From Flavipsychrobacter stenotrophus (GTDB taxonomy: Bacteria; Bacteroidota; Bacteroidia; Chitinophagales; Chitinophagaceae), in assembly GCF_002954265.1 (NCBI RefSeq), contig NZ_PPSL01000005.1:186001-250000 (forward strand): 64,000 bases of DNA, written 5' to 3'. The notes below the pieces were generated by a model. That model saw only the letters and a list, made by a program, of their open reading frames with translations. It searched no databases and was not told where the DNA came from. Below are positions 1 through 64,000 of this stretch, one piece after another (position 1 is the stretch's first letter; each line of letters opens with the position of its first letter). A program made the translations under genes and the position numbers.

Positions 1-425
1 TTCGTATTGAAAAAGGAGTGCGCATAGATCCTAGGCATAAATACCAGCACCACAAATCCCAACGATGCCAGGAAATGATTCTTCAGCAACCTATATATAA
101 GCACATACCCGCAAAACATGGCCAGTAGAAAGAACGAGTGCGTTACCAAATGCCGCATCAGGTATATATTACGACTATCCGTGATCCCCATCCCCTTCTC
201 TATCATCATCAACGGCAACTCAAATCCTGCACCATATTCCTTGTCATAAAAGTGTAACAGCGTAGTATCTCCCTTAAAAGCATAGTTGTAGTTCACCTCA
301 CCAATCAGGTGCTGCGCGGGCTCATCCCACGCCATACCATAATCCTGGTAAGTAAGCATACCTATCACCATCGCTATGGCTAATAGTATGATACCCGGAT
401 AGTAAGTAAGGATGAATTTTCTCAT
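1..425 (-). CDS. Partial GT39-like membrane glycosyltransferase (N-terminal part)
   Basis: An open frame starts with ATG at 425 and runs off the left edge, giving 141 residues. It begins MRKFILTYYPG, then has a hydrophobic segment (about residues 8-25) followed by the loop GMAWDEPAQ. An Asp-Glu pair in the first extracytoplasmic loop is the usual mark of GT-C/GT39 (ArnT/PMT-like) enzymes, which move sugars from a polyprenyl-phosphate carrier. Further hydrophobic segments lie at about residues 95-112 and 118-130, ending in PRIYAHSFFN, a phrase I associate with this group. A good promoter sits directly upstream (441-470). The C-terminal two thirds are outside the window, so acceptor and sugar cannot be judged. 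A different multi-membrane-spanning protein remains possible. Confidence 0.6.
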   Translation of the reverse strand, partial: MRKFILTYYPGIILLAIAMVIGMLTYQDYGMAWDEPAQHLIGEVNYNYAFKGDTTLLHFYDKEYGAGFELPLMMIEKGMGITDSRNIYLMRHLVTHSFFLLAMFCGYVLIYRLLKNHFLASLGFVVLVFMPRIYAHSFFNT

Positions 426-440
426 TGAACGGTAGTGCTG

Positions 441-470
441 CAAATATATCCTATTTACACTGCTTCCAAA
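441..470 (-). promoter_or_regulatory. Bacteroidota-type promoter of the GT39-like gene
   Basis: Read on the minus strand, TTTG (467-470) is followed after 18 nt by TATATTTG (441-448), matching the Bacteroidota sigma factor consensus TTTG / TAnnTTTG. The ATG lies 15 nt further at 425. This is the cleanest promoter in the window. Confidence 0.6.
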
Positions 471-546
471 TTTGTGTCATTTGAATGCAAATACGACGAG
501 CACAACCTCCACCCCGCCACTGTTGAACTTTTACATGTCATACTTG

Positions 547-2238
547 CTAGTCAACTACAAACATCGTTCTGTCTATAGACACAGAAGAAAAAGCATTAAC
601 AATATAAATGCCCTTGGCAAAACCAGACACGTCGATCGTCGCTTCATTTTGGCTTGAATCAACACTACGATCATATACCTTTCGCCCCAATTGGTCAGTG
701 ACCAATAATCTATCATAACGTGAAGATAGTTTCAGTACGATAGTTACTTGATTGCTGGCAGGATTGGGGTATACATTCAGCCGTTCGTCGGCACCTACGG
801 TCTCGTCAATACCCGTGGCAAATGCCTGCCCTAATTTTGCAAGAAATACGTCTTCTACGCCTCCTACACTTGTGAGTCTGTCACCTCCAAAAACAAGCGA
901 GTCTGCCCCATAATCACCTGCAATATAAACATTGGAAAAATTATCAACGGCAAGGGAATAACCGCATGAATTAGACCAGGGAGAACCTTGTGGAACCTTT
1001 CCCCAAATTGCATTGCCTGATGTATCAAATTTACCGATAAAACTACTCTTACTGGTAGTAATAAGCCTTGAAGGTCCAAGCACTATAGTATCACTAATAA
1101 AACATCCGGTTATATATATGTCAAACGAATCAATTGCAATTGAATACAGAAAATCCTCGTAGAGCCCCCCTATTCCTTTCGCCCATCTTACTGTTCCGGT
1201 CGGACTGAACTTTGCCAGGAACATATCAAAAGCATACCCATGGCCATACACTATCCGTGAATCGCAGAACATATAAGGACTGTTGAACGTACCTCCTACA
1301 TACACATTACCTGCTTTGTCTGTTGCTAATCCGTAACAATTATCATTTTGAGCTTCGCCCATTTTATTAGCCCATAATACAGCTCCCGCATTGCTATATT
1401 TAGCAATAAATCCATCTGTATTGCCTGAGCAAGTAAAAGGCCAGGTGCCCGAAACGACCATGCTGGTGCTACTGAACGAACCTGCGACATACACATCGTC
1501 AAATTGATCTACAGCCAAAACTGCGGGTTTCTCTTCACCAATCCCGGTTATATCATTGACCCATTGGGCTGTCCCCGACTCATCATATTTTACAATGAAC
1601 CCGTCCCCTGTTGCCGGAAACGAGTTCCTTAACCAAAATGTTCCAAAACGAATAGAATCACTGTAATACCCGGCCATAAAAACATTGTTATGAGAATCAG
1701 TCGCCAGAGCAGTTGCATAATCCCACTCATCTACGGATACTACATTCCGGCTGCCTATTCCTTTGGCCCATAAGTTAGCCCCGTTCTCGTCAAACTTCGC
1801 TATGAAAATATCACTGCTCCCATTCAATGAAACATTTGAAATAATAGAAGTACCAAAAGCCATTGTAGGACTGTAAAAAGAGCCTGCTATGTAAACATTT
1901 CCCAGTTGATCTGTGGCCACTGCGGTAGCGTCGTCATCATAAAGACCACCAAATGATTTTGCCCAGATAACATTCCCGCCAGGGCTGTATTTAACCAGAA
2001 AGATATCCCAGTACCTGGTACTTGCGTTGTAGAGCGTGGTTCCCCCGAAGGTGATAGAAGATGTATCAAAATGACCTGCGACATAGACATTACCCGAAGG
2101 GTCTGTAGCCACTGAATTGGCCCTGTCATACCCGTTACTACCTCCTGCCTTACCCCACTGCCAATTCTGAGCCATCAGCGCTGACGAAGTAACAAAGACT
2201 AAAAAAAGACTGGCAAATATTATAAACGCTCTTTTCAT
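547..2238 (-). CDS. SBBP-repeat beta-propeller protein with T9SS sorting domain
   Basis: A secreted or surface protein of 563 residues. The start chosen is MKRAFIIFASL at 2238, because it gives a clean signal peptide ending near SSALMAQ; an in-frame start seven codons upstream would spoil it. The body has seven repeats of the SBBP type, seen as GNVYVAGHF, GNVYIAGSF, NNVFMAGYY, DDVYVAGSF, GNVYVGGTF, FDIYITGCF and SNVYIAGDY, each followed by a FxxKY/FxxKF strand and W(A/G)K. Seven units would close a seven-bladed propeller. The last ~75 residues are a type A T9SS sorting domain (LNVYPNPASN ... KGIYIVNAF). The ligand or role is unknown. The gene stands alone, convergent with nothing and divergent from the helicase gene at 2409. 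Confidence 0.85.
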   Translation of the reverse strand: MKRAFIIFASLFLVFVTSSALMAQNWQWGKAGGSNGYDRANSVATDPSGNVYVAGHFDTSSITFGGTTLYNASTRYWDIFLVKYSPGGNVIWAKSFGGLYDDDATAVATDQLGNVYIAGSFYSPTMAFGTSIISNVSLNGSSDIFIAKFDENGANLWAKGIGSRNVVSVDEWDYATALATDSHNNVFMAGYYSDSIRFGTFWLRNSFPATGDGFIVKYDESGTAQWVNDITGIGEEKPAVLAVDQFDDVYVAGSFSSTSMVVSGTWPFTCSGNTDGFIAKYSNAGAVLWANKMGEAQNDNCYGLATDKAGNVYVGGTFNSPYMFCDSRIVYGHGYAFDMFLAKFSPTGTVRWAKGIGGLYEDFLYSIAIDSFDIYITGCFISDTIVLGPSRLITTSKSSFIGKFDTSGNAIWGKVPQGSPWSNSCGYSLAVDNFSNVYIAGDYGADSLVFGGDRLTSVGGVEDVFLAKLGQAFATGIDETVGADERLNVYPNPASNQVTIVLKLSSRYDRLLVTDQLGRKVYDRSVDSSQNEATIDVSGFAKGIYIVNAFSSVSIDRTMFVVD

Positions 2239-2369
2239 AATGCGGCTATTAATTAACACAATATACCAATATTTTCATTATTTGTATCTGCAACTACTTT
2301 GCTTAATGATGCAGTCGACCAAACTTATACCCTTGGTATAGTCCGCATTCACACATTCCCTACTTACAA

Positions 2370-2400
2370 ATTGCCGAATTGCCTCATTAGTCTACCTTTG
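2370..2400 (+). promoter_or_regulatory. Promoter of the helicase gene, inside a nonamer repeat
   Basis: TACCTTTG at 2393-2400 fits the -7 element TAnnTTTG. ATTG at 2370-2373, 19 nt upstream, can serve as the -33 element and belongs to the repeat AAATTGCCGAATTGCC. The ATG at 2409 is only 8 nt past the -7 box, so the transcript would have almost no leader. Confidence 0.5.
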
Positions 2401-2408
2401 CCACCGCA

Positions 2409-4316
2409 ATGGACTATTTCAAAAACCTGCTCAACCTGCTCAAATTAGAAAGGGAAGAAGACAGGAACGCATATAAACAACTTACCGAACGCTCTTCTGT
2501 AGCCGAACGCCGTGCCAACGGTCTAAGCTGGTACCCTATAGCCATCCGCGGCACAGAACTTGGGAGGGGCGACTACCTGACCGTAGAGGTAGAACGCACC
2601 ACCCATAATGATGTCAGCCACCAACTGCGCTTCGGCGCGTCTGCTGTACTGTTCTCTAATCACGAACCAAAAGAACACCGAATAGAAGGCACCATTACCT
2701 ACCAGGGTGGCAACAAGCTGAAAATAAGCCTGCGAACAGATGAACTCCCCGATTGGGCCGACGACGGCAAACTGGGGATTGACCTCTTGTTTGATGACAA
2801 CAGCTATGAGGAAATGAACAATGCCCTCAAACTGGCAACTACTTTAGCCGAAAAGAAAGACGAAGGCCGGCTCATCAACATCCTTACCGGGCAAGCTAAA
2901 CCAACTTTCGACGATACCCTTACTCCCGTAATCAATACCCGCCTCAATACCATACAACAGGTAGCGGTCAATAAGATCATACAAGCTAATGAACTGGCTA
3001 TCGTTCATGGCCCGCCGGGAACAGGTAAGACAACCACTCTTGTACAAGCTATTAAAGAACTCATTGCCCACGATCATAAGCAAATACTCGTTGTGGCACC
3101 TAGCAATGCTGCAGTAGACCTGCTGAGCGAAAAGCTTGCTGAAGAAGGGCTTAACGTGCTGCGCGTAGGTAATCCTGCACGTGTATCTGAGCGGTTGATG
3201 GCACTCACACTCGATAGTAAGATGGGCGAGCACAGCGCCAATAAAGAGATCAAAAAACTTAAGCAACGCGCGTCGGAGTTCAAGAACATGGCGCATAAAT
3301 ACAAGCGCAGCTTTGGCAAGGCCGAGCGCGAACAACGCAAAGCCTTGTTTGATGAAGCCCGAAAGATCATGAAAGATGTGGGTAATACAGAGCAATATAT
3401 TATTGATGATATAGTAGCTAAAGCGCAGGTGATCACTGCCACACTGGTCGGCGCCAATCACTATACGGTAAGAGATATACGGTATCATACCGTGGTCATA
3501 GATGAAGCGGGACAGGCACTGGAACCTGCCTGCTGGATTCCCATACTTAAAGCAAAGAAAGTGGTACTGGCGGGAGATCATTGTCAGTTACCACCAACCA
3601 TAAAAAGTAATGAAGCTGCCAAGCAAGGACTGGCCAATACCCTGCTTGAAAAATGTGTAGCACTGCATCCCGAAAGTGTGATACTGTTGCAGGAGCAATA
3701 TCGCATGAACGAAAGCATCATGGGCTACTCATCTAAAGTGTTTTATGATAATAAGCTCATAGCACATGGCTCTGTAGCCACCCATCTGCTGCACGATGCT
3801 GATGCGCCACTAGCCTTTGTAGATACTGCCGGTTGTGGCTTTGATGAAAAGACCGAAGGCACCAGCACCAGTAACCCGGAAGAAGCCACCTTGCTCTTCA
3901 AGCATCTGGAAAAACTGATTACAGAACTACAACCACACTTTACCCCTGATACCTTCCCAACCATTGGTATCATATCGCCCTATAGGCAGCAAATACTGGC
4001 ATTGCAGGATCTGTATCAACATGCCACATTTCTGCAACCCTATCGCAGCAAGATAACCATCAACACCATCGATAGTTTCCAGGGGCAGGAACGTGATATT
4101 ATGTACATCAGCATGGTGCGCAGTAATACTGACAATATCATCGGCTTCCTGTCAGATATACGCCGTATGAATGTAGCCATGACCCGTGCCCGCAAAAAAC
4201 TCGTCATCATTGGCGACAGCGGCACCCTTTCCCGACTACCGTTCTACTCCGACTTTATCTCCTATGCCGAATCCCTTAACGCCTACCAGAGCGCCTGGGA
4301 ATTTATGGATGTGTAA
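2409..4316 (+). CDS. SF1 DNA/RNA helicase of the IGHMBP2/SMUBP-2 type
   Basis: A 635-residue superfamily 1 ATPase/helicase. Residues ~40-115 look like the small beta-barrel that precedes the motor in the Upf1/IGHMBP2 group. The motor shows Walker A GPPGTGKTTT at residues 201-210, the Walker B-like DEAGQ at 365-369, GDHCQLPPT just after, the QYRM motif at 430-433, and SFQGQERD plus VAMTRARKKLVIIGD near the end. A charged helical insert at about residues 270-330 is typical of the 1B stalk. The family unwinds nucleic acid 5' to 3' with ATP; the cellular role of bacterial members is poorly defined. Single gene with its own promoter. The nearby msrB gene is about 200 nt downstream with its own promoter. 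Confidence 0.85.
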   Translation: MDYFKNLLNLLKLEREEDRNAYKQLTERSSVAERRANGLSWYPIAIRGTELGRGDYLTVEVERTTHNDVSHQLRFGASAVLFSNHEPKEHRIEGTITYQGGNKLKISLRTDELPDWADDGKLGIDLLFDDNSYEEMNNALKLATTLAEKKDEGRLINILTGQAKPTFDDTLTPVINTRLNTIQQVAVNKIIQANELAIVHGPPGTGKTTTLVQAIKELIAHDHKQILVVAPSNAAVDLLSEKLAEEGLNVLRVGNPARVSERLMALTLDSKMGEHSANKEIKKLKQRASEFKNMAHKYKRSFGKAEREQRKALFDEARKIMKDVGNTEQYIIDDIVAKAQVITATLVGANHYTVRDIRYHTVVIDEAGQALEPACWIPILKAKKVVLAGDHCQLPPTIKSNEAAKQGLANTLLEKCVALHPESVILLQEQYRMNESIMGYSSKVFYDNKLIAHGSVATHLLHDADAPLAFVDTAGCGFDEKTEGTSTSNPEEATLLFKHLEKLITELQPHFTPDTFPTIGIISPYRQQILALQDLYQHATFLQPYRSKITINTIDSFQGQERDIMYISMVRSNTDNIIGFLSDIRRMNVAMTRARKKLVIIGDSGTLSRLPFYSDFISYAESLNAYQSAWEFMDV

Positions 4317-4466
4317 CCGGATGTTCGGCGTCAGTCTTCAAACTACGTCGCAGCGGTTAGCAATCTTCAGATTGCCGTTGTTGGTCTTGTGACCAATAGC
4401 CACACCAGATCTTTGAAACACATTAGCCCCATCTATACCATCATTGGCAAATTGCCCAATTGTCGA

Positions 4467-4498
4467 ATTGTCAAATTCTCCCATACCCCGTAACTTTA
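4467..4498 (+). promoter_or_regulatory. Likely msrB promoter next to a nonamer array
   Basis: TAACTTTA (4491-4498) resembles the -7 box with one mismatch; ATTG (4467-4470) lies 20 nt upstream. The ATTG is the last unit of an array of AATTG-containing 9-mers covering 4444-4477. The ATG is at 4513. Confidence 0.4.
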
Positions 4499-4512
4499 TA
4501 CAAAACAAGTCC

Positions 4513-4875
4513 ATGAAACTGAACGACCTCACACCGGAAGAAGCAAGAGTAATACTGCGTAAAGGCACCGAACGCGCTTTCACCGGGGAATATACCGACA
4601 ACAAGCAAAGCGGCACGTATGTATGCCGCCGCTGCGATACCCCTCTATACCGCTCCGAAAGCAAATTCGATTCACACTGCGGCTGGCCTTCATTCGATGA
4701 TGAAATAAAGGGGGCTGTTATCCGTGTACCCGATGCCGACGGACACCGTGTGGAAATCATCTGCGCCAACTGCAATGGTCATCTGGGCCACGTATTCACT
4801 GGCGAACGATTTACAGCTAAGAATACGCGCCATTGCGTAAATTCCATTTCAATGAAGTTCATACCTGACGCTTAA
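4513..4875 (+). CDS. msrB: Peptide-methionine (R)-S-oxide reductase MsrB
   Basis: A 120-residue stand-alone MsrB that reduces the R-epimer of methionine sulfoxide in proteins. The start [12 protein letters not shown] at 4513 is chosen because the longer open frame upstream is translated intergenic repeat. Two zinc-binding CxxC pairs are visible (CRRC and CANC), as are CGWPSF, GHLGHVF and the catalytic region RHCVNSISM with the resolving/catalytic Cys; the length fits the family. There is no signal peptide, so it should act in the cytoplasm. It stands alone, with no msrA beside it. The Crp/Fnr regulator begins 51 nt downstream and could share the transcript. Confidence 0.92.
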
Positions 4876-4926
4876 ATTGTAACCTTAAATTAGCTATTTT
4901 TGGTTGCCTAATCCGCCACCAAAACC

Positions 4927-5511
4927 ATGTACGATGCGCTGAGAAAATATGTAAGTGACTATGCCGGGGCTCCGGTATCAGACGGCGAATTTGAACTCAT
5001 CAAAGAAGCATTCACACCTAAGAAAATAAGGAAAAAACAATATTTTCTACAGGCTGGTGATGTGTGCAAATACATAGGCTTTATCGTCAAAGGCGCCATG
5101 CGCCAATACTCTGTCGATGATAAGGGTATGGAGCATATCATCTTCTTTGCTATCGAAAACTGGTGGGTATCCGACAGGGAAAGCTTTACCATGCTCACCC
5201 CTTCCCGCTTCAATATAGATGCTGTAGAAGATTGTGAACTACTCATTTCTACATCAGAGAAAATGCAGCAGCTGGTTAGCAACGTACCGTCATTTACCAA
5301 AATGCTCTCCCTGCTCGATCAGCGCCACTCCTTCGCCACCCAGAAACGCATCCATGCCTCCATCAGCATGACCGCCGAAGACCGCTTTCTCGATCTGCTG
5401 CAGAACAAACCAGCATTCCTGCAACGCTTCCCGCAAAACATGATCGCCTCCTACCTCGGCATCTCCCCCGAAACCCTCTCCCGCATCCGCAAAAAAGCAC
5501 TACTCAAGTAG
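4927..5511 (+). CDS. Crp/Fnr-family transcriptional regulator
   Basis: A 194-residue protein with an N-terminal cyclic-nucleotide-binding fold (about residues 25-115, FxxAGDVCKYIGFIVKGAMRQY) and a C-terminal helix-turn-helix (NMIASYLGISPETLSRIRKK). There is no Cys cluster at the N-terminus, so it is not a [4Fe-4S] FNR in the strict sense. The ligand is unknown; many Bacteroidota homologues lack the cAMP-contact residues. It sits just upstream of a palindrome of Fnr/Crp-box type (5592-5607) and of genes for a pirin and a YceI protein, which makes those genes natural candidate targets. That regulatory link is inference. Confidence 0.85.
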   Translation: MYDALRKYVSDYAGAPVSDGEFELIKEAFTPKKIRKKQYFLQAGDVCKYIGFIVKGAMRQYSVDDKGMEHIIFFAIENWWVSDRESFTMLTPSRFNIDAVEDCELLISTSEKMQQLVSNVPSFTKMLSLLDQRHSFATQKRIHASISMTAEDRFLDLLQNKPAFLQRFPQNMIASYLGISPETLSRIRKKALLK

Positions 5512-5530
5512 TCCACAATTACTCGTCCCA

Positions 5531-5568
5531 GTTTGTAACGCAGATGCACCGGCAGGACGTTTGTAACG
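5531..5568. repeat. Two GTTTGTAACG cores of an intergenic repeat family
   Basis: GTTTGTAACG occurs at 5531-5540 and again within CGTTTGTAACG at 5558-5568. The complement, CGTTACAAAC, is the core of the ACA-loop hairpins found at 14436-14480 and 14750-14794. Here each core is a half hairpin only. Confidence 0.55.
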
Positions 5569-5591
5569 CCCGACACTCACTTCCAAAAACT

Positions 5592-5607
5592 CTTGACAAA
5601 TGTCAAG
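5592..5607. promoter_or_regulatory. Fnr/Crp-like palindromic operator upstream of the pirin gene
   Basis: CTTGACA-AA-TGTCAAG is a perfect inverted repeat with 7-bp arms. Its inner 14 bp, TTGAC-N4-GTCAA, has the layout of an Fnr box (TTGAT-N4-ATCAA). It lies 80 nt after the stop of the Crp/Fnr gene and ~45 nt before a possible -7 element (CACCTTTG, 5653-5660) of the pirin gene. Confidence 0.55.
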
Positions 5608-5704
5608 TCTCTTTCTTGTCATTTGTCATTGGAAACGCCCTCCCGTTTGTCGCACCTTTGTGTTGTCAAAAGCAATGAGCTACGACAAACAAAACACGAA
5701 GAAA

Positions 5705-6577
5705 ATGGAAAAGAAAATACTGATCAGCAGCGGGGGAATGAATGCAAGAGTAAGACATCTGCTAGTCAACAGGCTTATCCCCAATCATCATACACACGCA
5801 GTAGGACCATTTGTATTTCTCGATCACCTGTACCCTACCGAGCAAAAACCCGGAACACCTAAACCACCAACCGGCGAGGCTGCCCATCCACACCGGGGCA
5901 TTGCTACCTTCAGCTATATATTCAGCGGTGCACTCCAACATTTTGATAGCCGCGGCCACCACGGCATAGTTAGCGCCGGAGGTGCACAATGGATGAAAGC
6001 CGGCAATGGAGTGATACACGATGAAAATCCTGCAGCTGATTTTGTACAGCAAGGCGGCATATTGCACGGGCTCCAATTCTGGATCAACCTGCCGGCAAAG
6101 AACAAAGCTGAAATGCCCGACTACCTTGCCGTTCAGCCTTCTGACCTGCCCGTTACCGAGCTCCCCGAAGATGCCGGCTCAATAAAGGTATTAATAGGCA
6201 CTTGCGGCGTCAATGCATCGCCCGTTACTACGTTCCTTAACGAGTTCATGTACCATATCACCCTCAACCCTAAGGCCTCATTTACCTACACTACTAAAGA
6301 CACGTTGGAGTATGCTGCCTTTGTACCATCTGAAGAAGTAAAGATAAATGGCACGGTATTTAGCAAAAGTGAGTTGGTAACCTTCGCACAAGATAATGGA
6401 GAGATAACATTCACCAACAACGGTATTACCCCCTCCAGTGTAATATTGTTTGGTGGTAGTCACTACGCCGAACCTATTGTAGCAGAAGGACCATTCGTTA
6501 TGAACAGCCAGAAAGAAATTGCTGAAGCATATGGCGACTTCTTCGATGGCAAATATGGCGAGATAAAGTATCAATAA
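5705..6577 (+). CDS. Pirin family protein
   Basis: A bicupin of 290 residues. The N-terminal cupin carries the pirin motif HPHRGIATFSYIFSG followed by ISAGGAQWM-like VSAGGAQWMKAGNGVIHDE, giving the His/His/His/Glu metal set. The C-terminal half is a second, weaker cupin. Family members bind Fe(II) and some have quercetinase activity or act as redox-sensing co-regulators; which applies here is unknown. I chose MEKKILISSGG at 5705 since a CACCTTTG box at 5653-5660 leaves ~40 nt of leader; MSYDKQN at 5675 is an alternative, while the longer frame from 5600 would start inside the operator. The YceI gene follows 62 nt downstream on the same strand. Confidence 0.85.
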   Translation: MEKKILISSGGMNARVRHLLVNRLIPNHHTHAVGPFVFLDHLYPTEQKPGTPKPPTGEAAHPHRGIATFSYIFSGALQHFDSRGHHGIVSAGGAQWMKAGNGVIHDENPAADFVQQGGILHGLQFWINLPAKNKAEMPDYLAVQPSDLPVTELPEDAGSIKVLIGTCGVNASPVTTFLNEFMYHITLNPKASFTYTTKDTLEYAAFVPSEEVKINGTVFSKSELVTFAQDNGEITFTNNGITPSSVILFGGSHYAEPIVAEGPFVMNSQKEIAEAYGDFFDGKYGEIKYQ

Positions 6578-6639
6578 GAGTAATTTTCAAAACAACAATT
6601 CATAAACAAACAATTCAAAACTTTTAAAAAACAAACAAA

Positions 6640-7173
6640 ATGAGCACAACAAATTGGGCAATCGACGCATCGCATTCAGAAATGCAATTTAAGGTAAAAC
6701 ACCTGGTGATCACTACCGTTACCGGCAACTTTAAGGAGTTCTCAGGTACAGTGGTAGCAGGCGATACATTCGAAAATGCACAGATCAACTTCGAAGCGAA
6801 TGTTGATTCTATCAACACCAACAGCGAACAGCGCGATGGCCACCTGAAGAGCGGAGATTTCTTCGAAACAGAGAAATACCCTAAGCTGACTTTCACCTCT
6901 ACCGGCTTCACAAAGAAGAGCGAAGAAGAGTATGAAATGCATGGCGATCTTACTATCAAAGACGTTACCAAACCGGTTACCCTGGCCGTAGAATACAATG
7001 GCATAGCTAAAGACCCATGGGGCAATGTAAAAGCAGGATTTGAAGTAAACGGCAAGCTCAACCGTAAAGACTTCGGCCTTAACTGGAACGCCCTTACAGA
7101 AGCCGGTGGTGCATTGGTGAGCGAAGAAGTAAAGCTTCACGCCAACATTCAGCTGGTACAGCAACAAGCTTAA
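6640..7173 (+). CDS. YceI family lipid-binding-fold protein (cytoplasmic type)
   Basis: A 177-residue YceI/TT1927-like beta-barrel, recognised from WAIDASHSEMQFKVKHL at the start, GNFKEFSGTV, and the later DVTKPVTLAVEYNG and FGLNWNALTEAGG segments. The family fold holds isoprenoid or fatty-acid-like ligands in a lipocalin-like barrel. No signal peptide is present, so this member should stay in the cytoplasm. It follows the pirin gene by 62 nt of A-rich sequence and ends at a strong terminator, so pirin and YceI probably form one transcript. Pairing with pirin suggests a stress or redox role, by association only. Confidence 0.88.
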   Translation: MSTTNWAIDASHSEMQFKVKHLVITTVTGNFKEFSGTVVAGDTFENAQINFEANVDSINTNSEQRDGHLKSGDFFETEKYPKLTFTSTGFTKKSEEEYEMHGDLTIKDVTKPVTLAVEYNGIAKDPWGNVKAGFEVNGKLNRKDFGLNWNALTEAGGALVSEEVKLHANIQLVQQQA

Positions 7174-7178
7174 ATAAA

Positions 7179-7211
7179 CGGGTGGCCACATACCATAGCC
7201 ACCCGCCTTTT
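7179..7211 (+). terminator. Rho-independent terminator after the YceI gene
   Basis: CGGGTGGC (7179-7186) pairs with GCCACCCG (7198-7205) around an 11-nt loop, followed by CCTTTT. A second, weaker CCACCC/GGGTGG hairpin with TTTT follows at about 7223-7267. Confidence 0.75.
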
Positions 7212-7505
7212 ACATCCTTTTAACCACCCCCGGCAGCAGCATTGTATGTTTCTGCGGGTGGCTTTTCTGTCATCTATCATCAGGATATTTATTGCTGCGC
7301 GGGGGACTTCATGCCGAGTATAGCAATGCCTGATTCATTATTCCTGTAAACCTGCATGCCGGTAGGTCGACATATCATTTTCAATACCATTAAACAAAAG
7401 CAGGGATTATCTAACTAACGTGTAACCCTATTTAGGGGTGGGGCCATATACAGCCAGTACCCCGTTACTTTACATTATTATTACTTACTAATAGCTTGCG
7501 TGGCG

Positions 7506-7513
7506 TACCTTTG
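7506..7513 (+). promoter_or_regulatory. -7 box ahead of the ABC-2 permease gene
   Basis: TACCTTTG fits TAnnTTTG and lies 20 nt before the ATG at 7534. No convincing -33 TTTG is visible. Apart from this box and the tail of the terminator, the 7212-7533 gap shows no gene. Confidence 0.45.
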
Positions 7514-7533
7514 CGCCACACCACTCTATACAA

Positions 7534-8634
7534 ATGGCAACATACAGTAATATGCGCGCAATGCGGGCATTGATAAAGGCTAGTCTGCAGGCAATGTTCA
7601 AAAGTCCTTCGGCTATTATCTTCACTATTGCCTTTCCGCTTACACTTATCATCGTTTTTGGCTTCCTGGGCAATAGTAATGGGTTCAGCGTAAAGGTAGC
7701 TTCTGCACCCGGTAGCGATACCACAAGTCCGCTGTACAATATGCTTCGCCATGTATCTGTTCTGAAGTGGGTAGACACCCACGATTCGGGCGGGGTGAAC
7801 AAGCTCCTGCAACAAGGTGATATTGTAGCCACAATAGAAATTAAGAAGAACCCCGAAGGCGTAAAACCTGAATACATCCTGTCTTATAAAGAATCTTCAA
7901 GTGAACTTAACAAGGCCAAACAAATGGAGGCCATGCTCGCCACCATCATACAACAGGCCGACCCTGAGCTGCGTAGGCGCATGGACGATATTGTGCAGGT
8001 AAAAACAGAAGTAGCACAGATAAGAGAATACAAACAAATAGACTTCATACTCCCCGGACAGCTTAGTTTTTCGCTCCTGGCATCAGGTGTATTCGGCACC
8101 GCATTCGTGTTCTTCAATCTCCGCCAAACGCTTGTATTGAAGCGCTTCTTCGCCACTCCAGTTCGTCGTGAGGTCATTGTGATCAGTGAGGGTTTAGCAA
8201 GAGTTGTATTCCAGATCATGGGGTCTATTATCATCATTAGCATAGGGCATTTATTCTTTGGATTTACATTGGCTCATGGCATATTTACATTCATCAATAT
8301 GCTGGTTATGTGTGCATTGGGGTTGCTGGTATTTATGGGCTTTGGATTTATAGTAAGCGCCGTTGCCAAGAGCGAATCTACCATACCACCATTCTCTAAT
8401 CTGGTTACTCTGCCTCAATTCTTACTGGCCGGCACCTTCTTTTCTATTGATAATTTCCCAGTTTGGTTACGCCCATTTTGTAAAGCCCTGCCGCTGACAT
8501 ACATGAACGAAGCCCTCCGTAAGATATCCTTCGATGGTGCCAACCTATGGGATGTGCGTATGGATATACTGGTGCTTACGCTCTGGGGTATTGGTGTATA
8601 TCTGGTGGCCGGTAAGTTGTTTAAGTGGGAGTAG
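7534..8634 (+). CDS. ABC-2 type transporter permease
   Basis: A 366-residue integral membrane protein with the ABC-2 layout: an N-terminal hydrophobic segment (about residues 28-46, AIIFTIAFPLTLIIVFGFL), a ~150-residue extracytoplasmic domain, then five hydrophobic segments from ~residue 180 to the end. The conserved loop before the last helix (LPLTYMNEALRKISFDG) is present. These proteins export drugs, polysaccharides or lipids using a separate ATPase. No ATP-binding-cassette gene is in the neighbourhood, so the partner must be encoded elsewhere or the ATPase is shared. Start could also be the Met six codons later (MRAMRALIK). Confidence 0.85.
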   Translation: MATYSNMRAMRALIKASLQAMFKSPSAIIFTIAFPLTLIIVFGFLGNSNGFSVKVASAPGSDTTSPLYNMLRHVSVLKWVDTHDSGGVNKLLQQGDIVATIEIKKNPEGVKPEYILSYKESSSELNKAKQMEAMLATIIQQADPELRRRMDDIVQVKTEVAQIREYKQIDFILPGQLSFSLLASGVFGTAFVFFNLRQTLVLKRFFATPVRREVIVISEGLARVVFQIMGSIIIISIGHLFFGFTLAHGIFTFINMLVMCALGLLVFMGFGFIVSAVAKSESTIPPFSNLVTLPQFLLAGTFFSIDNFPVWLRPFCKALPLTYMNEALRKISFDGANLWDVRMDILVLTLWGIGVYLVAGKLFKWE

Positions 8635-8642
8635 TCGTTTTA

Positions 8643-8679
8643 ATGACTGAATTGCACAATGGCTAAACGGCTCAATTGA
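8643..8679. repeat. Nonamer array, CAATGGCT type
   Basis: Successive near-9-nt units GAATTGCAC, AATGGCTAA, ACGGCTCAA lie just after the ABC-2 permease stop. Sister arrays of this type are at 11926-11958 and 21080-21118. Confidence 0.5.
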
Positions 8680-8717
8680 CCTCTTTTAAGTTTTCACTTT
8701 TGACTTTTAACTTGAAA

Positions 8718-9704
8718 CTATCCCCCTATCATAGCCATACTCTGGTGTGCACCGTCCGCGTAAGTAGTGCGTTCTGCTTCATGGCCGTCTATGGCCTTTG
8801 TGGCAAGTGCAGCAACAATAGCCGACGACACTGCTTCATCATTGGCTCCTGATCGTAAAATGTCCTTCAAGTTGGTGCCGCCGTTGTCATACAGGCAGGT
8901 TTTTAAAACACCTTGCGGCGTAAGCCTTATACGGTTGCACGTGCCGCAGAACGACCGTGTGTAAGCGGCTATAATACCAACATCCCCCTTATGCCCGGGT
9001 ATCTTATAATTGTAGGAGGTAGAATACTGTGGGTCAGGTATTTTGGCTATTTTGGGATGACTGTTTTTTATGGTTTGCAGTATCTGCATATGATCCCAGA
9101 GTAATGTCTGGTAGTGCTGCCCGCCGCCATTAAATGGCATCTCTTCTATAAAGCGTACACTTACTGGTAGTTCCTTTGTCAGGGCCACCAGAGCAGGTAT
9201 GTCCTGTGTGTTCTTCCCATCCATCACTACGGCATTGATCTTTACTTCTATGCGATGGCTTATTAAGGCATGCATGGTCTCTATAACCTTATCAAACTCA
9301 TCTCGGTGCGTAATGGCAAGAAATCTATCCCTGTCCAATGTATCCAAACTAAGATTTACTGACCTGATGCCCATTTGCTTCAGCTCGGGCACAAGCGGTG
9401 CGGTGACTACACCATTGGTGGTTATGGTCAGATTGTCCAGTCCCTTTATTTGAGAAAGCTCAGAAAGGAAGGGCATGATACCTTTTCTTACAAAAGGCTC
9501 TCCACCCGTAATACGGATCTTATTCACCCCCATGCCTATGGTCAGCCTACATAAACGCAGCATTTCCTCCCACGACAATAGTTCGGTACGTGCCAGCCAA
9601 TTATTACCCTGTTCAGGCATGCAGTAAAAGCAGCGCAGGTTGCACCTGTCTGTTACCGCAAGTCTTAAATAATTGATCGTTCTACCGTGGTTGTCTTTCA
9701 GCAC
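8718..9704 (-). CDS. moaA: GTP 3',8-cyclase MoaA (molybdopterin cofactor step 1)
   Basis: A radical SAM enzyme of 328 residues that turns GTP into 3',8-cyclo-GTP. The SAM cluster motif CNLRCFYC is near the N-terminus, ITGGEPFVR follows, and the second cluster motif CGTCNRIRLTPQGVLKTC sits near the C-terminus; the protein ends in Gly-Gly as MoaA requires. I place the start at GTG 9704 (VLKDNHGRTINYLRL), which matches the family N-terminus. The longer frame to 9857 would translate a nonamer repeat and a promoter. The -7 box TACCTTTG ends only 4 nt before this GTG, implying a leaderless message. No other moa or moe gene is in the window. Confidence 0.9.
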   Translation of the reverse strand: MLKDNHGRTINYLRLAVTDRCNLRCFYCMPEQGNNWLARTELLSWEEMLRLCRLTIGMGVNKIRITGGEPFVRKGIMPFLSELSQIKGLDNLTITTNGVVTAPLVPELKQMGIRSVNLSLDTLDRDRFLAITHRDEFDKVIETMHALISHRIEVKINAVVMDGKNTQDIPALVALTKELPVSVRFIEEMPFNGGGQHYQTLLWDHMQILQTIKNSHPKIAKIPDPQYSTSYNYKIPGHKGDVGIIAAYTRSFCGTCNRIRLTPQGVLKTCLYDNGGTNLKDILRSGANDEAVSSAIVAALATKAIDGHEAERTTYADGAHQSMAMIGG

Positions 9705-9708
9705 GGGG

Positions 9709-9716
9709 CAAAGGTA
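9709..9716 (-). promoter_or_regulatory. -7 promoter box of moaA, with nonamer array behind it
   Basis: TACCTTTG on the minus strand. Upstream, 9715-9757 is an array of AATTSGGCA/AATTTGGCA units (five ATTG/CAAT steps) that lies where the -33 element should be; the nearest TTG gives a 22-nt spacer, longer than usual. Confidence 0.45.
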
Positions 9717-9851
9717 ATTCGGCAATTCCACAATTTGGCAATTCGGCAATTGCCAATGCTCCGGCCGATTCATGTGTCTTTCTTTACTGGTTAATGTAAT
9801 CAACTGGTAATTGTATTTGGTCAAAGTAGAAATAGCGACTATTTTTATATT

Positions 9852-10487
9852 ATGCATGGGCTTTTGAAATACTGTTGGTTGTTGCTGCTGGTATCTCTAC
9901 AGGTGGCCGGCCAATGCCCGTCCTACAAGTATCAGCCGGAATTTATAGTCAGCTATGGCCAACTGACCAGTAGCGACCTGATCGGGGGCTGGAAGATCTC
10001 TGCCCCTGATGGGAAAAGATCGACCACTGAAACATCCACAACCGGTGCCAATTTCTTTACTACCAGGTACTTTCTGTATAGCTGCCTGTCTGTAGGGTTT
10101 GCCGGTGGCTATATAGACCAGAAGGGAAACAATAACCAGCGCTATTGCGCCGAATATGTAACTACCAGTACTTATGAACACAAGGCAGTGACCATTGCCG
10201 TAGAGCTCAACTATATTTATCGCATCAGAAAATACGTTGATATTTATACATTTATTGGTGCCGGGCCAGCTTTTAAAACTGCGGTAACAACTAATGTTGC
10301 CTCCCCCATAAGCGTAGATGGTCCGGCTAAAACAACCAAGAGTGAAGATATTGTCTTTCATTATACACCTTTAGGGGTAAGGGTGGGTGGTAGAATTGGT
10401 GGCTTTGCAGAACTGGGTTTTGGTTATAAGGGGCTGCTGAGCGGTGGCTTATCACTGCGGTTGGGCAGGCGTTGGTGCAGCCGCTGA
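9852..10487 (+). CDS. Putative outer-membrane beta-barrel protein
   Basis: A 211-residue protein with a signal peptide (MHGLLKYCWLLLLVSLQVAGQ) and alternating aromatic/polar strands such as YFLYSCLSVGFAGGYID, VTIAVELNYIYRI, VDIYTFIGAGPAF and TPLGVRVGGRIGGFAELGFGY. The pattern ending in GLSLRLGRRW fits a small eight-stranded barrel of the type called outer membrane beta-barrel protein in Bacteroidota. I cannot name a family. It is divergent from moaA, with about 150 nt between them. Confidence 0.6.
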   Translation: MHGLLKYCWLLLLVSLQVAGQCPSYKYQPEFIVSYGQLTSSDLIGGWKISAPDGKRSTTETSTTGANFFTTRYFLYSCLSVGFAGGYIDQKGNNNQRYCAEYVTTSTYEHKAVTIAVELNYIYRIRKYVDIYTFIGAGPAFKTAVTTNVASPISVDGPAKTTKSEDIVFHYTPLGVRVGGRIGGFAELGFGYKGLLSGGLSLRLGRRWCSR

Positions 10488-10594
10488 TAAGGCGCCTTTG
10501 CACTTAGTGAACGTCGTCTATACCTATTATTATACATTCAATTATTTTTTTCGGCTGAAACAAATTATTTTCGGGGTCAAATTCACCTTACAGG

Positions 10595-11914
10595 ATGCAT
10601 TTAATTCAACAAATATTATTCATATTACTGGTCGGTACGGCCATATTTTTGTTCGTAAAGAAGGCAAGAGAAATAGCCCGTAACGTCAATCTTGGTCGCG
10701 ATGAAGATATCTCTGACAACAAAGACCAGCGTTGGAAAAACATGGTGCTGCTGGCACTTGGACAGAAGAAAATGTTCAAGCGTCCTATACCCGCTTTCCT
10801 GCACCTGGCTGTATATGCCGGTTTTATCATCATTAATATAGAGATACTGGAAATCATACTGGATGGTATATTAGGCACACACAGATTGTTCCTGCCGTTC
10901 CTGGGTAGTTTGTATTCTTTTCTCATAGGCTTTTTCGAGGTTTTGGCGGCATTGGTACTGATAGGTTGTGTAGTGTTCTTTGCCCGCAGAAACATACTGC
11001 ACATTCGCCGCCTGAGCATGAAGGAACTGAACGGCTGGCCTAAAAGCGATGCCAATGCTATCCTTATTACAGAGGTAGTATTGATGAGTCTTTTGCTGTG
11101 TATGAACAGCGCTGACCTTGTTTTGCAGGGCCGCCCTGAGATGGCTGAACACTACCATGCTACTTCTTCTTTCCTTGTTTCTTCTCATCTTACAGGTTTG
11201 TTCACAGGCATGTCAAGCGGGTCATTAATGGCGTTTGAGCGTATCTGCTGGTGGTTACACATCATAGGCATTTTCGCTTTCCTGAACTACCTGCCTTACT
11301 CCAAGCACCTGCACATTGTACTTGCTTTTCCTAATGCGTACTATTCTAAATTGATGCCTAACGGCGAGATGAAGAATATGAAGGAGATACAGAATGAGGT
11401 ACTCTACATGATGGAGCCTGATAAGGCACCTGCAGCTATTGAAGCCGCTGCACCCATGACATTTGGCGCCAAAGATGTTAAGGACCTTAGCTGGAAAAAC
11501 CTCCTGGATGCATACTCCTGCACAGAGTGTGGCAGATGCACTGATAGCTGCCCGGCCAACATGACCGGTAAGAAACTATCTCCCCGTAAGATAATGATGG
11601 ATACCCGCGACCGTGCGGAAGAAGTAGGCAAGAACATAAATGTGAATGGTGAGTTTAAGGATGATGGTAAAACATTATTGAATGACTACATTTCTATTGA
11701 AGAGCTTAGGGCCTGTACTACCTGCCAGGCTTGTGTTGACGCTTGCCCGGTAATGATCGATCCTTTGTCAATTATCATGCAGCTGCGCCGTAACCTGGTT
11801 ATGGAAGAGAGCAATGCACCGCAGGAATGGAACATGATGTTTGGTAACATTGAGAACAACATGGCTCCATGGAAATTCAGCCCGGACGATAGGGATGCAT
11901 GGATCAATGGCTAA
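10595..11914 (+). CDS. Membrane-bound Fe-S oxidoreductase, HdrC/NarI-like with two [4Fe-4S] motifs
   Basis: A 439-residue protein. The first ~250 residues hold five or six hydrophobic segments with several His residues (candidate haem ligands, as in NarI-like subunits). The C-terminal part has two ferredoxin motifs, CTECGRCTDSCPA and CTTCQACVDACPV, each C-x2-C-x2-C-x3-C, linked as in HdrC/GlpC-type proteins. It probably passes electrons between the quinone pool and a soluble partner. In many Bacteroidota that partner, a CCG-domain (Fe-S)-binding protein, is the next gene; here the next gene is on the other strand and unrelated. The last codons (DAWING) run into a CAATGGCT-type repeat. Confidence 0.8.
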   Translation: MHLIQQILFILLVGTAIFLFVKKAREIARNVNLGRDEDISDNKDQRWKNMVLLALGQKKMFKRPIPAFLHLAVYAGFIIINIEILEIILDGILGTHRLFLPFLGSLYSFLIGFFEVLAALVLIGCVVFFARRNILHIRRLSMKELNGWPKSDANAILITEVVLMSLLLCMNSADLVLQGRPEMAEHYHATSSFLVSSHLTGLFTGMSSGSLMAFERICWWLHIIGIFAFLNYLPYSKHLHIVLAFPNAYYSKLMPNGEMKNMKEIQNEVLYMMEPDKAPAAIEAAAPMTFGAKDVKDLSWKNLLDAYSCTECGRCTDSCPANMTGKKLSPRKIMMDTRDRAEEVGKNINVNGEFKDDGKTLLNDYISIEELRACTTCQACVDACPVMIDPLSIIMQLRRNLVMEESNAPQEWNMMFGNIENNMAPWKFSPDDRDAWING

Positions 11915-11925
11915 TGGTATCAAAG

Positions 11926-11958
11926 GCTCAATTGCGCAATGACTCAATGGCTCAATGA
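11926..11958. repeat. Nonamer array, CAATGGCT type
   Basis: GGCTCAATT, GCGCAATGA, CTCAATGGC and TCAATGAGA follow one another at 9-nt spacing just past the Fe-S protein stop codon. Confidence 0.55.
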
Positions 11959-12013
11959 GATGCGGAATTGTATCTCTACACAAGCTGTTTTAATATTTAT
12001 AACAAACACGTAA

Positions 12014-12095
12014 TGATGCCGAAGGCATCACATGTCTATAGCAAAGTCAGATTATATAAGGGGTCGATGCCGAAGGTATCGCATCTTTATATAAG
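12014..12095. repeat. Two tandem copies of a GATGCC-GAA-GGCATC hairpin element
   Basis: TGATGCC-GAA-GGCATCA (12014-12030) is a perfect 7-bp inverted repeat with a GAA loop. CGATGCC-GAA-GGTATCG (12065-12081) is a second copy with one G-T mismatch. Both continue with a related tail (CATGTCTATA / CATCTTTATA, then AGCAA), so the unit is ~50 bp and repeated in direct orientation 51 nt apart. It could end transcription of the flanking convergent genes, but there is no T-tract. Confidence 0.6.
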
Positions 12096-12128
12096 CAACT
12101 GTTCATTAGCAACAGCATAATTTTCTCG

Positions 12129-12959
12129 TTATTTCACCGGTGCGCTCCAGCCGTTGTATATGCCATTGTGTTTTTTGACCTCGTTTCTCAGTTCAGCGGT
12201 TACTACGTTTATAGAGTCTACTTTTATAGGTCCAACCTTAGAAAACAATAAACAAAGCGGTGCTGCTGACATTTTTATGGAGGGTGTTTTATTAATAGAG
12301 TAGCCCTTGCCGGTAACGAATGTGGTGAAGGCATTTCTTGCAGTATCGGTATTAAAGCATGCAGCAAATGATATGGTGCGAGGCTTTTTCAGGCTATCAC
12401 CTTCCTGAAGCATGCCCGTAATGATGCGGTTATTGTCCATCCAGTTCTGGGTCTCATCATTGGGGTAAAGAAAGGTGCGGTACGATAGCCACTGCGGGTC
12501 GGGGCGAATGATAATAGAGTACTTATAGTCTTTAAAACTGCGGTTGTACATACGCATAATGGCATTGCGGATGCCGGTTGTATCTCTTACATAATAGTAG
12601 TTATTGCGCTGACAATTGTACATAACAGTGCCGACAAGTACCTTGGGCGTAAGGCCTGTAAGAAAGTTGCCTGTAGCGTCCAATATTGATTCCAATGCAT
12701 CTATTTCTATTGCTGCGGGCATGCCTTTCTGATCGCACTTGTGTGCCCGCGGACCGGTTATCACCACATAAGGGTAGCGTTTGTCGGGCGCCGCAAGTAT
12801 GAGGTTCATATCCAGCAGTACGGTAGCCGGTTGGTCGCCGATCTTTGACAGGTAGGTATCCCACATTTCTGTCTGGGCCAAAGCAGTGTTGGGGATGGCT
12901 ATTTGTATGGCAAACAGCAATAGAACAGGCAGCGCGGCAATTAGTTTTTTGATAGACAT
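12129..12959 (-). CDS. Secreted DUF695 / RraB-like protein
   Basis: 276 residues starting MSIKKLIAALPVLLLF at 12959, where a signal peptide ends near NTALAQ; an upstream in-frame Met would add 23 residues before it. The N-terminal half (WDTYLSKIGDQPATVLLDMN to CDQKGMP) resembles DUF695, and the C-terminal half (FYNFSFKD-like MYNRSFKDYKYSIIIRPD, then TAELRNEVKKHNGIYNGWSAP) resembles the RraB fold (ribonuclease E inhibitor). That domain pair is known in cytoplasmic proteins; the secretion signal here makes an RNase role unlikely. Function unknown. Convergent with the Fe-S gene. Confidence 0.7.
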   Translation of the reverse strand: MSIKKLIAALPVLLLFAIQIAIPNTALAQTEMWDTYLSKIGDQPATVLLDMNLILAAPDKRYPYVVITGPRAHKCDQKGMPAAIEIDALESILDATGNFLTGLTPKVLVGTVMYNCQRNNYYYVRDTTGIRNAIMRMYNRSFKDYKYSIIIRPDPQWLSYRTFLYPNDETQNWMDNNRIITGMLQEGDSLKKPRTISFAACFNTDTARNAFTTFVTGKGYSINKTPSIKMSAAPLCLLFSKVGPIKVDSINVVTAELRNEVKKHNGIYNGWSAPVK

Positions 12960-13146
12960 TGGGTTGCAAACATAAATAAGAATGGGTCGGCACATATGCA
13001 ATTCAATGTTAAAGTTGAAAGCAGCCATACATAATTGATTGACGGCCAGCCCGCTGTTTTTTTAAATAGCATAAAATTTACTTTTTCGATCGCTGTAAAT
13101 TAATTCGTACAATTTTATAACTTTATACCACAAAAAATAAAACAAT

Positions 13147-13452
13147 ATGAGAAAATTAGTTTGTATGTTGGTTGCTCTGTTCGTAATGAGCCAGGTTACG
13201 TTTGCGCAGGACAAAAAAGCGACAAAGAAAGATGCACCAAAAACTGAGTTGAAGGCTGCTGATGCAAAAGCAACTAAGTTGAAGAAAGATGGCACGCCTG
13301 ATATGCGCCACAAGGAGAACAAAGAAGCTGCTGCAAAGGCTGCACCGGCAGGTCCGTTGAAAAAGGATGGCACACCGGATATGCGTCATAAAGCAAACAA
13401 GGATGCTGCTAAGAAAGATGCCGCTAAAAAAGATGCACCTAAGCAGAAGTAA
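13147..13452 (+). CDS. Small secreted Lys/Ala-rich protein with KKDGTPDMRHK repeats
   Basis: 101 residues: a signal peptide (MRKLVCMLVALFVMSQVTFAQ), then a strongly basic, low-complexity chain. The phrase LKKDGTPDMRHKxNK occurs twice (about residues 47-61 and 76-90), separated by EAAAKAAPAG, and the C-terminus is alternating DAAKK. No cysteine remains after cleavage. Length, charge and repeats suggest an unstructured periplasmic or extracellular protein. A possible -7 box TAACTTTA lies at 13118-13125. I do not recognise a named family; I have an impression that related proteins occur in Chitinophagaceae. Confidence 0.75.
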   Translation: MRKLVCMLVALFVMSQVTFAQDKKATKKDAPKTELKAADAKATKLKKDGTPDMRHKENKEAAAKAAPAGPLKKDGTPDMRHKANKDAAKKDAAKKDAPKQK

Positions 13453-13554
13453 TTGTTCTTGACAACCTGACTGAGAAATTTATACCCAGAAAATTCTACA
13501 GTTTATAGTTTCGATAATTCACTTTTGTTTTTAGTTGCCAGTTAATTCAAGTTT

Positions 13555-14097
13555 ATGCGTTCAATCACCAGAGTTTCAGTTTTACTATTATCATTGTCGT
13601 TCTTTGCCTCCTGCGGAGGGAATAATGATAAATGGGCAGTGTACACATCAGGGGAAGGAGGTTTTTCAGTAAATATGCCTGAGAAGACGGAGAAGACGGA
13701 GAAGGTAGAAGTGACCCCTTTTGGTAAGCAAAAAGTGCATTTCATTAGCTGGAAGCCGTCTACGTTTGCCATAGATAAATTCAAACTGTTCGAGGTTAGC
13801 TATACCGATTGCCCGCCACGTTTCAGCTCAGATTCTGTAATGGTAGATTTTATGCTGGATAGTTCTATAAGGATGCGTTTGAAAGATTTTACTGAAAAAG
13901 ATTTTCAGGCAGAAACGATCATGCTGAATGGCTACCCCGGCAAATCATTCATATTGGACAATGGCGGCAATACCGTAATAGTAAAGCAGTGCATAACCAA
14001 TGGCAGAAGGTATGACATGGTTGTTATTGCTAAAAACGGACAAGGAACCAACCCCGAAATTGGTGAGTTCTTTAATTCGTTCAAAGCGCTTAATTAG
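13555..14097 (+). CDS. Lipoprotein of unknown function
   Basis: 180 residues. The N-terminus MRSITRVSVLLLSLSFFASCGG is a lipoprotein signal with lipobox FFASC, so the mature protein would be lipid-anchored at Cys19 or nearby. The mature part starts with GEGGFSVNMPEKTEKTEKVEV, holds a short TEK repeat, and ends with a predicted alpha/beta domain (TIMLNGYPGKSFIL, RRYDMVVIAKNGQG, EFFNSFKAL). The layout of a GFSVxxP start and FFxSF end is common in small Bacteroidota lipoproteins that fold like a PsbP/MOG1 domain, but I cannot confirm this. Followed by a good terminator. Confidence 0.75.
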   Translation: MRSITRVSVLLLSLSFFASCGGNNDKWAVYTSGEGGFSVNMPEKTEKTEKVEVTPFGKQKVHFISWKPSTFAIDKFKLFEVSYTDCPPRFSSDSVMVDFMLDSSIRMRLKDFTEKDFQAETIMLNGYPGKSFILDNGGNTVIVKQCITNGRRYDMVVIAKNGQGTNPEIGEFFNSFKALN

Positions 14098-14148
14098 TAG
14101 ATAGTGCATAGTAGATAGTACATAGTTCTGCTTAGTCATTAAACAAAT

Positions 14149-14183
14149 AAGGCCCTGTGATAGTTTTATCATGGGGCTTTTTT
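14149..14183 (+). terminator. Rho-independent terminator after the lipoprotein gene
   Basis: AAGGCCCTGTGATA and TATCATGGGGCTT form a stem (two non-Watson-Crick positions) around GTTT, followed by six T. Confidence 0.65.
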
Positions 14184-14193
14184 GTGGTTGCGG

Positions 14194-14822
14194 GCAACCG
14201 AATAAGTATTCCCGACAGGCATTTTGGGGTTTGTTTCCGCCAATGGTGGTTTTTTGCATTTCCGGCAGTTATTTTTGGTGCGTTTCCTGTAGACAGCTTT
14301 ATCAGCTAGGGTTTCGGCAGATTTCGAAAACCACCAGTTTCCGCAGTTTTCCGCAGTTTTTCCGCCAATTTCCGCCAAACTCTTCGTCTAGTTTCAATGC
14401 CTCGTACCGAAATAGTTGCACATGCGGTGTATCACGGGCGTTACAAACGCCCAGCCGTTGGATCCTCGTTACAAACGAGGACCAGTGTTGTGCCCGGCCG
14501 CTTAGGAGCAACCGAATAAGTATTCCCGACAGACATTTTGGGGTTTGTTTCCGCCAATGGTGTTTTTTTGCGTTTCCGGCAGTTATTTTTGGTGCGTTTC
14601 CTACAGAAGGTTTTACCAGAAAGGGTTTCGTTGGATTTAGAAAACCACCAGTTTCCGCAGTTTTCCGCAGTTTTTCCGCTAGTTTCCGCCAAACTCTTCG
14701 TCTTGTTTCAATGCCTCGTATCGAAATAGGTTTACATGCAGTTTATCACGGGCGTTACAAACGCCCAACCGTTGGATCCTCGTTACAAACGAGGACCAAT
14801 GTTGGGCCCGGCCGCTTAGGAG
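14194..14822. repeat. Tandem direct repeat of a ~314-bp noncoding unit
   Basis: Copy A (14194-14507) and copy B (14508-14822) both begin GCAACCGAATAAGTATTCCC and end GCCCGGCCGCTTAGGAG, with roughly 90% identity by eye. Each has a C/T-rich middle with repeated TTTCCGC words (TTTCCGCAGTTTTCCGCAG), then two hairpins with an ACA loop: GGGCGTT-ACA-AACGCCC (14436-14452; 14750-14766) and CCTCGTT-ACA-AACGAGG (14464-14480; 14778-14794). An open frame crosses both copies but has no coding character. Confidence 0.85.
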
Positions 14823-14839
14823 ACGCAATTATGCGTCTC
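14820..14839. repeat. Inverted repeat GAGACGCA-ATTA-TGCGTCTC
   Basis: A perfect 8-bp inverted repeat with a 4-nt loop, abutting the end of the 314-bp tandem repeat. It looks like one more member of the small palindrome set of this region. Confidence 0.6.
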
Positions 14840-15271
14840 TACCAGAGTTGCTGGTGGAGACAGTATTTTGATAAGGGTTCATAATGTCAAAGATCTTGCC
14901 GTCCTTCGCCTCGATCCTTCGATAAACTCAGGGTAAACCTGGGATAAGGATGGCAGGTTATAAATCGGGTGTAAATTAATACGGCGAAATGAATTTATAA
15001 AATAAAGATATTCACAAAATTACCGAAAAAATAAGCTGGAAGACTCTGTGGGTAAGGGTTTGAGCTACATTTTTTTCTGTGGATATGTTTTTTGAGGGTT
15101 GTGTTCGGTAATCCGAAGATAGCGCTCAACATGGGTGTCTGAACCATGATTCGCCTGATGAAAGGATGGAAGGATGATCAGTTTTCTGCCAAAAACAAAG
15201 AACACAACCGCATATCTCGTCTTATAGTCAGGACCTGGATTTAATTATCTTTATTCATTAACCATCACCTT
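14840..15271. other. Gene-free stretch with dispersed-repeat fragments
   Basis: No credible coding frame. CCTTCGATAAACTCAGGGTAAACCTGGG (about 14933-14954 for its core) and GTGTCTGAACCATGATTCGC (15145-15164) resemble short intergenic elements that recur across many bacterial genomes; I recall them but cannot check copy number here. A weak -7 box TATCTTTA (15246-15253) precedes the WG-repeat gene. Confidence 0.4.
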
Positions 15272-17656
15272 ATGAGGTTTCATTTATATTTTTTTCTGTT
15301 GTGCCTGCTACTCCCGCATTATTGTGGTGCGCAAAAAAAGGCAATTAACAGATACCCGGTAACCGCTGATGGTAAGCTGAAGTATGAGTATATGGGTAAG
15401 CTGAGTAGCGGGCGAAAGCTGGTCATCAACTTTTCGCAGAAGTATGGATTTGTGGACAGTGCATTGAGGGATGTGGTTGAGTGTATTTATGATTCTGCTA
15501 CTGACTTCAAGCGAGGAAAAGCTTTAGTGAAAAAGGACGGAAAGTATGGAATAATTGATACTCTTGGTAAGGAATTGATACCCTCCGTGTATGACTCCAT
15601 AGATGGTGAATATTCTCCCGGAGGTCGTCGCTCGTATGATGTTGCCGGCCGTATAGATAATTATGCATGGGTGAAAACGGGCGGCATTGTAGGCGTTTAT
15701 ACAATCGATGTTCATCATTTTGAACCTGTAACTGGTTATGGTGCCTATTTTTATGATCGGCCTGTTGCGAACAAGTATATGCGCATATATTCAAAGGAAA
15801 TTGATGTAGGTAGCGGGCTTGCTTTTAGAGACGGTAAAGTGGCATTAGCTCCTAGAAAAGGGCAGAGTGTAGGGGAATATGTAATTAATGGAAGAATAAT
15901 AATCTCAAGAGAAGGTAAACACGGATTTCTAGACTCAGCTCTGAATATTGCGATTCCTATAAAATATGATATGGTTGATAATTTTCATGAAAAGCTAGCG
16001 GCAGTTAAATTATATGGGAAGTGGGGATATATTGATGCTAGTGGGAAATTGGTGATCAACGTATGTTATGACACTGTTGAAAATTTCGAAAATGGCTTTG
16101 CAGTTGTAAAGCGTGATGGGAAATATGGCGTGATCAACAAGGGAGGGTTGGAGAAAATACCTTGTGTTTATGATCGTTTTCTTAGTAAGAAAAGTTATAG
16201 CCGAATTGAGAACATGCATCAGCGTGGAGTGTTTTCCGTTGAAAGCAACAAAAAATGGGCATTGGTAGACACCAATAATCGTTTGCTAACACCCTTTACA
16301 TACAATGACATTTCTGCAAGTCATTGGGGGTTTGAAGTTGAAGCTAATAAAAAGGTTGGAATGATTAGCTACGATCTCAAATCGAGCATACCAGTGGTCT
16401 ATGCGCGCATAATACCTCATTTCCTCGAAAATTGTATAGCAGTAGATAATGGTGAGAGATGGGGACTAATAGACACTTTTTATAAAGTGGTTTTGCCGGA
16501 TACATTCGTTAGTCTGGATGCAGCGTTGACGGTATGGAAGGAAATGCGGGCTTCGCCCGAAAGAAAATCAAATTTTGTTACAGAACCAGGAAAGTATTTA
16601 TTTGTTGATCATTTTTTTCAGGGTAGGGCATCCGTAGAAAATAGCGCTCATCAATGGGGTTATATCAACAAGAAGGGAAAAGAGGTAATACCCTGTATCT
16701 ATCAAATGGCCGGAGATTATAGAAACAGGAAAGCCAAAGTGCAGATTGGTAAACTGTATGGCTATATTAACAAGAAGGGCAAGTACATCTATGCTCCTGA
16801 CACACTGGATGTTGACAATGACAAAGGCATTTGGGTGACATCAAAAGCAGAACGGTATGGTATTGCAAACAGGGCAGGAAAGCTCATAGTGCCCATTGAT
16901 TACAATGAACCGTATGCGCTCACACACAATCGTTTGTTTGTCAGAAAGGATAAAAGTTACGGTATCATTGATAGGAAAGGAAAAGAGGTATTGCCGTTTG
17001 TGTATAGCAAGGGATTCAGCTATTTCAGCGAGGTAGTGTGCATGAAAAAGGGTAATCAATGGCTGATCATGAATAAACGTGGACACATAAAAGTGCGGTT
17101 AGATACAACGCTGGATATATGCAGCTATTTCCGAGAAGGGCTTGCTGTTGTGAAAGATACAAGCGACAGATATGGTTACATAAACAAAAAGGGTCGTATA
17201 GTTCTGCCCTGCATATACAATGAGGCCAAAGACTTTAATGATGGCGGCGCCGTAGTAAATACAACTGTTGGTAAGTATGAAATGGTGACATATAAACCAT
17301 ATGATGACGATGAGAATGAACTGGAGGAAATAACAGAAAGACGACGTATTTATGGTGATAGTGTTGGTGTGATTGACAAACAGGGTAAACTAATTATACC
17401 TTGTATGTACAAGGCTATCATGTACTATTCCAAAACAGAGCTGATGCAGGTACGAATACACCGCTATGATGAATGGGGGAGCATAAATACACAAAATGAA
17501 TTGGTCGCACCCTATAGTATAAGTTCGAGCTGGAGTGTATATCACGAGGAGAAACATAAGTGGACACGGAAGATTGAGAATGGGGAGTGGGTGTACAGGA
17601 ATAAGAGAGGTAGGGTGAAGCTAAGGGTTGGATACGTAAAGGATCCCAAAGCGTAG
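15272..17656 (+). CDS. Secreted WG-repeat protein
   Basis: 794 residues with a signal peptide (MRFHLYFFLLCLLLPHYCGAQ). Almost the whole mature chain is WG repeats of the form (W/Y)GYINKKGKxVIPCxYD; I count about 16 units, for example WGYIDASGKLVI, YGVINKGG, WGLIDTFYK, WGYINKKGKEVIPCIY, YGYINKKGRIVLPCIY and VGVIDKQGKLIIPCMY. Such repeats form beta-rich solenoids or propellers of unknown ligand and are frequent in Bacteroidota. Unit spacing varies, with insertions around residues 110-190 and 660-700. No T9SS sorting domain is present, so it probably stays in the periplasm. Single gene flanked by repeat-filled intergenic DNA. Confidence 0.88.
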   Translation: MRFHLYFFLLCLLLPHYCGAQKKAINRYPVTADGKLKYEYMGKLSSGRKLVINFSQKYGFVDSALRDVVECIYDSATDFKRGKALVKKDGKYGIIDTLGKELIPSVYDSIDGEYSPGGRRSYDVAGRIDNYAWVKTGGIVGVYTIDVHHFEPVTGYGAYFYDRPVANKYMRIYSKEIDVGSGLAFRDGKVALAPRKGQSVGEYVINGRIIISREGKHGFLDSALNIAIPIKYDMVDNFHEKLAAVKLYGKWGYIDASGKLVINVCYDTVENFENGFAVVKRDGKYGVINKGGLEKIPCVYDRFLSKKSYSRIENMHQRGVFSVESNKKWALVDTNNRLLTPFTYNDISASHWGFEVEANKKVGMISYDLKSSIPVVYARIIPHFLENCIAVDNGERWGLIDTFYKVVLPDTFVSLDAALTVWKEMRASPERKSNFVTEPGKYLFVDHFFQGRASVENSAHQWGYINKKGKEVIPCIYQMAGDYRNRKAKVQIGKLYGYINKKGKYIYAPDTLDVDNDKGIWVTSKAERYGIANRAGKLIVPIDYNEPYALTHNRLFVRKDKSYGIIDRKGKEVLPFVYSKGFSYFSEVVCMKKGNQWLIMNKRGHIKVRLDTTLDICSYFREGLAVVKDTSDRYGYINKKGRIVLPCIYNEAKDFNDGGAVVNTTVGKYEMVTYKPYDDDENELEEITERRRIYGDSVGVIDKQGKLIIPCMYKAIMYYSKTELMQVRIHRYDEWGSINTQNELVAPYSISSSWSVYHEEKHKWTRKIENGEWVYRNKRGRVKLRVGYVKDPKA

Positions 17657-17686
17657 AGGTATGTATTGGAGTAGTTGTTGGGGTTA

Positions 17687-17895
17687 CAAAACGAATACGT
17701 CCCGATGCGAGACTACTCCACCAACAATTTGGGGATAGGTGTGTTCCTGCCAATGACAGAGTTCAGATAGCGCCCCAAAACGAATACGTCCTTGCGTGAG
17801 ATTGCTTCGTGCCTCGCAATGACCCACCCCTTTTACATTTTGTCATTGGATGATGATTGCGGGGCAACCCGAATAACTACTCGCAATGAATCGGT
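17687..17895. repeat. Intergenic mosaic of short direct repeats
   Basis: CAAAACGAATACGTCC occurs at 17687-17702 and 17776-17791, each followed by a (C/T)(G/T)GCG(A/T)GAG stretch. CAATGAC recurs (17752, 17818). GGCAACCCGAATAACTACTC near 17863-17882 is close to the first 20 nt of the 314-bp unit at 14194, so the two regions share a source. Confidence 0.5.
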
Positions 17896-17950
17896 TGGTG
17901 TTTGTGTTGTTAGGGTTTCTAACGAACATTAGTGGTTATGGATATATGCT

Positions 17951-17985
17951 AAAAATGCTAAAGCCGCTCGATGAGCGGCTTTAGC
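17951..17985 (-). terminator. Strong terminator of the TPR/PstS-like operon
   Basis: GCTAAAGCCGCTC and GAGCGGCTTTAGC form a perfect 13-bp stem with a 3-nt loop (17957-17985). On the minus strand it is followed by ATTTTTAG. It lies 37 nt past the stop codon of the TPR gene. Confidence 0.8.
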
Positions 17986-18021
17986 GGGGATCATTTCTTC
18001 TTTGTTGTTTTAGCCGGAGGC

Positions 18022-19662
18022 TTAGTTGTTACTTTTTTTTACCGGCGCTTTGGGGGCTGTGGTGGTGGTTTTCTTAGGTGCTCCGCCGCCTTTTTCCAGT
18101 TCTTCTATCTGCTTGATCAGACCATCGTTGGCATCAACTGCACGCAGTTTATCCATGTAGATCTTGGTCTTTTCTTTGTTCTTTGCATTGTAGTTGTAGA
18201 ACAGCAGATACTGGTAGGCTCTTACCACATCGCCCTTCTTTTCTGGCTTAGCGATATCGGCACCTAACTTATCCAGCCATTTTTCGAACGATGGCGCAGC
18301 AAGGCCGCTTGTAACATCAGAGTCGATAGCAGACTGTACACGTGCATGCCAGTAAGTAGATGATGCCTGATCGGCATACCTATCTTCAAACTTTACAGCC
18401 ATGTCGTTAGCCTTCTTCCAGTCTTTACAGTAGTAGTACATTACTGTACCCCAGAAGTAGTCTAATGCCTGTGTGCCAGGGTTGCTCTTTATAAGGTTGT
18501 TGTACCAGTCGCCGGCGTTGCAGTATTCTTTTTTGAACCTGTAAGCCTCAGCTATCTGGCGGTATATGTCGGTCTTGTTCTGAGAAGTATCAGAAGCAAT
18601 ACCCTTGTTGTAATAGAAGCTTGCAGAGTCAACGTTATTGAGTTTCAGCCATAGCTTACCATACTCTACATATGCAGCAGGCAAGATGTTCTTTGGCTTC
18701 TGTATCTGGAAGTATTTACGCAGGTTCTTTACAGCCTCCATAGAGTCGCCGCACTCAGCCTGTGAAAAGCCAAGGATACCTGTCAACTCTACTTTCTTTT
18801 CTTCAGGTGGATTCTGCTTCATCAGGTCATCGGCCAGCTTAGCCGCTTCGCAATATGCTTTAGCCTGGTACAGGATACCTGCAAAAGTGATCTGGTCGGT
18901 AACCGTGTTGTCAGAAAGAGATATGTACTTTCTGATGTTGGTCAGAGACTGATCATAGTTGCCGGTGCGCTGATACGCCAGTGCCAGCTGCTGGTAAGGC
19001 ATTGGGTTGGTAGCGTCCGCGTCTTTTGCCTTGTTGTAAAATTCGAGCGCGCTCTTATAGTTGCGGGCATCATACCAAAGGTCGCCTATGCGGGTAAGCA
19101 CCAGAGAATTGGTTGGGTTCTTTTCGGTAACAGACTCGTAGTTGTTCATGGCTTCGCCACCACCACCGGTCATCTTGCGGTAAGCATCGCCAAGGCCCAG
19201 GTGCACTTCCACATCATTAGGATTAGCAGCCAGTGCCTTCTTGTACCACTCAATAGCCTGTGCTATATCACCACCTTCGGAGTAGGTCATAGCATTCGCA
19301 GCATACAACCATGGCATGTATTCTTTTTTCTTGCCCTTAGCTGCAAGGTCTCTTGCTATCTGCATACCCTTAGCGGCATCTTTCTGCGCAAAGGCTACAC
19401 GTGCCGTTCCTGATATGTTGGCAGCATCATCGGGGTATTTTTCAAACTGGTACTTAGCCTTACCCACATTACCCGCGTCGAGGTAAGAGAGGCCCAGGTA
19501 ATAATTGGCCAGTGCATCTTTAACGGAAAGTGGTGTAAGCACCTTCTGTGCGCTGACGTAGTTTTTATAATCATACAGCTTCTTACCCCCTTCTGTGGTT
19601 TGCTGTGCGCTTGCAGAGAAAGCTATTGCTAAAGCTGCAGTGATCGTGATCAATTTTCTCAT
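18022..19662 (-). CDS. Periplasmic tetratricopeptide-repeat protein
   Basis: 546 residues with a signal peptide (MRKLITITAALAIAFSASAQQ) and TPR helices through most of the chain, e.g. AIEWYKKALAANPNDVEVHLGLGDAYRKM, ALEFYNKAKDADATNPMPYQQLALAYQRTGNYD and AKLADDLMKQNPPEEKKVEL. The C-terminus is a low-complexity Pro/Thr/Lys tail (TTTTAPKAPVKK). It is the distal gene after the PstS-like lipoprotein (33 nt gap). I recall this pair downstream of ExbB/ExbD/TonB genes in Bacteroidota, which would suggest a role in TonB-linked uptake or envelope energy transfer; those genes are not next to it here. Ends at a strong terminator. Confidence 0.85.
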   Translation of the reverse strand: MRKLITITAALAIAFSASAQQTTEGGKKLYDYKNYVSAQKVLTPLSVKDALANYYLGLSYLDAGNVGKAKYQFEKYPDDAANISGTARVAFAQKDAAKGMQIARDLAAKGKKKEYMPWLYAANAMTYSEGGDIAQAIEWYKKALAANPNDVEVHLGLGDAYRKMTGGGGEAMNNYESVTEKNPTNSLVLTRIGDLWYDARNYKSALEFYNKAKDADATNPMPYQQLALAYQRTGNYDQSLTNIRKYISLSDNTVTDQITFAGILYQAKAYCEAAKLADDLMKQNPPEEKKVELTGILGFSQAECGDSMEAVKNLRKYFQIQKPKNILPAAYVEYGKLWLKLNNVDSASFYYNKGIASDTSQNKTDIYRQIAEAYRFKKEYCNAGDWYNNLIKSNPGTQALDYFWGTVMYYYCKDWKKANDMAVKFEDRYADQASSTYWHARVQSAIDSDVTSGLAAPSFEKWLDKLGADIAKPEKKGDVVRAYQYLLFYNYNAKNKEKTKIYMDKLRAVDANDGLIKQIEELEKGGGAPKKTTTTAPKAPVKKSNN

Positions 19663-19694
19663 GTTATTACTACTGTATTGTTTACTGTTTTATG

Positions 19695-20621
19695 TTATTT
19701 ACTTTGTTTTTCTTCCGAGTGGTTGATCTCCACATCCCTTATAGACACTTCCATGCGTAAAGGATAGAGATGAGCGTAGGCAAATATAAGCTGTCCGCGG
19801 CCACCCATTAAGAAGTTTGCAAAACCTGTGCCAAGTCCGGGATAACTTTCGCGGCTCACATAGTACAGCCTGCGAACGAAAGGATATTCCTTAAGACCAA
19901 TGTAGGCAAGATAAGGTTTTAAATACTGCCTGAGGGTATCGTTGAACACCGAAACCACACGAACATTCTTTATGAAAGTACCTGTATTGCCGGGGTCGGA
20001 AGAGTCACAGACATCTGCAAGTCCTGCAAAACCAACTGCATCGGGGTTTTTCATAACGTAGTCGATCACTGCTTTATTACCCTTTGTAGCATAAACATTG
20101 GTACCCAGTTTCTGGCCTTGAAGTAATGAGTCAGTTATATACCTCACCAGGCTCGATGACTGATCATCAAACACTACGGTGTACTTCTTTTTGATGTAGT
20201 CGCCCATAAGAATGTGCTTTATCTGCGGCACATCCATAATGCTATCGGGGTTGTCGTTATTGACTATCAATGCCACAGCATCCTTTGCAAGCGCTACTGA
20301 TGTAGGATAGAACGATTTTTCTTCGGCTATCTTCTTTTCGTCAGCAGTGAGCTCGCGGGTAACAAGAATAAGGCGGGCTTTATTATTGAAGTAGTCTTTA
20401 AAGCACTCGGCTTCGGGCTTGTAGTGTATGGTTACCTTGGCATTGGGGAAGCTGCTGTCAAACACTTTCGACTGCTCTTCGATAACAGCCCTGTAGGTCT
20501 CATCGGCAGAGATATCTATAGCCCCGGTAGATAAAGTATCGGGGTGCTTAGGAGTATCATCGCAAGACAAGCCTAGTATGGTAAAAGAAACGAGCAGAAT
20601 AGCAATTGTCCAACAACGCAT
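19695..20621 (-). CDS. PstS-like phosphate-binding lipoprotein
   Basis: 308 residues. The signal MRCWTIAILLVSFTILGLSC has a lipobox (LGLSC), so the protein is lipid-anchored. The mature part follows the PstS-like periplasmic binding fold: TGAIDISADETYRAVIEEQ near the start, RLILVTRELTADE, ALAKDAVALIVNNDNPDSIMDVPQIKHILMGDY, then DAVGFAGLADV and a final YYVSRESYPGLGTGFANFLM segment, as in phosphate-binding proteins (phosphate-loop detail not certain). No pstA/B/C genes are near, so it is probably not part of a classic Pst transporter. Co-transcribed with the TPR gene. Confidence 0.8.
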   Translation of the reverse strand: MRCWTIAILLVSFTILGLSCDDTPKHPDTLSTGAIDISADETYRAVIEEQSKVFDSSFPNAKVTIHYKPEAECFKDYFNNKARLILVTRELTADEKKIAEEKSFYPTSVALAKDAVALIVNNDNPDSIMDVPQIKHILMGDYIKKKYTVVFDDQSSSLVRYITDSLLQGQKLGTNVYATKGNKAVIDYVMKNPDAVGFAGLADVCDSSDPGNTGTFIKNVRVVSVFNDTLRQYLKPYLAYIGLKEYPFVRRLYYVSRESYPGLGTGFANFLMGGRGQLIFAYAHLYPLRMEVSIRDVEINHSEEKQSK

Positions 20622-20782
20622 AAATCACAATTTTACTAATAATTCAAAAAAATACTCTTGTCGTATTATAGTTTGTAACAATTATTTAACAGCGCTAGCG
20701 GCCGCCAAGATACAGCAGGGATAGCAAAAAAGAAACCATGCCATGTATTGGGGTAAGAACTGTCAAGGGGGTAGCACAAGTG

Positions 20783-21016
20783 CTACATGCCGTTTTTGTA
20801 CCGGCCAATGCCCAGGTATATGCGGAACCCGCCGTAGACGATGAGCAGGCCAGCCATGCCATAAACCAGGCCTGTAGACAGTTCTATAGTGCCGAAATGC
20901 CTGCTGTATATTACAAATCCTGCCAGTCCCAGGTATACTGTGCCCATTACAAAGTCTAGAATGGCTCTGAAATTGGTTCCTGTATTATTGGCTTTACGAT
21001 TGTCTTCTGCGCTCAT
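20783..21016 (-). CDS. Small two-helix membrane protein
   Basis: 77 residues: a polar N-terminus (MSAEDNRKANNTGTNFRAI) followed by two hydrophobic segments (LDFVMGTVYLGLAGFVIY and LSTGLVYGMAGLLIVYGGFRIYLG) and a basic end. No known domain is recognised. It reads in the same direction as the PstS-like gene, with a 161-nt gap. A perfect hairpin GTAGCAC-AA-GTGCTAC (20771-20786) overlaps its stop codon, which may separate the two transcripts. Confidence 0.65.
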   Translation of the reverse strand: MSAEDNRKANNTGTNFRAILDFVMGTVYLGLAGFVIYSRHFGTIELSTGLVYGMAGLLIVYGGFRIYLGIGRYKNGM

Positions 21017-21079
21017 GTTGTTTTATTCTGTTGCAAATGTACTATTAGAGATGCAGAAATTCCCTGATTCCATAATTAT

Positions 21080-21118
21080 GAATGGCTCAATGGCTTAATG
21101 GCTCAATTGCTCAATGAA
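21080..21118. repeat. Nonamer array, CAATGGCT type
   Basis: AATGGCTCA, ATGGCTTA, ATGGCTCAA and TTGCTCAATG units at 8-9 nt steps, upstream of the small membrane protein gene. Confidence 0.6.
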
Positions 21119-21218
21119 GGTAATGAGAAATTAATGCGGCAATGTGTAGGAATGTGATGGAATGCAACAATTGGGTAATGTGGAACTATTGAAGTGAATA
21201 CGAGTTGTGATATAAATT

Positions 21219-21264
21219 GAAAGTCTAAAGTAAGATAGCTTTCTAGGATATACTTTAGACTTTC
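21219..21264 (-). terminator. Hairpin terminator of the SRPBCC gene
   Basis: GAAAGTCTAAAGTA (21219-21232) and TACTTTAGACTTTC (21251-21264) form a perfect 14-bp stem with an 18-nt loop, 22 nt past the stop on the minus strand. The tail is only AATTTAT, so termination strength is uncertain. Confidence 0.5.
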
Positions 21265-21286
21265 TACTATTACCCTAGTGATCGTG

Positions 21287-21745
21287 TTATTCTGATTCTA
21301 CAAGGGCTTTGATCTGTACGAGGATGGGGTTCCAGCCTTCGCCATTGTTATAGGCGTCGTTGTAGCGTTTTTCGCTGTCGGCAACGGTGGCGAAATCGCC
21401 TTGTGTAACGTCGAGGCGTGTTAGATTGTTTTCTTCAGTAAGCGTGTAGGTAACGGTGAGGTAATTAGAAGGGATATCTTCCAGCGTTGGGTTGTTGGGG
21501 TCGAAGGTAGTATATACCAGTTTTTTGCCGGGTTCAATGGCTACGATATGTCCGACCACGGCTACAAATAGTTTCCCGTCATAAATGCCCTCCCAGGTGA
21601 GTCTGCTGCCCACTTTATAGTCGGAAGTAGCCTCGCAGCCAAACATGTACTTTTTTGTTTGTTGCGGGTTGGTAAGGGCATCCCACACTTTGGTGGCGGC
21701 TGCATTGATGGTAATGGTGCTGTTTACAAATAGTGGCGTGCTCAT
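21287..21745 (-). CDS. SRPBCC (AHSA1-type) domain protein
   Basis: 152 residues covering a single SRPBCC/START-like domain of the AHSA1 group. The N-terminus STITINAAATKVWDALTNPQQTKKYMFG is the usual first strand and helix, GSRLTWEGI and GKKLVYTTFDPNNP follow, and the C-terminal helix is NDAYNNGEGWNPILVQIKALVE. These domains form a hydrophobic cavity and bind small ligands; the ligand here is unknown. No signal peptide. Followed on the minus strand by a hairpin terminator; the MBL-fold gene lies 54 nt upstream and reads the same way. Confidence 0.85.
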   Translation of the reverse strand: MSTPLFVNSTITINAAATKVWDALTNPQQTKKYMFGCEATSDYKVGSRLTWEGIYDGKLFVAVVGHIVAIEPGKKLVYTTFDPNNPTLEDIPSNYLTVTYTLTEENNLTRLDVTQGDFATVADSEKRYNDAYNNGEGWNPILVQIKALVESE

Positions 21746-21798
21746 GGCTGGTTGGTTTTATGAGTCAAATATAGTGGTAGCGGCGTAAATGCAGATAA

Positions 21799-22638
21799 TT
21801 AAAACAGGGAGATCTGCACAGGTTTGGGTGGCGCAGGCTTGTGGATAGCCGGCTTGCGGAAAGGATGAAGTGTGTCGGTGATATGGTATACAGCAGACTC
21901 TTCGTAACGGGATGCCACCACCACATTGGTGTTACGGGCATGTGTTCTGAACATGTTGAGCGCCAGATCGGGGTCGTTATTGTCTTTAGACAGGTGTGAG
22001 AGCAGCAGGTGGCTGAGGTAACCCGGCCTGTGGGCAAGGAACAACTCCAGGGCTTGCACATTAGATAAGTGGCCGTGACCACCGCTGATACGTTTTTTAA
22101 GGTGGTAGGGATATCTGCCGTTTTCGAGCATATCGGCATCGTAATTGGCCTCAAGAAAGACTGCATGACATTCTGTAAAGTTGTCTATGACATTGCTGCA
22201 TACGGCACCAATATCTGTGAATACGCCGATCTTAACGCCATTGCCCGAGATAACGAAGCTATGCGGGTCGATGGCATCGTGAAACTTGGGGAATGCCATT
22301 ACAGATAGTCCGCCTATGGCAATGGGGGCGTAAGCAGAAAATGGGAATACGCGGGAGGGATCTACCCGCAATTTGCCCATCCTGAATGTCTCAGGGGTAA
22401 TATATACGGGGATCTTATGCTTTGAAGCTATGCTTTCTACTCCACGGATATGGTCGCCATGCTCATGAGAAATGAATAGTGCTTTTACTTTATCCATGCT
22501 CAGGTCCAGCCTTTTCATGCGCTTTTCGGTTTCGCGGCAAGACAGTCCGGCATCTACCAGCACGGCCTCAGTGTCATTAGCTATGTAATAACAGTTGCCA
22601 TTGCTGCCCGAATTGAGCGATGTGATATAAAGCGACAT
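21799..22638 (-). CDS. MBL-fold metallo-hydrolase, YycJ/WalJ-like
   Basis: 279 residues, start MSLYITSLNSGSNGNCYYI at 22638, which is the canonical start of this family. Metal ligands are visible in SHEHGDHIRGVE (HxHxDH), PKFHDAIDP, FTDIGAV and HLLLSHLSKDNNDP. YycJ/WalJ proteins are exonuclease-like members of the metallo-beta-lactamase superfamily and have been linked to DNA repair and cell wall control in Firmicutes; the Bacteroidota role is not settled. Same strand and close to the SRPBCC gene. Confidence 0.85.
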   Translation of the reverse strand: MSLYITSLNSGSNGNCYYIANDTEAVLVDAGLSCRETEKRMKRLDLSMDKVKALFISHEHGDHIRGVESIASKHKIPVYITPETFRMGKLRVDPSRVFPFSAYAPIAIGGLSVMAFPKFHDAIDPHSFVISGNGVKIGVFTDIGAVCSNVIDNFTECHAVFLEANYDADMLENGRYPYHLKKRISGGHGHLSNVQALELFLAHRPGYLSHLLLSHLSKDNNDPDLALNMFRTHARNTNVVVASRYEESAVYHITDTLHPFRKPAIHKPAPPKPVQISLF

Positions 22639-22758
22639 AACTGCAAAAATAGGCTGATTTGCCGCGACAGGCAAAAAGGATTCTGCAAGGAAGCCTCACC
22701 CCGCGCCTCTCCAAAAGAGAGGAAGGTGTTAATCAACGTATTTAGATGCAGTTAATTA

Positions 22759-23100
22759 TCAGGCGATCTCCATTTTTTCAACCAGCCCTTGCCGAAAAGT
22801 ATAGATATGATCTAAAACACCATCGAATATGGTCATTCCTTTCAAGTCCTTTACAACCTGGTGCACATTTACTGATACCCGGCCATTATTAAGCGTGGTG
22901 ATGGTCACCGGAGTAACAATGGGGTTGATCTCGCTCCACTGGCGGAGCCAGTATTCACGCACGGCATCTTTACCGTGTATTATGCCGCCTTCCCAGCCGT
23001 TGGGCCATTGTACGCCATTGTGAAAATGGGCCAGTATAGCATCTGCCTGGCGGGAGTTAAATAAGGAGTAGATAGTATTGATGATGTCGTTTTCCGGCAT
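22759..23100 (-). CDS. NTF2/SnoaL-like protein
   Basis: 113 residues forming one NTF2-like cone fold: an N-terminal helix pair (ENDIINTIYSLFNSRQADAILAHF), HNGVQWPNGWEGG, HGKDAVREYWLRQW and then strands to KMEIA. This group includes ketosteroid isomerases and many uncharacterised small proteins. There is no catalytic set I can name. The 22639-22758 gap upstream of the MBL gene carries a fragment CCTCACCCCGCGCCTCTCC that looks like a dispersed repeat. Confidence 0.75.
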   Translation of the reverse strand: MPENDIINTIYSLFNSRQADAILAHFHNGVQWPNGWEGGIIHGKDAVREYWLRQWSEINPIVTPVTITTLNNGRVSVNVHQVVKDLKGMTIFDGVLDHIYTFRQGLVEKMEIA

Positions 23101-23145
23101 ATGCGCAATGTTTATCAGTTAGTGCACATAATTGCGGATATATCA

Positions 23146-23433
23146 CTAAGGATTAACCAAAACGTCCCTGATATCCGGCACCTTTTCGAATACAGCCTTA
23201 GCGTAGGGACAAAGCGGTATGATCTTAAAGTTATTTTCGCGGGCGAATTTGACTACTGCGTTGAGCAATTGTTTACCGAGCCCGCGACCTTCAAAGGCTT
23301 CGGCTACTTCGGTATGATCTATGATGAATTGTTTTTCACCGGAATAGACGTAGTGCATAGCTGCTATTTCATGGCCATCTGCTTCTATAAAGAATCTGCC
23401 TTTTTTACCGTTGTCTGCTTGTTGTATGTCCAT
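23146..23433 (-). CDS. GNAT-like N-acetyltransferase (small YjdJ/Gtn-type)
   Basis: 95 residues, the short acetyltransferase type (COG2388). The acetyl-CoA-binding segment is HTEVAEAFEGRGLGKQLLNAVVKFARE, with the GRGLG turn, followed by IIPLCPYAKAVFEK, the usual Cys-Pro-(Y/F) end motif of this subgroup. The acceptor is not known. It lies 7 nt after the NADP-binding protein gene on the same strand, so the two are likely co-transcribed. Confidence 0.88.
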   Translation of the reverse strand: MDIQQADNGKKGRFFIEADGHEIAAMHYVYSGEKQFIIDHTEVAEAFEGRGLGKQLLNAVVKFARENNFKIIPLCPYAKAVFEKVPDIRDVLVNP

Positions 23434-23440
23434 GATGTTA

Positions 23441-24040
23441 TTATTTAGGAAGATCTACAAAGTTATGTGATGGCAGCGGACCGCCAAAGTGCTGTAAGCG
23501 GCCGCCAGTGTCTAGGCTACCCAGCGTGATAGGAAGGAAGCCAATTGTTTTTACCAGTTCTTTTACTGTTTTATTGGCCTCATGATCATTACCCGAAATG
23601 AAGATAACCCGTTTGCCCCCTGCAACATCGGGTGATTGCGCGAGTAAGGCGGCATCGAGTGTGTTGAAGGCTTTAACCACTCTTGCACCGGGTACAAGAT
23701 CTGTAAATACTTCTGTGGACAATCTTCCACCCAGGTCTTTAGGTTTGAAGTCGAGGAACACAATTGCATTGGTGGGGTCAATGACGATACGGCCCTCCCA
23801 ATCGGGTAGTCCGGCAAGCGCATCTTTCAGATTGTCGAAAGGAACAGAAACGAAGACTACATCTGCTTTGGCTGCTTCCTCTACAGTGACAGCCCTGGTA
23901 TTTCCTCCCAGTTGATCAACTATTTCTTTGAGAGAGTCGGGGCCGCGACGATTGCTGATGATGACTTCATAACCTGCCTTTGCTACGTGTCCGGCGAAGG
24001 CAGTGCCTATGTGTCCGGTACCTATAATTCCTATTTTCAT
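23441..24040 (-). CDS. NADPH-dependent F420 reductase-like / NAD(P)-binding protein
   Basis: 199 residues with a Rossmann fold: GTGHIGTAFAGHVAKAGYEV at the N-terminus, then ISNRRGP, which points to NADP(H) specificity. The sequence continues VFVSVPFDNLKDAL, DPTNAIV and ARVVKAFNTLDAALL, as in F420:NADP oxidoreductases. Bacteroidota generally lack coenzyme F420, so the substrate is probably something else; many such proteins are annotated by fold only. Operon with the GNAT gene. Confidence 0.8.
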   Translation of the reverse strand: MKIGIIGTGHIGTAFAGHVAKAGYEVIISNRRGPDSLKEIVDQLGGNTRAVTVEEAAKADVVFVSVPFDNLKDALAGLPDWEGRIVIDPTNAIVFLDFKPKDLGGRLSTEVFTDLVPGARVVKAFNTLDAALLAQSPDVAGGKRVIFISGNDHEANKTVKELVKTIGFLPITLGSLDTGGRLQHFGGPLPSHNFVDLPK

Positions 24041-24133
24041 GAGGGCGTGATTTGTGTGGTAAAGTTAGGGTGGAACAGGTATTGGTTTTCATTATAAAAC
24101 ACAGATTCGAATTTCACGCATTTCCGATAACAG

Positions 24134-25033
24134 TTAGTAAAACAACTTATCCTGTACACTCTCATTGCCTTGCAGGCCGCCGGTATGGATGCATAAGATC
24201 TTGTCTGTGGGTTGAAAATGGTTTTCGTTGGTTAGCTGACGAAGGCCGTACATCATTTTTGACGTATAGATGATATCGAGGGGAATGTTGTTTGTGTTGT
24301 AAAAATCATTCATAAACGAGAGTAATTCATCGTTCCACTTACCGAAACCTCCGAAGTGCCATTCGTCAAAAAGTTGCCAGTTGGTGTTATGTGTCGGATC
24401 GAGGTGCGGCTCTATGTGGGAAGTAAGATAGTTGCCTTGCTTCATGGGCACGAAGCCCATTATATGCTGTGCCGGACTTGTTTTATTTCGGATACCTGTG
24501 AGTGTGGTTCCCGAGCCTACTGAAAGGGCAATATGCGTATAATCGTGCTTGATGAATTTGCTTATAAGCCCAGCCCCTTTGCGGCCCCATTCATTATCGC
24601 CACCTTCGGGTATTATGTATAATTCATCAAACTGCGCAGCTAGTTGTTGCTCCCATTCAGGTTCACCCTGCTTCTCGTAATCTTCTTTGGTAACAAAGAT
24701 GAGTTGCATGCCTTCGTCGACACAATGTTGCAGTGTAGGTGTAAGTACAGGATACTTGCCCCGCACTACCCCAATGCAGGCCAGGCCGGCTTTACGGGCT
24801 GTGTAAGCAGTAGCAATGAGGTGATTGGAGAAGCCTCCACCAAAGGTGAGTAATGTTTTAAAGCCATGGTCTTGCGCATACATGATATTGAGCCGAAGCT
24901 TGTACCATTTATTACCACTGACAATGGGATGTACAAGGTCTAAGCGCAGCATATGAAGCGCTGCAACTTTGTGACCATACCAATCGGGGGAAAGCGGCTG
25001 AATGACTACCCTATCCTCATGCGTTATATCCAT
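24134..25033 (-). CDS. PLP-dependent ACC deaminase / D-cysteine desulfhydrase-like enzyme
   Basis: 299 residues from Met at 25033 (a Met seven codons upstream, 25054, is possible and would lengthen the overlap with era). The PLP lysine lies in VSGNKWYKLRLN, and TFGGGFSNHLIATAYTARKAG is the substrate-binding segment with the conserved Ser-Asn-His. SVGSGTTLTGI is the phosphate-binding glycine-rich loop. Such fold-type II enzymes split D-cysteine to pyruvate, H2S and ammonia or open ACC; specificity cannot be read from these motifs. The start overlaps the 3' end of era by 17 nt, so translational coupling is likely. Confidence 0.85.
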   Translation of the reverse strand: MDITHEDRVVIQPLSPDWYGHKVAALHMLRLDLVHPIVSGNKWYKLRLNIMYAQDHGFKTLLTFGGGFSNHLIATAYTARKAGLACIGVVRGKYPVLTPTLQHCVDEGMQLIFVTKEDYEKQGEPEWEQQLAAQFDELYIIPEGGDNEWGRKGAGLISKFIKHDYTHIALSVGSGTTLTGIRNKTSPAQHIMGFVPMKQGNYLTSHIEPHLDPTHNTNWQLFDEWHFGGFGKWNDELLSFMNDFYNTNNIPLDIIYTSKMMYGLRQLTNENHFQPTDKILCIHTGGLQGNESVQDKLFY

Positions 25034-25904
25034 ATTCGCGCAGGTGGTTTTCATTGTCGCGCCAGTGCGGGCGTACTTTTACAAACAGCTCCAGGTGCAC
25101 CTTGCGGCCTATGAACTCGGTTATAGACATACGCGAATTGATACCCAGTTGCTTGATCATAGAACCACCTTTACCCAGCAATATCATCTTCTGCGTTTCG
25201 CGACTTACCACTATATCTGCCTTGATGACAGTGAGTGTGGTCTTCTCTTCAAACGCCTGAATGTTTACCGCTGCATGGTATGGTATTTCGTCTTCATAGA
25301 GGGTATAGATCTGCTCGCGTATCAGTTCGCTTACAAAAAAGCGCTCATTACGATCGGAGATATTATCACCGGTATAGTATGGAGGCCCTTCGGGTAATTT
25401 TTCAAGTATAAGGGGTAATATCTTTTCGGTATTGTGCTTTGTTTTAGCAGAAATCGGTTGTATGTCCCACTTAGGGTAAGCAGCTGCATATTGTGCCAAC
25501 AGATCGACCAAAGGAACATCGCCGCTGTAACGGTCTGTTTTATTGAGTAATAATATAGCAGGAGATTTTAGCTTTATCAATGCCATGAGATCGTTCAACT
25601 CTTCCATTGGCTTGGTAATATCATGCACAATGATGGCTATATCCGCATCCTCTAAAGCACTCTTTACCTGTGCCATCATTTTCTCATGGAGCTTGTACTT
25701 AGCCTCAATAATACCCGGGGTATCGGAAAAGACGATCTGGTAATTGTCTTCGGTAAGTATGCCTAAAATACGGTGACGGGTGGTCTGCACTTTTGATGAA
25801 GTGATCACCAGCCTTTCACCTAATAACAGATTAAGCAGGGTTGATTTACCCGCATTAGGGGCGCCGAATATATTGACAAATCCTGATTGAAATTTTCCTT
25901 CCAT
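25017..25904 (-). CDS. era: GTPase Era (16S rRNA maturation, 30S assembly)
   Basis: 295 residues, start MEGKFQSGFVNIFGAPNAG at 25904. G1 is GAPNAGKST, G2 lies around TTRHR, G3 is DTPGI, G4 is NKTD. The C-terminal KH domain has GKGGSMIKQLG, needed for binding the 3' end of 16S rRNA. The length is normal. A longer frame to 25937 would translate the promoter (TACCTTTG, 25912-25919), which ends 7 nt before the ATG, so the message has almost no leader. Followed and overlapped by the PLP enzyme gene. Confidence 0.95.
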   Translation of the reverse strand: MEGKFQSGFVNIFGAPNAGKSTLLNLLLGERLVITSSKVQTTRHRILGILTEDNYQIVFSDTPGIIEAKYKLHEKMMAQVKSALEDADIAIIVHDITKPMEELNDLMALIKLKSPAILLLNKTDRYSGDVPLVDLLAQYAAAYPKWDIQPISAKTKHNTEKILPLILEKLPEGPPYYTGDNISDRNERFFVSELIREQIYTLYEDEIPYHAAVNIQAFEEKTTLTVIKADIVVSRETQKMILLGKGGSMIKQLGINSRMSITEFIGRKVHLELFVKVRPHWRDNENHLREYGYNA

Positions 25905-25911
25905 GAGAGCA

Positions 25912-25919
25912 CAAAGGTA
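25912..25919 (-). promoter_or_regulatory. -7 promoter box of era, with nonamer repeat upstream
   Basis: TACCTTTG on the minus strand, 7 nt before the start codon. The region behind it (25925-25966) contains AATTCGACAATTTGGCAATG units, the same family as at moaA, msrB and the helicase gene. Confidence 0.5.
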
Positions 25920-25970
25920 GTTTATTGAATTCGACAATTTGGCAATGAAAATGACGAATTGAAAAATGTG

Positions 25971-25990
25971 AAAACCTGCAGGTATGCAGG
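25971..25990 (-). terminator. Short hairpin after the lipoprotein gene at 26030
   Basis: On the minus strand CCTGCA-TACC-TGCAGG is followed by TTTTC. It lies 40 nt past the stop of the 26030-26770 gene. The stem is only 6 bp. Confidence 0.35.
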
Positions 25991-26029
25991 TATGGGAATT
26001 ATGTGCTGTTCAAAATAATGAGATTTACT

Positions 26030-26770
26030 CTATGGTTTGGCGGTATAGTCAGCGCCATTATATACCGCAATTGCCTTCTGCAGCTTGAACTTATTGTTTT
26101 CCTTGGAGAATCCAATGGCTATCCAACCGACGAGACCAATACCGGTTAAAGATCCGCTAATGGCATTGACAGCCACATCGTTCTTTTTACTATTAATAGC
26201 CAAACCAATCAGACCTGCTGCCATAGCCCCTGCATATGTACACCTGAGGGCATGTTGTGAACGTGCACATTTGTTGTACTTCACCAGCCATTCGTTGGCT
26301 GGATGTTCAGCGGGAATTATTTGCTTGAGGTCTTTATAGTTGATAAGCATAATTGCAGGAGATGCAGGTGTACTCATGTACATAATGTTACTTGTTTCCT
26401 TATCTATACGATGAGAACCGCCCCCAATGCCATTTACAGGCGTAATAACTGTATTTCTCAGTACAAACTGATACACATCTATACGACCGGAATATACCTT
26501 TTTTGCAAAGTCATTGGTTGGCTTTACAACGTGAACATATTCAGTTTTACCATCGCTGTAGCCCGTTACCAGGCTTCTTGGATACCGTTGGTTATCGGCA
26601 ATAATGACTGTATCTGCTGTTTTAACTTCACCCGCTTCTATTTTGCCCGTATTGATTGTTGTGATATATGGTTTGCCAGATTGTGTTAGCGGTTTACCCA
26701 TAACAAGGGGCGGGGTCTTACATGATGCGAGTGCGCAAATTGCAATTAAGAGGAGTAGTGAATATTTCAT
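26030..26770 (-). CDS. Lipoprotein of unknown function
   Basis: 246 residues from MKYSLLLLIAICALASCKTPP at 26770; the lipobox ALASC marks it as lipid-anchored. The mature part is rich in beta-strand (SGKPYITTINTGKIEAGEVKTADTV, RIDVYQFVLRN, NGIGGGSHRID) and has a possible hydrophobic pair of segments near the end (GAMAAGLIGLAIN and NAISGSLTGIGLVGWIAIGF), which is unusual for a lipoprotein and resembles a glycine-zipper. Two Cys flank the first of these. No family recognised. It lies between era and the PAP2 gene and has its own start region. Confidence 0.65.
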   Translation of the reverse strand: MKYSLLLLIAICALASCKTPPLVMGKPLTQSGKPYITTINTGKIEAGEVKTADTVIIADNQRYPRSLVTGYSDGKTEYVHVVKPTNDFAKKVYSGRIDVYQFVLRNTVITPVNGIGGGSHRIDKETSNIMYMSTPASPAIMLINYKDLKQIIPAEHPANEWLVKYNKCARSQHALRCTYAGAMAAGLIGLAINSKKNDVAVNAISGSLTGIGLVGWIAIGFSKENNKFKLQKAIAVYNGADYTAKP

Positions 26771-26844
26771 AGAAAGAATTAAGGGTACAATAATAGGCAA
26801 TTTATGAGGTAGATACATCGCTTAAATACCAAGTAGTCAGTGAT

Positions 26845-27441
26845 TTATTGGCCTTCCAGCGGCTTGGATCGAAGGTCAAAATACCTGTTAAACAATTTAC
26901 CGGTTAAAGTGCCCGCACAGATACCAATACAAGCCCCTACTGTGACATCGAGCGGATAGTGGACGCCAACGTAGACCTGGGCATAACAAACAACAGCAGC
27001 CCATAATATAACGACGGGCCATACCCACTTATAGTACCGGCCTAACGTTATGCCTGTAAAAACGCTGATGGAAAAATGATTAGCGGCATGAGAGGAAGGG
27101 AAACTATAGCCCGATCCGCAGGGAACAATGATATGTATGATATCTGAAAGGGCGGGATTATTGCAAGGGCGGAGTCTATGAAAAATTGGCTTCAGGAGTG
27201 CTGCGCTTACCTGATCTGATATAATGAAAGAAATAAAGAATAGCAAGCACCACATGGCACCTTTCCTACCATACTTATACGGCATAAACACGGCAAAGAA
27301 AAAGTACACTGGGACCCAGAACCATTGGTTTCTCAGGAAGGGCATTACCATGTCGAGCAAGGGGGTGCGCCATTGAATGTTCACATAGTACCAGGCTATG
27401 TGATCCCAATAAAGAATGGTATCCTGAAGGCTATTGGGCAT
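26845..27441 (-). CDS. PAP2-superfamily membrane phosphatase
   Basis: 198 residues with about five hydrophobic segments. The three signature motifs of lipid phosphate phosphatases are present: KPIFHRLRP (KxxxxxxRP), PSSHAAN (PSGH-like with catalytic His), and CYAQVYVGVHYPLDV (SRxxxxxHxxxD form; the Arg of that motif is replaced, with Gln-Val in its place, while the His and Asp remain). Family members remove phosphate from undecaprenyl-diphosphate, phosphatidate or lipid A. The start codon overlaps the stop of the upstream methyltransferase gene (TAATG), so the two are translationally coupled. Confidence 0.85.
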   Translation of the reverse strand: MPNSLQDTILYWDHIAWYYVNIQWRTPLLDMVMPFLRNQWFWVPVYFFFAVFMPYKYGRKGAMWCLLFFISFIISDQVSAALLKPIFHRLRPCNNPALSDIIHIIVPCGSGYSFPSSHAANHFSISVFTGITLGRYYKWVWPVVILWAAVVCYAQVYVGVHYPLDVTVGACIGICAGTLTGKLFNRYFDLRSKPLEGQ

Positions 27442-28169
27442 TAATCCTTTTTAAATATCATGATCATTCGTGTAGATTCCTCTGCATCATATGGGCCCAA
27501 CTTATAGTCACCGAAAGTTTCGAGCATAGTCATACCCGCGTCTGCAAACATCAATCTGAAATCCTCCAATGAAAATGTGGCTACTTTCTCTGTGTACTGA
27601 CGAGGGAATCCTTCCTGATCGACAAATTCAATGTCTTTTAGAATGTGCTTGTTCTCAATGCGCTTCTTTATGTGGAAGTTGATACCGCCACGCTCAATAT
27701 TGGCTTCGGTAACCATGCCTTTGAGCACTTTACGGTAATTGAGGTAATCTATCACTAATATTCCACCTTTTTTAAGTGCGCCGGCAAAAGCGCGGGCAGC
27801 CATGCGGTTATCTCTGTCGTATTTGAAATAGCCGAAGCTGGTAAAAAAGTTGAAGGCGAAATCGAAATAGTTGATATAGAACGGGAAGCGCATATCCTGT
27901 ACATAAAAGTGCAGGTTGTCGGCCTCATGTGCTTTTGCATGCTCTATACTGGACGGCGATATATCTATGCCCGTAACATCGTAGCCCATTTCGGCCAGGT
28001 GAATAGCAAAGCGACCTTCGCCGCAGGCTATATCGAGCATGGAACTACCGGCAGCAGGCTTGATATGGTTGATCAGTTCTACCGTAAAATCATGCGCTTC
28101 ACATTCGTCCCGGTTTTGGTACAATATCTTGTAAAAGGGGGAACCAAACCAATTTTCGAACCAATCCAT
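27441..28169 (-). CDS. Class I SAM-dependent methyltransferase
   Basis: 242 residues with the Rossmann-like fold: motif I MLDIACGEGRFAIHLA, motif II GYDVTGIDISPSSIEHAK, and motif post-II FYVQDMRFPFY. The N-terminal MDWFENWFGSPFYKILYQNRDE is a substrate-cap segment common in this Bacteroidota group. The substrate is unknown. Coupled by a TAATG overlap to the PAP2 phosphatase gene, which suggests a shared envelope-lipid or small-molecule job, but that is only a guess from context. Confidence 0.85.
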   Translation of the reverse strand: MDWFENWFGSPFYKILYQNRDECEAHDFTVELINHIKPAAGSSMLDIACGEGRFAIHLAEMGYDVTGIDISPSSIEHAKAHEADNLHFYVQDMRFPFYINYFDFAFNFFTSFGYFKYDRDNRMAARAFAGALKKGGILVIDYLNYRKVLKGMVTEANIERGGINFHIKKRIENKHILKDIEFVDQEGFPRQYTEKVATFSLEDFRLMFADAGMTMLETFGDYKLGPYDAEESTRMIMIFKKD

Positions 28170-28337
28170 TCTATAATAATTATGATTTTACGACAGTGGT
28201 GGTAAACAGGCGTACCTACCCCTACTTTCCACAACAAAGAGCAAACTTAGTACAAACCATGTGTTTTAATAGTATTCTACTATGCTAATTTTTTGTCATT
28301 ACTGACTGTGGTCTATTTCTTACTATCAAAATTGCGG

Positions 28338-28345
28338 TATATTTG
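28338..28345 (+). promoter_or_regulatory. -7 promoter box of the TPR membrane protein gene
   Basis: TATATTTG fits TAnnTTTG, 16 nt before the ATG at 28362. A TTTC at 28316-28319 is a poor -33 with an 18-nt spacer. Confidence 0.45.
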
Positions 28346-28361
28346 CCGCCCAATTGATATT

Positions 28362-29012
28362 ATGAATTTCAGACACTTTATAGTTAGTTACCGTCTTCCC
28401 ATTGCAGTGGCACTGCTGGCACTGGGTTTTCTAGTGGGTTTTAAAGTAACCTGGTGGATAGCCTGGATCCCTTTTCTTGTTGCTATTATAATGGTTGTGG
28501 CGCATTTTATGATAGGCCCAATGACCTTATTGCAGGGTTTTATGGAGAGTGGAGATATGGAAGGGGCTCAGAAACTGCTGAAGCAGGTAAAGTACCCACA
28601 ACTGCTTTATAAGCCTGTACGTAGCAGCTACTATATGCTGCAGAGCAATTTTGCCACCATGGGCGATGACCTGGACCTTGCAGAATCTCAGCTTCGTAAG
28701 GGGTTGGAGACCGGCATGCCAGAAAAGGAATATGAAGGCACAGCATACCTGCAGCTTGGCGCAATAGCCATGAGAAAGGGGAATACCAAGGAAGCGTTTG
28801 AAAATCTGAAGAAATCAGTAGCTATTGGCCTGCCAGATAAGGACAATGAAGCGACAGCCTATATGCAGTTATCGAGCATATGCATACAGCGCCGCGATTT
28901 CCGTAATGCCAAAATATACTTCAACAAGGCTAAAGCCTGTAAGTCTAAGAACGCACAGGTAGTGGAGCAGATGAAGGAACTGGCGACGTATATTGCGAGG
29001 ATACCGGGATAA
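28362..29012 (+). CDS. Membrane-anchored TPR protein
   Basis: 216 residues, start MNFRHFIVSYRLPIAVALLALG at 28362, chosen because a good -7 box lies just upstream and the longer frame from 28293 would read through it. Two N-terminal hydrophobic segments (residues ~10-27 and ~30-48) are followed by TPR-like helices: GDMEGAQKLLKQVKYPQLLYKPVRS, DLDLAESQLRKGLETGMPEKEYEGTAYLQLGAI, AFENLKKSVAIGLPDKDNEATAYMQLSSI. It may be a scaffold for envelope complexes. Its stop is followed directly by a nonamer array that lies upstream of tRNA-Leu. Confidence 0.75.
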   Translation: MNFRHFIVSYRLPIAVALLALGFLVGFKVTWWIAWIPFLVAIIMVVAHFMIGPMTLLQGFMESGDMEGAQKLLKQVKYPQLLYKPVRSSYYMLQSNFATMGDDLDLAESQLRKGLETGMPEKEYEGTAYLQLGAIAMRKGNTKEAFENLKKSVAIGLPDKDNEATAYMQLSSICIQRRDFRNAKIYFNKAKACKSKNAQVVEQMKELATYIARIPG

Positions 29013-29047
29013 TTTGGTAATTCGGCAATTTGACAATTCGACAATTG
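29011..29047. repeat. Nonamer array, AATTYGGCA type
   Basis: AATTTGGTA, ATTCGGCA, ATTTGACA, ATTCGACA, ATTG in near-perfect 9-nt steps, starting at the stop codon of the TPR gene and lying ~60 nt upstream of the tRNA promoter. Confidence 0.65.
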
Positions 29048-29108
29048 TTGTTGAATTTTTCAATTAGTTGAAATTTAAGTTAGTTTTTCTTTTTTGAGAT
29101 AGGGTGCG

Positions 29109-29116
29109 TATATTTG
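29109..29116 (+). promoter_or_regulatory. -7 promoter box of tRNA-Leu
   Basis: TATATTTG lies 34 nt before the tRNA. A TTTC at 29086-29089 with a 19-nt spacer is a fair -33 match. Confidence 0.45.
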
Positions 29117-29131
29117 CGCTCCCGAAAGGGA

Positions 29132-30808
29132 TTACCTCAGTAATAAAGATGCGGCGATGGCGAAACTGGTAGACGCACTACTTTGAGGTGGTAGCGCCTT
29201 TAACGGGCATGGGAGTTCGAATCTCCTTTGCCGCACCGAGGGAGACAAACAGGAATCAACCCCTGTTTGTCTCTTTTCATTTCTGCCTGAAACGCTTGAC
29301 AGGCTTGCAATAACACAGAATACGGAATTTACTTTCTCAGTTCGAAATGCCTTATTTTTCTTGTTATAGACAATTCCGAGAGGAAATACCAGTTTTTGAA
29401 GCCTTTCTTTATGCCCAATATCGCTGGAAGCCCATTCTGTAGCGAGGTTCAGCGATAAGTTTACTGCTCCCTGCAAGGTCGCTATCGGGTTCGAAATGCC
29501 AGTAGCCAAACCGGACATCTGTTTTTCTATTTCCTGAAGTTCCTTGGTGTACCGCACAAAGAATTTGTCATAGGTTGCCTTGCCCATTTCCTTCGTAACA
29601 AAGTACCCTTCTTCTATATTCTCTATTTTAGCTTTAACCTCGGAATGCTGCTTTTTGTAACTGGCCTCAAGTTCGTAGCTTTCCTTGTTGATCTCGTTCC
29701 ATTTACTTTCCAGCTTCTTTAATAAAGGCTCTTTTAGGTTTGCCTTGACGTTATAACCCTCAAGCATTTTTATGAACATGGCGTGCATTTCTTTTGCGCT
29801 CTTGTTGCATTTGCAGCCTATTGTCCGGCATTTGTAGTACCAAAGGTTCTTTGCCTTCACTATGTACCCTGTAAAGGGCGTATTGCACTCACTGCAACGG
29901 ACAAATACTTTCAGCGGGATGTCGTCCTGCTGCTTTTTATGGGATACACCATATCCGGGGTTGCTTTGGTGGATTTCATTGACGGCTAAGAACAACTGCT
30001 GTGAAATCAGTTTTTCGTGTGTACCCTCGACAATCTTCCCCTCAAGCATCGCATGGCTGAGCAAACCGCAATAAAATGGATTTTTAAAGATTTTAGTCAG
30101 GTGTTGTTTGGCTAATGGTATGCCCATGCTCCTGAGCTTTTCGAGTATCTGCTCATTTTTCATCCCCTCGCTCTTCCATACGAACGCCTTGCGTATTTTC
30201 TTGCCAGTGCCGTTTACGACTATGCTCCTTACCCCGTTCATCTTAACTACGTCATATCCTATCGGCGGTTTGGCGATCCATATACCTCGGCTGAATTTTT
30301 CTTTCATCCCTGTCAATGCCCTTTGCTTACGCAGCTCATTGTCATACTGTGAAAAGATAAAGTGGATGTTCTGCTGGAATATGCCGCTCGGGTGGGAAGT
30401 GTCAGTCGGCTGTGCAACGGCATACACTTCTACCCCGTATTTATTGCGGAGGTCTTCAGCCAGCTTTATCGCACCGCCACCCGTACGGCTAAAACGGTCA
30501 AGCATGAATACAAGGATGTGAGATACCTTGCCGTTGTTCTTCTTTATAAATTCCAGCATCCGCTGGAACTCTTTACGACCGTCTGTCTTGGCACTCTCAT
30601 AAGTACCACCGAAATACCCCGCTATTGTTATCCCTGAACGGTGGGCGTACTCTTCTATTGCCTTTTTCTGGCATTCCAGTGATAGGTTTTTGTCATACTG
30701 CTCCTTGCCCGACACCCTCGTATAAACTACTGCTGCCTTTATGTCCTTATGAAGCGGTTGGGTATGCCCGGTTTTAGCGAAACGGGAAAAGGTTGATAAT
30801 GTGCTCAT
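29132..30808 (-). CDS. Large serine recombinase (integrase) running through an antisense tRNA
   Basis: 558 residues. The resolvase N-terminal domain (about residues 25-170) carries the catalytic Ser33 in YTRVSGKEQYD, Arg in FMLDRFSRTGGGA and the REKF-type helix; a Recombinase domain follows (about residues 190-290), then a zinc ribbon (FVRCSECNTPFTGY ... YKCRTIGCKC) and a coiled-coil-like stretch (NEINKESYELEASYKKQHSEVKAKI). The last ~45 residues (RQTGVDSC on) are the antisense reading of the tRNA-Leu terminator and the tRNA-Leu itself, so the true functional end is probably just before. Coupled by an ATGA overlap to the small gene upstream. It marks the left end of an integrated element. Confidence 0.85.
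   Translation of the reverse strand: MSTLSTFSRFAKTGHTQPLHKDIKAAVVYTRVSGKEQYDKNLSLECQKKAIEEYAHRSGITIAGYFGGTYESAKTDGRKEFQRMLEFIKKNNGKVSHILVFMLDRFSRTGGGAIKLAEDLRNKYGVEVYAVAQPTDTSHPSGIFQQNIHFIFSQYDNELRKQRALTGMKEKFSRGIWIAKPPIGYDVVKMNGVRSIVVNGTGKKIRKAFVWKSEGMKNEQILEKLRSMGIPLAKQHLTKIFKNPFYCGLLSHAMLEGKIVEGTHEKLISQQLFLAVNEIHQSNPGYGVSHKKQQDDIPLKVFVRCSECNTPFTGYIVKAKNLWYYKCRTIGCKCNKSAKEMHAMFIKMLEGYNVKANLKEPLLKKLESKWNEINKESYELEASYKKQHSEVKAKIENIEEGYFVTKEMGKATYDKFFVRYTKELQEIEKQMSGLATGISNPIATLQGAVNLSLNLATEWASSDIGHKERLQKLVFPLGIVYNKKNKAFRTEKVNSVFCVIASLSSVSGRNEKRQTGVDSCLSPSVRQRRFELPCPLKALPPQSSASTSFAIAASLLLR
29151..29235 (+). tRNA. tRNA-Leu (anticodon GAG)
   Basis: 85 nt, class II. The acceptor strands are GCGGCGA and TTGCCGC with discriminator A; CCA is not encoded. 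The anticodon arm is CTACT-TTGAGGT-GGTAG, so the anticodon is GAG (reads CUC/CUU). The T arm is GGGAG-TTCGAAT-CTCCT, and there is a long variable arm as leucine tRNAs have. Confidence 0.93.
29242..29277 (+). terminator. Terminator of tRNA-Leu
   Basis: GAGACAAACAGG and CCTGTTTGTCTC form a perfect 12-bp stem with an 8-nt loop, followed by TTTT, starting 7 nt past the tRNA end. The recombinase frame passes through it on the other strand. Confidence 0.85.
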
Positions 30809-31017
30809 GCTGCTATTTTTGGCTTTTTATGCTGTATTTCATTGCTATATATATTACAATGCAATTTCTGTGCCGCATTTTCGAGTAGGATAGCCGCCAG
30901 TAAATCAAGGCTGTCAGCTATCTCCCCGGCTTCCTCGTCCGTATAGTGTTCACAGCCTTTAAAACCCCTCAGCCATTGCCCGGCACTGTTGTCGTCATTT
31001 CTTGTTTCATTTGCCAT
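30805..31017 (-). CDS. Small protein coupled to the recombinase
   Basis: 70 residues: MANETRNDDNSAGQWLRGFK, then a helix-rich middle (HYTDEEAGEIADSLDLLAAILLENAAQKLHC) and a basic tail. Its stop codon overlaps the start of the recombinase gene (ATGA), so they are translated together. The middle part resembles a small four-helix-free accessory segment; no known domain. It could be a recombination directionality factor or regulator of integrase dose, purely from position. Confidence 0.6.
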   Translation of the reverse strand: MANETRNDDNSAGQWLRGFKGCEHYTDEEAGEIADSLDLLAAILLENAAQKLHCNIYSNEIQHKKPKIAA

Positions 31018-31107
31018 ACATCTCCAGTTTTCACGCTTTTGAAATGGAGCATAAAGAAGATAAAATCCCCTTTATGCCCTTATACTACCAACAATGTTGA
31101 CCCCCGA

Positions 31108-31365
31108 TCAATTACGATCATCATCATCTTCTTCCTCGGCCTCCTCATCATCATCGTCCTCCAGATGGTCATCGATAATGTCGTCTATTTCATGGATGAC
31201 TTCCCTCTGGTCTTTGTCATATTCTACCTCGACGGTCAGCATGTCGTTTTCTTCATCTGTAGCTACGATGACATGGGGGATCTCATTCTCGATGAGCAGG
31301 TCTGCTACTGCGATCAATGCATCCATCGGCACTTCCAATTGCTTTGTTGTTATCGTCTTTTTCAT
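31108..31365 (-). CDS. Small highly acidic protein (paralogue of 32323-32628)
   Basis: 85 residues. The first ~60 form a small alpha/beta unit (VPMDALIAVADLLIENEIPHVIVATDEENDMLTVEVEYDKD), then the last 30 are nearly all Asp and Glu (EIDDIIDDHLEDDDDEEAEEEDDDD). The N-terminal part aligns with the gene at 32323: both have D(A/I)L-x2-V-x2-LL-x-(E/D)NEI, then V-x-(A/G)-x2-D-(D/E)E and a hydrophobic strand, with matching lengths. An all-acidic tail suggests DNA mimicry or anti-restriction or histone-like binding, but that is a guess. Confidence 0.6.
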   Translation of the reverse strand: MKKTITTKQLEVPMDALIAVADLLIENEIPHVIVATDEENDMLTVEVEYDKDQREVIHEIDDIIDDHLEDDDDEEAEEEDDDDRN

Positions 31366-31453
31366 ATTGATCTTTTGAATTTTTAGTTTCAGTTATTTCA
31401 TTGCCCGTTTGTAGGGATCATGGTGGTGCCCGTGTTTTTTTGATATCCATAGT

Positions 31454-32308
31454 CTATTTTGTAAAGTCCAGGTTAGAGAATTTTATGAATGGAACTATAT
31501 CGGCAAGCTGGAACCGCAGGCAGATAAGTTTTACTTTGTTTTCTGTCCTCAGCTTAAATCTCACTTCCCTGTCAGCGTTCTTGGCTGCTCGTGCGATATT
31601 TTTTTGCCATTCAACCACTTCATTTTTCATGGGATAGTTGGCAGGGATGCTTTTAAAATTTCGTGAAGCGACCATAGCGTTTATCGCTTCCCGTAGCGTG
31701 ATAAGCGTTTTACGCTCAACTATTGTCCTGTCAAGCCGCAGCAGGTTTTCTATAATACAACGGAAGCGGATACTTACCCACTTAACTTTCTCGATGTCTG
31801 AGCTGTACCAGTATTTGTTAGGGTACTGGAACATATGGGATGCCATATCATTGGTATTTGTGTAATCACCGATGTCATCAATGAAATCCGACCGTACCCA
31901 CCTATACTGCTCTTCTTTTACTGGCTTTGTTTTACGTCCATATAATGCGGGCGCACCATATCCATGATTGCTTTCAGAACGGCGGCCCCTATCCGACTGG
32001 CCATCACCCTTTTTAACGTCAAACGTCATTTTATCATTGGGCTGTTCCTCGTAAAGTGGCAGAGGGCGTACAATGTCTGTTTTATCTGTTGGGAAGCCTA
32101 ACGGTACCGTGTCCTTGATATTGTTGTACTCCTCAGCCGTTCGCTCGTTACTGTCAAGTGGAGTAATGCCGTTACATGAACCAGTTGACTGCGCAGCACG
32201 GCTGTAAAATGCCGCTTGCTTACACCTGTCTGAACAGTATTTTCTTGTGCTTCTACAGCCAACGAACGGACTATGGCAGTACGTGCAGTTTTTAGATTGG
32301 TTATCCAT
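31454..32308 (-). CDS. Zinc-finger protein of mobile-element type
   Basis: 284 residues. The N-terminus has a treble-clef/zinc-ribbon CTYCHSPFVGCRSTRKYCSDRCKQAAFYSRAA (four Cys, pattern CxxC-x14-CxxxC), like many replication or plasmid-borne proteins. The middle is low-complexity and hydrophilic, and the C-terminal ~120 residues are helical and basic (KVKWVSIRFRCIIENLLRLDRTIVERKTLITLREAIN), ending in a strand-rich tail. No catalytic motif is seen. It lies between the two acidic paralogues in the same direction, with 15-90 nt gaps, so all three probably share a transcript. Confidence 0.6.
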   Translation of the reverse strand: MDNQSKNCTYCHSPFVGCRSTRKYCSDRCKQAAFYSRAAQSTGSCNGITPLDSNERTAEEYNNIKDTVPLGFPTDKTDIVRPLPLYEEQPNDKMTFDVKKGDGQSDRGRRSESNHGYGAPALYGRKTKPVKEEQYRWVRSDFIDDIGDYTNTNDMASHMFQYPNKYWYSSDIEKVKWVSIRFRCIIENLLRLDRTIVERKTLITLREAINAMVASRNFKSIPANYPMKNEVVEWQKNIARAAKNADREVRFKLRTENKVKLICLRFQLADIVPFIKFSNLDFTK

Positions 32309-32322
32309 GTCGTTTGCTTTAA

Positions 32323-32628
32323 TTAGTCATCGTTGCCTTCAATATCAATGTCCAGCCCGGCACTCTGCCCATCTGAACTATACCTGTAGAAACTGTAGTC
32401 CGAGGTAAGTATTTTGATGTTTTCCATAGCATCTTTATGATGGGATGATTTTTTGTCTGTATGTGTCCTGATGAGCAGTGTCTGTTCATCATCGTCTATA
32501 CCTTCTACCGTGAATGCGATTTCGTTGTCGAAGAGGATGCTGAGTACGTCCATCAGGATGTCAAGGTGTACAGTGTGGGACTTGGTTGCTGTATTATGTA
32601 CCATACAATTATCGTTTTGTTGGTACAA
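32323..32628 (-). CDS. Small acidic protein (paralogue of 31108-31365)
   Basis: 101 residues. VHLDILMDVLSILFDNEIAFTVEGIDDDEQTLLIRTHTDKK matches the 31108 protein in pattern and length; instead of an acidic tail it ends with HHKDAMENIKILTSDYSFYRYSSDGQSAGLDIDIEGNDD. Shared layout with low identity suggests an old duplication inside the element. It is the first gene of the 32.6-31.1 kb minus-strand run and is preceded by the CGTTTAACG-rich intergenic region. Confidence 0.6.
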   Translation of the reverse strand: MYQQNDNCMVHNTATKSHTVHLDILMDVLSILFDNEIAFTVEGIDDDEQTLLIRTHTDKKSSHHKDAMENIKILTSDYSFYRYSSDGQSAGLDIDIEGNDD

Positions 32629-32716
32629 AGATGGGTGCCGTAAAAGCGGTTGGATGCCCCTATTGGGGTACCTATTTTATACTAGCTGAACGTTAACCAA
32701 GAAAAAAAAATGTTGC

Positions 32717-32763
32717 TACCGTTTAACGTAATTATCGTTAAACGACAATTACGTTAAACGGTA
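32717..32763. repeat. Long inverted repeat with three CGTTTAACG motifs
   Basis: A perfect 17-bp inverted repeat: TACCGTTTAACGTAATT (32717-32733) against AATTACGTTAAACGGTA (32747-32763), with a 13-nt centre (ATCGTTAAACGAC) that carries a third copy. The 9-mer CGTTTAACG (or its complement CGTTAAACG) is thus at 32720, 32736 and 32752, spaced 16 nt apart. Confidence 0.85.
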
Positions 32764-32847
32764 ATTATACCGCCAGAGGGTACTGCATATGCAGCCCAAT
32801 TGAAAATATTGTCAACCGTATTCAGGATCAGGTATTGTCTAAACGGG

Positions 32848-32976
32848 AATTGCGGGGGAGTTACGGGAAATATGGACAGTCAACAATTTCCAGAGAAAGA
32901 AAGTGAAAGATAATTAAGGGCGATTGACGGGGAAATTAAGAGGGGATATTTGGCGGTATGCCTCACACAGCTGTAG
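32848..32976. repeat. Imperfect direct repeat, copy 1 (flanks the 33332-34186 gene)
   Basis: Starts AATTGCGGGGGAGTTACGGG and includes AATTAAGGGCGATTGACGGG and GGAAATTAAGAGG. A degenerate second copy is at 34291-34410. Confidence 0.6.
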
Positions 32977-33253
32977 TTACACCTCCTTGCTTACTTAACC
33001 GTAAAACGGCTATATTTTGAATTGTTACAGTAATTTTCAACTACTCTTGTAGGAGGAAATAGTTTCTTATCAAATCAACATAGGAGTGATAGAGGTAACC
33101 GATATACGTAAGGGTGGATGCTACAATGCCTTCTCTTCGCCTGTTCTTCTATTGCTTACAGACGTACCAACCAGCTTTGGTGGTCTTGGATGCTGTTCTT
33201 TAAAAAAATATGCGTTAAGGCTTGTTGATACTGCTGGAGGTATTTACAGCAAC

Positions 33254-33312
33254 CGTTTAACGTAACAAAAGGAAGCACTGTAAAAATGCGTTCCTTATTG
33301 TTACGTTAAACG
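33254..33312. repeat. Inverted repeat built on CGTTTAACG, downstream of the 33332 gene
   Basis: CGTTTAACGTAACAAAAGGAA (33254-33274) pairs with its complement at 33291-33312, which has one extra A. The inner stem continues GCA/TGC. Both ends are copies of the 9-mer. It lies 20 nt past the gene's stop codon on the minus strand, so it could also act as a terminator. Confidence 0.8.
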
Positions 33313-33331
33313 ATAATCCAGTGTCAGAAGG

Positions 33332-34186
33332 TTAGTCTTTGTATTTTTTCCTTTCGTTAAACGGTAATTCTTTTATAGCTCTTTGGATTTCTTCATCTAT
33401 CATTTTTACACCACTTTCCAATCCTAAGTCTATGAAATACGGGCGAATGAATTTCAAGTCCTCTATCAGCTTGCCGTCCGTCTTATAATTAGGCATTTGC
33501 AGGTATTTTTTATAAATGTCGGAGTTCTGTATCGTAGTGAATTTTGTGCCGGTCAACAGGTGGACAAACCTCGCTATACAGCTCGACGAATTACTATCCC
33601 GCCCTTCTATGCCTAAAGATGCTTTTAAGAAATAGTAAATGGCTAACAGCTGCCTTGCCTTTGTAATATCCTTATCGGTTTCATCTGTTACCGCTATGCT
33701 GTCGTTTAACGTAATAGGTTCATCCGCTTCTTTTTTATCCGACAGGTAGAGGAAATATAGTGCATTGGATAACGAGCGTTTCGTGTCTTCAAGGAACAGC
33801 CCAATTTCTTCATCGGATAAAGATTGCTCCTGCGCACTCTTCATAGCGTTCAGCGTTTCCAGCGGGATAATGTCTTTAGCCCCGAGTACCCGCCTGAAGT
33901 CGAAATATTTGTATAGCTGTGCATTTGCATACGGTTGGAGGTCGCTTCTGTATTTCTTCAGCAATTCAGTTTCAGCATCGGCATATTTCCCCCAATCACC
34001 TGCATCCTTAGATTGTACATAGTTAATAATGTAATCGATGGCACGTAACAAATGCTCGGTTATCTCTATTTTCTGTGCATGGTTGTAACTACGGATCATT
34101 TGGTCATAGTCCGCATCGAACTTCATAAGTAACCGGTTGAATATCTGTAAGCGTGATAGGGGTTCCGTTTGGTTGCTCTCTTTCAT
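33332..34186 (-). CDS. Unknown mobile-element protein surrounded by CGTTTAACG motifs
   Basis: 284 residues, mostly helical and highly charged: NHAQKIEITEHLLRAIDYIINYVQ, ETELLKKYRSDLQPYANAQLYKYFDFRRVLG, EIGLFLEDTKRSLSNALYFLYLSDKKE. The C-terminal part has LLTGTKFTTIQNSDIYKKYLQMPNYKT. No known catalytic motif is seen. The gene contains two copies of the 9-mer CGTTTAACG/CGTTAAACG inside its own coding sequence (33355-33363, codons of LPFNE; 33703-33711, codons of ITLND), and further copies lie just outside. The protein may bind these motifs as a replication or regulatory factor of the element; this is inference from motif placement. Confidence 0.55.
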   Translation of the reverse strand: MKESNQTEPLSRLQIFNRLLMKFDADYDQMIRSYNHAQKIEITEHLLRAIDYIINYVQSKDAGDWGKYADAETELLKKYRSDLQPYANAQLYKYFDFRRVLGAKDIIPLETLNAMKSAQEQSLSDEEIGLFLEDTKRSLSNALYFLYLSDKKEADEPITLNDSIAVTDETDKDITKARQLLAIYYFLKASLGIEGRDSNSSSCIARFVHLLTGTKFTTIQNSDIYKKYLQMPNYKTDGKLIEDLKFIRPYFIDLGLESGVKMIDEEIQRAIKELPFNERKKYKD

Positions 34187-34290
34187 CGAACAAATTTAAT
34201 CAAACAGAAATTGTAAATACAAAACAACATCTTTCAGGACGATGGATCATTAATAAAACAAGACAGCGTCAATCAAAATATTATAAATTT

Positions 34291-34410
34291 AATTGCGGGG
34301 GAATTAGGGGGAATATGCCCGGATATTGCCTTTCAGTGAAAAAAGTGAAATAAAATTAAGGGCGATTAACCGGGAAATTAAAAGAGAATTGCCTAACACC
34401 GCTACAGCTA
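34291..34410. repeat. Imperfect direct repeat, copy 2
   Basis: AATTGCGGGGGAATTAGGGGG (first 20 nt shared with copy 1 apart from a few changes), then AATTAAGGGCGATTAACCGGG, GGAAATTAAAAGAG and GCTACAGCTAT. About 1.44 kb from copy 1, in the same orientation. Confidence 0.6.
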
Positions 34411-34464
34411 TACAGAAGGTACGATAGAGTATAAGCCGACAAACACCGACGATGAATATTGTTG

Positions 34465-34809
34465 TTATTTCTTGTCTTTTTGCAGAATAGTGATTGTTTC
34501 GTCCTTCTCCTTCAACAGACGTTCGTAAAGTTCGATTATCTTGTCCACAGGATTATTCTGGTAAAAGATGCTGTCCGTTATACTTCCTGAATTAAAGATG
34601 CTTTGCACCTTTGAATTATCAAGATCCTTTATCATTTCTACAGGGAAGTCAATAATGGCTGCTATGCGGGATAGCAGGTTATCATCTACCTCCTCCGCAT
34701 TCTCAATTAAACTATAATTCTGCTGGGTCATCTTCAGTCTTTTCGCCACATCCAGTTGCTTGATGCCACGGAAGCTGCGCAGCCTGCTTATGTTACGACC
34801 TATATGCAT
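34465..34809 (-). CDS. XRE-family helix-turn-helix regulator with coiled coil
   Basis: 114 residues. The N-terminal half is an XRE HTH (IGRNISRLRSFRGIKQLDVAKRLKMTQQNYSLIENAEEVDDNLLSRIAAIIDF). The C-terminal third is a coiled-coil helix (DKIIELYERLLKEKDETITILQKDKK), which should set dimerisation. Small regulators of this form are common in Bacteroidota integrative elements. Immediately upstream lies a pair of 15-bp inverted repeats (34852-34888), the likely autoregulatory operator. Confidence 0.85.
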   Translation of the reverse strand: MHIGRNISRLRSFRGIKQLDVAKRLKMTQQNYSLIENAEEVDDNLLSRIAAIIDFPVEMIKDLDNSKVQSIFNSGSITDSIFYQNNPVDKIIELYERLLKEKDETITILQKDKK

Positions 34810-34851
34810 AAATGGTGGCTATTTTTTAATTGCGTTGTAAAATACGAATTT

Positions 34852-34888
34852 CTTGTAAAACACAAGCAGTTTCCTTGTAACATACAAG
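34852..34888. promoter_or_regulatory. Paired CTTGT-N5-ACAAG operator upstream of the XRE gene
   Basis: CTTGT-AAAAC-ACAAG (34852-34866) and CTTGT-AACAT-ACAAG (34874-34888) are two perfect 5-bp inverted repeats, start to start 22 nt, i.e. two helical turns, so two dimers would bind the same face. A weaker third site, TTGTAAAATACGAA (34835-34848), lies toward the gene. Confidence 0.7.
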
Positions 34889-35113
34889 TGCGATCCCTTT
34901 GATTATACTGGCGCATTAGCTTTTTTTGTCCATAAATAATAATTAAAGAAATATTTTTTAAGGTAATAATCCAACACCCTTAAAAAATCGTCATGGGGGT
35001 CTTTTTCACGTATAAACTATCAATTATTGTTTTGTACATTGGCATCCATAATAAAATCTGATAATGCAATTTATTGTTTCATAAAAAGATCATTCACTTC
35101 CAAACGTGTATGT

Positions 35114-38100
35114 ATGCAAAAGTTATTCTGTAAGTTTTTCGTATCGCTTCTATTGACCTTTGCAGCGTTCTCTGCAAACGCACTTACCGCCAGCTTCACC
35201 GCCGACCATACGTCCGGTTGTACACCATTGCCTGTGCATTTTACGAATACCTCAACAGGTGCTACAAGCTATATCTGGAAGTTCGGCAACGGTTCGCCCA
35301 ATTCCACCAGCACCAATACGCTTGCATTATACTATACCGGGACTTATACCGTAACATTGGTTGCCTATTACGGCACAGCAAGCGACAGTATGTCGATGGT
35401 AATTACCGTCCCGCCCAAACCAATCGTAAGTTTCCATAGCATAAGCACGACCGTATGCGCCTCAGACACCGTGTTTTTTGTCAACACAACTACAGAGTTC
35501 GGGCCGACAACCTATCTGTGGGATTTTGGGAACGGAGATACCAGTACCAATCCCAACCCACGGTATGTGTACTCGCAGCCCGGCTACCATACGGTGACAC
35601 TGATCGCATCCGATACCCTCGGTTGTGATACCTCAATTACACGCACGGCATATATTTTCAGTGATACGGCTATCAACGCAGGCTTCAATGTTACCCGCAC
35701 CTATTTCTGCAAGGCTCCTGCTGTAGAGGTATTCACATCTACATCTACGGGCGGCACCCATCCTTACACCTTTCTGTGGCATTTCGGGAACGGTGACAGT
35801 TCCTTTGCCACTTCACCGACGTACACCTATACCGTTGCAGGAAGTGACACCGCTACACTGACAATTACTGATGCCCACGGGTGTACCAAAAGTTTCTCAA
35901 GGATAATTACCATAAGCGTACCGTATGCCTCATTTACGGCTGATACCGGATTATGCGCCAATTTTTCTGACACGTTCACCAACACAAGCTTTACGACCGT
36001 ACCTACCAACACCTACAGGTGGTTGTTCGGTGACGGCATAATAAGCACCCTGACCAGCCCTGTGCATACATACACAGCTTCAGGCACATATACCGTAAGC
36101 CTGACGACAAACAACGGGCAGACATGCAGGGATACAGTCAAACAAATAGTTACGGTATGGCCTGTACCGTCGTCCGGCATCACCGCTACGCCTGCCAGCC
36201 CATGCCCGCCATCAACTACGATCAATTATACAAGCACGGGCACGTCAGGCGATACCGTCAACTGGTATTTTGGTGACGGCGCAATGGGAACGGGCACCTC
36301 CATATCCAATACCTACACGTCCGCCGAGCTGGACACAGTAGCGATGGTAGGTGGGGCGAATATCAACACGCTGAAGATAGATACAACCACAATGATTGTC
36401 ATAAACCCATACGGGTGCAGGGACACCGTCACGCACGTTGATACCATACGGGATCTGATACTTGTTTTCGGCCTTCCCGGCTACGGGGGATGCGTCCCGC
36501 TTACACGCAGCTTTTCCATAAGCGCGATAACAACGGTTCCATTCGCCGTTGGCCCTTATCCGTTCGCCATAGTTTCCTACACTTGGAATTTCGGGGATGG
36601 CAGTGCCACCTCGACGGGTGCCACGCCTTCGCATACTTACACTGCCGCTGGCAGCTACGCCCTTTCATGTACGGTAACAACGGCAAACGGCTGTACGGCA
36701 ACTGAGACCACGGGCGTTTCAGTCGGCACTCCTTCCACGGTATCGCTGACCGCCTCGCCCAGCCATGTATGCGTGGGTTCAGATGTTGGCCTGACTGCCA
36801 TCAGGACTTCCGGGTTCTCGACCAGCTATTTCTGGAACTTCGGCGACGGCCAGTTATACCAGAACGCCCCTTACAGCGGCGGGAGCGACGGTGAGCCGCA
36901 TAGCTACACTACTCCGGGAACATATCACGTAACGGTTACCATTGCAAACGGTGGCTGCTCGGGCAATACTGCGTCCGCCACAGTCATCGTCGATTCTCCG
37001 GCTGCGATCATCGGATTGCGCTACGATTGCGCTGGCGGCAATACCGTCACGCTGTACAATAATTCGATAGGCGCTGATTCCGTCCTGTGGACACTGAGCG
37101 ATGCTACTACCTCTACTGCCGATACGCTGGTACATACATTTGCGGCATCTTCGAATACAGCAACACTATGGGTACGTAATATCGCCAGCGGTTGCAGCAA
37201 TACCATTAGCGTACCTATCGATATTTACCAGATCACGCCGTCATTTACAGCGGATGATACAGCTATCTGCAGGGATATGGTGGTACACTTTACGCCTTAT
37301 ATCTCTGGCGGTGTACCCGACAGCGTCTATACATGGCTGGTGAATGGTGCCAATACAGCTACATCCACGCCCGTTGCCCCGTTGTTTACAGATACCTTTC
37401 ACAGTACAGGTATCTATACGGTTAGTATCGTTACCCATGATATCGTTCACGGGTGCTGGGATACTGCAAGCCGGAGTATTACCGTGGCGAAGCCCGTCGC
37501 AAATTTCACCGTGTCGCCCATATCAGGTTGCAGCCCGCTGCCTGTTACCTTCACGAATACAAGTACAGACGTTGCGGGGATTACTTTCACCAATTTCCAG
37601 TGGCAATTCGGTGATGGCAGTACGCCAGTGTCCGGCTCATCCCCTACCGTCGTCCATACCTATTCCATTCCCAATACGATAACATCGGCAATATTTACCG
37701 ACACGCTTATCGTCACCGACAATATCGGGTGCAAGGATACGCTGGTATTGCCCGATGTGGATACTGTGATGCGTGTCCGTGCCAATTTCAGCAGCCCTTC
37801 TTCAGTCTGCCTGGGCAGCACGATAACCTTTACTAACACTTCGACATCTCCTTTCGGCGATGGCCGTTCCTACTACTGGACATTCGGTGATGCGACGAAC
37901 AGCACCGTTACATCCCTGTCGCACCTGTATGGTACGGTAGGCAATTATACGGTAGCCTTATATACGACCGATACCGTCAGGGGCTGCATTGACAGCTTTA
38001 AAAAGATAATAACGGTCAGCCATCCTACCGCTGCATTCACGATGAGCGATTCTACTGCGCTCTGCGCCCCGCTGACCGTTTATTTTACCAATACCAGCAC

Positions 38101-41100
38101 GGGTATTCCTGCAACTGGTTCCAATTCCGAATGGACTTTCGGAAATGGCAATACGTCCATTATCCGGTCGCCTAATGCAACATATACGTCACCGGGCATA
38201 CATACTGTGCAATTGATAGTGACCAATGCACAGGGCTGCAAGGACACTGCCTACGGGCATGTAACCTTGTTCGGCTATTCGGGGGATTTTTCATACGATA
38301 CAATGGGCTGTATGCCATTTACTGCACACTTTGCCACGATAGCAGGTACAGGGGCTGACAGTGTTACGTGGATATTCGGGGACGACAGCATCGTCAACAC
38401 GTCATCATCCACGATTTCCCATATTTATACCCATGGAGGCATCTACACTCCTACAGTAATATTAGGCAATGCAACTGGCTGCAACGTAGCCAGCTCCGGC
38501 TCGGTGGCGATACGTGTAGATTCGGTTGCTGCCCACATCGCCACATCGCCCAATCCGGTTTGCCCGAATACGAACATTACATTTACGGGTACAGGCAACA
38601 GCTATTTTTCAACGGTAACGGGTTGGCACTGGCAGTTTGCAGGTTCAGACACAAGTAACCTCAACCCCGCTATCTATTCGTATTCCCTGAGTGGAACCTA
38701 CGTTGCCAGCGTCATAGCCACGGATGGATGGGGCTGCACAACAACGGCTACAGACACGATCCTGATCTATCCTGTTCCGGGGCCGATCATCGGGATTGAC
38801 AGCCTTTGCGTGGGAAGCTCTTTCCCGTTCTCTGATACGACAACAGGCGGCGTATGGATAAGTGATGACCAAGCGATTGCGGGCGTTGGAGGTTCTGGTA
38901 TAGTCACCGGGGTATCTGCTGGTACAACAACCATCTCTTATATAGTTACGAACGTGTTTGGCTGCTCTGCTATCCTTACTTTCCCTATAACGATCCTTGC
39001 GCTTCCTGATTCTGGTGTTATAAGTGGTATAGATAGCGTGTGCATTGGCAGCACAACTCCTCTGGCAGAGTCTGTTCCAGGAGGTGTATGGTCTAGCAGC
39101 GACACCACAATAGCCAGCATCGATGCTTTTGGTACTGTCAGCGGAATCACACTGGGTGTCGTCACTATCTCCTATACGGTTCACGACAGTTTCTGCTCCA
39201 ACGTGGCCATCTTTACATTTAAAGTAGTAACGCTTCCGGCTGTTCCTCCTATCACCGGTTTTGATACGCTCTGCGTCATCGGCTCGGACCAGCTTTTCAA
39301 TGCATTTCCGGGCGGCGTCTGGTCGAGCCTTGATCCCAGCATTGCTTTCGTTGACGCTGTTACGGGTGTAGTATCAGGTGTTTCGATTGGCTTTGCCACC
39401 ATAGCCTATGACGTGACTAACGCCTGCGGCACTACGCAGGTAACCAAACTAATAAATGTTATCCCGCTTGATCCTCCCATATTCGGACCTCATTCGGTAT
39501 GTTCGGGTTCTACGATCCCGCTGAATACAACAGTAGGAGGTGGAACATGGACAAGCGACGATCCGACAATAGCGGATGTTGATGTTGTAACGGGAGTAGT
39601 GACCGGCATTTCGACAGGCACTACCATGATACGGTACACGGGTGTTAGTGCCTGCGGGCCGTATTCAGTGGAGCATCAGGTGAGCGTTAATACAGCACCG
39701 TACATCACGACGAATTCTATGGTTGCCTGCCAGACATTGAGCAGCACAAAGGCAGGGCCGCAGATTATTTCAGGCTCCGGGGATTGCATAAAAGTGTGCG
39801 ACAGTACCATTGTCCGCTACTATGGAAACGGCGTGAGCGGCAGTGTCTATACCTGGGCCATAGCCGGAGGGACGATTGTACAGAATTATGGTGATAGTAT
39901 TGACGTGTTCTGGCCCGCTGCCGGAACTATGGGTAGCATTACGGTAACCGATACGTTCAGCCACTGTATTGGTACCGCAAGCGCATGCATACTCGTAATA
40001 CAAAGGCCGCACGCGTATTTCACGGCCAGCGCAATAAATGTATGCGCCGGGAACACCGTGTACTTTACCAACCTCTCCACCGCCGACCCGCTTTCCCCTA
40101 TAGTGTCGTACCACTGGGATTTTGGAGACGGTACCGGGTCGGTGTCGATAAACCCAAGCCACGTATACAGTACGGCGGGCATCAACGCGCAGGTGACGCT
40201 AGTGGTAAGGAATGCCTGCAATTGTTCCGATACGTTCAGGCTTGTACTGATCCTGCACAAGGATCCGGGGGTGCAGATAACCTGCCCTGCAGCAGTATGT
40301 GACAGCGAGTTCGCTACCTACAGCATTCCCGCCTCCGGTTGTGCCCCTGCATGGAATGTAACAAGCGGTTCTATAATCTCGGGTAACGGGACGCCATCGA
40401 TAGTAGTGCAATGGGATGCTTCCGGCGGCGGGTTCGGCACGGTAAATGTGACCGACCCGTGCGCAGCATGCATTGATACGTCCACAATAAAGATACCTAT
40501 AATCGCGGACGCCCCAATTTCGGGACCGAGCGTGGTCTGTACAGATAAGGAATATGAATACACGCTGCCGCTCTGGCCGGGTACCCAATACCAGTGGGGC
40601 GTATTGGGCTTCCCGAGTGTCAAGGTCATGTACAGCAATGATTACCGGCTAGTAGTGAACTTTCCTGCGCCGGGAACCTACACGCTACATGCATGGTACC
40701 AGAACGAAATAAAAATGTGCGGCGGCAACGTATTCAGGACGATCACGGTGCAGCAAACAGATTCTATATTAGGCAATACGACAGTCTGCCCGAATAGCCC
40801 GGAAACATACAGCCTTATCGGCGGAGCTACTGCCACATGGACAGTTTCAGACATGGCAGGAACTGTCATTGCAACTGCGACAGGTACCTCATTTACCAAT
40901 ACCTTCACTGCATCAGGCACATACCTGCTTACGGCTACCGGCGCATTCTGCTCCGATCCGCTGACCATCAATGTGCTCAACTCGCCACCTGCCGTAGATA
41001 GCGTCCATGGGCAGGATACTGTCTGCCTTAACTATGCGTACACGTATACTGCGTATTCCGACGTGCCGGGAACCATTTATGAATGGCAGGCAATAGGCGG

Positions 41101-44100
41101 TTTTGTGATCCCATCTACGGGCAGCCCAGTGGTAACTGCGGTATGGTCTGGCGGCAGTCCGATGATGCTGATAGTAAGCAGGGTGAGCACGATCCCGCCT
41201 TATTGCAGCGGCCCGTCTGACACGATAAATATCATGCAGGAAGTTATCAATCCGTACATTATTGGCGACACTGTCGTATGCGCCAACTCATCAATAAAAT
41301 ACTATACCGATTTTACGCGCGGAGAATGGTACGAGTGGACAGTTTACCCGACAACGGCAGGAAGTGTTATCCTGGGCGAACACACGCCTATAGCGCATAT
41401 CCTGTGGAACAACGTTCCGGGAATAACGCCTGCAACGGCAGACGTAGTACTGACCGTGCATAAATGCGACAGTGTATTTACGGACACTGCCCATATAGTC
41501 ATCACCCCGACACCTCCGGTAACGCTGACGATCACTCCGAATCCCACATGCCCCGGAAGCGCAGTGGCATTCACGTCCACGGTGGGCGGCCTTAGCTACG
41601 CATGGAATTTTGGTGATGGTACACCGATTCTAATAACGATGACCAACACAGCAACGCATGTGTATCCACCCAACCTTACGACAGGCATAATCTCTTATCC
41701 TGCACAGGTTACCGTTCTTCCAGACTATACTTTTCATTGCCCCATTTCCGGCGTTGCGGGAGGTTACGAGGACGTACTTCCCGGTCCAGTGGCTTATGCA
41801 TATTCCACTGGACCAATCTCGTGCGATACCACGGCATTTATCGGTACTGTTACGGATAATGTGGGGACTATCTCCTACCAATGGTATAAAAACGGCACGG
41901 CAGTTACCGGCGCAACGGGACCAACATTCCACGGGAACACACCGGGAATGTTCAGCTTTACCGCAACTTGTGCCAACGGCTGTTTCGATACGTCAAATTA
42001 TGTGCATGCAGACTCCTGCAATAGTGATACGATTACATGTGTGGGAGTGCAGCCGATTGTTTTAAATGCGACGATTACTGCGGGCTGTAATTCCCTGCAT
42101 CTTGCCGGCACTACAACAGGCCTCTCGCCGAGATGGGGTTTGGTGTCAGGCGGTGTACTTGATACAGCGGTTATAGCGCCGGGCCTTGACGCAGACGTAG
42201 TATGCATGGTGCCGGGGATATATGATTTTGTATTCAGCGCCGTTAATCCATACGATACGTGCGACTCTCCCAATGTCAGCAGGGGTATCAACAGGCGGGT
42301 CATTGTGCCGCTTGTAGCAGACTATCTCTTTTCGTTGCATTGTGGCACCGGCGGGTACGATACGGTGTTGCTACAGGATCATTCTTCTTTCCTGCCGGGT
42401 TATCTGATCACTGGTATTGATTGGATAAATATGACCACAGGAACAATGATTGGAACTGGATGGCCCAACCTGAGTGTTGCTCTGTTAGCGCCGGGAACAT
42501 ACCAGATCGTGGAGTACGTATACTACATTGACGGGTCGGATCCTCTTGCCACTGTCCAAAACTGCTCGGTCATACACACCATCGTCCTGCCTTCTGCGCC
42601 TACAGCATCCTTCACATCTGCGGTGTCGCCGATATGCTCACAGGTGCCAATTACATTCACTCCTACTACATCAGGCGGTATAGTTCAGTATAATTGGGAT
42701 TTCGGGGATGGATCAGGTAGTTTACTAACGAATCCTCAACGGGCTTATACATGGAATATAACAGATCCCGATCCTCTCCCTGAATCGGTGACTTTGACAG
42801 TTACAGATACGATTGGTTGTACAGCCACTGCGGTTGATACGGTTGAAGTTCGAAGAAATCGTTTAAGTGGCGATTTGGGAGGTAATGTTGTAGCATGTTC
42901 AGATAATGCGCCGGTGGTTTTAGGGTACACCTCTGTACCGGGGTTTGCTACGCCAACATCATACTTATGGTCAACAGGTGCTACGTCTGACACCATTGCT
43001 GTCGATACTTCTGGTGCATATTGGCTAACGGTGTATGGAGCATACCAGTGCCAGTTCACCACATTTCCGGCAACACAGGTGGGCATTTTAAAAGTACCAT
43101 CTTTGGGCATTGTTGGAGCGCAGTCTTATTGCGAAGGAGATACCGTCAGGCTTTCCGGATATGTGGGAAACAGCGTTATTTACGAATGGTACAGGGACGG
43201 CAGCCCGGACGGAACATTGTCATCGGTAGCTGACGGCGGGCTTCCGGCAGGAACCTACGTTTACCAGTTGGTGCGCACCCTTATGATTGGGGGAGTTCCT
43301 TATTGCACAGATACGCTTGCAGATACGATCCAAATTTACAAGTTGCCGAAACAGCCGAAAATTTCCGGTCCTATTGCCATCGATTGTGCCACATACCAGA
43401 TAGAGCTTGATGCTTCGGCTGGTGTGTCCGGCACATTCAACTGGAGCGATGGTACTGCGGGGGCAATAAATACGAATATATATACCGGTGGACCGTACGA
43501 GGTATGGTTTACCGATATTAATGGTTGCCAGAGCAGTAATACCGTATCAGTGCCGCCGCCGCCATCCTGGTTTTTCCAGTATTTCCCTTCGGGATGTTAT
43601 ACAGTATGCGTAGAATCTTTGCCGCAAATATTATATGGCCCTCCTAACCAGATATTCGATTCATGGGAGTGGCAGGAAGCAGGCAACCCTAGTCCGCTAA
43701 GTTCAGGGAGTATGAGCCCGGTTGCGCCGTATGGTGTCACCCACAACGGTTCCTATAATTGGTGGCTCTCTAACGGGCTTTGTAAAGAGGCGTCCGACTA
43801 TATGGATCTTTCTATAGATAAGTGCAGCAATTGTGGCAATGGCACAGTAAGTGGAGTGCTTACCTGCACTGCTGGCAATCCTGCCAGCTACACAATAGAC
43901 ATAACCGTAGCCGGTCTTCCCACAGGTACAACCTTTACATCGGGTACCGACATTGGTCCCATTGGTTTCTTTTCAGGAGTGCTTACGGGCACTAGCCCTT
44001 ATTTGCTCTCGCTGACGTTTACCACTTTGTACCTTCCTCCCCCAAGTGACATGATACTGAAAATGGTATTCACGCTTCCAATCGGAAGCAAGTGCTATCT

Positions 44101-44461
44101 CGAAGATTCTGTATCCATTCCATTTTGTCCATGGGTAGCTGAACGTTCCGGAGATACAAGTACTACAAAGACTGATGGCGGTGTGCGCATGGCCAACGAG
44201 ATCACCAGCGCCATGCTCGTGTACCCCAATCCTGCTTCGGGCGCAGTAACGGTGTCTTTTGATTACGGTACTGATGTTTACGAACATCGTAGTCTCGCCG
44301 TGTATGACATCATGGGCAGAAAAATCGGACAGGAAATTCCTTCGCAATTGCATGATACCTGGAATGTGAATACTGCCGATTGGTCGCCGGGAATATATAT
44401 CATCCGTATGGAAGCGGATGGGAGGATGCTGCACACGCAACGAGTTGTAGTGTCCCACTAA
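35114..44461 (+). CDS. Giant PKD / bacterial-Ig-like T9SS surface protein
   Basis: 3115 residues from MQKLFCKFFVSLLLTFAAFSANA at 35114 (an upstream Met at 35027 gives no signal peptide and is rejected). About sixteen PKD-type domains are seen as YxWxFGDG/FGNG, e.g. YIWKFGNG, LWDFGNGD, RWLFGDGI, TWNFGDGS, YHWDFGDGTG and YNWDFGDGSG. Around nt 38,800-39,700 come four Ig-like (BIG2-type) repeats of the form GGVWSSSDxxIAxVDxxTGVVSG. The C-terminal ~90 residues are a T9SS type A sorting domain (LVYPNPASGAV ... SPGIYIIRM). Likely a cell-surface adhesin or polymer-binding protein; many Cys pairs suggest disulfides. The following T9SS genes lie close by in the same direction. Confidence 0.85.
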   Translation: MQKLFCKFFVSLLLTFAAFSANALTASFTADHTSGCTPLPVHFTNTSTGATSYIWKFGNGSPNSTSTNTLALYYTGTYTVTLVAYYGTASDSMSMVITVPPKPIVSFHSISTTVCASDTVFFVNTTTEFGPTTYLWDFGNGDTSTNPNPRYVYSQPGYHTVTLIASDTLGCDTSITRTAYIFSDTAINAGFNVTRTYFCKAPAVEVFTSTSTGGTHPYTFLWHFGNGDSSFATSPTYTYTVAGSDTATLTITDAHGCTKSFSRIITISVPYASFTADTGLCANFSDTFTNTSFTTVPTNTYRWLFGDGIISTLTSPVHTYTASGTYTVSLTTNNGQTCRDTVKQIVTVWPVPSSGITATPASPCPPSTTINYTSTGTSGDTVNWYFGDGAMGTGTSISNTYTSAELDTVAMVGGANINTLKIDTTTMIVINPYGCRDTVTHVDTIRDLILVFGLPGYGGCVPLTRSFSISAITTVPFAVGPYPFAIVSYTWNFGDGSATSTGATPSHTYTAAGSYALSCTVTTANGCTATETTGVSVGTPSTVSLTASPSHVCVGSDVGLTAIRTSGFSTSYFWNFGDGQLYQNAPYSGGSDGEPHSYTTPGTYHVTVTIANGGCSGNTASATVIVDSPAAIIGLRYDCAGGNTVTLYNNSIGADSVLWTLSDATTSTADTLVHTFAASSNTATLWVRNIASGCSNTISVPIDIYQITPSFTADDTAICRDMVVHFTPYISGGVPDSVYTWLVNGANTATSTPVAPLFTDTFHSTGIYTVSIVTHDIVHGCWDTASRSITVAKPVANFTVSPISGCSPLPVTFTNTSTDVAGITFTNFQWQFGDGSTPVSGSSPTVVHTYSIPNTITSAIFTDTLIVTDNIGCKDTLVLPDVDTVMRVRANFSSPSSVCLGSTITFTNTSTSPFGDGRSYYWTFGDATNSTVTSLSHLYGTVGNYTVALYTTDTVRGCIDSFKKIITVSHPTAAFTMSDSTALCAPLTVYFTNTSTGIPATGSNSEWTFGNGNTSIIRSPNATYTSPGIHTVQLIVTNAQGCKDTAYGHVTLFGYSGDFSYDTMGCMPFTAHFATIAGTGADSVTWIFGDDSIVNTSSSTISHIYTHGGIYTPTVILGNATGCNVASSGSVAIRVDSVAAHIATSPNPVCPNTNITFTGTGNSYFSTVTGWHWQFAGSDTSNLNPAIYSYSLSGTYVASVIATDGWGCTTTATDTILIYPVPGPIIGIDSLCVGSSFPFSDTTTGGVWISDDQAIAGVGGSGIVTGVSAGTTTISYIVTNVFGCSAILTFPITILALPDSGVISGIDSVCIGSTTPLAESVPGGVWSSSDTTIASIDAFGTVSGITLGVVTISYTVHDSFCSNVAIFTFKVVTLPAVPPITGFDTLCVIGSDQLFNAFPGGVWSSLDPSIAFVDAVTGVVSGVSIGFATIAYDVTNACGTTQVTKLINVIPLDPPIFGPHSVCSGSTIPLNTTVGGGTWTSDDPTIADVDVVTGVVTGISTGTTMIRYTGVSACGPYSVEHQVSVNTAPYITTNSMVACQTLSSTKAGPQIISGSGDCIKVCDSTIVRYYGNGVSGSVYTWAIAGGTIVQNYGDSIDVFWPAAGTMGSITVTDTFSHCIGTASACILVIQRPHAYFTASAINVCAGNTVYFTNLSTADPLSPIVSYHWDFGDGTGSVSINPSHVYSTAGINAQVTLVVRNACNCSDTFRLVLILHKDPGVQITCPAAVCDSEFATYSIPASGCAPAWNVTSGSIISGNGTPSIVVQWDASGGGFGTVNVTDPCAACIDTSTIKIPIIADAPISGPSVVCTDKEYEYTLPLWPGTQYQWGVLGFPSVKVMYSNDYRLVVNFPAPGTYTLHAWYQNEIKMCGGNVFRTITVQQTDSILGNTTVCPNSPETYSLIGGATATWTVSDMAGTVIATATGTSFTNTFTASGTYLLTATGAFCSDPLTINVLNSPPAVDSVHGQDTVCLNYAYTYTAYSDVPGTIYEWQAIGGFVIPSTGSPVVTAVWSGGSPMMLIVSRVSTIPPYCSGPSDTINIMQEVINPYIIGDTVVCANSSIKYYTDFTRGEWYEWTVYPTTAGSVILGEHTPIAHILWNNVPGITPATADVVLTVHKCDSVFTDTAHIVITPTPPVTLTITPNPTCPGSAVAFTSTVGGLSYAWNFGDGTPILITMTNTATHVYPPNLTTGIISYPAQVTVLPDYTFHCPISGVAGGYEDVLPGPVAYAYSTGPISCDTTAFIGTVTDNVGTISYQWYKNGTAVTGATGPTFHGNTPGMFSFTATCANGCFDTSNYVHADSCNSDTITCVGVQPIVLNATITAGCNSLHLAGTTTGLSPRWGLVSGGVLDTAVIAPGLDADVVCMVPGIYDFVFSAVNPYDTCDSPNVSRGINRRVIVPLVADYLFSLHCGTGGYDTVLLQDHSSFLPGYLITGIDWINMTTGTMIGTGWPNLSVALLAPGTYQIVEYVYYIDGSDPLATVQNCSVIHTIVLPSAPTASFTSAVSPICSQVPITFTPTTSGGIVQYNWDFGDGSGSLLTNPQRAYTWNITDPDPLPESVTLTVTDTIGCTATAVDTVEVRRNRLSGDLGGNVVACSDNAPVVLGYTSVPGFATPTSYLWSTGATSDTIAVDTSGAYWLTVYGAYQCQFTTFPATQVGILKVPSLGIVGAQSYCEGDTVRLSGYVGNSVIYEWYRDGSPDGTLSSVADGGLPAGTYVYQLVRTLMIGGVPYCTDTLADTIQIYKLPKQPKISGPIAIDCATYQIELDASAGVSGTFNWSDGTAGAINTNIYTGGPYEVWFTDINGCQSSNTVSVPPPPSWFFQYFPSGCYTVCVESLPQILYGPPNQIFDSWEWQEAGNPSPLSSGSMSPVAPYGVTHNGSYNWWLSNGLCKEASDYMDLSIDKCSNCGNGTVSGVLTCTAGNPASYTIDITVAGLPTGTTFTSGTDIGPIGFFSGVLTGTSPYLLSLTFTTLYLPPPSDMILKMVFTLPIGSKCYLEDSVSIPFCPWVAERSGDTSTTKTDGGVRMANEITSAMLVYPNPASGAVTVSFDYGTDVYEHRSLAVYDIMGRKIGQEIPSQLHDTWNVNTADWSPGIYIIRMEADGRMLHTQRVVVSH

Positions 44462-44533
44462 AATAATACTCATCTAAGTCACGCACTAGGAGGAGTACTT
44501 TTTAATTTATACTTTTAATATATAAAACACTGC

Positions 44534-46438
44534 ATGAGATTTTCTTTTAAATACATTTTTGCACTTTTTGCACTGATTTTTTCGTGCTTCAGTTCGAGCC
44601 ATGCACAGCAGTTCCAATGGGTAAAAGGCGGAGGTACAAACCAAACTTCGTCTTATCTTAATAACAACCCAGAGGGTGTTTATTATATGTGTACCGATTC
44701 AAATAGCAATGTGTACACTCTTAGCATTGTCGGTAATACGGCGATCCATGCAGATACATTTTATAGGTCAGGGGCGTATGGTGTAGATTTGAATCTTTTG
44801 GTTAGTAGCTACGATTGTTCCGGACAGATGCGTTGGGCTAAACTCATTGGTTCATCAGCTGGGCTCAGTTACCCGCTTGGCATTGTTGTAGATAACTTTG
44901 GTCATGTATATATGTCGTGTGCATCTCCAAACGGGACGTTGCATATAGGCAATGACACAAGCATAACAGGGTCTCTAAATAAGGTACTTAACCTTATTAT
45001 GTTCGATACTCTTGGACACTTCAATTGGATATATCAGGTAGGTAATAATACACCCGCAAACCGTGCAGCTACCTATACCTCCACTGCATCTCTCGCATTA
45101 GATAATACGAACAATGTACACCTGATACCCTACATAGGCGTGGGATCATTACTGACCCCCACCCTTATAAGCCATTTTGGGAACTACGATCTGAAATTTA
45201 ATTCTTCCGGAGTGCTACTTTCCGCAAAACGATTGCAACAGGACTCTTCACTTGTCGTTACAAATGCGACCATCGACCATCGTAGTAATATCATCTATGG
45301 TCACGGATATAGAAGCTATGCATTTCCTGATAGTTCTGCATATAATTTCTTAGCGGCATTTGATACAAACGGGAATAGAATTTGGGTAGATACCCTCGGA
45401 AATTTCTATGCATCTACAAATAATATAACAGGTATTGCAGCAGATAATAGCGGGCATCTATATGTAACTGCGAACGGGTTCGGCTATATGCTATATAAGG
45501 GAGATACAATATACCCTAATTATGGTTCTTATATTTCTTTCTTAATGAAGACAGATACAGCAGGAAACAGACAATGGTGGAAACAGTGCAACGGAAATGG
45601 TGCTATTGGTTCTCCAACAATTTTACCCGGCAATAAGGTGGCCACAACAGGACATTTTTATGTAAAGGAAAAATGCGGCACAGATAGCATAACCAATTCA
45701 TCAGCCGGTGCAGACCCATTTATTTACATGGTTGATACCTCTGGCTCGTTGCTTATGTTGAAAGGTATTCACGGTGACGGGTATTCTGATAATGGCATAT
45801 CGATGGCTTGTGATAGGCAAGGGAATCTGTATATTGGCGGTATGGTAGCCGACTCAATCCCAGATGCAGTAATCCCCGCATACCACTCCGTTGGAGGTAA
45901 TACAGATTTCTTCGTTTTGAAATACGGCCTCCCCTGTAATTGTACAAGTACGCCCACTGCATCTTTTACCTATTCTGGAAGCAATCCTGTTACGTTTACT
46001 TATTCAGGCACCACAACTGGTTTAGACAGTGTGGCATGGCATTTCGGCGATGGCTATACTGGTACTGGTCTATCTATCTCTCATGGCTATACCATCTCCG
46101 ACACGTTCCATGTGTGCGAATACACCTACTCGCAATGCGGAGTAGATTCGAGTTGCACCGATATTGTGGTCATTGGTGTTGGTATAAATGAGCCTGGGTA
46201 TGAGTTTGGTAACATCTCCATATATCCTAATCCTGTTACGGATGAGCTAGTAATAAATGGCTTGAAAAACCAAACTATTTATAGAGTATTGTCGGTTACA
46301 GGTGAGGCAATACTAAGCGGTGCATTCAATAAGGGAGATAATTCAATATCTCTGAACAAACTATCTTCTGGTCTATATATTTTAGAGGTGACAGGTTCTG
46401 AAGGGCAAAAGACTAACTTCAGATTGATAAAAAATTAG
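44534..46438 (+). CDS. T9SS surface protein with SBBP-like repeats and a PKD domain (copy 1)
   Basis: 634 residues. Signal peptide MRFSFKYIFALFALIFSCFSSSHAQQ. SBBP-like units cover most of the chain (GNVYTLSIVGNTAIH, GHVYMSCASPNGT, NNVHLIPYIGVG, GHLYVTANGFGYM, GNLYIGGMVADS). A single PKD domain sits near the C-terminus (SVAWHFGDGYTGTGLSISHGY), followed by ISIYPNPVTDELVI and GLYILEV, a T9SS sorting domain. The neighbouring gene at 46442 encodes a close paralogue, starting 3 nt after this stop. An AGGAGG at 44488 is ~40 nt from the ATG and is not the ribosome binding site. Confidence 0.85.
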   Translation: MRFSFKYIFALFALIFSCFSSSHAQQFQWVKGGGTNQTSSYLNNNPEGVYYMCTDSNSNVYTLSIVGNTAIHADTFYRSGAYGVDLNLLVSSYDCSGQMRWAKLIGSSAGLSYPLGIVVDNFGHVYMSCASPNGTLHIGNDTSITGSLNKVLNLIMFDTLGHFNWIYQVGNNTPANRAATYTSTASLALDNTNNVHLIPYIGVGSLLTPTLISHFGNYDLKFNSSGVLLSAKRLQQDSSLVVTNATIDHRSNIIYGHGYRSYAFPDSSAYNFLAAFDTNGNRIWVDTLGNFYASTNNITGIAADNSGHLYVTANGFGYMLYKGDTIYPNYGSYISFLMKTDTAGNRQWWKQCNGNGAIGSPTILPGNKVATTGHFYVKEKCGTDSITNSSAGADPFIYMVDTSGSLLMLKGIHGDGYSDNGISMACDRQGNLYIGGMVADSIPDAVIPAYHSVGGNTDFFVLKYGLPCNCTSTPTASFTYSGSNPVTFTYSGTTTGLDSVAWHFGDGYTGTGLSISHGYTISDTFHVCEYTYSQCGVDSSCTDIVVIGVGINEPGYEFGNISIYPNPVTDELVINGLKNQTIYRVLSVTGEAILSGAFNKGDNSISLNKLSSGLYILEVTGSEGQKTNFRLIKN

Positions 46439-46441
46439 TGT

Positions 46442-48358
46442 GTGAGGTTTCCTTTCAAATATATTTTTGCAATTATAGTACTGACTTCGTCGTGTGTAAG
46501 GTCGGTCTGTGCCCAACAGTTTCAATGGGTAAAAGGAGGGGGGACGAGTTCAAGTTCATCTTATTTAACTAACCGCCCCGAAGGAGCCTATTACATGTGT
46601 ACAGATGCCAATAACAATGTTTATACATTGAGTGTTGTTGGCAATAATCCAATTTATGCTGACACATTTTACAGAGCAGGCGGCTACGGGACGGATTTGA
46701 ATCTTTTAGTTAGCAGCTATAATTGTTCAGGAGAAATGCGTTGGGCTAAACTAATTGGTTCTTCCGCTGGATTCAGCTATCCACTCGGTATTGTGGTTGA
46801 CAGCTTCGGACATCTTTATGCAGCATGTTCTTCTCCCAATGGTACTTTGTATGTTGGTAATGACACAAGCATAACTGGGTCGCTAAATAAAGTTCTTAAC
46901 CTAATCATGTTTGATACCGTTGGGCATTTTAACTGGATATACCAGGTCGGGAATAACACGCCTGCAAACAGGGCAGCGACCTACGCAGCTATAGGGGCTT
47001 TAACCATCGATAATACGAATTGCGTGCATCTAATACCCTATATAGGAGTTGGTGCATTATTGATGCCAAGCGTGACCAGCCATTTTGGGAACTACGATAT
47101 GAAATTTAATTCATCCGGTACGCTCCTGTCCGCAAAAAGGCTGCAGATGGATTCGACAATTGTAGCAATCGGCGCAATAATTGACCGGCAGAATAACACT
47201 CTTTATGCATATGGATACAGAAGTTTTGCATTCCCTGACAGTTCTTACTATTGCTTCATCGCGGCGTTCGATACATCAGGAAATAGAAAGTGGGTGGATA
47301 CTTTCGAGAACTCAGCCTATATTGGAGCAGAGGTGATCACGGGTATAGCACCTGACGGTGCAGGTCATCTGTATATATGCGGTTCTGGCAATAATTATGT
47401 GGTTTATGGAAGCGATACCATAAATCCTCCGATGGGTTCGCCTTATACCGGATATATGTCATTCATAATGAAGGCAGATACCGGTGGACATTTTGAATGG
47501 GCCCGCAGCTGCAATGGTAACAGTGTAAATGACTTCGACGGGGTCATAATGATGCCTGGAAATAAAGTCGCTGCAATCGGCTCATTTGATGTGAAACTAA
47601 CCTGTGGGATCGATAGCGCGTATAATACAACACCGGGTTCTGATGCATTTCTTTTTATAGTAGACACTGCTGGGAATCCCTTAAAACTGAAACAACTTCA
47701 TGGAGACGGGTATGAGGATTATGGCAGATCAATTGCAGCCGATAGGCTGGGCAATCTGTATCTTGGTGGTATGGTGGCGGATACAATTCCTAGCACTGTA
47801 ATCCCTGCATATCATTCTATCGGGGGCAACACAGATTTCTTCGTCTTGAAATACGGACTTCCATGCAACTGTACAAGTGCACCCGTCGCATCGTTCACAA
47901 CTTCGGGATCAAACTTTACATATACGGGTACTACGGTGGGTTTGGATAGTGTAGTATGGCACTTTGGCGATGGGGCTACAGGAACTGGTCTATCTGTCTC
48001 TCATGCCTATGCCATCTCCGATACATTCCACGCATGCGAATACACTTATGCTTATTGCGGAGTTGATTCCACTTGCATCGATATTGTCGTAATTGGTGTC
48101 GGTATTAACGGGCCCCATTTGTCCGTGTCTAGCATAACCATATATCCTAATCCTGCGACTGAAGAGTTAAATATTGCTGGTGTAACAGCCCCTACAGATT
48201 ACCGTTTAATTTCTATAGCTGGCAGTGTTGTGAGTAATGGTGTTCTTAAAAAAGGTAAGAACTCTATAAATATGAAGGATTACCCATCCGGCGTTTATGT
48301 AATAGAATTAAAGGGCGAAGATGGTGCAAAAACTACAATGAGAGTTGTTAAGGAGTAA
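46442..48358 (+). CDS. T9SS surface protein, tandem paralogue of the 44534 gene (copy 2)
   Basis: 638 residues, GTG start at 46442, three nucleotides after the previous stop, so translation is coupled. The same layout as its neighbour: signal peptide (MRFPFKYIFAIIVLTSSC), SBBP-like units with near-identical phrases (GHFNWIYQVGNNTPANRAATY appears in both), one PKD domain (SVVWHFGDGATGTGLSVSHAY) and a T9SS end (ITIYPNPATEELNI, GVYVIEL). Identity is high over the first 300 residues and falls in the middle. The downstream regulator gene starts after only 3 nt. Confidence 0.85.
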   Translation: MRFPFKYIFAIIVLTSSCVRSVCAQQFQWVKGGGTSSSSSYLTNRPEGAYYMCTDANNNVYTLSVVGNNPIYADTFYRAGGYGTDLNLLVSSYNCSGEMRWAKLIGSSAGFSYPLGIVVDSFGHLYAACSSPNGTLYVGNDTSITGSLNKVLNLIMFDTVGHFNWIYQVGNNTPANRAATYAAIGALTIDNTNCVHLIPYIGVGALLMPSVTSHFGNYDMKFNSSGTLLSAKRLQMDSTIVAIGAIIDRQNNTLYAYGYRSFAFPDSSYYCFIAAFDTSGNRKWVDTFENSAYIGAEVITGIAPDGAGHLYICGSGNNYVVYGSDTINPPMGSPYTGYMSFIMKADTGGHFEWARSCNGNSVNDFDGVIMMPGNKVAAIGSFDVKLTCGIDSAYNTTPGSDAFLFIVDTAGNPLKLKQLHGDGYEDYGRSIAADRLGNLYLGGMVADTIPSTVIPAYHSIGGNTDFFVLKYGLPCNCTSAPVASFTTSGSNFTYTGTTVGLDSVVWHFGDGATGTGLSVSHAYAISDTFHACEYTYAYCGVDSTCIDIVVIGVGINGPHLSVSSITIYPNPATEELNIAGVTAPTDYRLISIAGSVVSNGVLKKGKNSINMKDYPSGVYVIELKGEDGAKTTMRVVKE

Positions 48359-48361
48359 CAT

Positions 48362-49321
48362 ATGACGAAAAGCACAAAAATTTTATCTTACATAACCGAG
48401 AGAAATGAGCCGACAACAACTGTTGAGATATTCGAGGAGCTATTTAATGGGAGTATAAGCGCAATTGAGGAAAGGGGTATAAGAAGAAAATACATCACTT
48501 CGATTTCAGTAAAGATGCACCAGTTGTGTAATGAGGGAGTATTAAGAAGTTATTCAGCGAAGAAAAGGGGATTGTATTATTGCCTTCCAGAGTGGTTTTC
48601 AGGGGACAAATTGAAGGCACAATATCAATACAAGCTGGAGAACAAACTTTCTGCCAGGATTTCAATAGCATTAATTGATGACCAGATATTGTTTCGCAAA
48701 GCGCTAAAAGGGCTTATCCATTCTTTCGGAAATACTGATGTGATCATGGAAGCTGATAATGGGAGCTTATTGCTGGATCAAATAAATAATAATTCGGAAA
48801 TACCGCATATCTGTATTATAAGTTCCCAAGCGATAATGCTCAATAACAACGAAACACTTAAAGCTATTAAGAAGCAGTATCCCGGGATAAAAGTGTTGAT
48901 GCTTATTTCCTATAACGAGGTCTTTACTTTTAGGAAAATGGTGTTTGATGGAGCGAATAGTGTACTCACAAAAAATTGCCAACCCGAAGAATTACAAAAA
49001 GCGATATACTCGTTGCGTAAGAAAAAATATTATTATGAATCAGCTCCGATTGATCATAGGGAGGTATTCAATCGATCAAACTCACCCCATTCTATCACTA
49101 ACAGACAGCAAACATTCTTATCATTAAATCTAGCTGGATTGTCTGGGGTCGAAATAGCTACCAAATTGGGGTTGTCGGAAAGAACAGTCGATGGCTATAG
49201 GGAAATTTTGTATAAAAATTTCAATGTTGACAACAGACTAAGGTTATTAGTTTTCGTTATAAAAAATGGGTTAGTAGATCTTAATAATGTAACAGCAGGC
49301 TCAAAAAGCACTTCAAGGTAA
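48362..49321 (+). CDS. Winged-helix / pseudo-receiver / LuxR-HTH regulator
   Basis: 319 residues of unusual make-up. Residues 1-95 form a winged helix (ILSYITERNEPTTTVEIFEELFN ... SVKMHQLCNEGVLRSYSAKKRGLYYCLPEWF). Residues ~100-215 are a response-regulator receiver fold: Asp106/Asp107 (ALIDDQ) and Lys204 (LTKNCQPEEL) are kept, but the phospho-acceptor Asp is replaced: the beta-3 end reads ICIISSQAIML, Ser154/Ser155. A LuxR-type HTH ends the protein (LNLAGLSGVEIATKLGLSERTVDGYREILYKNFN). A good Shine-Dalgarno AAGGAG (48350-48355) overlaps the previous gene's end and the spacing to it is 3 nt, so it is made with the two T9SS paralogues. It probably senses something other than phosphorylation. 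Confidence 0.8.
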   Translation: MTKSTKILSYITERNEPTTTVEIFEELFNGSISAIEERGIRRKYITSISVKMHQLCNEGVLRSYSAKKRGLYYCLPEWFSGDKLKAQYQYKLENKLSARISIALIDDQILFRKALKGLIHSFGNTDVIMEADNGSLLLDQINNNSEIPHICIISSQAIMLNNNETLKAIKKQYPGIKVLMLISYNEVFTFRKMVFDGANSVLTKNCQPEELQKAIYSLRKKKYYYESAPIDHREVFNRSNSPHSITNRQQTFLSLNLAGLSGVEIATKLGLSERTVDGYREILYKNFNVDNRLRLLVFVIKNGLVDLNNVTAGSKSTSR

Positions 49322-49693
49322 ATTACCATATAAATAGGTAGACGTAAGCTCATTGAAGGGGGTTGAAAAATAGTTTGTTTATTAAAAGGTGAAAACACTC
49401 ACCAGCAAAAACTTCAACCCTGCCTTATTGTTTTTTTATAGCATACACCATTTTTTGGAAGTGCTAAGAATAGGCCGTTTAATGCTGACGTAGGCACACT
49501 ATAGGAAGTTATAGCCAAACCAGATAGCTGGCAACGCGCACAAAAGCACAAGCAGGACATTGTCATGCGCCACAACTGTTTTAGAGCTAACTATAAACAC
49601 TTGAAAACTAAAATAATTTATTTTATCTTCGTAAGGTCCAGAAACGCTGTTAACGTGATGGGCGCATCAATTTGACCCGATATAAGACAGCAC
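49322..49693. other. Gene-free stretch upstream of the NHL protein gene
   Basis: No open frame of note on either strand. AT-rich at 49600-49640 (ACTAAAATAATTTATTTTATCTTCG), which may hold the promoter of the gene at 49694; no clear TTTG / TAnnTTTG pair is seen. Confidence 0.4.
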
Positions 49694-52600
49694 ATGAGAA
49701 AAATAGCCTTTCTGATCTTTTTTTTATTCCCGTTCATATGCGTAGCGCAGTTCGGTATTACCAGTACGGTAGCGGGAAATGGTTCAGTTGGATGGGCTGG
49801 GGATCACGGGCCTGCAACGGCTGCCCAATTGGGCGACCCGTACGGAATTTGCATTGACCGCTGGGGGAATATATATATCGCGGATGCCTACAAGCAGACG
49901 GTCAGGAAAGTGAATACATTAGGTATCATTACCACTATTGCTGGCACAGGCACATTAGGGTCGAGCGGAGATGGCGGGCCTGCAACCGCCGCCAGATTAT
50001 ACAACCCGCATGGAGTAACAGTGGACAGTTCAGGGAACGTTTATATTGCGGACAATTTCAATCACAAGGTCAGGAAGATCAACACTTCGGGCATTATCTC
50101 AACTTTTGCAGGAAATGGCTCTCCTGGCTCAGGTGGTGACGGGTTAGCTGCCCCCTCAGCTGCATTGGGCGGGTTAGTTCTTGCAACTGCAATAGACCAT
50201 TCGGGAAATATTTACGTTGGTTGCCAAAACAGGATAAGAAAAGTAAACGCTTCTGGTATCATCTCGACAGTGGCAGGGACCGGCACGGCGGGGTACAGCG
50301 GCGATGGAGGACCTGCAACGGCAGCACAGGTAGATTTCGTTTCAGATCTAACCTTTGACAAATTCGGCAACCTTTATTTTTGCGATTACAATAATGACAG
50401 GGTAAGAAAGATAGATGCTTCGGGCGCAATTACAACAGTTACCAGCGCCATACTGTCGCCTTATGGCATTGCCATTGACACCTCCGGTAACATTTATGTT
50501 GCATGCGAATCTCAGTTTATTAAAAAAATGGATGCATTCGGCACAATAACTACCATTGCCGGAAACGGTGATTTTACATTTAATGGGGATGGGGGATTCG
50601 CGATAGCATCTGCAATGTATCCCACAAACGTGAAAATCGATAACCATGGAGACCTGTTGATTGGAGATGTCAGTAATAGCAGGGTCAGAAAAGTCACACA
50701 GTTGCCCCCGATTGGCTCGACAATGTTTATGAGCTATGTAGCTGATATCTGTGGTGGACTGCAATTCAGCGTATTTACAGATACCCCATCTACAGGGAGG
50801 CGTGTCACCATTTATATAAATGGCCTTCAGTATACAGACACCTTTTCTGTTTCGGGGGTAAATGGCATAGCCACATTGTCCGTACCGCTGGCGTTTTCAG
50901 GCAACTATTCTATAAAGGAAATATTATTCAATGGTTCTTCCGCCGTTGATTCTGTCACTTTCGCGCACCAGCATTTGAGCTGCGAGAATATCAGCATGCG
51001 GTTTTACTTCGATGCAAATAACAATTGCGTCAAAGACGGTTCTGAATATTTCGCTTACCTACCTGTCACGGCAGAGGTTGATTCCAATGGTATAGCTATT
51101 GATACGATCTCAGGCACCAGCGGACTTAACTACAATGCATTTGGCAATCCGGGGGACATTTATACATTCCGAAAGATCGACGGGGCGGGTGGCCTGAACA
51201 TATCATGCCCCGCATCAGGTACTATAACGGATACCTTTGGAACTACGCTGAACCACAATATGTCTATCGGCTATTCGTGCGGTCCGTCCACATCCTATGA
51301 CCTTAGTGAAATATCAAGTTCTATTGCTGGCAGGCACATGCAGTCCATTGATATTCTGGCGGGCAATTCCTTTTGTTCACCTCAAACAGGCAACCTGACG
51401 CTTCATTTCAGTCCACAATATATTTTCCAAAGTGCTTCGCCCGTACCTACGACTGTAACAGGAAATGTTGTTACCTGGAATACTGGTGTACTGACGTCAA
51501 ACATCCCTTCCATCATACACGTACACGCAACGTTGACAGTACCGGGAGCATGGTTAACTCCCGGCGATACGGTACATTCCCAAAATATCATTGTTCCCGT
51601 GATCGGCGATGTCGATACAGCTAACAACGTGTCTGTAAAAGTGGATACAGTAACCGGATCATGGGACCCGAACGAAATCTCCGTCAATCCTGACAGATAT
51701 ATCGCAGCCGGGGCTACATTACAATACAAAATACACTTTGAAAACACTGGAAATGATACTGCATTCAATATTTATGTCATGGATACTTTATCAGATAATG
51801 TTGACCCCCATTCAGTAAGGGTGGTAGCTGCTTCTGCTTTCATGAACACAACAAAATACTACGACAACACGATCCATCATACCATACTCAAGTTCGAGTT
51901 TCCTAATATTAATTTATTGGACAGCAGCTATCACGACCTGTGTACCGGCTTGGTCGTATTCAAGGTTAATGCAAGGGCCGCATTGCCGGACAGCGCCACT
52001 ATTTTTAATCATGCAGGCATTTTTTTTGACTACAACCCGGTAGTAATGACGAATACCGTTGAAAATATTATTGCTTCAATTCATGGTAATGGCAGCATAT
52101 GCATTGGTACAGTTGACACATTCGATTGCGCAATTACTGGCGGCACTTGGGCAATGCAAAATGGCCACGCAACTATTTCTTCTGGCGGGATTGTTACAGG
52201 TATAAGTAACGGAATAGATACTGTGCTGTACAGCTTTCCTTCGTCGAACGGGATCACGACAATATCAAAAGTAGTTTCAATTAGCTCGCATGGACTGACC
52301 ACGATAATAGGTGTTGACAGCTTGTGCGAAGGAATTTCTTACCTGTTCAGTTCCTCTCAGCCAGGAGGTAGCTGGACTATTTCCAATAGCCATGCATTTG
52401 TTACTTCGGGGGGATTGGTCAACGGCCTTTCAGCCGGGGGCGATACACTAATCTATATCTTCAGCAATGCTTGTGGGGCGGATACTAGCTTTAAAAGGAT
52501 TCTTATAAAACCCGTGCCGAATTCGGGCAGTATCACTGGCCCAAATAGCGTATGCATTGGCTCGGCGATATCGCTAGCTGACACTTCCGTAGGTGGCACA

Positions 52601-54151
52601 TGGTATTGTACTAACAATAATGCCAATGTTACAGGAATTGGAATAGTAGCAGGTCTCAGTTTAGGCACAGATACCGTTGTTTACCGGGTGTCCAATTTTT
52701 GCGGGGTAGATTCAACAATAAAAATCATCACGGTCATTACAACACCGGTAACGTCTATAACGGGAATTGACAGTTTTTGCCAAGCAGCTTCTTATTTATT
52801 TACATCGTCACCCGCTGGGGGGATTTGGTCTACGTCAAACGGTCATGCTTTCGTTAGCACAGGTGGATTAGTCAGCGGTTTTTCGGCTGGTACCGATACC
52901 GTTATCTATATTCTTGCTAATTCCTGTGGAGCAGATTCTAGCTTCAAAAATATCATCATAAAACCATTGCCTCACGCGGGCAGTATCACTGGCCCCGATA
53001 GTGTATGCGTTGGGTCGGTGATATCACTGACTGGTACCGCGCCATATGGAACATGGTACAGCCTTAACAGCCATGCTACGGTTACAGCATCCGGCATGGT
53101 ATCTGGTAATTCAACTGGCACTGACACTATTATTTACCGGGTTGCTAATTTTTGCGGGGTCGATTCAGCCACAAAGCAAATTGTTGTCCATACTACTCTC
53201 CCCGCAGGTAGCATTACTGGTCCAGATAGTGTGTGCGTTGGTGGCGCTATCACACTCGTCGACGGTGCGCCTTCGGGAATATGGCTTACAAGTAATAGCC
53301 ACGCTACAGTGTCGGCTGGCATTGTAACGGGATTAACGGTGGGGGTAGATTCTATTTATTTCGTTGCTTCAAACACTTGTGGAACGAACATAGCGAGTCA
53401 TGTAGTGCAAATAAACCAAGTACCCTTTCCAGGCTTGATTACTGGAGCTGATAGCCTTTGTGTGGGTGCATCTGTAACGCTTTCGGCAAGTGTGTCAGGC
53501 GGTATATGGAATATCACGAATGCCTGCGCCTCAATTACTTCAGGTATTGTTTCAGGCAATGTGCTGGGAATTGACACCGTACAATATTCTCTTGCGAATT
53601 CATGCGGCACAGGGTATGCTAACTTCCAGGTTTTTATACTTTCTGTTCCTCTACCTCCTGATGTTTCTGGTAACGCATATGCCTGCGTTGGCAGTGCCGC
53701 AGATACACTAGTCGCCATACCTACAGGCGGCACGTGGGGGAGCAGCAATTCGAACGCAGTTGTTGTCGGGGGTATTGTTAGTGGAGCAACCCCAGGTATA
53801 GATACCATCATCTATACCATCACTAACATTTGCGGCACTGCCACGGACAGTTTTATAGTTACGATACCGTCGGTGGAAACCTGCGACTCACTGGCTAATG
53901 TTCCGGGGATAGAAGTAATAGATGGGATCAGTATCTACCCGAATCCTTCAATAAATGAGATAACCATTAAAACCAGCATCAATACTTTTGACCAGGTAAT
54001 CCTCATTGACATACAGGGAAAAGAAGTTATAAAAAAGCCTATCGTTTTTCCTGAAATGCAGATGAACATAAATGAATTGCCCGGCGGCGTTTACTATTTG
54101 AAATTTATTGGAAAAAACAGTATTGCAATAAGAAAAGTTGAGTTGCTGTAG
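49694..54151 (+). CDS. Large NHL-repeat / Ig-like T9SS surface protein
   Basis: 1485 residues. Signal peptide MRKIAFLIFFLFPFICVAQ. Six NHL repeats come first (GNIYIADAY, GNVYIADNF, GNIYVGCQN, GNLYFCDYN, GNIYVACES, GDLLIGDVS), enough for a six-bladed propeller. A mid-chain region (DPNEISVNPDRYIAAGATLQYKIHFENTG ... NHAGIFFDYNPVVMTNTVENII) matches the DUF7619-like module often found before T9SS domains. Then about eight Ig-like repeats of the form SITGxDSVCVG ... GGxWxSxNxHAxVxxGIVxG (nt 52,080-53,870), clearly related to the four in the giant protein. It ends with ISIYPNPSINEITI and GGVYYLKFI, a T9SS sorting domain. Probably a surface adhesin or binding protein. Confidence 0.85.
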   Translation: MRKIAFLIFFLFPFICVAQFGITSTVAGNGSVGWAGDHGPATAAQLGDPYGICIDRWGNIYIADAYKQTVRKVNTLGIITTIAGTGTLGSSGDGGPATAARLYNPHGVTVDSSGNVYIADNFNHKVRKINTSGIISTFAGNGSPGSGGDGLAAPSAALGGLVLATAIDHSGNIYVGCQNRIRKVNASGIISTVAGTGTAGYSGDGGPATAAQVDFVSDLTFDKFGNLYFCDYNNDRVRKIDASGAITTVTSAILSPYGIAIDTSGNIYVACESQFIKKMDAFGTITTIAGNGDFTFNGDGGFAIASAMYPTNVKIDNHGDLLIGDVSNSRVRKVTQLPPIGSTMFMSYVADICGGLQFSVFTDTPSTGRRVTIYINGLQYTDTFSVSGVNGIATLSVPLAFSGNYSIKEILFNGSSAVDSVTFAHQHLSCENISMRFYFDANNNCVKDGSEYFAYLPVTAEVDSNGIAIDTISGTSGLNYNAFGNPGDIYTFRKIDGAGGLNISCPASGTITDTFGTTLNHNMSIGYSCGPSTSYDLSEISSSIAGRHMQSIDILAGNSFCSPQTGNLTLHFSPQYIFQSASPVPTTVTGNVVTWNTGVLTSNIPSIIHVHATLTVPGAWLTPGDTVHSQNIIVPVIGDVDTANNVSVKVDTVTGSWDPNEISVNPDRYIAAGATLQYKIHFENTGNDTAFNIYVMDTLSDNVDPHSVRVVAASAFMNTTKYYDNTIHHTILKFEFPNINLLDSSYHDLCTGLVVFKVNARAALPDSATIFNHAGIFFDYNPVVMTNTVENIIASIHGNGSICIGTVDTFDCAITGGTWAMQNGHATISSGGIVTGISNGIDTVLYSFPSSNGITTISKVVSISSHGLTTIIGVDSLCEGISYLFSSSQPGGSWTISNSHAFVTSGGLVNGLSAGGDTLIYIFSNACGADTSFKRILIKPVPNSGSITGPNSVCIGSAISLADTSVGGTWYCTNNNANVTGIGIVAGLSLGTDTVVYRVSNFCGVDSTIKIITVITTPVTSITGIDSFCQAASYLFTSSPAGGIWSTSNGHAFVSTGGLVSGFSAGTDTVIYILANSCGADSSFKNIIIKPLPHAGSITGPDSVCVGSVISLTGTAPYGTWYSLNSHATVTASGMVSGNSTGTDTIIYRVANFCGVDSATKQIVVHTTLPAGSITGPDSVCVGGAITLVDGAPSGIWLTSNSHATVSAGIVTGLTVGVDSIYFVASNTCGTNIASHVVQINQVPFPGLITGADSLCVGASVTLSASVSGGIWNITNACASITSGIVSGNVLGIDTVQYSLANSCGTGYANFQVFILSVPLPPDVSGNAYACVGSAADTLVAIPTGGTWGSSNSNAVVVGGIVSGATPGIDTIIYTITNICGTATDSFIVTIPSVETCDSLANVPGIEVIDGISIYPNPSINEITIKTSINTFDQVILIDIQGKEVIKKPIVFPEMQMNINELPGGVYYLKFIGKNSIAIRKVELL

Positions 54152-54382
54152 GTGTAGGTTTTAGCATGCATTGTGTGGAAATCCGCCTTTCAAGTGTGTT
54201 GTGATTTGCTTTCAAAATTTCGTACTTTCAAGGTGATAAATACCGCTGTTCTCCTAAATCGTATGATCCTAACAACCCTAGATGTCAAAAGTTTTTTGAA
54301 AAGAATAAAAGTAAAATGAAACTGTGTAGCAGTTGGTAGTTGGGCAATCAACCTTAATCTTTAAAAATATTCAATAGATTAT
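54152..54382. other. Short gene-free stretch
   Basis: Nothing beyond AT-rich spacer; no convincing promoter or repeat. Confidence 0.3.
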
Positions 54383-54610
54383 CTAACAGTCCTTGCCATT
54401 ATAAATTATACGTTCGAGTGGTCGATTCCTGCTATTAATAGGCGGAGGTAAAAAAGAGATGTGTCCTTCAATTTCCAGTATGTCGAGATACCATTTTAGT
54501 TCAGATTCACTTATACGAAAGATTATCATCAGTGAATCTATGCCTATTGGAAGTGGTTTTAATTGGCGGCTGGAAATCTCCTTTATTCTAGTAAGTATTT
54601 CTGACTTCAT
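54383..54610 (-). CDS. Small winged-helix-like protein (divergent pair, left)
   Basis: 75 residues with a compact helical pattern: MKSEILTRIKEISSRQLKPLPIGIDSLMIIFRISESELKWYLDILEIEGHISFLPPPINS. The SESELKWYLDILEIEGHISF stretch looks like the recognition helix and wing of a winged helix, as in the N-terminus of the 48362 regulator. It is divergent from the gene at 54705, with a shared 94-nt region between them. Function unknown; a small DNA-binding regulator is the best reading. Confidence 0.5.
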   Translation of the reverse strand: MKSEILTRIKEISSRQLKPLPIGIDSLMIIFRISESELKWYLDILEIEGHISFLPPPINSRNRPLERIIYNGKDC

Positions 54611-54704
54611 TACTCTAAGTTAATAACGGTACAGCATATTGTTGGAAACACTTTTTTTATTGCCTTGCAACGAGTACTTTTATGAAACATTCATAGTTCG
54701 TTCC

Positions 54705-54950
54705 ATGGAAAACACAGATAAAAAAATACTGACTTTCCTGTATCGGAACTCAGCAGATGCGCATACGCCGGTAACTTATAGCTGTGAATTCTTGGCAGAC
54801 TATCTCGAAATCAAAATTGAAGAGTTAGAAGGTGAAAGTGAAAAATTAATCAAGTTGGGCTATATATCTAAGGCTGAAATAGTGAATAAAAGGGTGCAAA
54901 TAACAATCTCTCAGTTCGGACGAGAAACTATCCAGAAAGCGTTGATGTAA
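54705..54950 (+). CDS. Small winged-helix-like protein (divergent pair, right)
   Basis: 81 residues from Met at 54705; an upstream in-frame Met at 54639 is less likely, since the sequence before 54705 is not protein-like. Content: MENTDKKILTFLYRNSADAHTPVTYSCEFLADYLEIKIEELEGESEKLIKLGYISKAEIVNKRVQITISQFGRETI, a helix-helix-helix-wing order typical of winged helices. Divergent from the 54383 gene, sharing one promoter region, which suggests the two proteins are a regulated pair. Function unknown. Confidence 0.55.
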   Translation: MENTDKKILTFLYRNSADAHTPVTYSCEFLADYLEIKIEELEGESEKLIKLGYISKAEIVNKRVQITISQFGRETIQKALM

Positions 54951-55044
54951 TAACGCCTTATATTAATCCTTATTGTCTGTTCTGTTTGCATCTAAGAGCC
55001 TTTGTTGAAAGCACTTTATGCGTTAGCAATAGCTGTACAAGCAT

Positions 55045-55285
55045 CTATCTGGTTAAATGTTTTGCTAACATATACCTGAGTTCCTGTATTTTAAATGGCT
55101 TCGCAAGAACATCGTTAGCTAGTGATTTCTTTGCTGATATGTGAATGTTAGGGAATTATCACAGGTTGTCTGTATTTTTTTGATTACTCTTCAGATACCT
55201 ACATAATGTGTAAGCCATCTACTCCATTTAACTGTTTATCTATTATAAAAACATCAGGTGGCGTAAAGTCATTTTTTAGGATGCG
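55045..55285 (-). pseudogene. Decayed response-regulator receiver domain
   Basis: Frame fragments on the minus strand spell a CheY-like domain: PPDVFIIDKQLNGVDGLHIM (with the phospho-acceptor Asp in IIDKQLNGVDG), then RYLKSNQKNTDNL in another frame, and NDVLAKPFKIQELRYMLAKHLTR before a stop at 55045. At least two frameshifts and in-frame stops (HIM followed by TAG; IIP followed by TAA) separate them. The N-terminal strand with DD is missing. The lysine of the switch region (LAKPF) is intact, so this was a full receiver before decay. No partner kinase is beside it, but the orphan histidine kinase at 56735 is close. Confidence 0.65.
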
Positions 55286-55347
55286 TTAAAAAAGCAACAA
55301 TTGCATTAAAGAATCATTCTTGTTTTGCTTAGCGGAATAAGTCTGTC

Positions 55348-56157
55348 TTACCCCCTTGCTACTTTGCAGCGTGTTATCGTGCCATTGTCATATAGTTCAA
55401 GGATGTAAAAGCCGGTTGGTTGGTCACTAAGGTCGATTGACCAATAACTTCCTGTAATTTTATTAATTTCTTTTACTGAACTACCGTTAATATTAATAAG
55501 CCTTATGCTACCGTTCTGTAGTGCTTTGCCAAAATCGATATTGATATTATTGGTAGCCGGGTTAGGGTATACCTGTAGACCGTGCAACGATATTTCATTT
55601 ACGTTATTGGGTACTGCAAAGTCATAAGCTACGGTAATGAACACCGGGTTGGCATCTCCCCAGGAAAGCGGATTGGAACTATTGATATCGCGCAGGCGGA
55701 ATTTAATGCCGAAGTTGGTGTCATTGAGTGCCATAGGCCCCCAGATGCCGCCCCACAGAGTTGCAGTATCACCCCATTTGATATTGGCTGCGGACAGTAT
55801 GGGCAAATGATGAGCACCGTCGGTGCCATAGGGGATGCCGTTTTTAAGTAAAAAGATGCTTGAATCAACCAGGTTGTGTATGATAACATCTATGTCAACC
55901 TTTATGCCTTTTACATGTGCGCCGGTAGGAACGTTCATATTGAAATTCTTTACTACCAGCTCTTTGCTATAGCCATTGCCGAAACAATACCAATGGCCGG
56001 TGGCCGTGGTGTCGAACGCTATGCCGCTGCTGCCAGACTCATTGTAGGTAATGGTGCCCACCCCGGTAGTGAAATATGTCTGGGCAGACAAATGGGAGGA
56101 GACAAGAAAGAGACTGCACATCAATGTGAGCAGAAGGGTCCTGGGTATCAATTGCAT
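55348..56157 (-). CDS. Secreted protein with T9SS sorting domain
   Basis: 269 residues from MQLIPRTLLLTLMCSLFLVSSHLSAQ at 56157. The mature part is a beta-rich domain of ~170 residues (ITYNESGSSGIAFDTTATGHWYC, GAHVKGIKVDIDVIIHN, NFGIKFRLRDINSSNPLSWGDANPVFITVAY), reminiscent of domains that precede T9SS tails, and the last ~75 residues are the sorting domain (LQVYPNPATNNINI ... GFYILEL). No catalytic motif is obvious; a surface-attached adhesin is possible. It is not clustered with the other T9SS genes, being separated by the pseudogene. Confidence 0.75.
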   Translation of the reverse strand: MQLIPRTLLLTLMCSLFLVSSHLSAQTYFTTGVGTITYNESGSSGIAFDTTATGHWYCFGNGYSKELVVKNFNMNVPTGAHVKGIKVDIDVIIHNLVDSSIFLLKNGIPYGTDGAHHLPILSAANIKWGDTATLWGGIWGPMALNDTNFGIKFRLRDINSSNPLSWGDANPVFITVAYDFAVPNNVNEISLHGLQVYPNPATNNINIDFGKALQNGSIRLININGSSVKEINKITGSYWSIDLSDQPTGFYILELYDNGTITRCKVARG

Positions 56158-56734
56158 AAGTGGTAATGTTTTGTCCGATAAGAGTAAATAATGACTTATG
56201 CTATTTAAGACCAACTTCTTTAAATAATGGTTGGGGCATAGCGTTATTTATTGCGTAACCTTTATGCGCTAAACGCCACGTCATCGGCCTTAATACGCTG
56301 CTCACCTGCGCAAAGTGTAGGCACAGGTATGCTACGAGGAATCTGAAGAGACCTCTCAGTCTTATTTTTTTAGTGTACTGATGTGTATTAGCACTTTAAG
56401 GCCGCACACTCTTGCTTCTTCAGCAATCTCAGTAGTTTTTGCGATTCTTTTATAAATTTTTTATGGTTGCAATGTAATAACGGCCGTGAAGATGTATTTT
56501 CATGCAGGAATAGGCCTTATTAAGACAGAGATGCGTCTAACTTAAAATAAACCAAAGGTTTGTACGATCTTAAATATCACTTGCTAGTCTGGCACTATGG
56601 ACTATTAGCAATGATTTACCAATAATGGCAGTCAAATTATACCTATTTCTAAAGTCAAAATCCGTATCAAATTCTATGGTGACGTTTGATGGTTATCACT
56701 AATTACATCAAGAGTAGAATCTTTCCCCATACCC
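56158..56734. other. Gene-free stretch
   Basis: No sustained open frame. A minus-strand fragment around 56400-56470 (KKFIKESQKLLRLLKKQ) looks protein-like but is short and closed by stops; it may be debris. No promoter for the T9SS gene is clear. Confidence 0.35.
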
Positions 56735-58549
56735 TTAAAACGTGACTATAAATTCAGAACCCTCGTCGGGCTTGCTTTTTACAAGAATATTGCCGCCTAG
56801 TGCTTCAATCTGAGTCTTAGTAATAAAAAGCCCCACTCCCTTACTATCGTACCCTTCGTGGAAGACCTGGTTAAGCTTAAAGACCTGGTCCTTGTGCTTA
56901 ACCATATCTATTCCAAGACCATTATCCCTTACTGACAATGAGATCTTCCCTTTGGACATACACGTAGTGATTGTAATTGCCGGTTGCCCTTCTTTTTTAC
57001 TGTACTTAAGGGCATTGCTGATAAGATTATATAAGATGCTTTCCAGATATATTCTTGGGTATTGGATTGTAGGTACAGCTAAATCTAAAAATATCTTTGC
57101 ATTTTTTTCATAAATAGTTCCTTGTAACTGAAGCGAAATTCCGTTTACAATTTCCCCTATCACGCAATCGTCTTTAGTAATTTCTGTATTGAGTTTTATT
57201 TGTGATAACTCAAGCAAAAAATCCAATTCTGATATCAGCTTGTCGCTGCATTCACTTATCCATTTTAATGCTTCACCCTCTTTAAATACCTCGCTTTCTT
57301 CCGAAAGGAACTTTATATTGCTTACCGGCCCTCTCAGGTTATGTGCTACGATGTGGTTGAGATTTTCCAATTGCTTTATCTTATTTCCCAGACTTTCGGA
57401 GGTAGTTTCTAATTCCATATTTTTTCGAAGCAACTGATTACTTAGTTCCTTATGTGAGGTAATGTCTACAACATCACAAATGAAATACTTAGGAATGTCT
57501 GCATTGTCAAATACAAGTGTTACTGTCAGCAGTGTTGCGACTATTTTTCTGCTCCTGGTGACATACCTTTTCTCAATCGAGTAAGCCGGTATCTCTTTGT
57601 TTAAGAGTTGTCCGATCAGTGCCAAGTCAATATCAATGTCATCAGGGTATGTAATGTCCCTGTAATGAAGATTTAGTAATTCATCTTTACTGTATTCGGT
57701 CATGCGACAGAGTACATCATTTACTTCGAGCCATTGACCGCCAGGTGACAGTAATGCTTTACCTGTCCCTGAATAATTGAAGGAGTTAGAAAAGGTTTCT
57801 TTATTTACCCGTAACTCATCTTCCTCCAGCTTTCTTTTATGAATATCTGTATGAACTCCAATAAACCTGGTAGGCGTACCATCTTCTTGACGGGCTATTA
57901 CAATACCCCTGCTAAGTATCCATTTATAAGAACCGTTTTTGCACTTGTATCTTACTTCAACTGTATAATTAGGCGTTTCACTAGCAAGGTATTTTTTTAT
58001 ACTTTTTTCAGCGGCTGTAATATCTTCAGGAAATATTTTATCTGCCCAGTCTTGGATAGTGGTTATCTCGGATGAGCTATACCCGAACATTTCCTGCCAC
58101 TTCTCTGAAAAAATAATGGTGCCTGCTACTATGTCTATATCCCATACACCATCTCCTGATGCATCGAGGGCCAACTTCCATTTATCCTCAATTTGCTGGA
58201 AACCCTCCACGGCTTTAGTTCTTTCAACAACAAGGAAGACTATATTAGCTGTTGGATAAGGAAGAACCCGTATCCCATATTCCAATAGGCCTATACCATC
58301 AAAAAAAGTTATCTCGGTATAACCACTGAGTCCTTTTGTAAATGCAGTTGAAACACTGCTGGAACAATGATTAACAATGTACCTACTACTAATAAAAGTT
58401 TCGTCGTTATCTTTGAGGATATTGTCAGTCTTTTCTTTAAAACTATTTCTGTTCCATTCCTCAATAACATGGTGTTCAGGTGAAACAGAAATCACACGTT
58501 CTCCAATCTGGAGTAATATTTGCACTGTTGGGTCAACCACACTTTTCAT
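56735..58549 (-). CDS. PAS-domain histidine kinase, orphan
   Basis: 604 residues from MKSVVDPTVQILLQIGERV at 58549 (an upstream Met at 58579 gives an odd hydrophobic start). Two PAS domains follow an N-terminal region: WKLALDASGDGVWDIDIVAGTIIFSEKWQEMFGYS and FSNSFNYSGTGKALLSPGGQWLEVNDVLC. The kinase core has the phospho-acceptor His in LENLNHIVAHNLRGPVSNIKFL, N box NLISNALKYSKK, G1 DNGLGID and G2 GVGLFITK. No transmembrane segments are seen, so it should be cytoplasmic. No response regulator gene is adjacent; a receiver-domain pseudogene lies ~1.4 kb downstream. Signal unknown; PAS domains often bind small cofactors. Confidence 0.85.
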   Translation of the reverse strand: MKSVVDPTVQILLQIGERVISVSPEHHVIEEWNRNSFKEKTDNILKDNDETFISSRYIVNHCSSSVSTAFTKGLSGYTEITFFDGIGLLEYGIRVLPYPTANIVFLVVERTKAVEGFQQIEDKWKLALDASGDGVWDIDIVAGTIIFSEKWQEMFGYSSSEITTIQDWADKIFPEDITAAEKSIKKYLASETPNYTVEVRYKCKNGSYKWILSRGIVIARQEDGTPTRFIGVHTDIHKRKLEEDELRVNKETFSNSFNYSGTGKALLSPGGQWLEVNDVLCRMTEYSKDELLNLHYRDITYPDDIDIDLALIGQLLNKEIPAYSIEKRYVTRSRKIVATLLTVTLVFDNADIPKYFICDVVDITSHKELSNQLLRKNMELETTSESLGNKIKQLENLNHIVAHNLRGPVSNIKFLSEESEVFKEGEALKWISECSDKLISELDFLLELSQIKLNTEITKDDCVIGEIVNGISLQLQGTIYEKNAKIFLDLAVPTIQYPRIYLESILYNLISNALKYSKKEGQPAITITTCMSKGKISLSVRDNGLGIDMVKHKDQVFKLNQVFHEGYDSKGVGLFITKTQIEALGGNILVKSKPDEGSEFIVTF

Positions 58550-59141
58550 AAGCAATTTTACAATTGAAATAGATAACAATTCTGCTCATGATGTAGGAAG
58601 AATAAGTTACCAAAAATTTATTACTGGGGGTAAGTATTAAAGACACCGATAGAGTAAATGTCTTGTTGTCTTTAAAAGTTTAATATCTGCCTGCATCCAT
58701 CTATATAATTAATAATCATCAAAATACATAGCAAAGTAAACTAAAAATTACTATTTAATCTTAGAAATAATCACTATTTTGTATTGACATATATAAAACG
58801 CTGTGTGGTATAATATAAGTATCCTTTTTTGTACTATGCTGATCTAAATTTGAAATGCCAAGCCTCTGAATATAAACGCCGATACAACGTAGAGACCATA
58901 TCATAACAATTAAGCAATAATCCAGCTTATTTGAAGTATCGTAGAAGCATAAGATCTTGAAGAGCATATCATAAGAGGCAGTAATGGCAGTGCCTTTTAA
59001 ACATGAAAAGTAAGAGATGATTAAAATAGGTCTGAAATACGACAATATAGTAAATATTGCTTAATTAATACACTATAAAAAGAGACTACGATCGAATTAG
59101 AGATAAAATATCAACACATTGTAGACAAATTAAATAAGGGT
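58550..59141. other. AT-rich gene-free stretch
   Basis: No coding frame with family support. A frame at 58761-59045 (minus) has no recognisable domain, and its composition follows the local AT richness, so I do not count it as a gene. Confidence 0.4.
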
Positions 59142-59357
59142 TTGTCCTTCGGACTTTTCGGTGATGGAGCGAAGTGCTATTTTGAGGATGGCGAAAGAGT
59201 TAGCTATAGCGATTTGTGGCTGGCACTCAGAACTATAAAAGATATAAAATCGGGTGACAATTCGAAATTATTGTCCGAACTTTGCCCTCATTCATATGAA
59301 GGTATATTTCCATATAAATTCCAAAAACATAAATGGAAAAGGAAGAATAGCAAATAA
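59142..59357 (+). CDS. Possible small protein, weak start
   Basis: A frame open from 59079 and read as 71 residues from a TTG at 59142: SFGLFGDGAKCYFEDGERVSYSDLWLALRTIKDIKSGDNSKLLSELCPHSYEGIFPYKFQKHKWKRK. The composition is protein-like and it continues upstream in frame (HIVDKLNKG) but no ATG or GTG is available, which suggests either a TTG start or a truncated gene. No domain is recognised. It stands alone between two histidine kinase genes. Confidence 0.3.
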   Translation: MSFGLFGDGAKCYFEDGERVSYSDLWLALRTIKDIKSGDNSKLLSELCPHSYEGIFPYKFQKHKWKRKNSK

Positions 59358-59513
59358 TTCGTTGCCAGCGTATACTTTATCTGGCGCAGTTGCGTGCAAA
59401 TGAGTCTCAATGTTTCTTATAGAATACTAATTTTAAACTCTGGGACTAGCAACTTTATTAATACTTGAGAGGTTTTGACAATAAATACACACAGAATGTT
59501 TGCTCATGGTCTA

Positions 59514-61151
59514 TTACTGCTTTGTCATTGTAAACTCAATTATAAACTTAGTTCCCTTGTTAATTTCGCTTACAACTGTAATTTTTCCACCTAGAGATTC
59601 GACCTGTGTTTTAACCATATACAAACCCATCCCCTTGCCGTCAACATGATTATGGAAGCGTTTGTACAAGCCAAATACCTCGCCACCTCTTTTTGCCAAG
59701 TCTATTCCTAATCCATTATCCTGAAAAATAATCTGTAACCTGTCTTCCAGTTTAACGCTTACAATTCTTATTACTGGTTGTTTCTCAAGCTGCTTGTATT
59801 TTATACTATTAGATATAAGATTAAAAAATATGCTGTTAAAATAACTTTTTAAACTCTGTATCTCATTTATGGCAGAAAAATCGCAAGTTACCTTTACATT
59901 TTCCCTCTTAATAATACTATCAATACTAAGTATAACATCTTCCAAAAGTGACGAAAAGTGAACATTTTCTTTTTGCTCGGTAATCTCCTGTCTGAATTGC
60001 AAAATATAATTTAAATCCATTATCACTCCATCAAGTTTTTCCACTGAAGTAGCAAGACCATCGAACAATTCTTTATTATTATCGGTAGTAAAATCAGTGA
60101 ACCCGATTACTTGGGCAATGCCCCTTATGTTTGCTACTGGAGCTCTTAGATTATGTGAAATAATATAAGAAAACTGCTCCAGGTCCCTATTTCGTTGGAT
60201 TAGATAGGAGGCGGTTTGAGTTAATTCATCTTCGCTTGCTTTCAGATTATCTCTCATGGTCAATAAAGCGGTACCTAGTGTGTCCTGTTTGCTAAGGGGC
60301 TGATAACTTAATTTGAATTGTCTTTTACCAACCTCTTTTGCAAATGTTGCCATTTCCTCCAGTTTCTCGGATAACCGGTTAACAGATAATATCATTTCTC
60401 CTATTTCATCCTTTTGTACATTATCATCAATTTTACGGGTTATTCCTTTACCAAGGTCGCTAATGATTATTCTGATTTTATCTATCGGTTCGATAATTAT
60501 CAGCATAAAATAGCGTGATAATATAACAGACAGAATGGCCAAAAAAGTGACAAGGACCGAAATGAACAGTCTCAACCTTGTTGAATATGCTTCCCACAGG
60601 ATATAATCTCTAAGCTTTGCGTCCCGTTCGTAGGACAAGATGCGTGTTAGCCTTTCCATTAGCTGGGCAGTGTACGGAATGATATTATCATCTATAAGTT
60701 GTTCGGCATTCATTTTTTTTACCGGATCATCATAATCGGTAAAAGTTCGTAACGAATTCATAAGGTGTTGCTCAATGCCGATTAATTGTTCAAATTCGGC
60801 AAAAACGACCTTTAAGCTATCTGCCATTTTACGATCGTTCAACTGGGTGTATAATATGTTAAGTTTAATCTTCAGGTTAGGGTATTCCACCGTATGAAGA
60901 TCATTTAGCGCGCGTTTGTCTTCCTGGTCGGCTCGCAGGAAAACCCAGTTGGTTGTATACATTTTTGAACGTATTAATACCTCCTTAAAATCCCCTAATG
61001 CTGTTTGTGTCGGGTCTATTACTGTGGAAATGTAATCCGATAATTTTTTACTCTTGTCTAATGTAACAATCGTAATTATTCCATTCGCAACAAATACGAC
61101 AATTAATATTAAAAAACTGCCTGCGATTTTTCCACGGATGCTTAAATTCAT
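59514..61151 (-). CDS. Membrane histidine kinase with HAMP domain
   Basis: 545 residues, start MNLSIRGKIAGSFLILIVVF at 61151 (a TTG six nt upstream is less likely). A transmembrane helix (~residues 10-30) is followed by a ~150-residue helical sensor (4HB-MCP type, TNWVFLRADQEDKRALND), a second TM helix near residue 200, a HAMP region (ISDLGKGITRKIDDNVQKDEIGEMILSVNRLSE) and the kinase: His in FSYIISHNLRAPVANIRG, N box NLISNSIKY, G1 DNGLGIDL, G2 GKGMGLYMVKTQ. The gene follows the TonB-dependent receptor by 14 nt and forms an operon with YfiR. No response regulator is adjacent. Confidence 0.88.
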   Translation of the reverse strand: MNLSIRGKIAGSFLILIVVFVANGIITIVTLDKSKKLSDYISTVIDPTQTALGDFKEVLIRSKMYTTNWVFLRADQEDKRALNDLHTVEYPNLKIKLNILYTQLNDRKMADSLKVVFAEFEQLIGIEQHLMNSLRTFTDYDDPVKKMNAEQLIDDNIIPYTAQLMERLTRILSYERDAKLRDYILWEAYSTRLRLFISVLVTFLAILSVILSRYFMLIIIEPIDKIRIIISDLGKGITRKIDDNVQKDEIGEMILSVNRLSEKLEEMATFAKEVGKRQFKLSYQPLSKQDTLGTALLTMRDNLKASEDELTQTASYLIQRNRDLEQFSYIISHNLRAPVANIRGIAQVIGFTDFTTDNNKELFDGLATSVEKLDGVIMDLNYILQFRQEITEQKENVHFSSLLEDVILSIDSIIKRENVKVTCDFSAINEIQSLKSYFNSIFFNLISNSIKYKQLEKQPVIRIVSVKLEDRLQIIFQDNGLGIDLAKRGGEVFGLYKRFHNHVDGKGMGLYMVKTQVESLGGKITVVSEINKGTKFIIEFTMTKQ

Positions 61152-61165
61152 AGTCAAGTAAGCTA

Positions 61166-63427
61166 TTAAAAAGAAACATTCAAGCCGGCCATTATTCTTA
61201 TTGGGTCTTCCCGCTGTCCGTAAAAAAGTTCAGTGTTATTTTTGCGGAGGTTCATATTGTATCCAACGCTCCTGTAGTGCTGATTAAGTGCATTCGTAAC
61301 ATTAGCAAACATAGAGACGTGTTTTCCAAATGTATAATGTACAGAAACATTTAGTAGCACATAACCAGGCAAAGTTTGTAATCTTACCAATTTACCCGTA
61401 GTATCCTGCGTACCAGGTAGATTTTGTGTTCCCATCAGCAAAAGCCGACCTGAAAAAGTAAATTTATTAGCCTTTACGTCTGTTCCAATGCGGACCATAA
61501 AGGGAGAAATGAACGCAGCTTGTCTATCATAACCCGCTCCATCCGGATCTTCGACCCTTGCATTTACATAGCTTAAAGAAGCATAAGAATTGAAAAACGC
61601 ATTACCTACCGTATGTTTTAAATTGAATAATATACTCCCCCCAACCGTATACTGCTTTTCATCGTTGATAAAAACTTCAATATAGTCAACAGGTATACCA
61701 TTAAACATATTGTTGTATAAATGAGATGATAGGTTATCATTTTCTGGTGCATATAGACCTGTAAGAATTGTGTAGTACCCATCCAGTGTTATAGTGAAGT
61801 TGTCACTAACATATCGATGAATACTCAACTCAAAGTTCTGTGACCTGACTGGCTCCAAATTCGGGTTCGGTAAATGAAGGAAAGATGCATGGTAAGTTTT
61901 CCCTGAATCCTGTGTGTCAAATGCTCCATACGATGCATAAGCGTCTGATGGGGCAGGTGAACGAAAAGCACTTCCATATAGCGCTTTAATAGTAGTTTGT
62001 TCATTAGCATTATACACTAAACAAAGTCGAGGATTAAATGTATGCCCATAGCGTGAGTTGTAATCGTATCTCGCACCAAGTGTGAAATTGATTTTCCGTA
62101 ACCATGCATACTGGACTTGTACATAAGATCCGATATTATTGTAATCAACTGAATAAAACTTAGCAGGCAAACCGTTGGGCTTATAAAAACTTTCGGTCCC
62201 TGCATAGCTGCTTTGCAACCTGCTGTTAGCAGGTTCATCCAAGTCAGCACTTTGCGGAATCACATGATATTTTTCAAAACTGGCTCCCCCAGTAGTCGTG
62301 AATTTATCAAAAATTTTATAGTCTAACTGTTCCTCTAGCCTGAAAGTAGAAGACTTTGAATATTTATACACAGGCTCCAGCAAGCTGAACAGATTACGGA
62401 AATTTGATTGCGGGTTAAGATAATATCGGTTTGCAGTAAATGAGGTAGTAGAAACCAACCGATTTAATGTTTTTTTATATCCTATAGATCCTGTTGTTAA
62501 ATCCTGCCCCATAAAGGCACTTTTATTATAGATTGCATTGTTAGTATTGTTCGAATACGATGTTGGGATTTTCGTATTGTTAGTAAAAAATGAAAATGTA
62601 AATGCGTTCAAATGAAGCATCGCATATACGTTGTAAGCTGACGTGGGTGCCTCGTAACGTGGGGTGATCGATTTTAGTGGGGTGATGGGCCCGTAAATAG
62701 TATTTAATGTTCCGATTTGATAGGGAGTAAGACTATAAGCGGGATCATCTTTATATACTTTACTATAGTCCGGCTGTCCATCATAACAATACTGCCCGGA
62801 AATAACAAAGCTCGAATTCTTTTTAATTTTTTTTGCCAAATAGAGTGTGCTATTGGTATATCTATATATGCCTGCTGCTGCTGTTGCTTCAATAACAATA
62901 TTTTTACTAGTAGGTATTTTTCTGGTAATGACATTAATAATACCCGACACAGCATCTGCACCGTACAACGCTGATGCTGGCCCATAGACGATCTCCACCT
63001 GCTCTGCAAGATTTATGGGGTAGTTTTCCATAATTGGCAATGCTTCGTTCGTAGGAGAGGATATTTTTATACCGTCAAGCAATATGATGAAATTTTGTTG
63101 CCCTTGTGTGCCGCGTATAGTTACGCTATTTCGTGAATCAGGGTATATTTTGTCATCCAGTTTAGTATCAGGGAGATCGATTATCACATCAAGCAAAGAT
63201 TGATATCCTCGCATTTTTATTTGATCTCTTGTGACAACAATTACCGTAGCCGGGGCAATACGTGCGTCTTGTAAAGTTTTACTAACAGTGCTAACGTTTA
63301 CATTGAGCAACTCCTTCAGGCTTAGATTATCGATGTTTGCTGTATCGTTTTGACTATACCCGTTATTATTTAAGGTCAGCAGTATAACACAGCAAATAAA
63401 TATACCGGATTGTATTTTTCGAATCAT
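61166..63427 (-). CDS. TonB-dependent receptor
   Basis: 753 residues, signal peptide ending near GYSQ. The plug domain begins NLSLKELLNVNVSTVSKTLQDARIAPATVIVVTRDQI, with SRNSVTIRGTQGQQNFIILLDGI and YGPASALYGADAVSGIINVITRKI, and the C-terminal ~600 residues have the alternating beta-strand pattern of a 22-stranded outer-membrane barrel, ending GLNVSF. There is no carboxypeptidase-like extension, so it is not a SusC type. The substrate is unknown. Between the YfiR gene (13 nt upstream) and the histidine kinase gene (14 nt downstream), in one operon. Confidence 0.92.
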   Translation of the reverse strand: MIRKIQSGIFICCVILLTLNNNGYSQNDTANIDNLSLKELLNVNVSTVSKTLQDARIAPATVIVVTRDQIKMRGYQSLLDVIIDLPDTKLDDKIYPDSRNSVTIRGTQGQQNFIILLDGIKISSPTNEALPIMENYPINLAEQVEIVYGPASALYGADAVSGIINVITRKIPTSKNIVIEATAAAGIYRYTNSTLYLAKKIKKNSSFVISGQYCYDGQPDYSKVYKDDPAYSLTPYQIGTLNTIYGPITPLKSITPRYEAPTSAYNVYAMLHLNAFTFSFFTNNTKIPTSYSNNTNNAIYNKSAFMGQDLTTGSIGYKKTLNRLVSTTSFTANRYYLNPQSNFRNLFSLLEPVYKYSKSSTFRLEEQLDYKIFDKFTTTGGASFEKYHVIPQSADLDEPANSRLQSSYAGTESFYKPNGLPAKFYSVDYNNIGSYVQVQYAWLRKINFTLGARYDYNSRYGHTFNPRLCLVYNANEQTTIKALYGSAFRSPAPSDAYASYGAFDTQDSGKTYHASFLHLPNPNLEPVRSQNFELSIHRYVSDNFTITLDGYYTILTGLYAPENDNLSSHLYNNMFNGIPVDYIEVFINDEKQYTVGGSILFNLKHTVGNAFFNSYASLSYVNARVEDPDGAGYDRQAAFISPFMVRIGTDVKANKFTFSGRLLLMGTQNLPGTQDTTGKLVRLQTLPGYVLLNVSVHYTFGKHVSMFANVTNALNQHYRSVGYNMNLRKNNTELFYGQREDPIRIMAGLNVSF

Positions 63428-63440
63428 ATTAAATTACGGT

Positions 63441-63965
63441 TTACTTTACAATTGTCCCTAGGTTTAAAAGTTCGGTTGCGATTTTCAACTCTCTTTGTTC
63501 AATATTGGTTTTATTAAATTCTAGTTTCAAATGGCCATTAGCCGTAATGAAATTTATGCAAGACCCTTTTCTGGCAAGGCCAGTGTTCTCTGACACTATT
63601 AGAACGGGATTTCCTATGGTGATATTTGCTATTCGTTTAACTTCCGAACTTTCATCCTCAGTAACAATTAGGATATGACAATAGTCCAATTCAGAGTATG
63701 AAGTATAGTGTTTCACCACAATACTTTGAAGGCCCACGTTTTTTTTTGATGTGTATAACCTAAGCTCTTCATACAATGGCGACTCCCCTACAATCCCGAT
63801 AATGAAATCGCCATTTTTTCTATTGGGGGGCCAGTCAACATATTTCGTGAAACGATAAATGATATTCGCTTTTACCCCATAGTCCTCCATCGGGGTTGCC
63901 TTGACTAAACCAGTCAATAACATTACTAATACGAGATATAAAAATATTTGAGCGTATCTTTTCAA
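63441..63965 (-). CDS. YfiR family periplasmic protein (DUF4154)
   Basis: 174 residues. Signal peptide MKRYAQIFLYLVLVMLLTGLVKA, then the YfiR/HmsC-like domain: DYGVKANIIYRFTKYVDWPPNR, FIIGIVGESPLYEELRLYTSKKNVGLQSIVVKHY, ILIVTEDESSEVKRI and SENTGLARKGSCINFITANGHLKLEFN. YfiR normally represses the diguanylate cyclase YfiN in Gammaproteobacteria. Here it is first in an operon with a TonB-dependent receptor and a histidine kinase, so it probably acts as a periplasmic partner of that kinase. No GGDEF protein is present. The start lies 35 nt from the window edge, so the promoter may be outside. Confidence 0.88.
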   Translation of the reverse strand: MKRYAQIFLYLVLVMLLTGLVKATPMEDYGVKANIIYRFTKYVDWPPNRKNGDFIIGIVGESPLYEELRLYTSKKNVGLQSIVVKHYTSYSELDYCHILIVTEDESSEVKRIANITIGNPVLIVSENTGLARKGSCINFITANGHLKLEFNKTNIEQRELKIATELLNLGTIVK

Positions 63966-64000
63966 TAATATGAATTAGTTTATTAAAAATGTTATTCAAA

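Follow-up and report, generated by a model that had tools for sequence, protein, structure and literature searches.

A conserved cluster of near-palindromic words forms a putative array of binding sites in a tRNA-Leu-inserted integrative element of Flavipsychrobacter stenotrophus

Introduction

The lac and lambda CI operators consist of multiple sites, with auxiliary sites located inside genes. Plasmid replication iterons are short repeats arranged in even steps. In integrons, each attC site is bounded by an inverted pair of core sites, and SCC cassettes insert at rlmH. Lastly, for the CTnDOT-type conjugative transposons of Bacteroides, a published account (PMC10865816) describes RteC as an activator of the excision operon.

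Here, we describe a locus for which we suggest a logic similar to that of RteC, i.e., a regulator of the excision operon in a mobile element of Bacteroidota. The window, by which we mean the whole 64-kb stretch of DNA analyzed, comes from Flavipsychrobacter stenotrophus and contains a cluster of a 9-mer, CGTTTAACG, that we refer to as the “X” word. Judged from the sequences compared below, the cluster is a conserved, selected array of putative binding sites in an integrative element at a tRNA-Leu gene. It identifies small integrative islands as a family. Some of its members lie beside anti-phage genes, and the family appears to be undescribed in the literature that we searched.

An element inserted at tRNA-Leu

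The genes of the element lie on the minus strand in the order XRE protein, A, B, C, B2, D, and serine recombinase. The XRE-type HTH protein (34465..34809) is the upstream-most. Gene A (33332..34186) encodes 284 aa without a Pfam family (net charge −5), and gene B (32323..32604) an acidic protein of 93 aa counted from ATG (net −12). Gene C (31454..32308) encodes 284 aa with a zinc-ribbon-like N-terminal cysteine cluster (net +12). Gene B2 (31108..31365; 85 aa, net −27) resembles B, and gene D (30805..31017; 70 aa, net −5) is a small ORF preceding the large serine recombinase (29132..30808; Resolvase, E 2.7e-23). The 3′ end of the recombinase gene, encoding its C-terminus, runs antisense through the plus-strand gene for tRNA-Leu(GAG) (29151..29237), the two together spanning 29132–29237. 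The element is inserted at this tRNA gene: in two genomes of the same genus that lack the element, homology with the window continues to positions 29236 and 29245 and then ends, at the tRNA 3′ end, which places the left end of the element at about 29236. The right end was not found. Immediately to the right of the element is a repeat-rich gene of 3144 aa (35027–44461), whose repeats we take to be PKD-like; in the two genomes that lack the element, no relative of it was found next to the tRNA gene. An imperfect 95-bp direct repeat (78%; 32848–32942 and 34291–34384) flanks gene A and X sites 4–7. The two copies are the only ones in the genome, and none was found in the other loci compared with it.

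A search with gene A identified five loci at 49–68% identity, and whole-genome searches added further elements, two of them close (L163 and L164) and four more distant (L021–L024). The close relatives, L016–L020, L163, and L164, represent six genomes that all belong to a single genus, different from that of the window; together with the window they make up the close set of eight elements. The distant set, L021–L024, comes from three genomes. The recombinase ORF also overlaps a tRNA gene in L019, L163, L164, L022, and L024, and no tRNA gene was found in L016, L017, and L020. No relative of the XRE-type protein was found in the loci of L016, L017, L019, L020, L163, and L164.

Architecture and conservation of the X array

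An exact search of the window recovered all seven copies of CGTTTAACG listed in the original prediction, within 1 kb, and no other copy in the 64 kb; shuffled sequence gave a mean of 0.41 copies and at most 3 (100 shuffles). Sites 1 (32720..32728, plus strand), 2 (32736..32744, minus), and 3 (32752..32760, minus) follow one another at 16 bp. Site 4 (33254..33262, plus) and site 5 (33304..33312, minus) lie downstream of gene A, the latter by ~20 bp. The remaining two, as predicted, are inside the minus-strand ORF at 33332–34186: site 6 (33355..33363, minus) codes for P-F-N and site 7 (33703..33711, plus) for T-L-N, and a site coding for T-L-N also occurs in the gene A copies of L163 and L164. 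A high genome-wide frequency of the word had been named as grounds for abandoning the idea of a binding array. The frequency is not high: the 5.43-Mb genome has 17 exact copies, i.e., the seven of the cluster and 10 singletons elsewhere, compared with 73 matches for the word read backwards.

The long inverted repeats noted earlier for two pairs of sites are also present. One has 23-nt arms (32717–32739 and 32741–32763) that are 96% complementary, with the outer 17 bp perfect; the other has 15-nt arms (33254–33268 and 33298–33312) that are 100% complementary, plus an imperfect extension. Because the 9-mer almost matches its own complement (CGTTWAACG), opposed copies form such stems automatically. 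Across the eight close elements, six of the nine consecutive exact pairs ≤40 bp apart are direct and three inverted; therefore, it is not the long hairpins that are conserved. Terminator-like hairpins were seen by eye after array units between A and B in L016–L020 and might act in attenuation.

Exact copies of the X word number 7, 6, 6, 4, 6, 6, 5, and 5 in the window and its seven close relatives, respectively, with 0.025–0.049 expected per element. In all eight, the most enriched 8- to 10-mer is the X word or a 10-mer containing it. The 45 copies yield a near-palindromic consensus, TACCGTTTAACGTAA. Spacing shows a recurrent step: among the 37 consecutive intervals, the nine of ≤40 bp comprise eight of 16 bp and one of 21 bp, and the other 28 exceed 40 bp. 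The copies occur in both orientations, and in L163 and L164 no two exact copies come within 40 bp of each other. In the window, X sites precede the B-C-B2-D-recombinase genes and also lie within gene A, and in most close relatives they are found between A and B and inside gene C. The distant elements L021–L024 have 2, 1, 2, and 0 exact copies, respectively, and each has two copies of a palindromic variant, GTTTAnnnnTAAAC (0.00–0.01 expected), which is absent from six of the eight close elements and present in two. All of these statistics ignore kinship among close relatives that belong to one genus, with the arrays of L017 and L020 being nearly identical (94% over 240 columns).

The number of X copies within genes exceeds what the encoded proteins would account for. 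Within each gene, we permuted synonymous codons, using seven genes of each kind (28 genes) and 2000 shuffles each. Coding sequence contains 19 X copies, non-independent through shared ancestry, compared with 3.1 expected. Gene C accounts for 15 (six elements; 2.5 expected) and gene A for four (three elements; 0.35 expected), and there are none in gene B (0 expected) or the recombinase gene (0.23 expected). In the window itself, gene C has no exact copy and gene A has two; gene C of L163 taken alone has two (0.63 expected), which is not significant (P 0.10). All 19 copies share one reading frame, in which they code for P-F-N or T/A-L-N, and most lie where the protein is poorly conserved. This excess and the enrichment in eight of eight close elements, both calculated without regard to kinship, point to selection on the DNA word itself, as in an operator. 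Retention of binding sites within an element's own coding sequence would be an unusual constraint. With the word clustered in seven related elements and exceeding the codon-shuffle expectation in genes, there is good support for the proposal that the cluster is a protein-binding array confined to the element.

Association with element genes

Exact X sites occur in 10 of the 11 elements in which gene C is visible, the exception being L024, which carries variants; in L018, gene C lies beyond the contig end. A profile of A retrieved full-length A relatives, 37–48% identical, in L202 (genus g166) and in L203 and L204 (genus g194). Neither gene C nor B2 was found in these three elements (tblastn, E 0.01), and L203 retains a B-like gene. 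None of the three has an exact X word or the palindrome GTTTAnnnnTAAAC; L204 has two GTTTACCG octamers. This contrast draws on three elements from two genera, with kinship ignored, and it makes the product of gene A, the binder favored in the original prediction, doubtful in that role: A is probably not the X binder. Since B2 is missing together with C in L202–L204, it covaries equally with the array. A broken element, L165, lacks A, retains B2 and a C-terminal fragment of C, and has no X site.

The recombinase is unlikely to be the binder because the array occurs with two types of serine recombinase (one in the window, L016, L164, and L024; the other in L017, L019, L020, L163, and L022), and a tyrosine recombinase adjoins the module in L021 and L023. 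Thus, the array follows C and B2, rather than A or recombinase type. C is basic (+12) and B2 strongly acidic (−27), and we therefore infer that C, rather than B2, is most likely the array-binding protein. The best family match of gene C is a PHROG phage HNH endonuclease (E 3.1e-6, residues 4–138), so its product may be an enzyme. Structure prediction for C gave no usable model (pLDDT 41.7).

A second palindrome at the candidate promoter of gene B

A separate near-palindrome, the “Y” site (GGTACCCCAATAGGGGCATCCA; 32651..32672, minus strand), lies upstream of gene B and is conserved in related elements. Downstream of it is a candidate −7 promoter box, CATCTTTG (32626..32633, minus strand), which we take to fit the Bacteroidota −7 consensus TAnnTTTG. 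In an alignment of the eight close elements, an invariant CTTTGT comes 21 columns after a common ATAGGTAnnCCAATAGGGGCATnC upstream of B. Several near-identical, near-palindromic sites surround a promoter, itself a consensus-based candidate, as in an operator region.

The Y palindrome is cleaner in L021–L023 (GGTAnCCCTATAGGGGGATACC). The pattern GGTAnCCCnATAGGGGnATnCC is matched with ≤1 mismatch in 11 of 15 elements, with four mismatches in L024 and L202, and with five in L204; in L203, Y was seen by eye alone. Five-mismatch matches also arise by chance elsewhere in the same elements, so Y in L203 and L204 rests on position and shape. To judge by these matches, Y persists, though in a less clear form, in the elements that have A and lack C (L202–L204), and A is the likely partner of Y. 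Three viral contigs (L167, L168, and L169) also match a Y-like pattern.

A possible multi-site operator and its alternatives

The explanation that we favor, at somewhat less than even confidence, is that the X cluster is a multi-site operator, or nucleoprotein array, through which C would regulate the B-C-B2-D-recombinase genes, presumably as a single operon. C would bind the near-palindromic X sites (TACCGTTTAACGTAA, or GTTTAnnnnTAAAC in the more distant elements), possibly with cooperativity between sites 16 bp apart or by forming loops. It would thereby tune the transcription of a gene row that ends in the recombinase, in a direction that is likewise conjectural, and so control excision. 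A would act at the separate palindrome Y near the promoter. The proposed circuit, with C as candidate binder of the array and A at the promoter palindrome, is testable.

If the array were instead the operator of gene A's own product, one would point to X sites that flank gene A and sit inside it, to one exact site 35–55 bp downstream of A in the distant L021–L023, and to A's C-terminal region, which adjoins an HTH_17 gene in L025 (alongside a tyrosine integrase) and L207, a plausible position for a regulator. We regard this as unlikely, however: L202–L204 combine full-length A with Y-like sequences nearby and have no exact X word, and four of five loci that have only A's C-terminal domain are without an X copy, the copy in the fifth, L205, being ~6 kb away. 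Replication or partition of the excised element, which the original prediction had raised for the same gene product, would make the array an origin or centromere, built of iterons or parS-like sites. The pairs and triplets of X sites at 16 bp do resemble iterons, one of five relatives of C has a ParA-named Pfam match (E 0.041), and A, B, C, and B2 fall in no class, leaving room for a new Rep. This role is nonetheless very unlikely, because no Rep or Par family is recognized: the Pfam matches of the element's seven ORFs include no Rep, ParA, or ParB family. Moreover, the X sites are mixed in orientation and extend into the coding sequence of A and C.

Three relatives adjoin anti-phage genes, inferred from this adjacency to be element cargo. 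L018 has a Lamassu-type pair that separates A from the main array, with BrxC upstream; GmrSD proteins are encoded in L020, and a SoFic-type Fic protein in L017. The end of gene A and an array are found on either side of the Lamassu-type cassette in L018 (6841–7029 and 11663–11866; 73% identity over 208 columns), and L020 has an extra gene between A and the array, as if the array were a platform for recombination or cargo insertion at which exchange between copies loads defense cassettes. Yet the right-hand copy in L018, with what appears by eye to be a 3′ remnant of gene A, is also what one would expect had two elements inserted in tandem and then decayed, and the X copies inside gene C flank no cargo; we consider such a platform distinctly improbable. 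We give equally little credence to a host-encoded nucleoid or regulatory protein as the user of the array. The binder is at the level of a candidate, which makes a host protein conceivable, but the rest of the genome has just the ten single copies, and the array tracks the element genes.

The operator reading can be extended, speculatively and with only a small chance of being right as a whole, to a portable module for mobility control. A-B-C-B2 together with X and Y would serve recombinases of two serine types and one tyrosine type, in islands frequently found next to anti-phage genes. C would assemble on an array partly inside its own and its neighbor's coding sequence, the looped complex would silence the island or ready it for excision, and array duplications would be landing zones for new defense cargo. 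If true, a control module common to recombinases of unrelated kinds would be informative about the movement of islands among these bacteria. The C-terminal domain of A is also found in otherwise different proteins in L025 (9801–10709) and L207 (7510–8688), neither of which has a Pfam match, and is possibly an undescribed mobile-element domain.

Comparison with known systems

Gene A was rejected as a member of the RteC family (PF09357). Alignment to RteC proteins with hhalign gave a probability of 0.2–0.8%, RteC was not among the Pfam matches of nine gene A members at E values up to 10, and the genome of the window has no RteC match. The locus was likewise rejected as a ParABS locus, with neither ParA nor ParB among the Pfam matches of the seven ORFs, and the X sites as integron attC sites, with six of nine close pairs being direct. 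SCC cassettes with Ccr are similar to the element in combining a large serine recombinase with small genes and varying neighbors. The CcrB model, for which the curated cut-off is 900 bits, matches the recombinase of the window with 69 bits (E 2.6e-19) and that of L019 with 130 bits (E 8.4e-38). With 69 bits versus 900, and with insertion at tRNA-Leu rather than rlmH, the element was rejected as an SCC cassette; unlike SCC, the element family is inserted at tRNA genes.

The X array invites comparison with plasmid iterons through its short repeats, which take 16-bp steps in eight of the nine short intervals, with the other 28 of the 37 intervals being longer. It differs from iterons in being dispersed, mixed in orientation, and partly inside genes, and in lacking a recognized Rep; no initiator of a known family is among the Pfam, NCBIfam, and PHROGs matches, which leave some ORFs unclassified. 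In common with the lac and lambda CI operators, the X array has repeated near-palindromic sites both upstream of and within genes, in one regulatory region. It is distinguished from these operators by its larger number of copies, its recurrent 16-bp steps, and an unrelated candidate protein.
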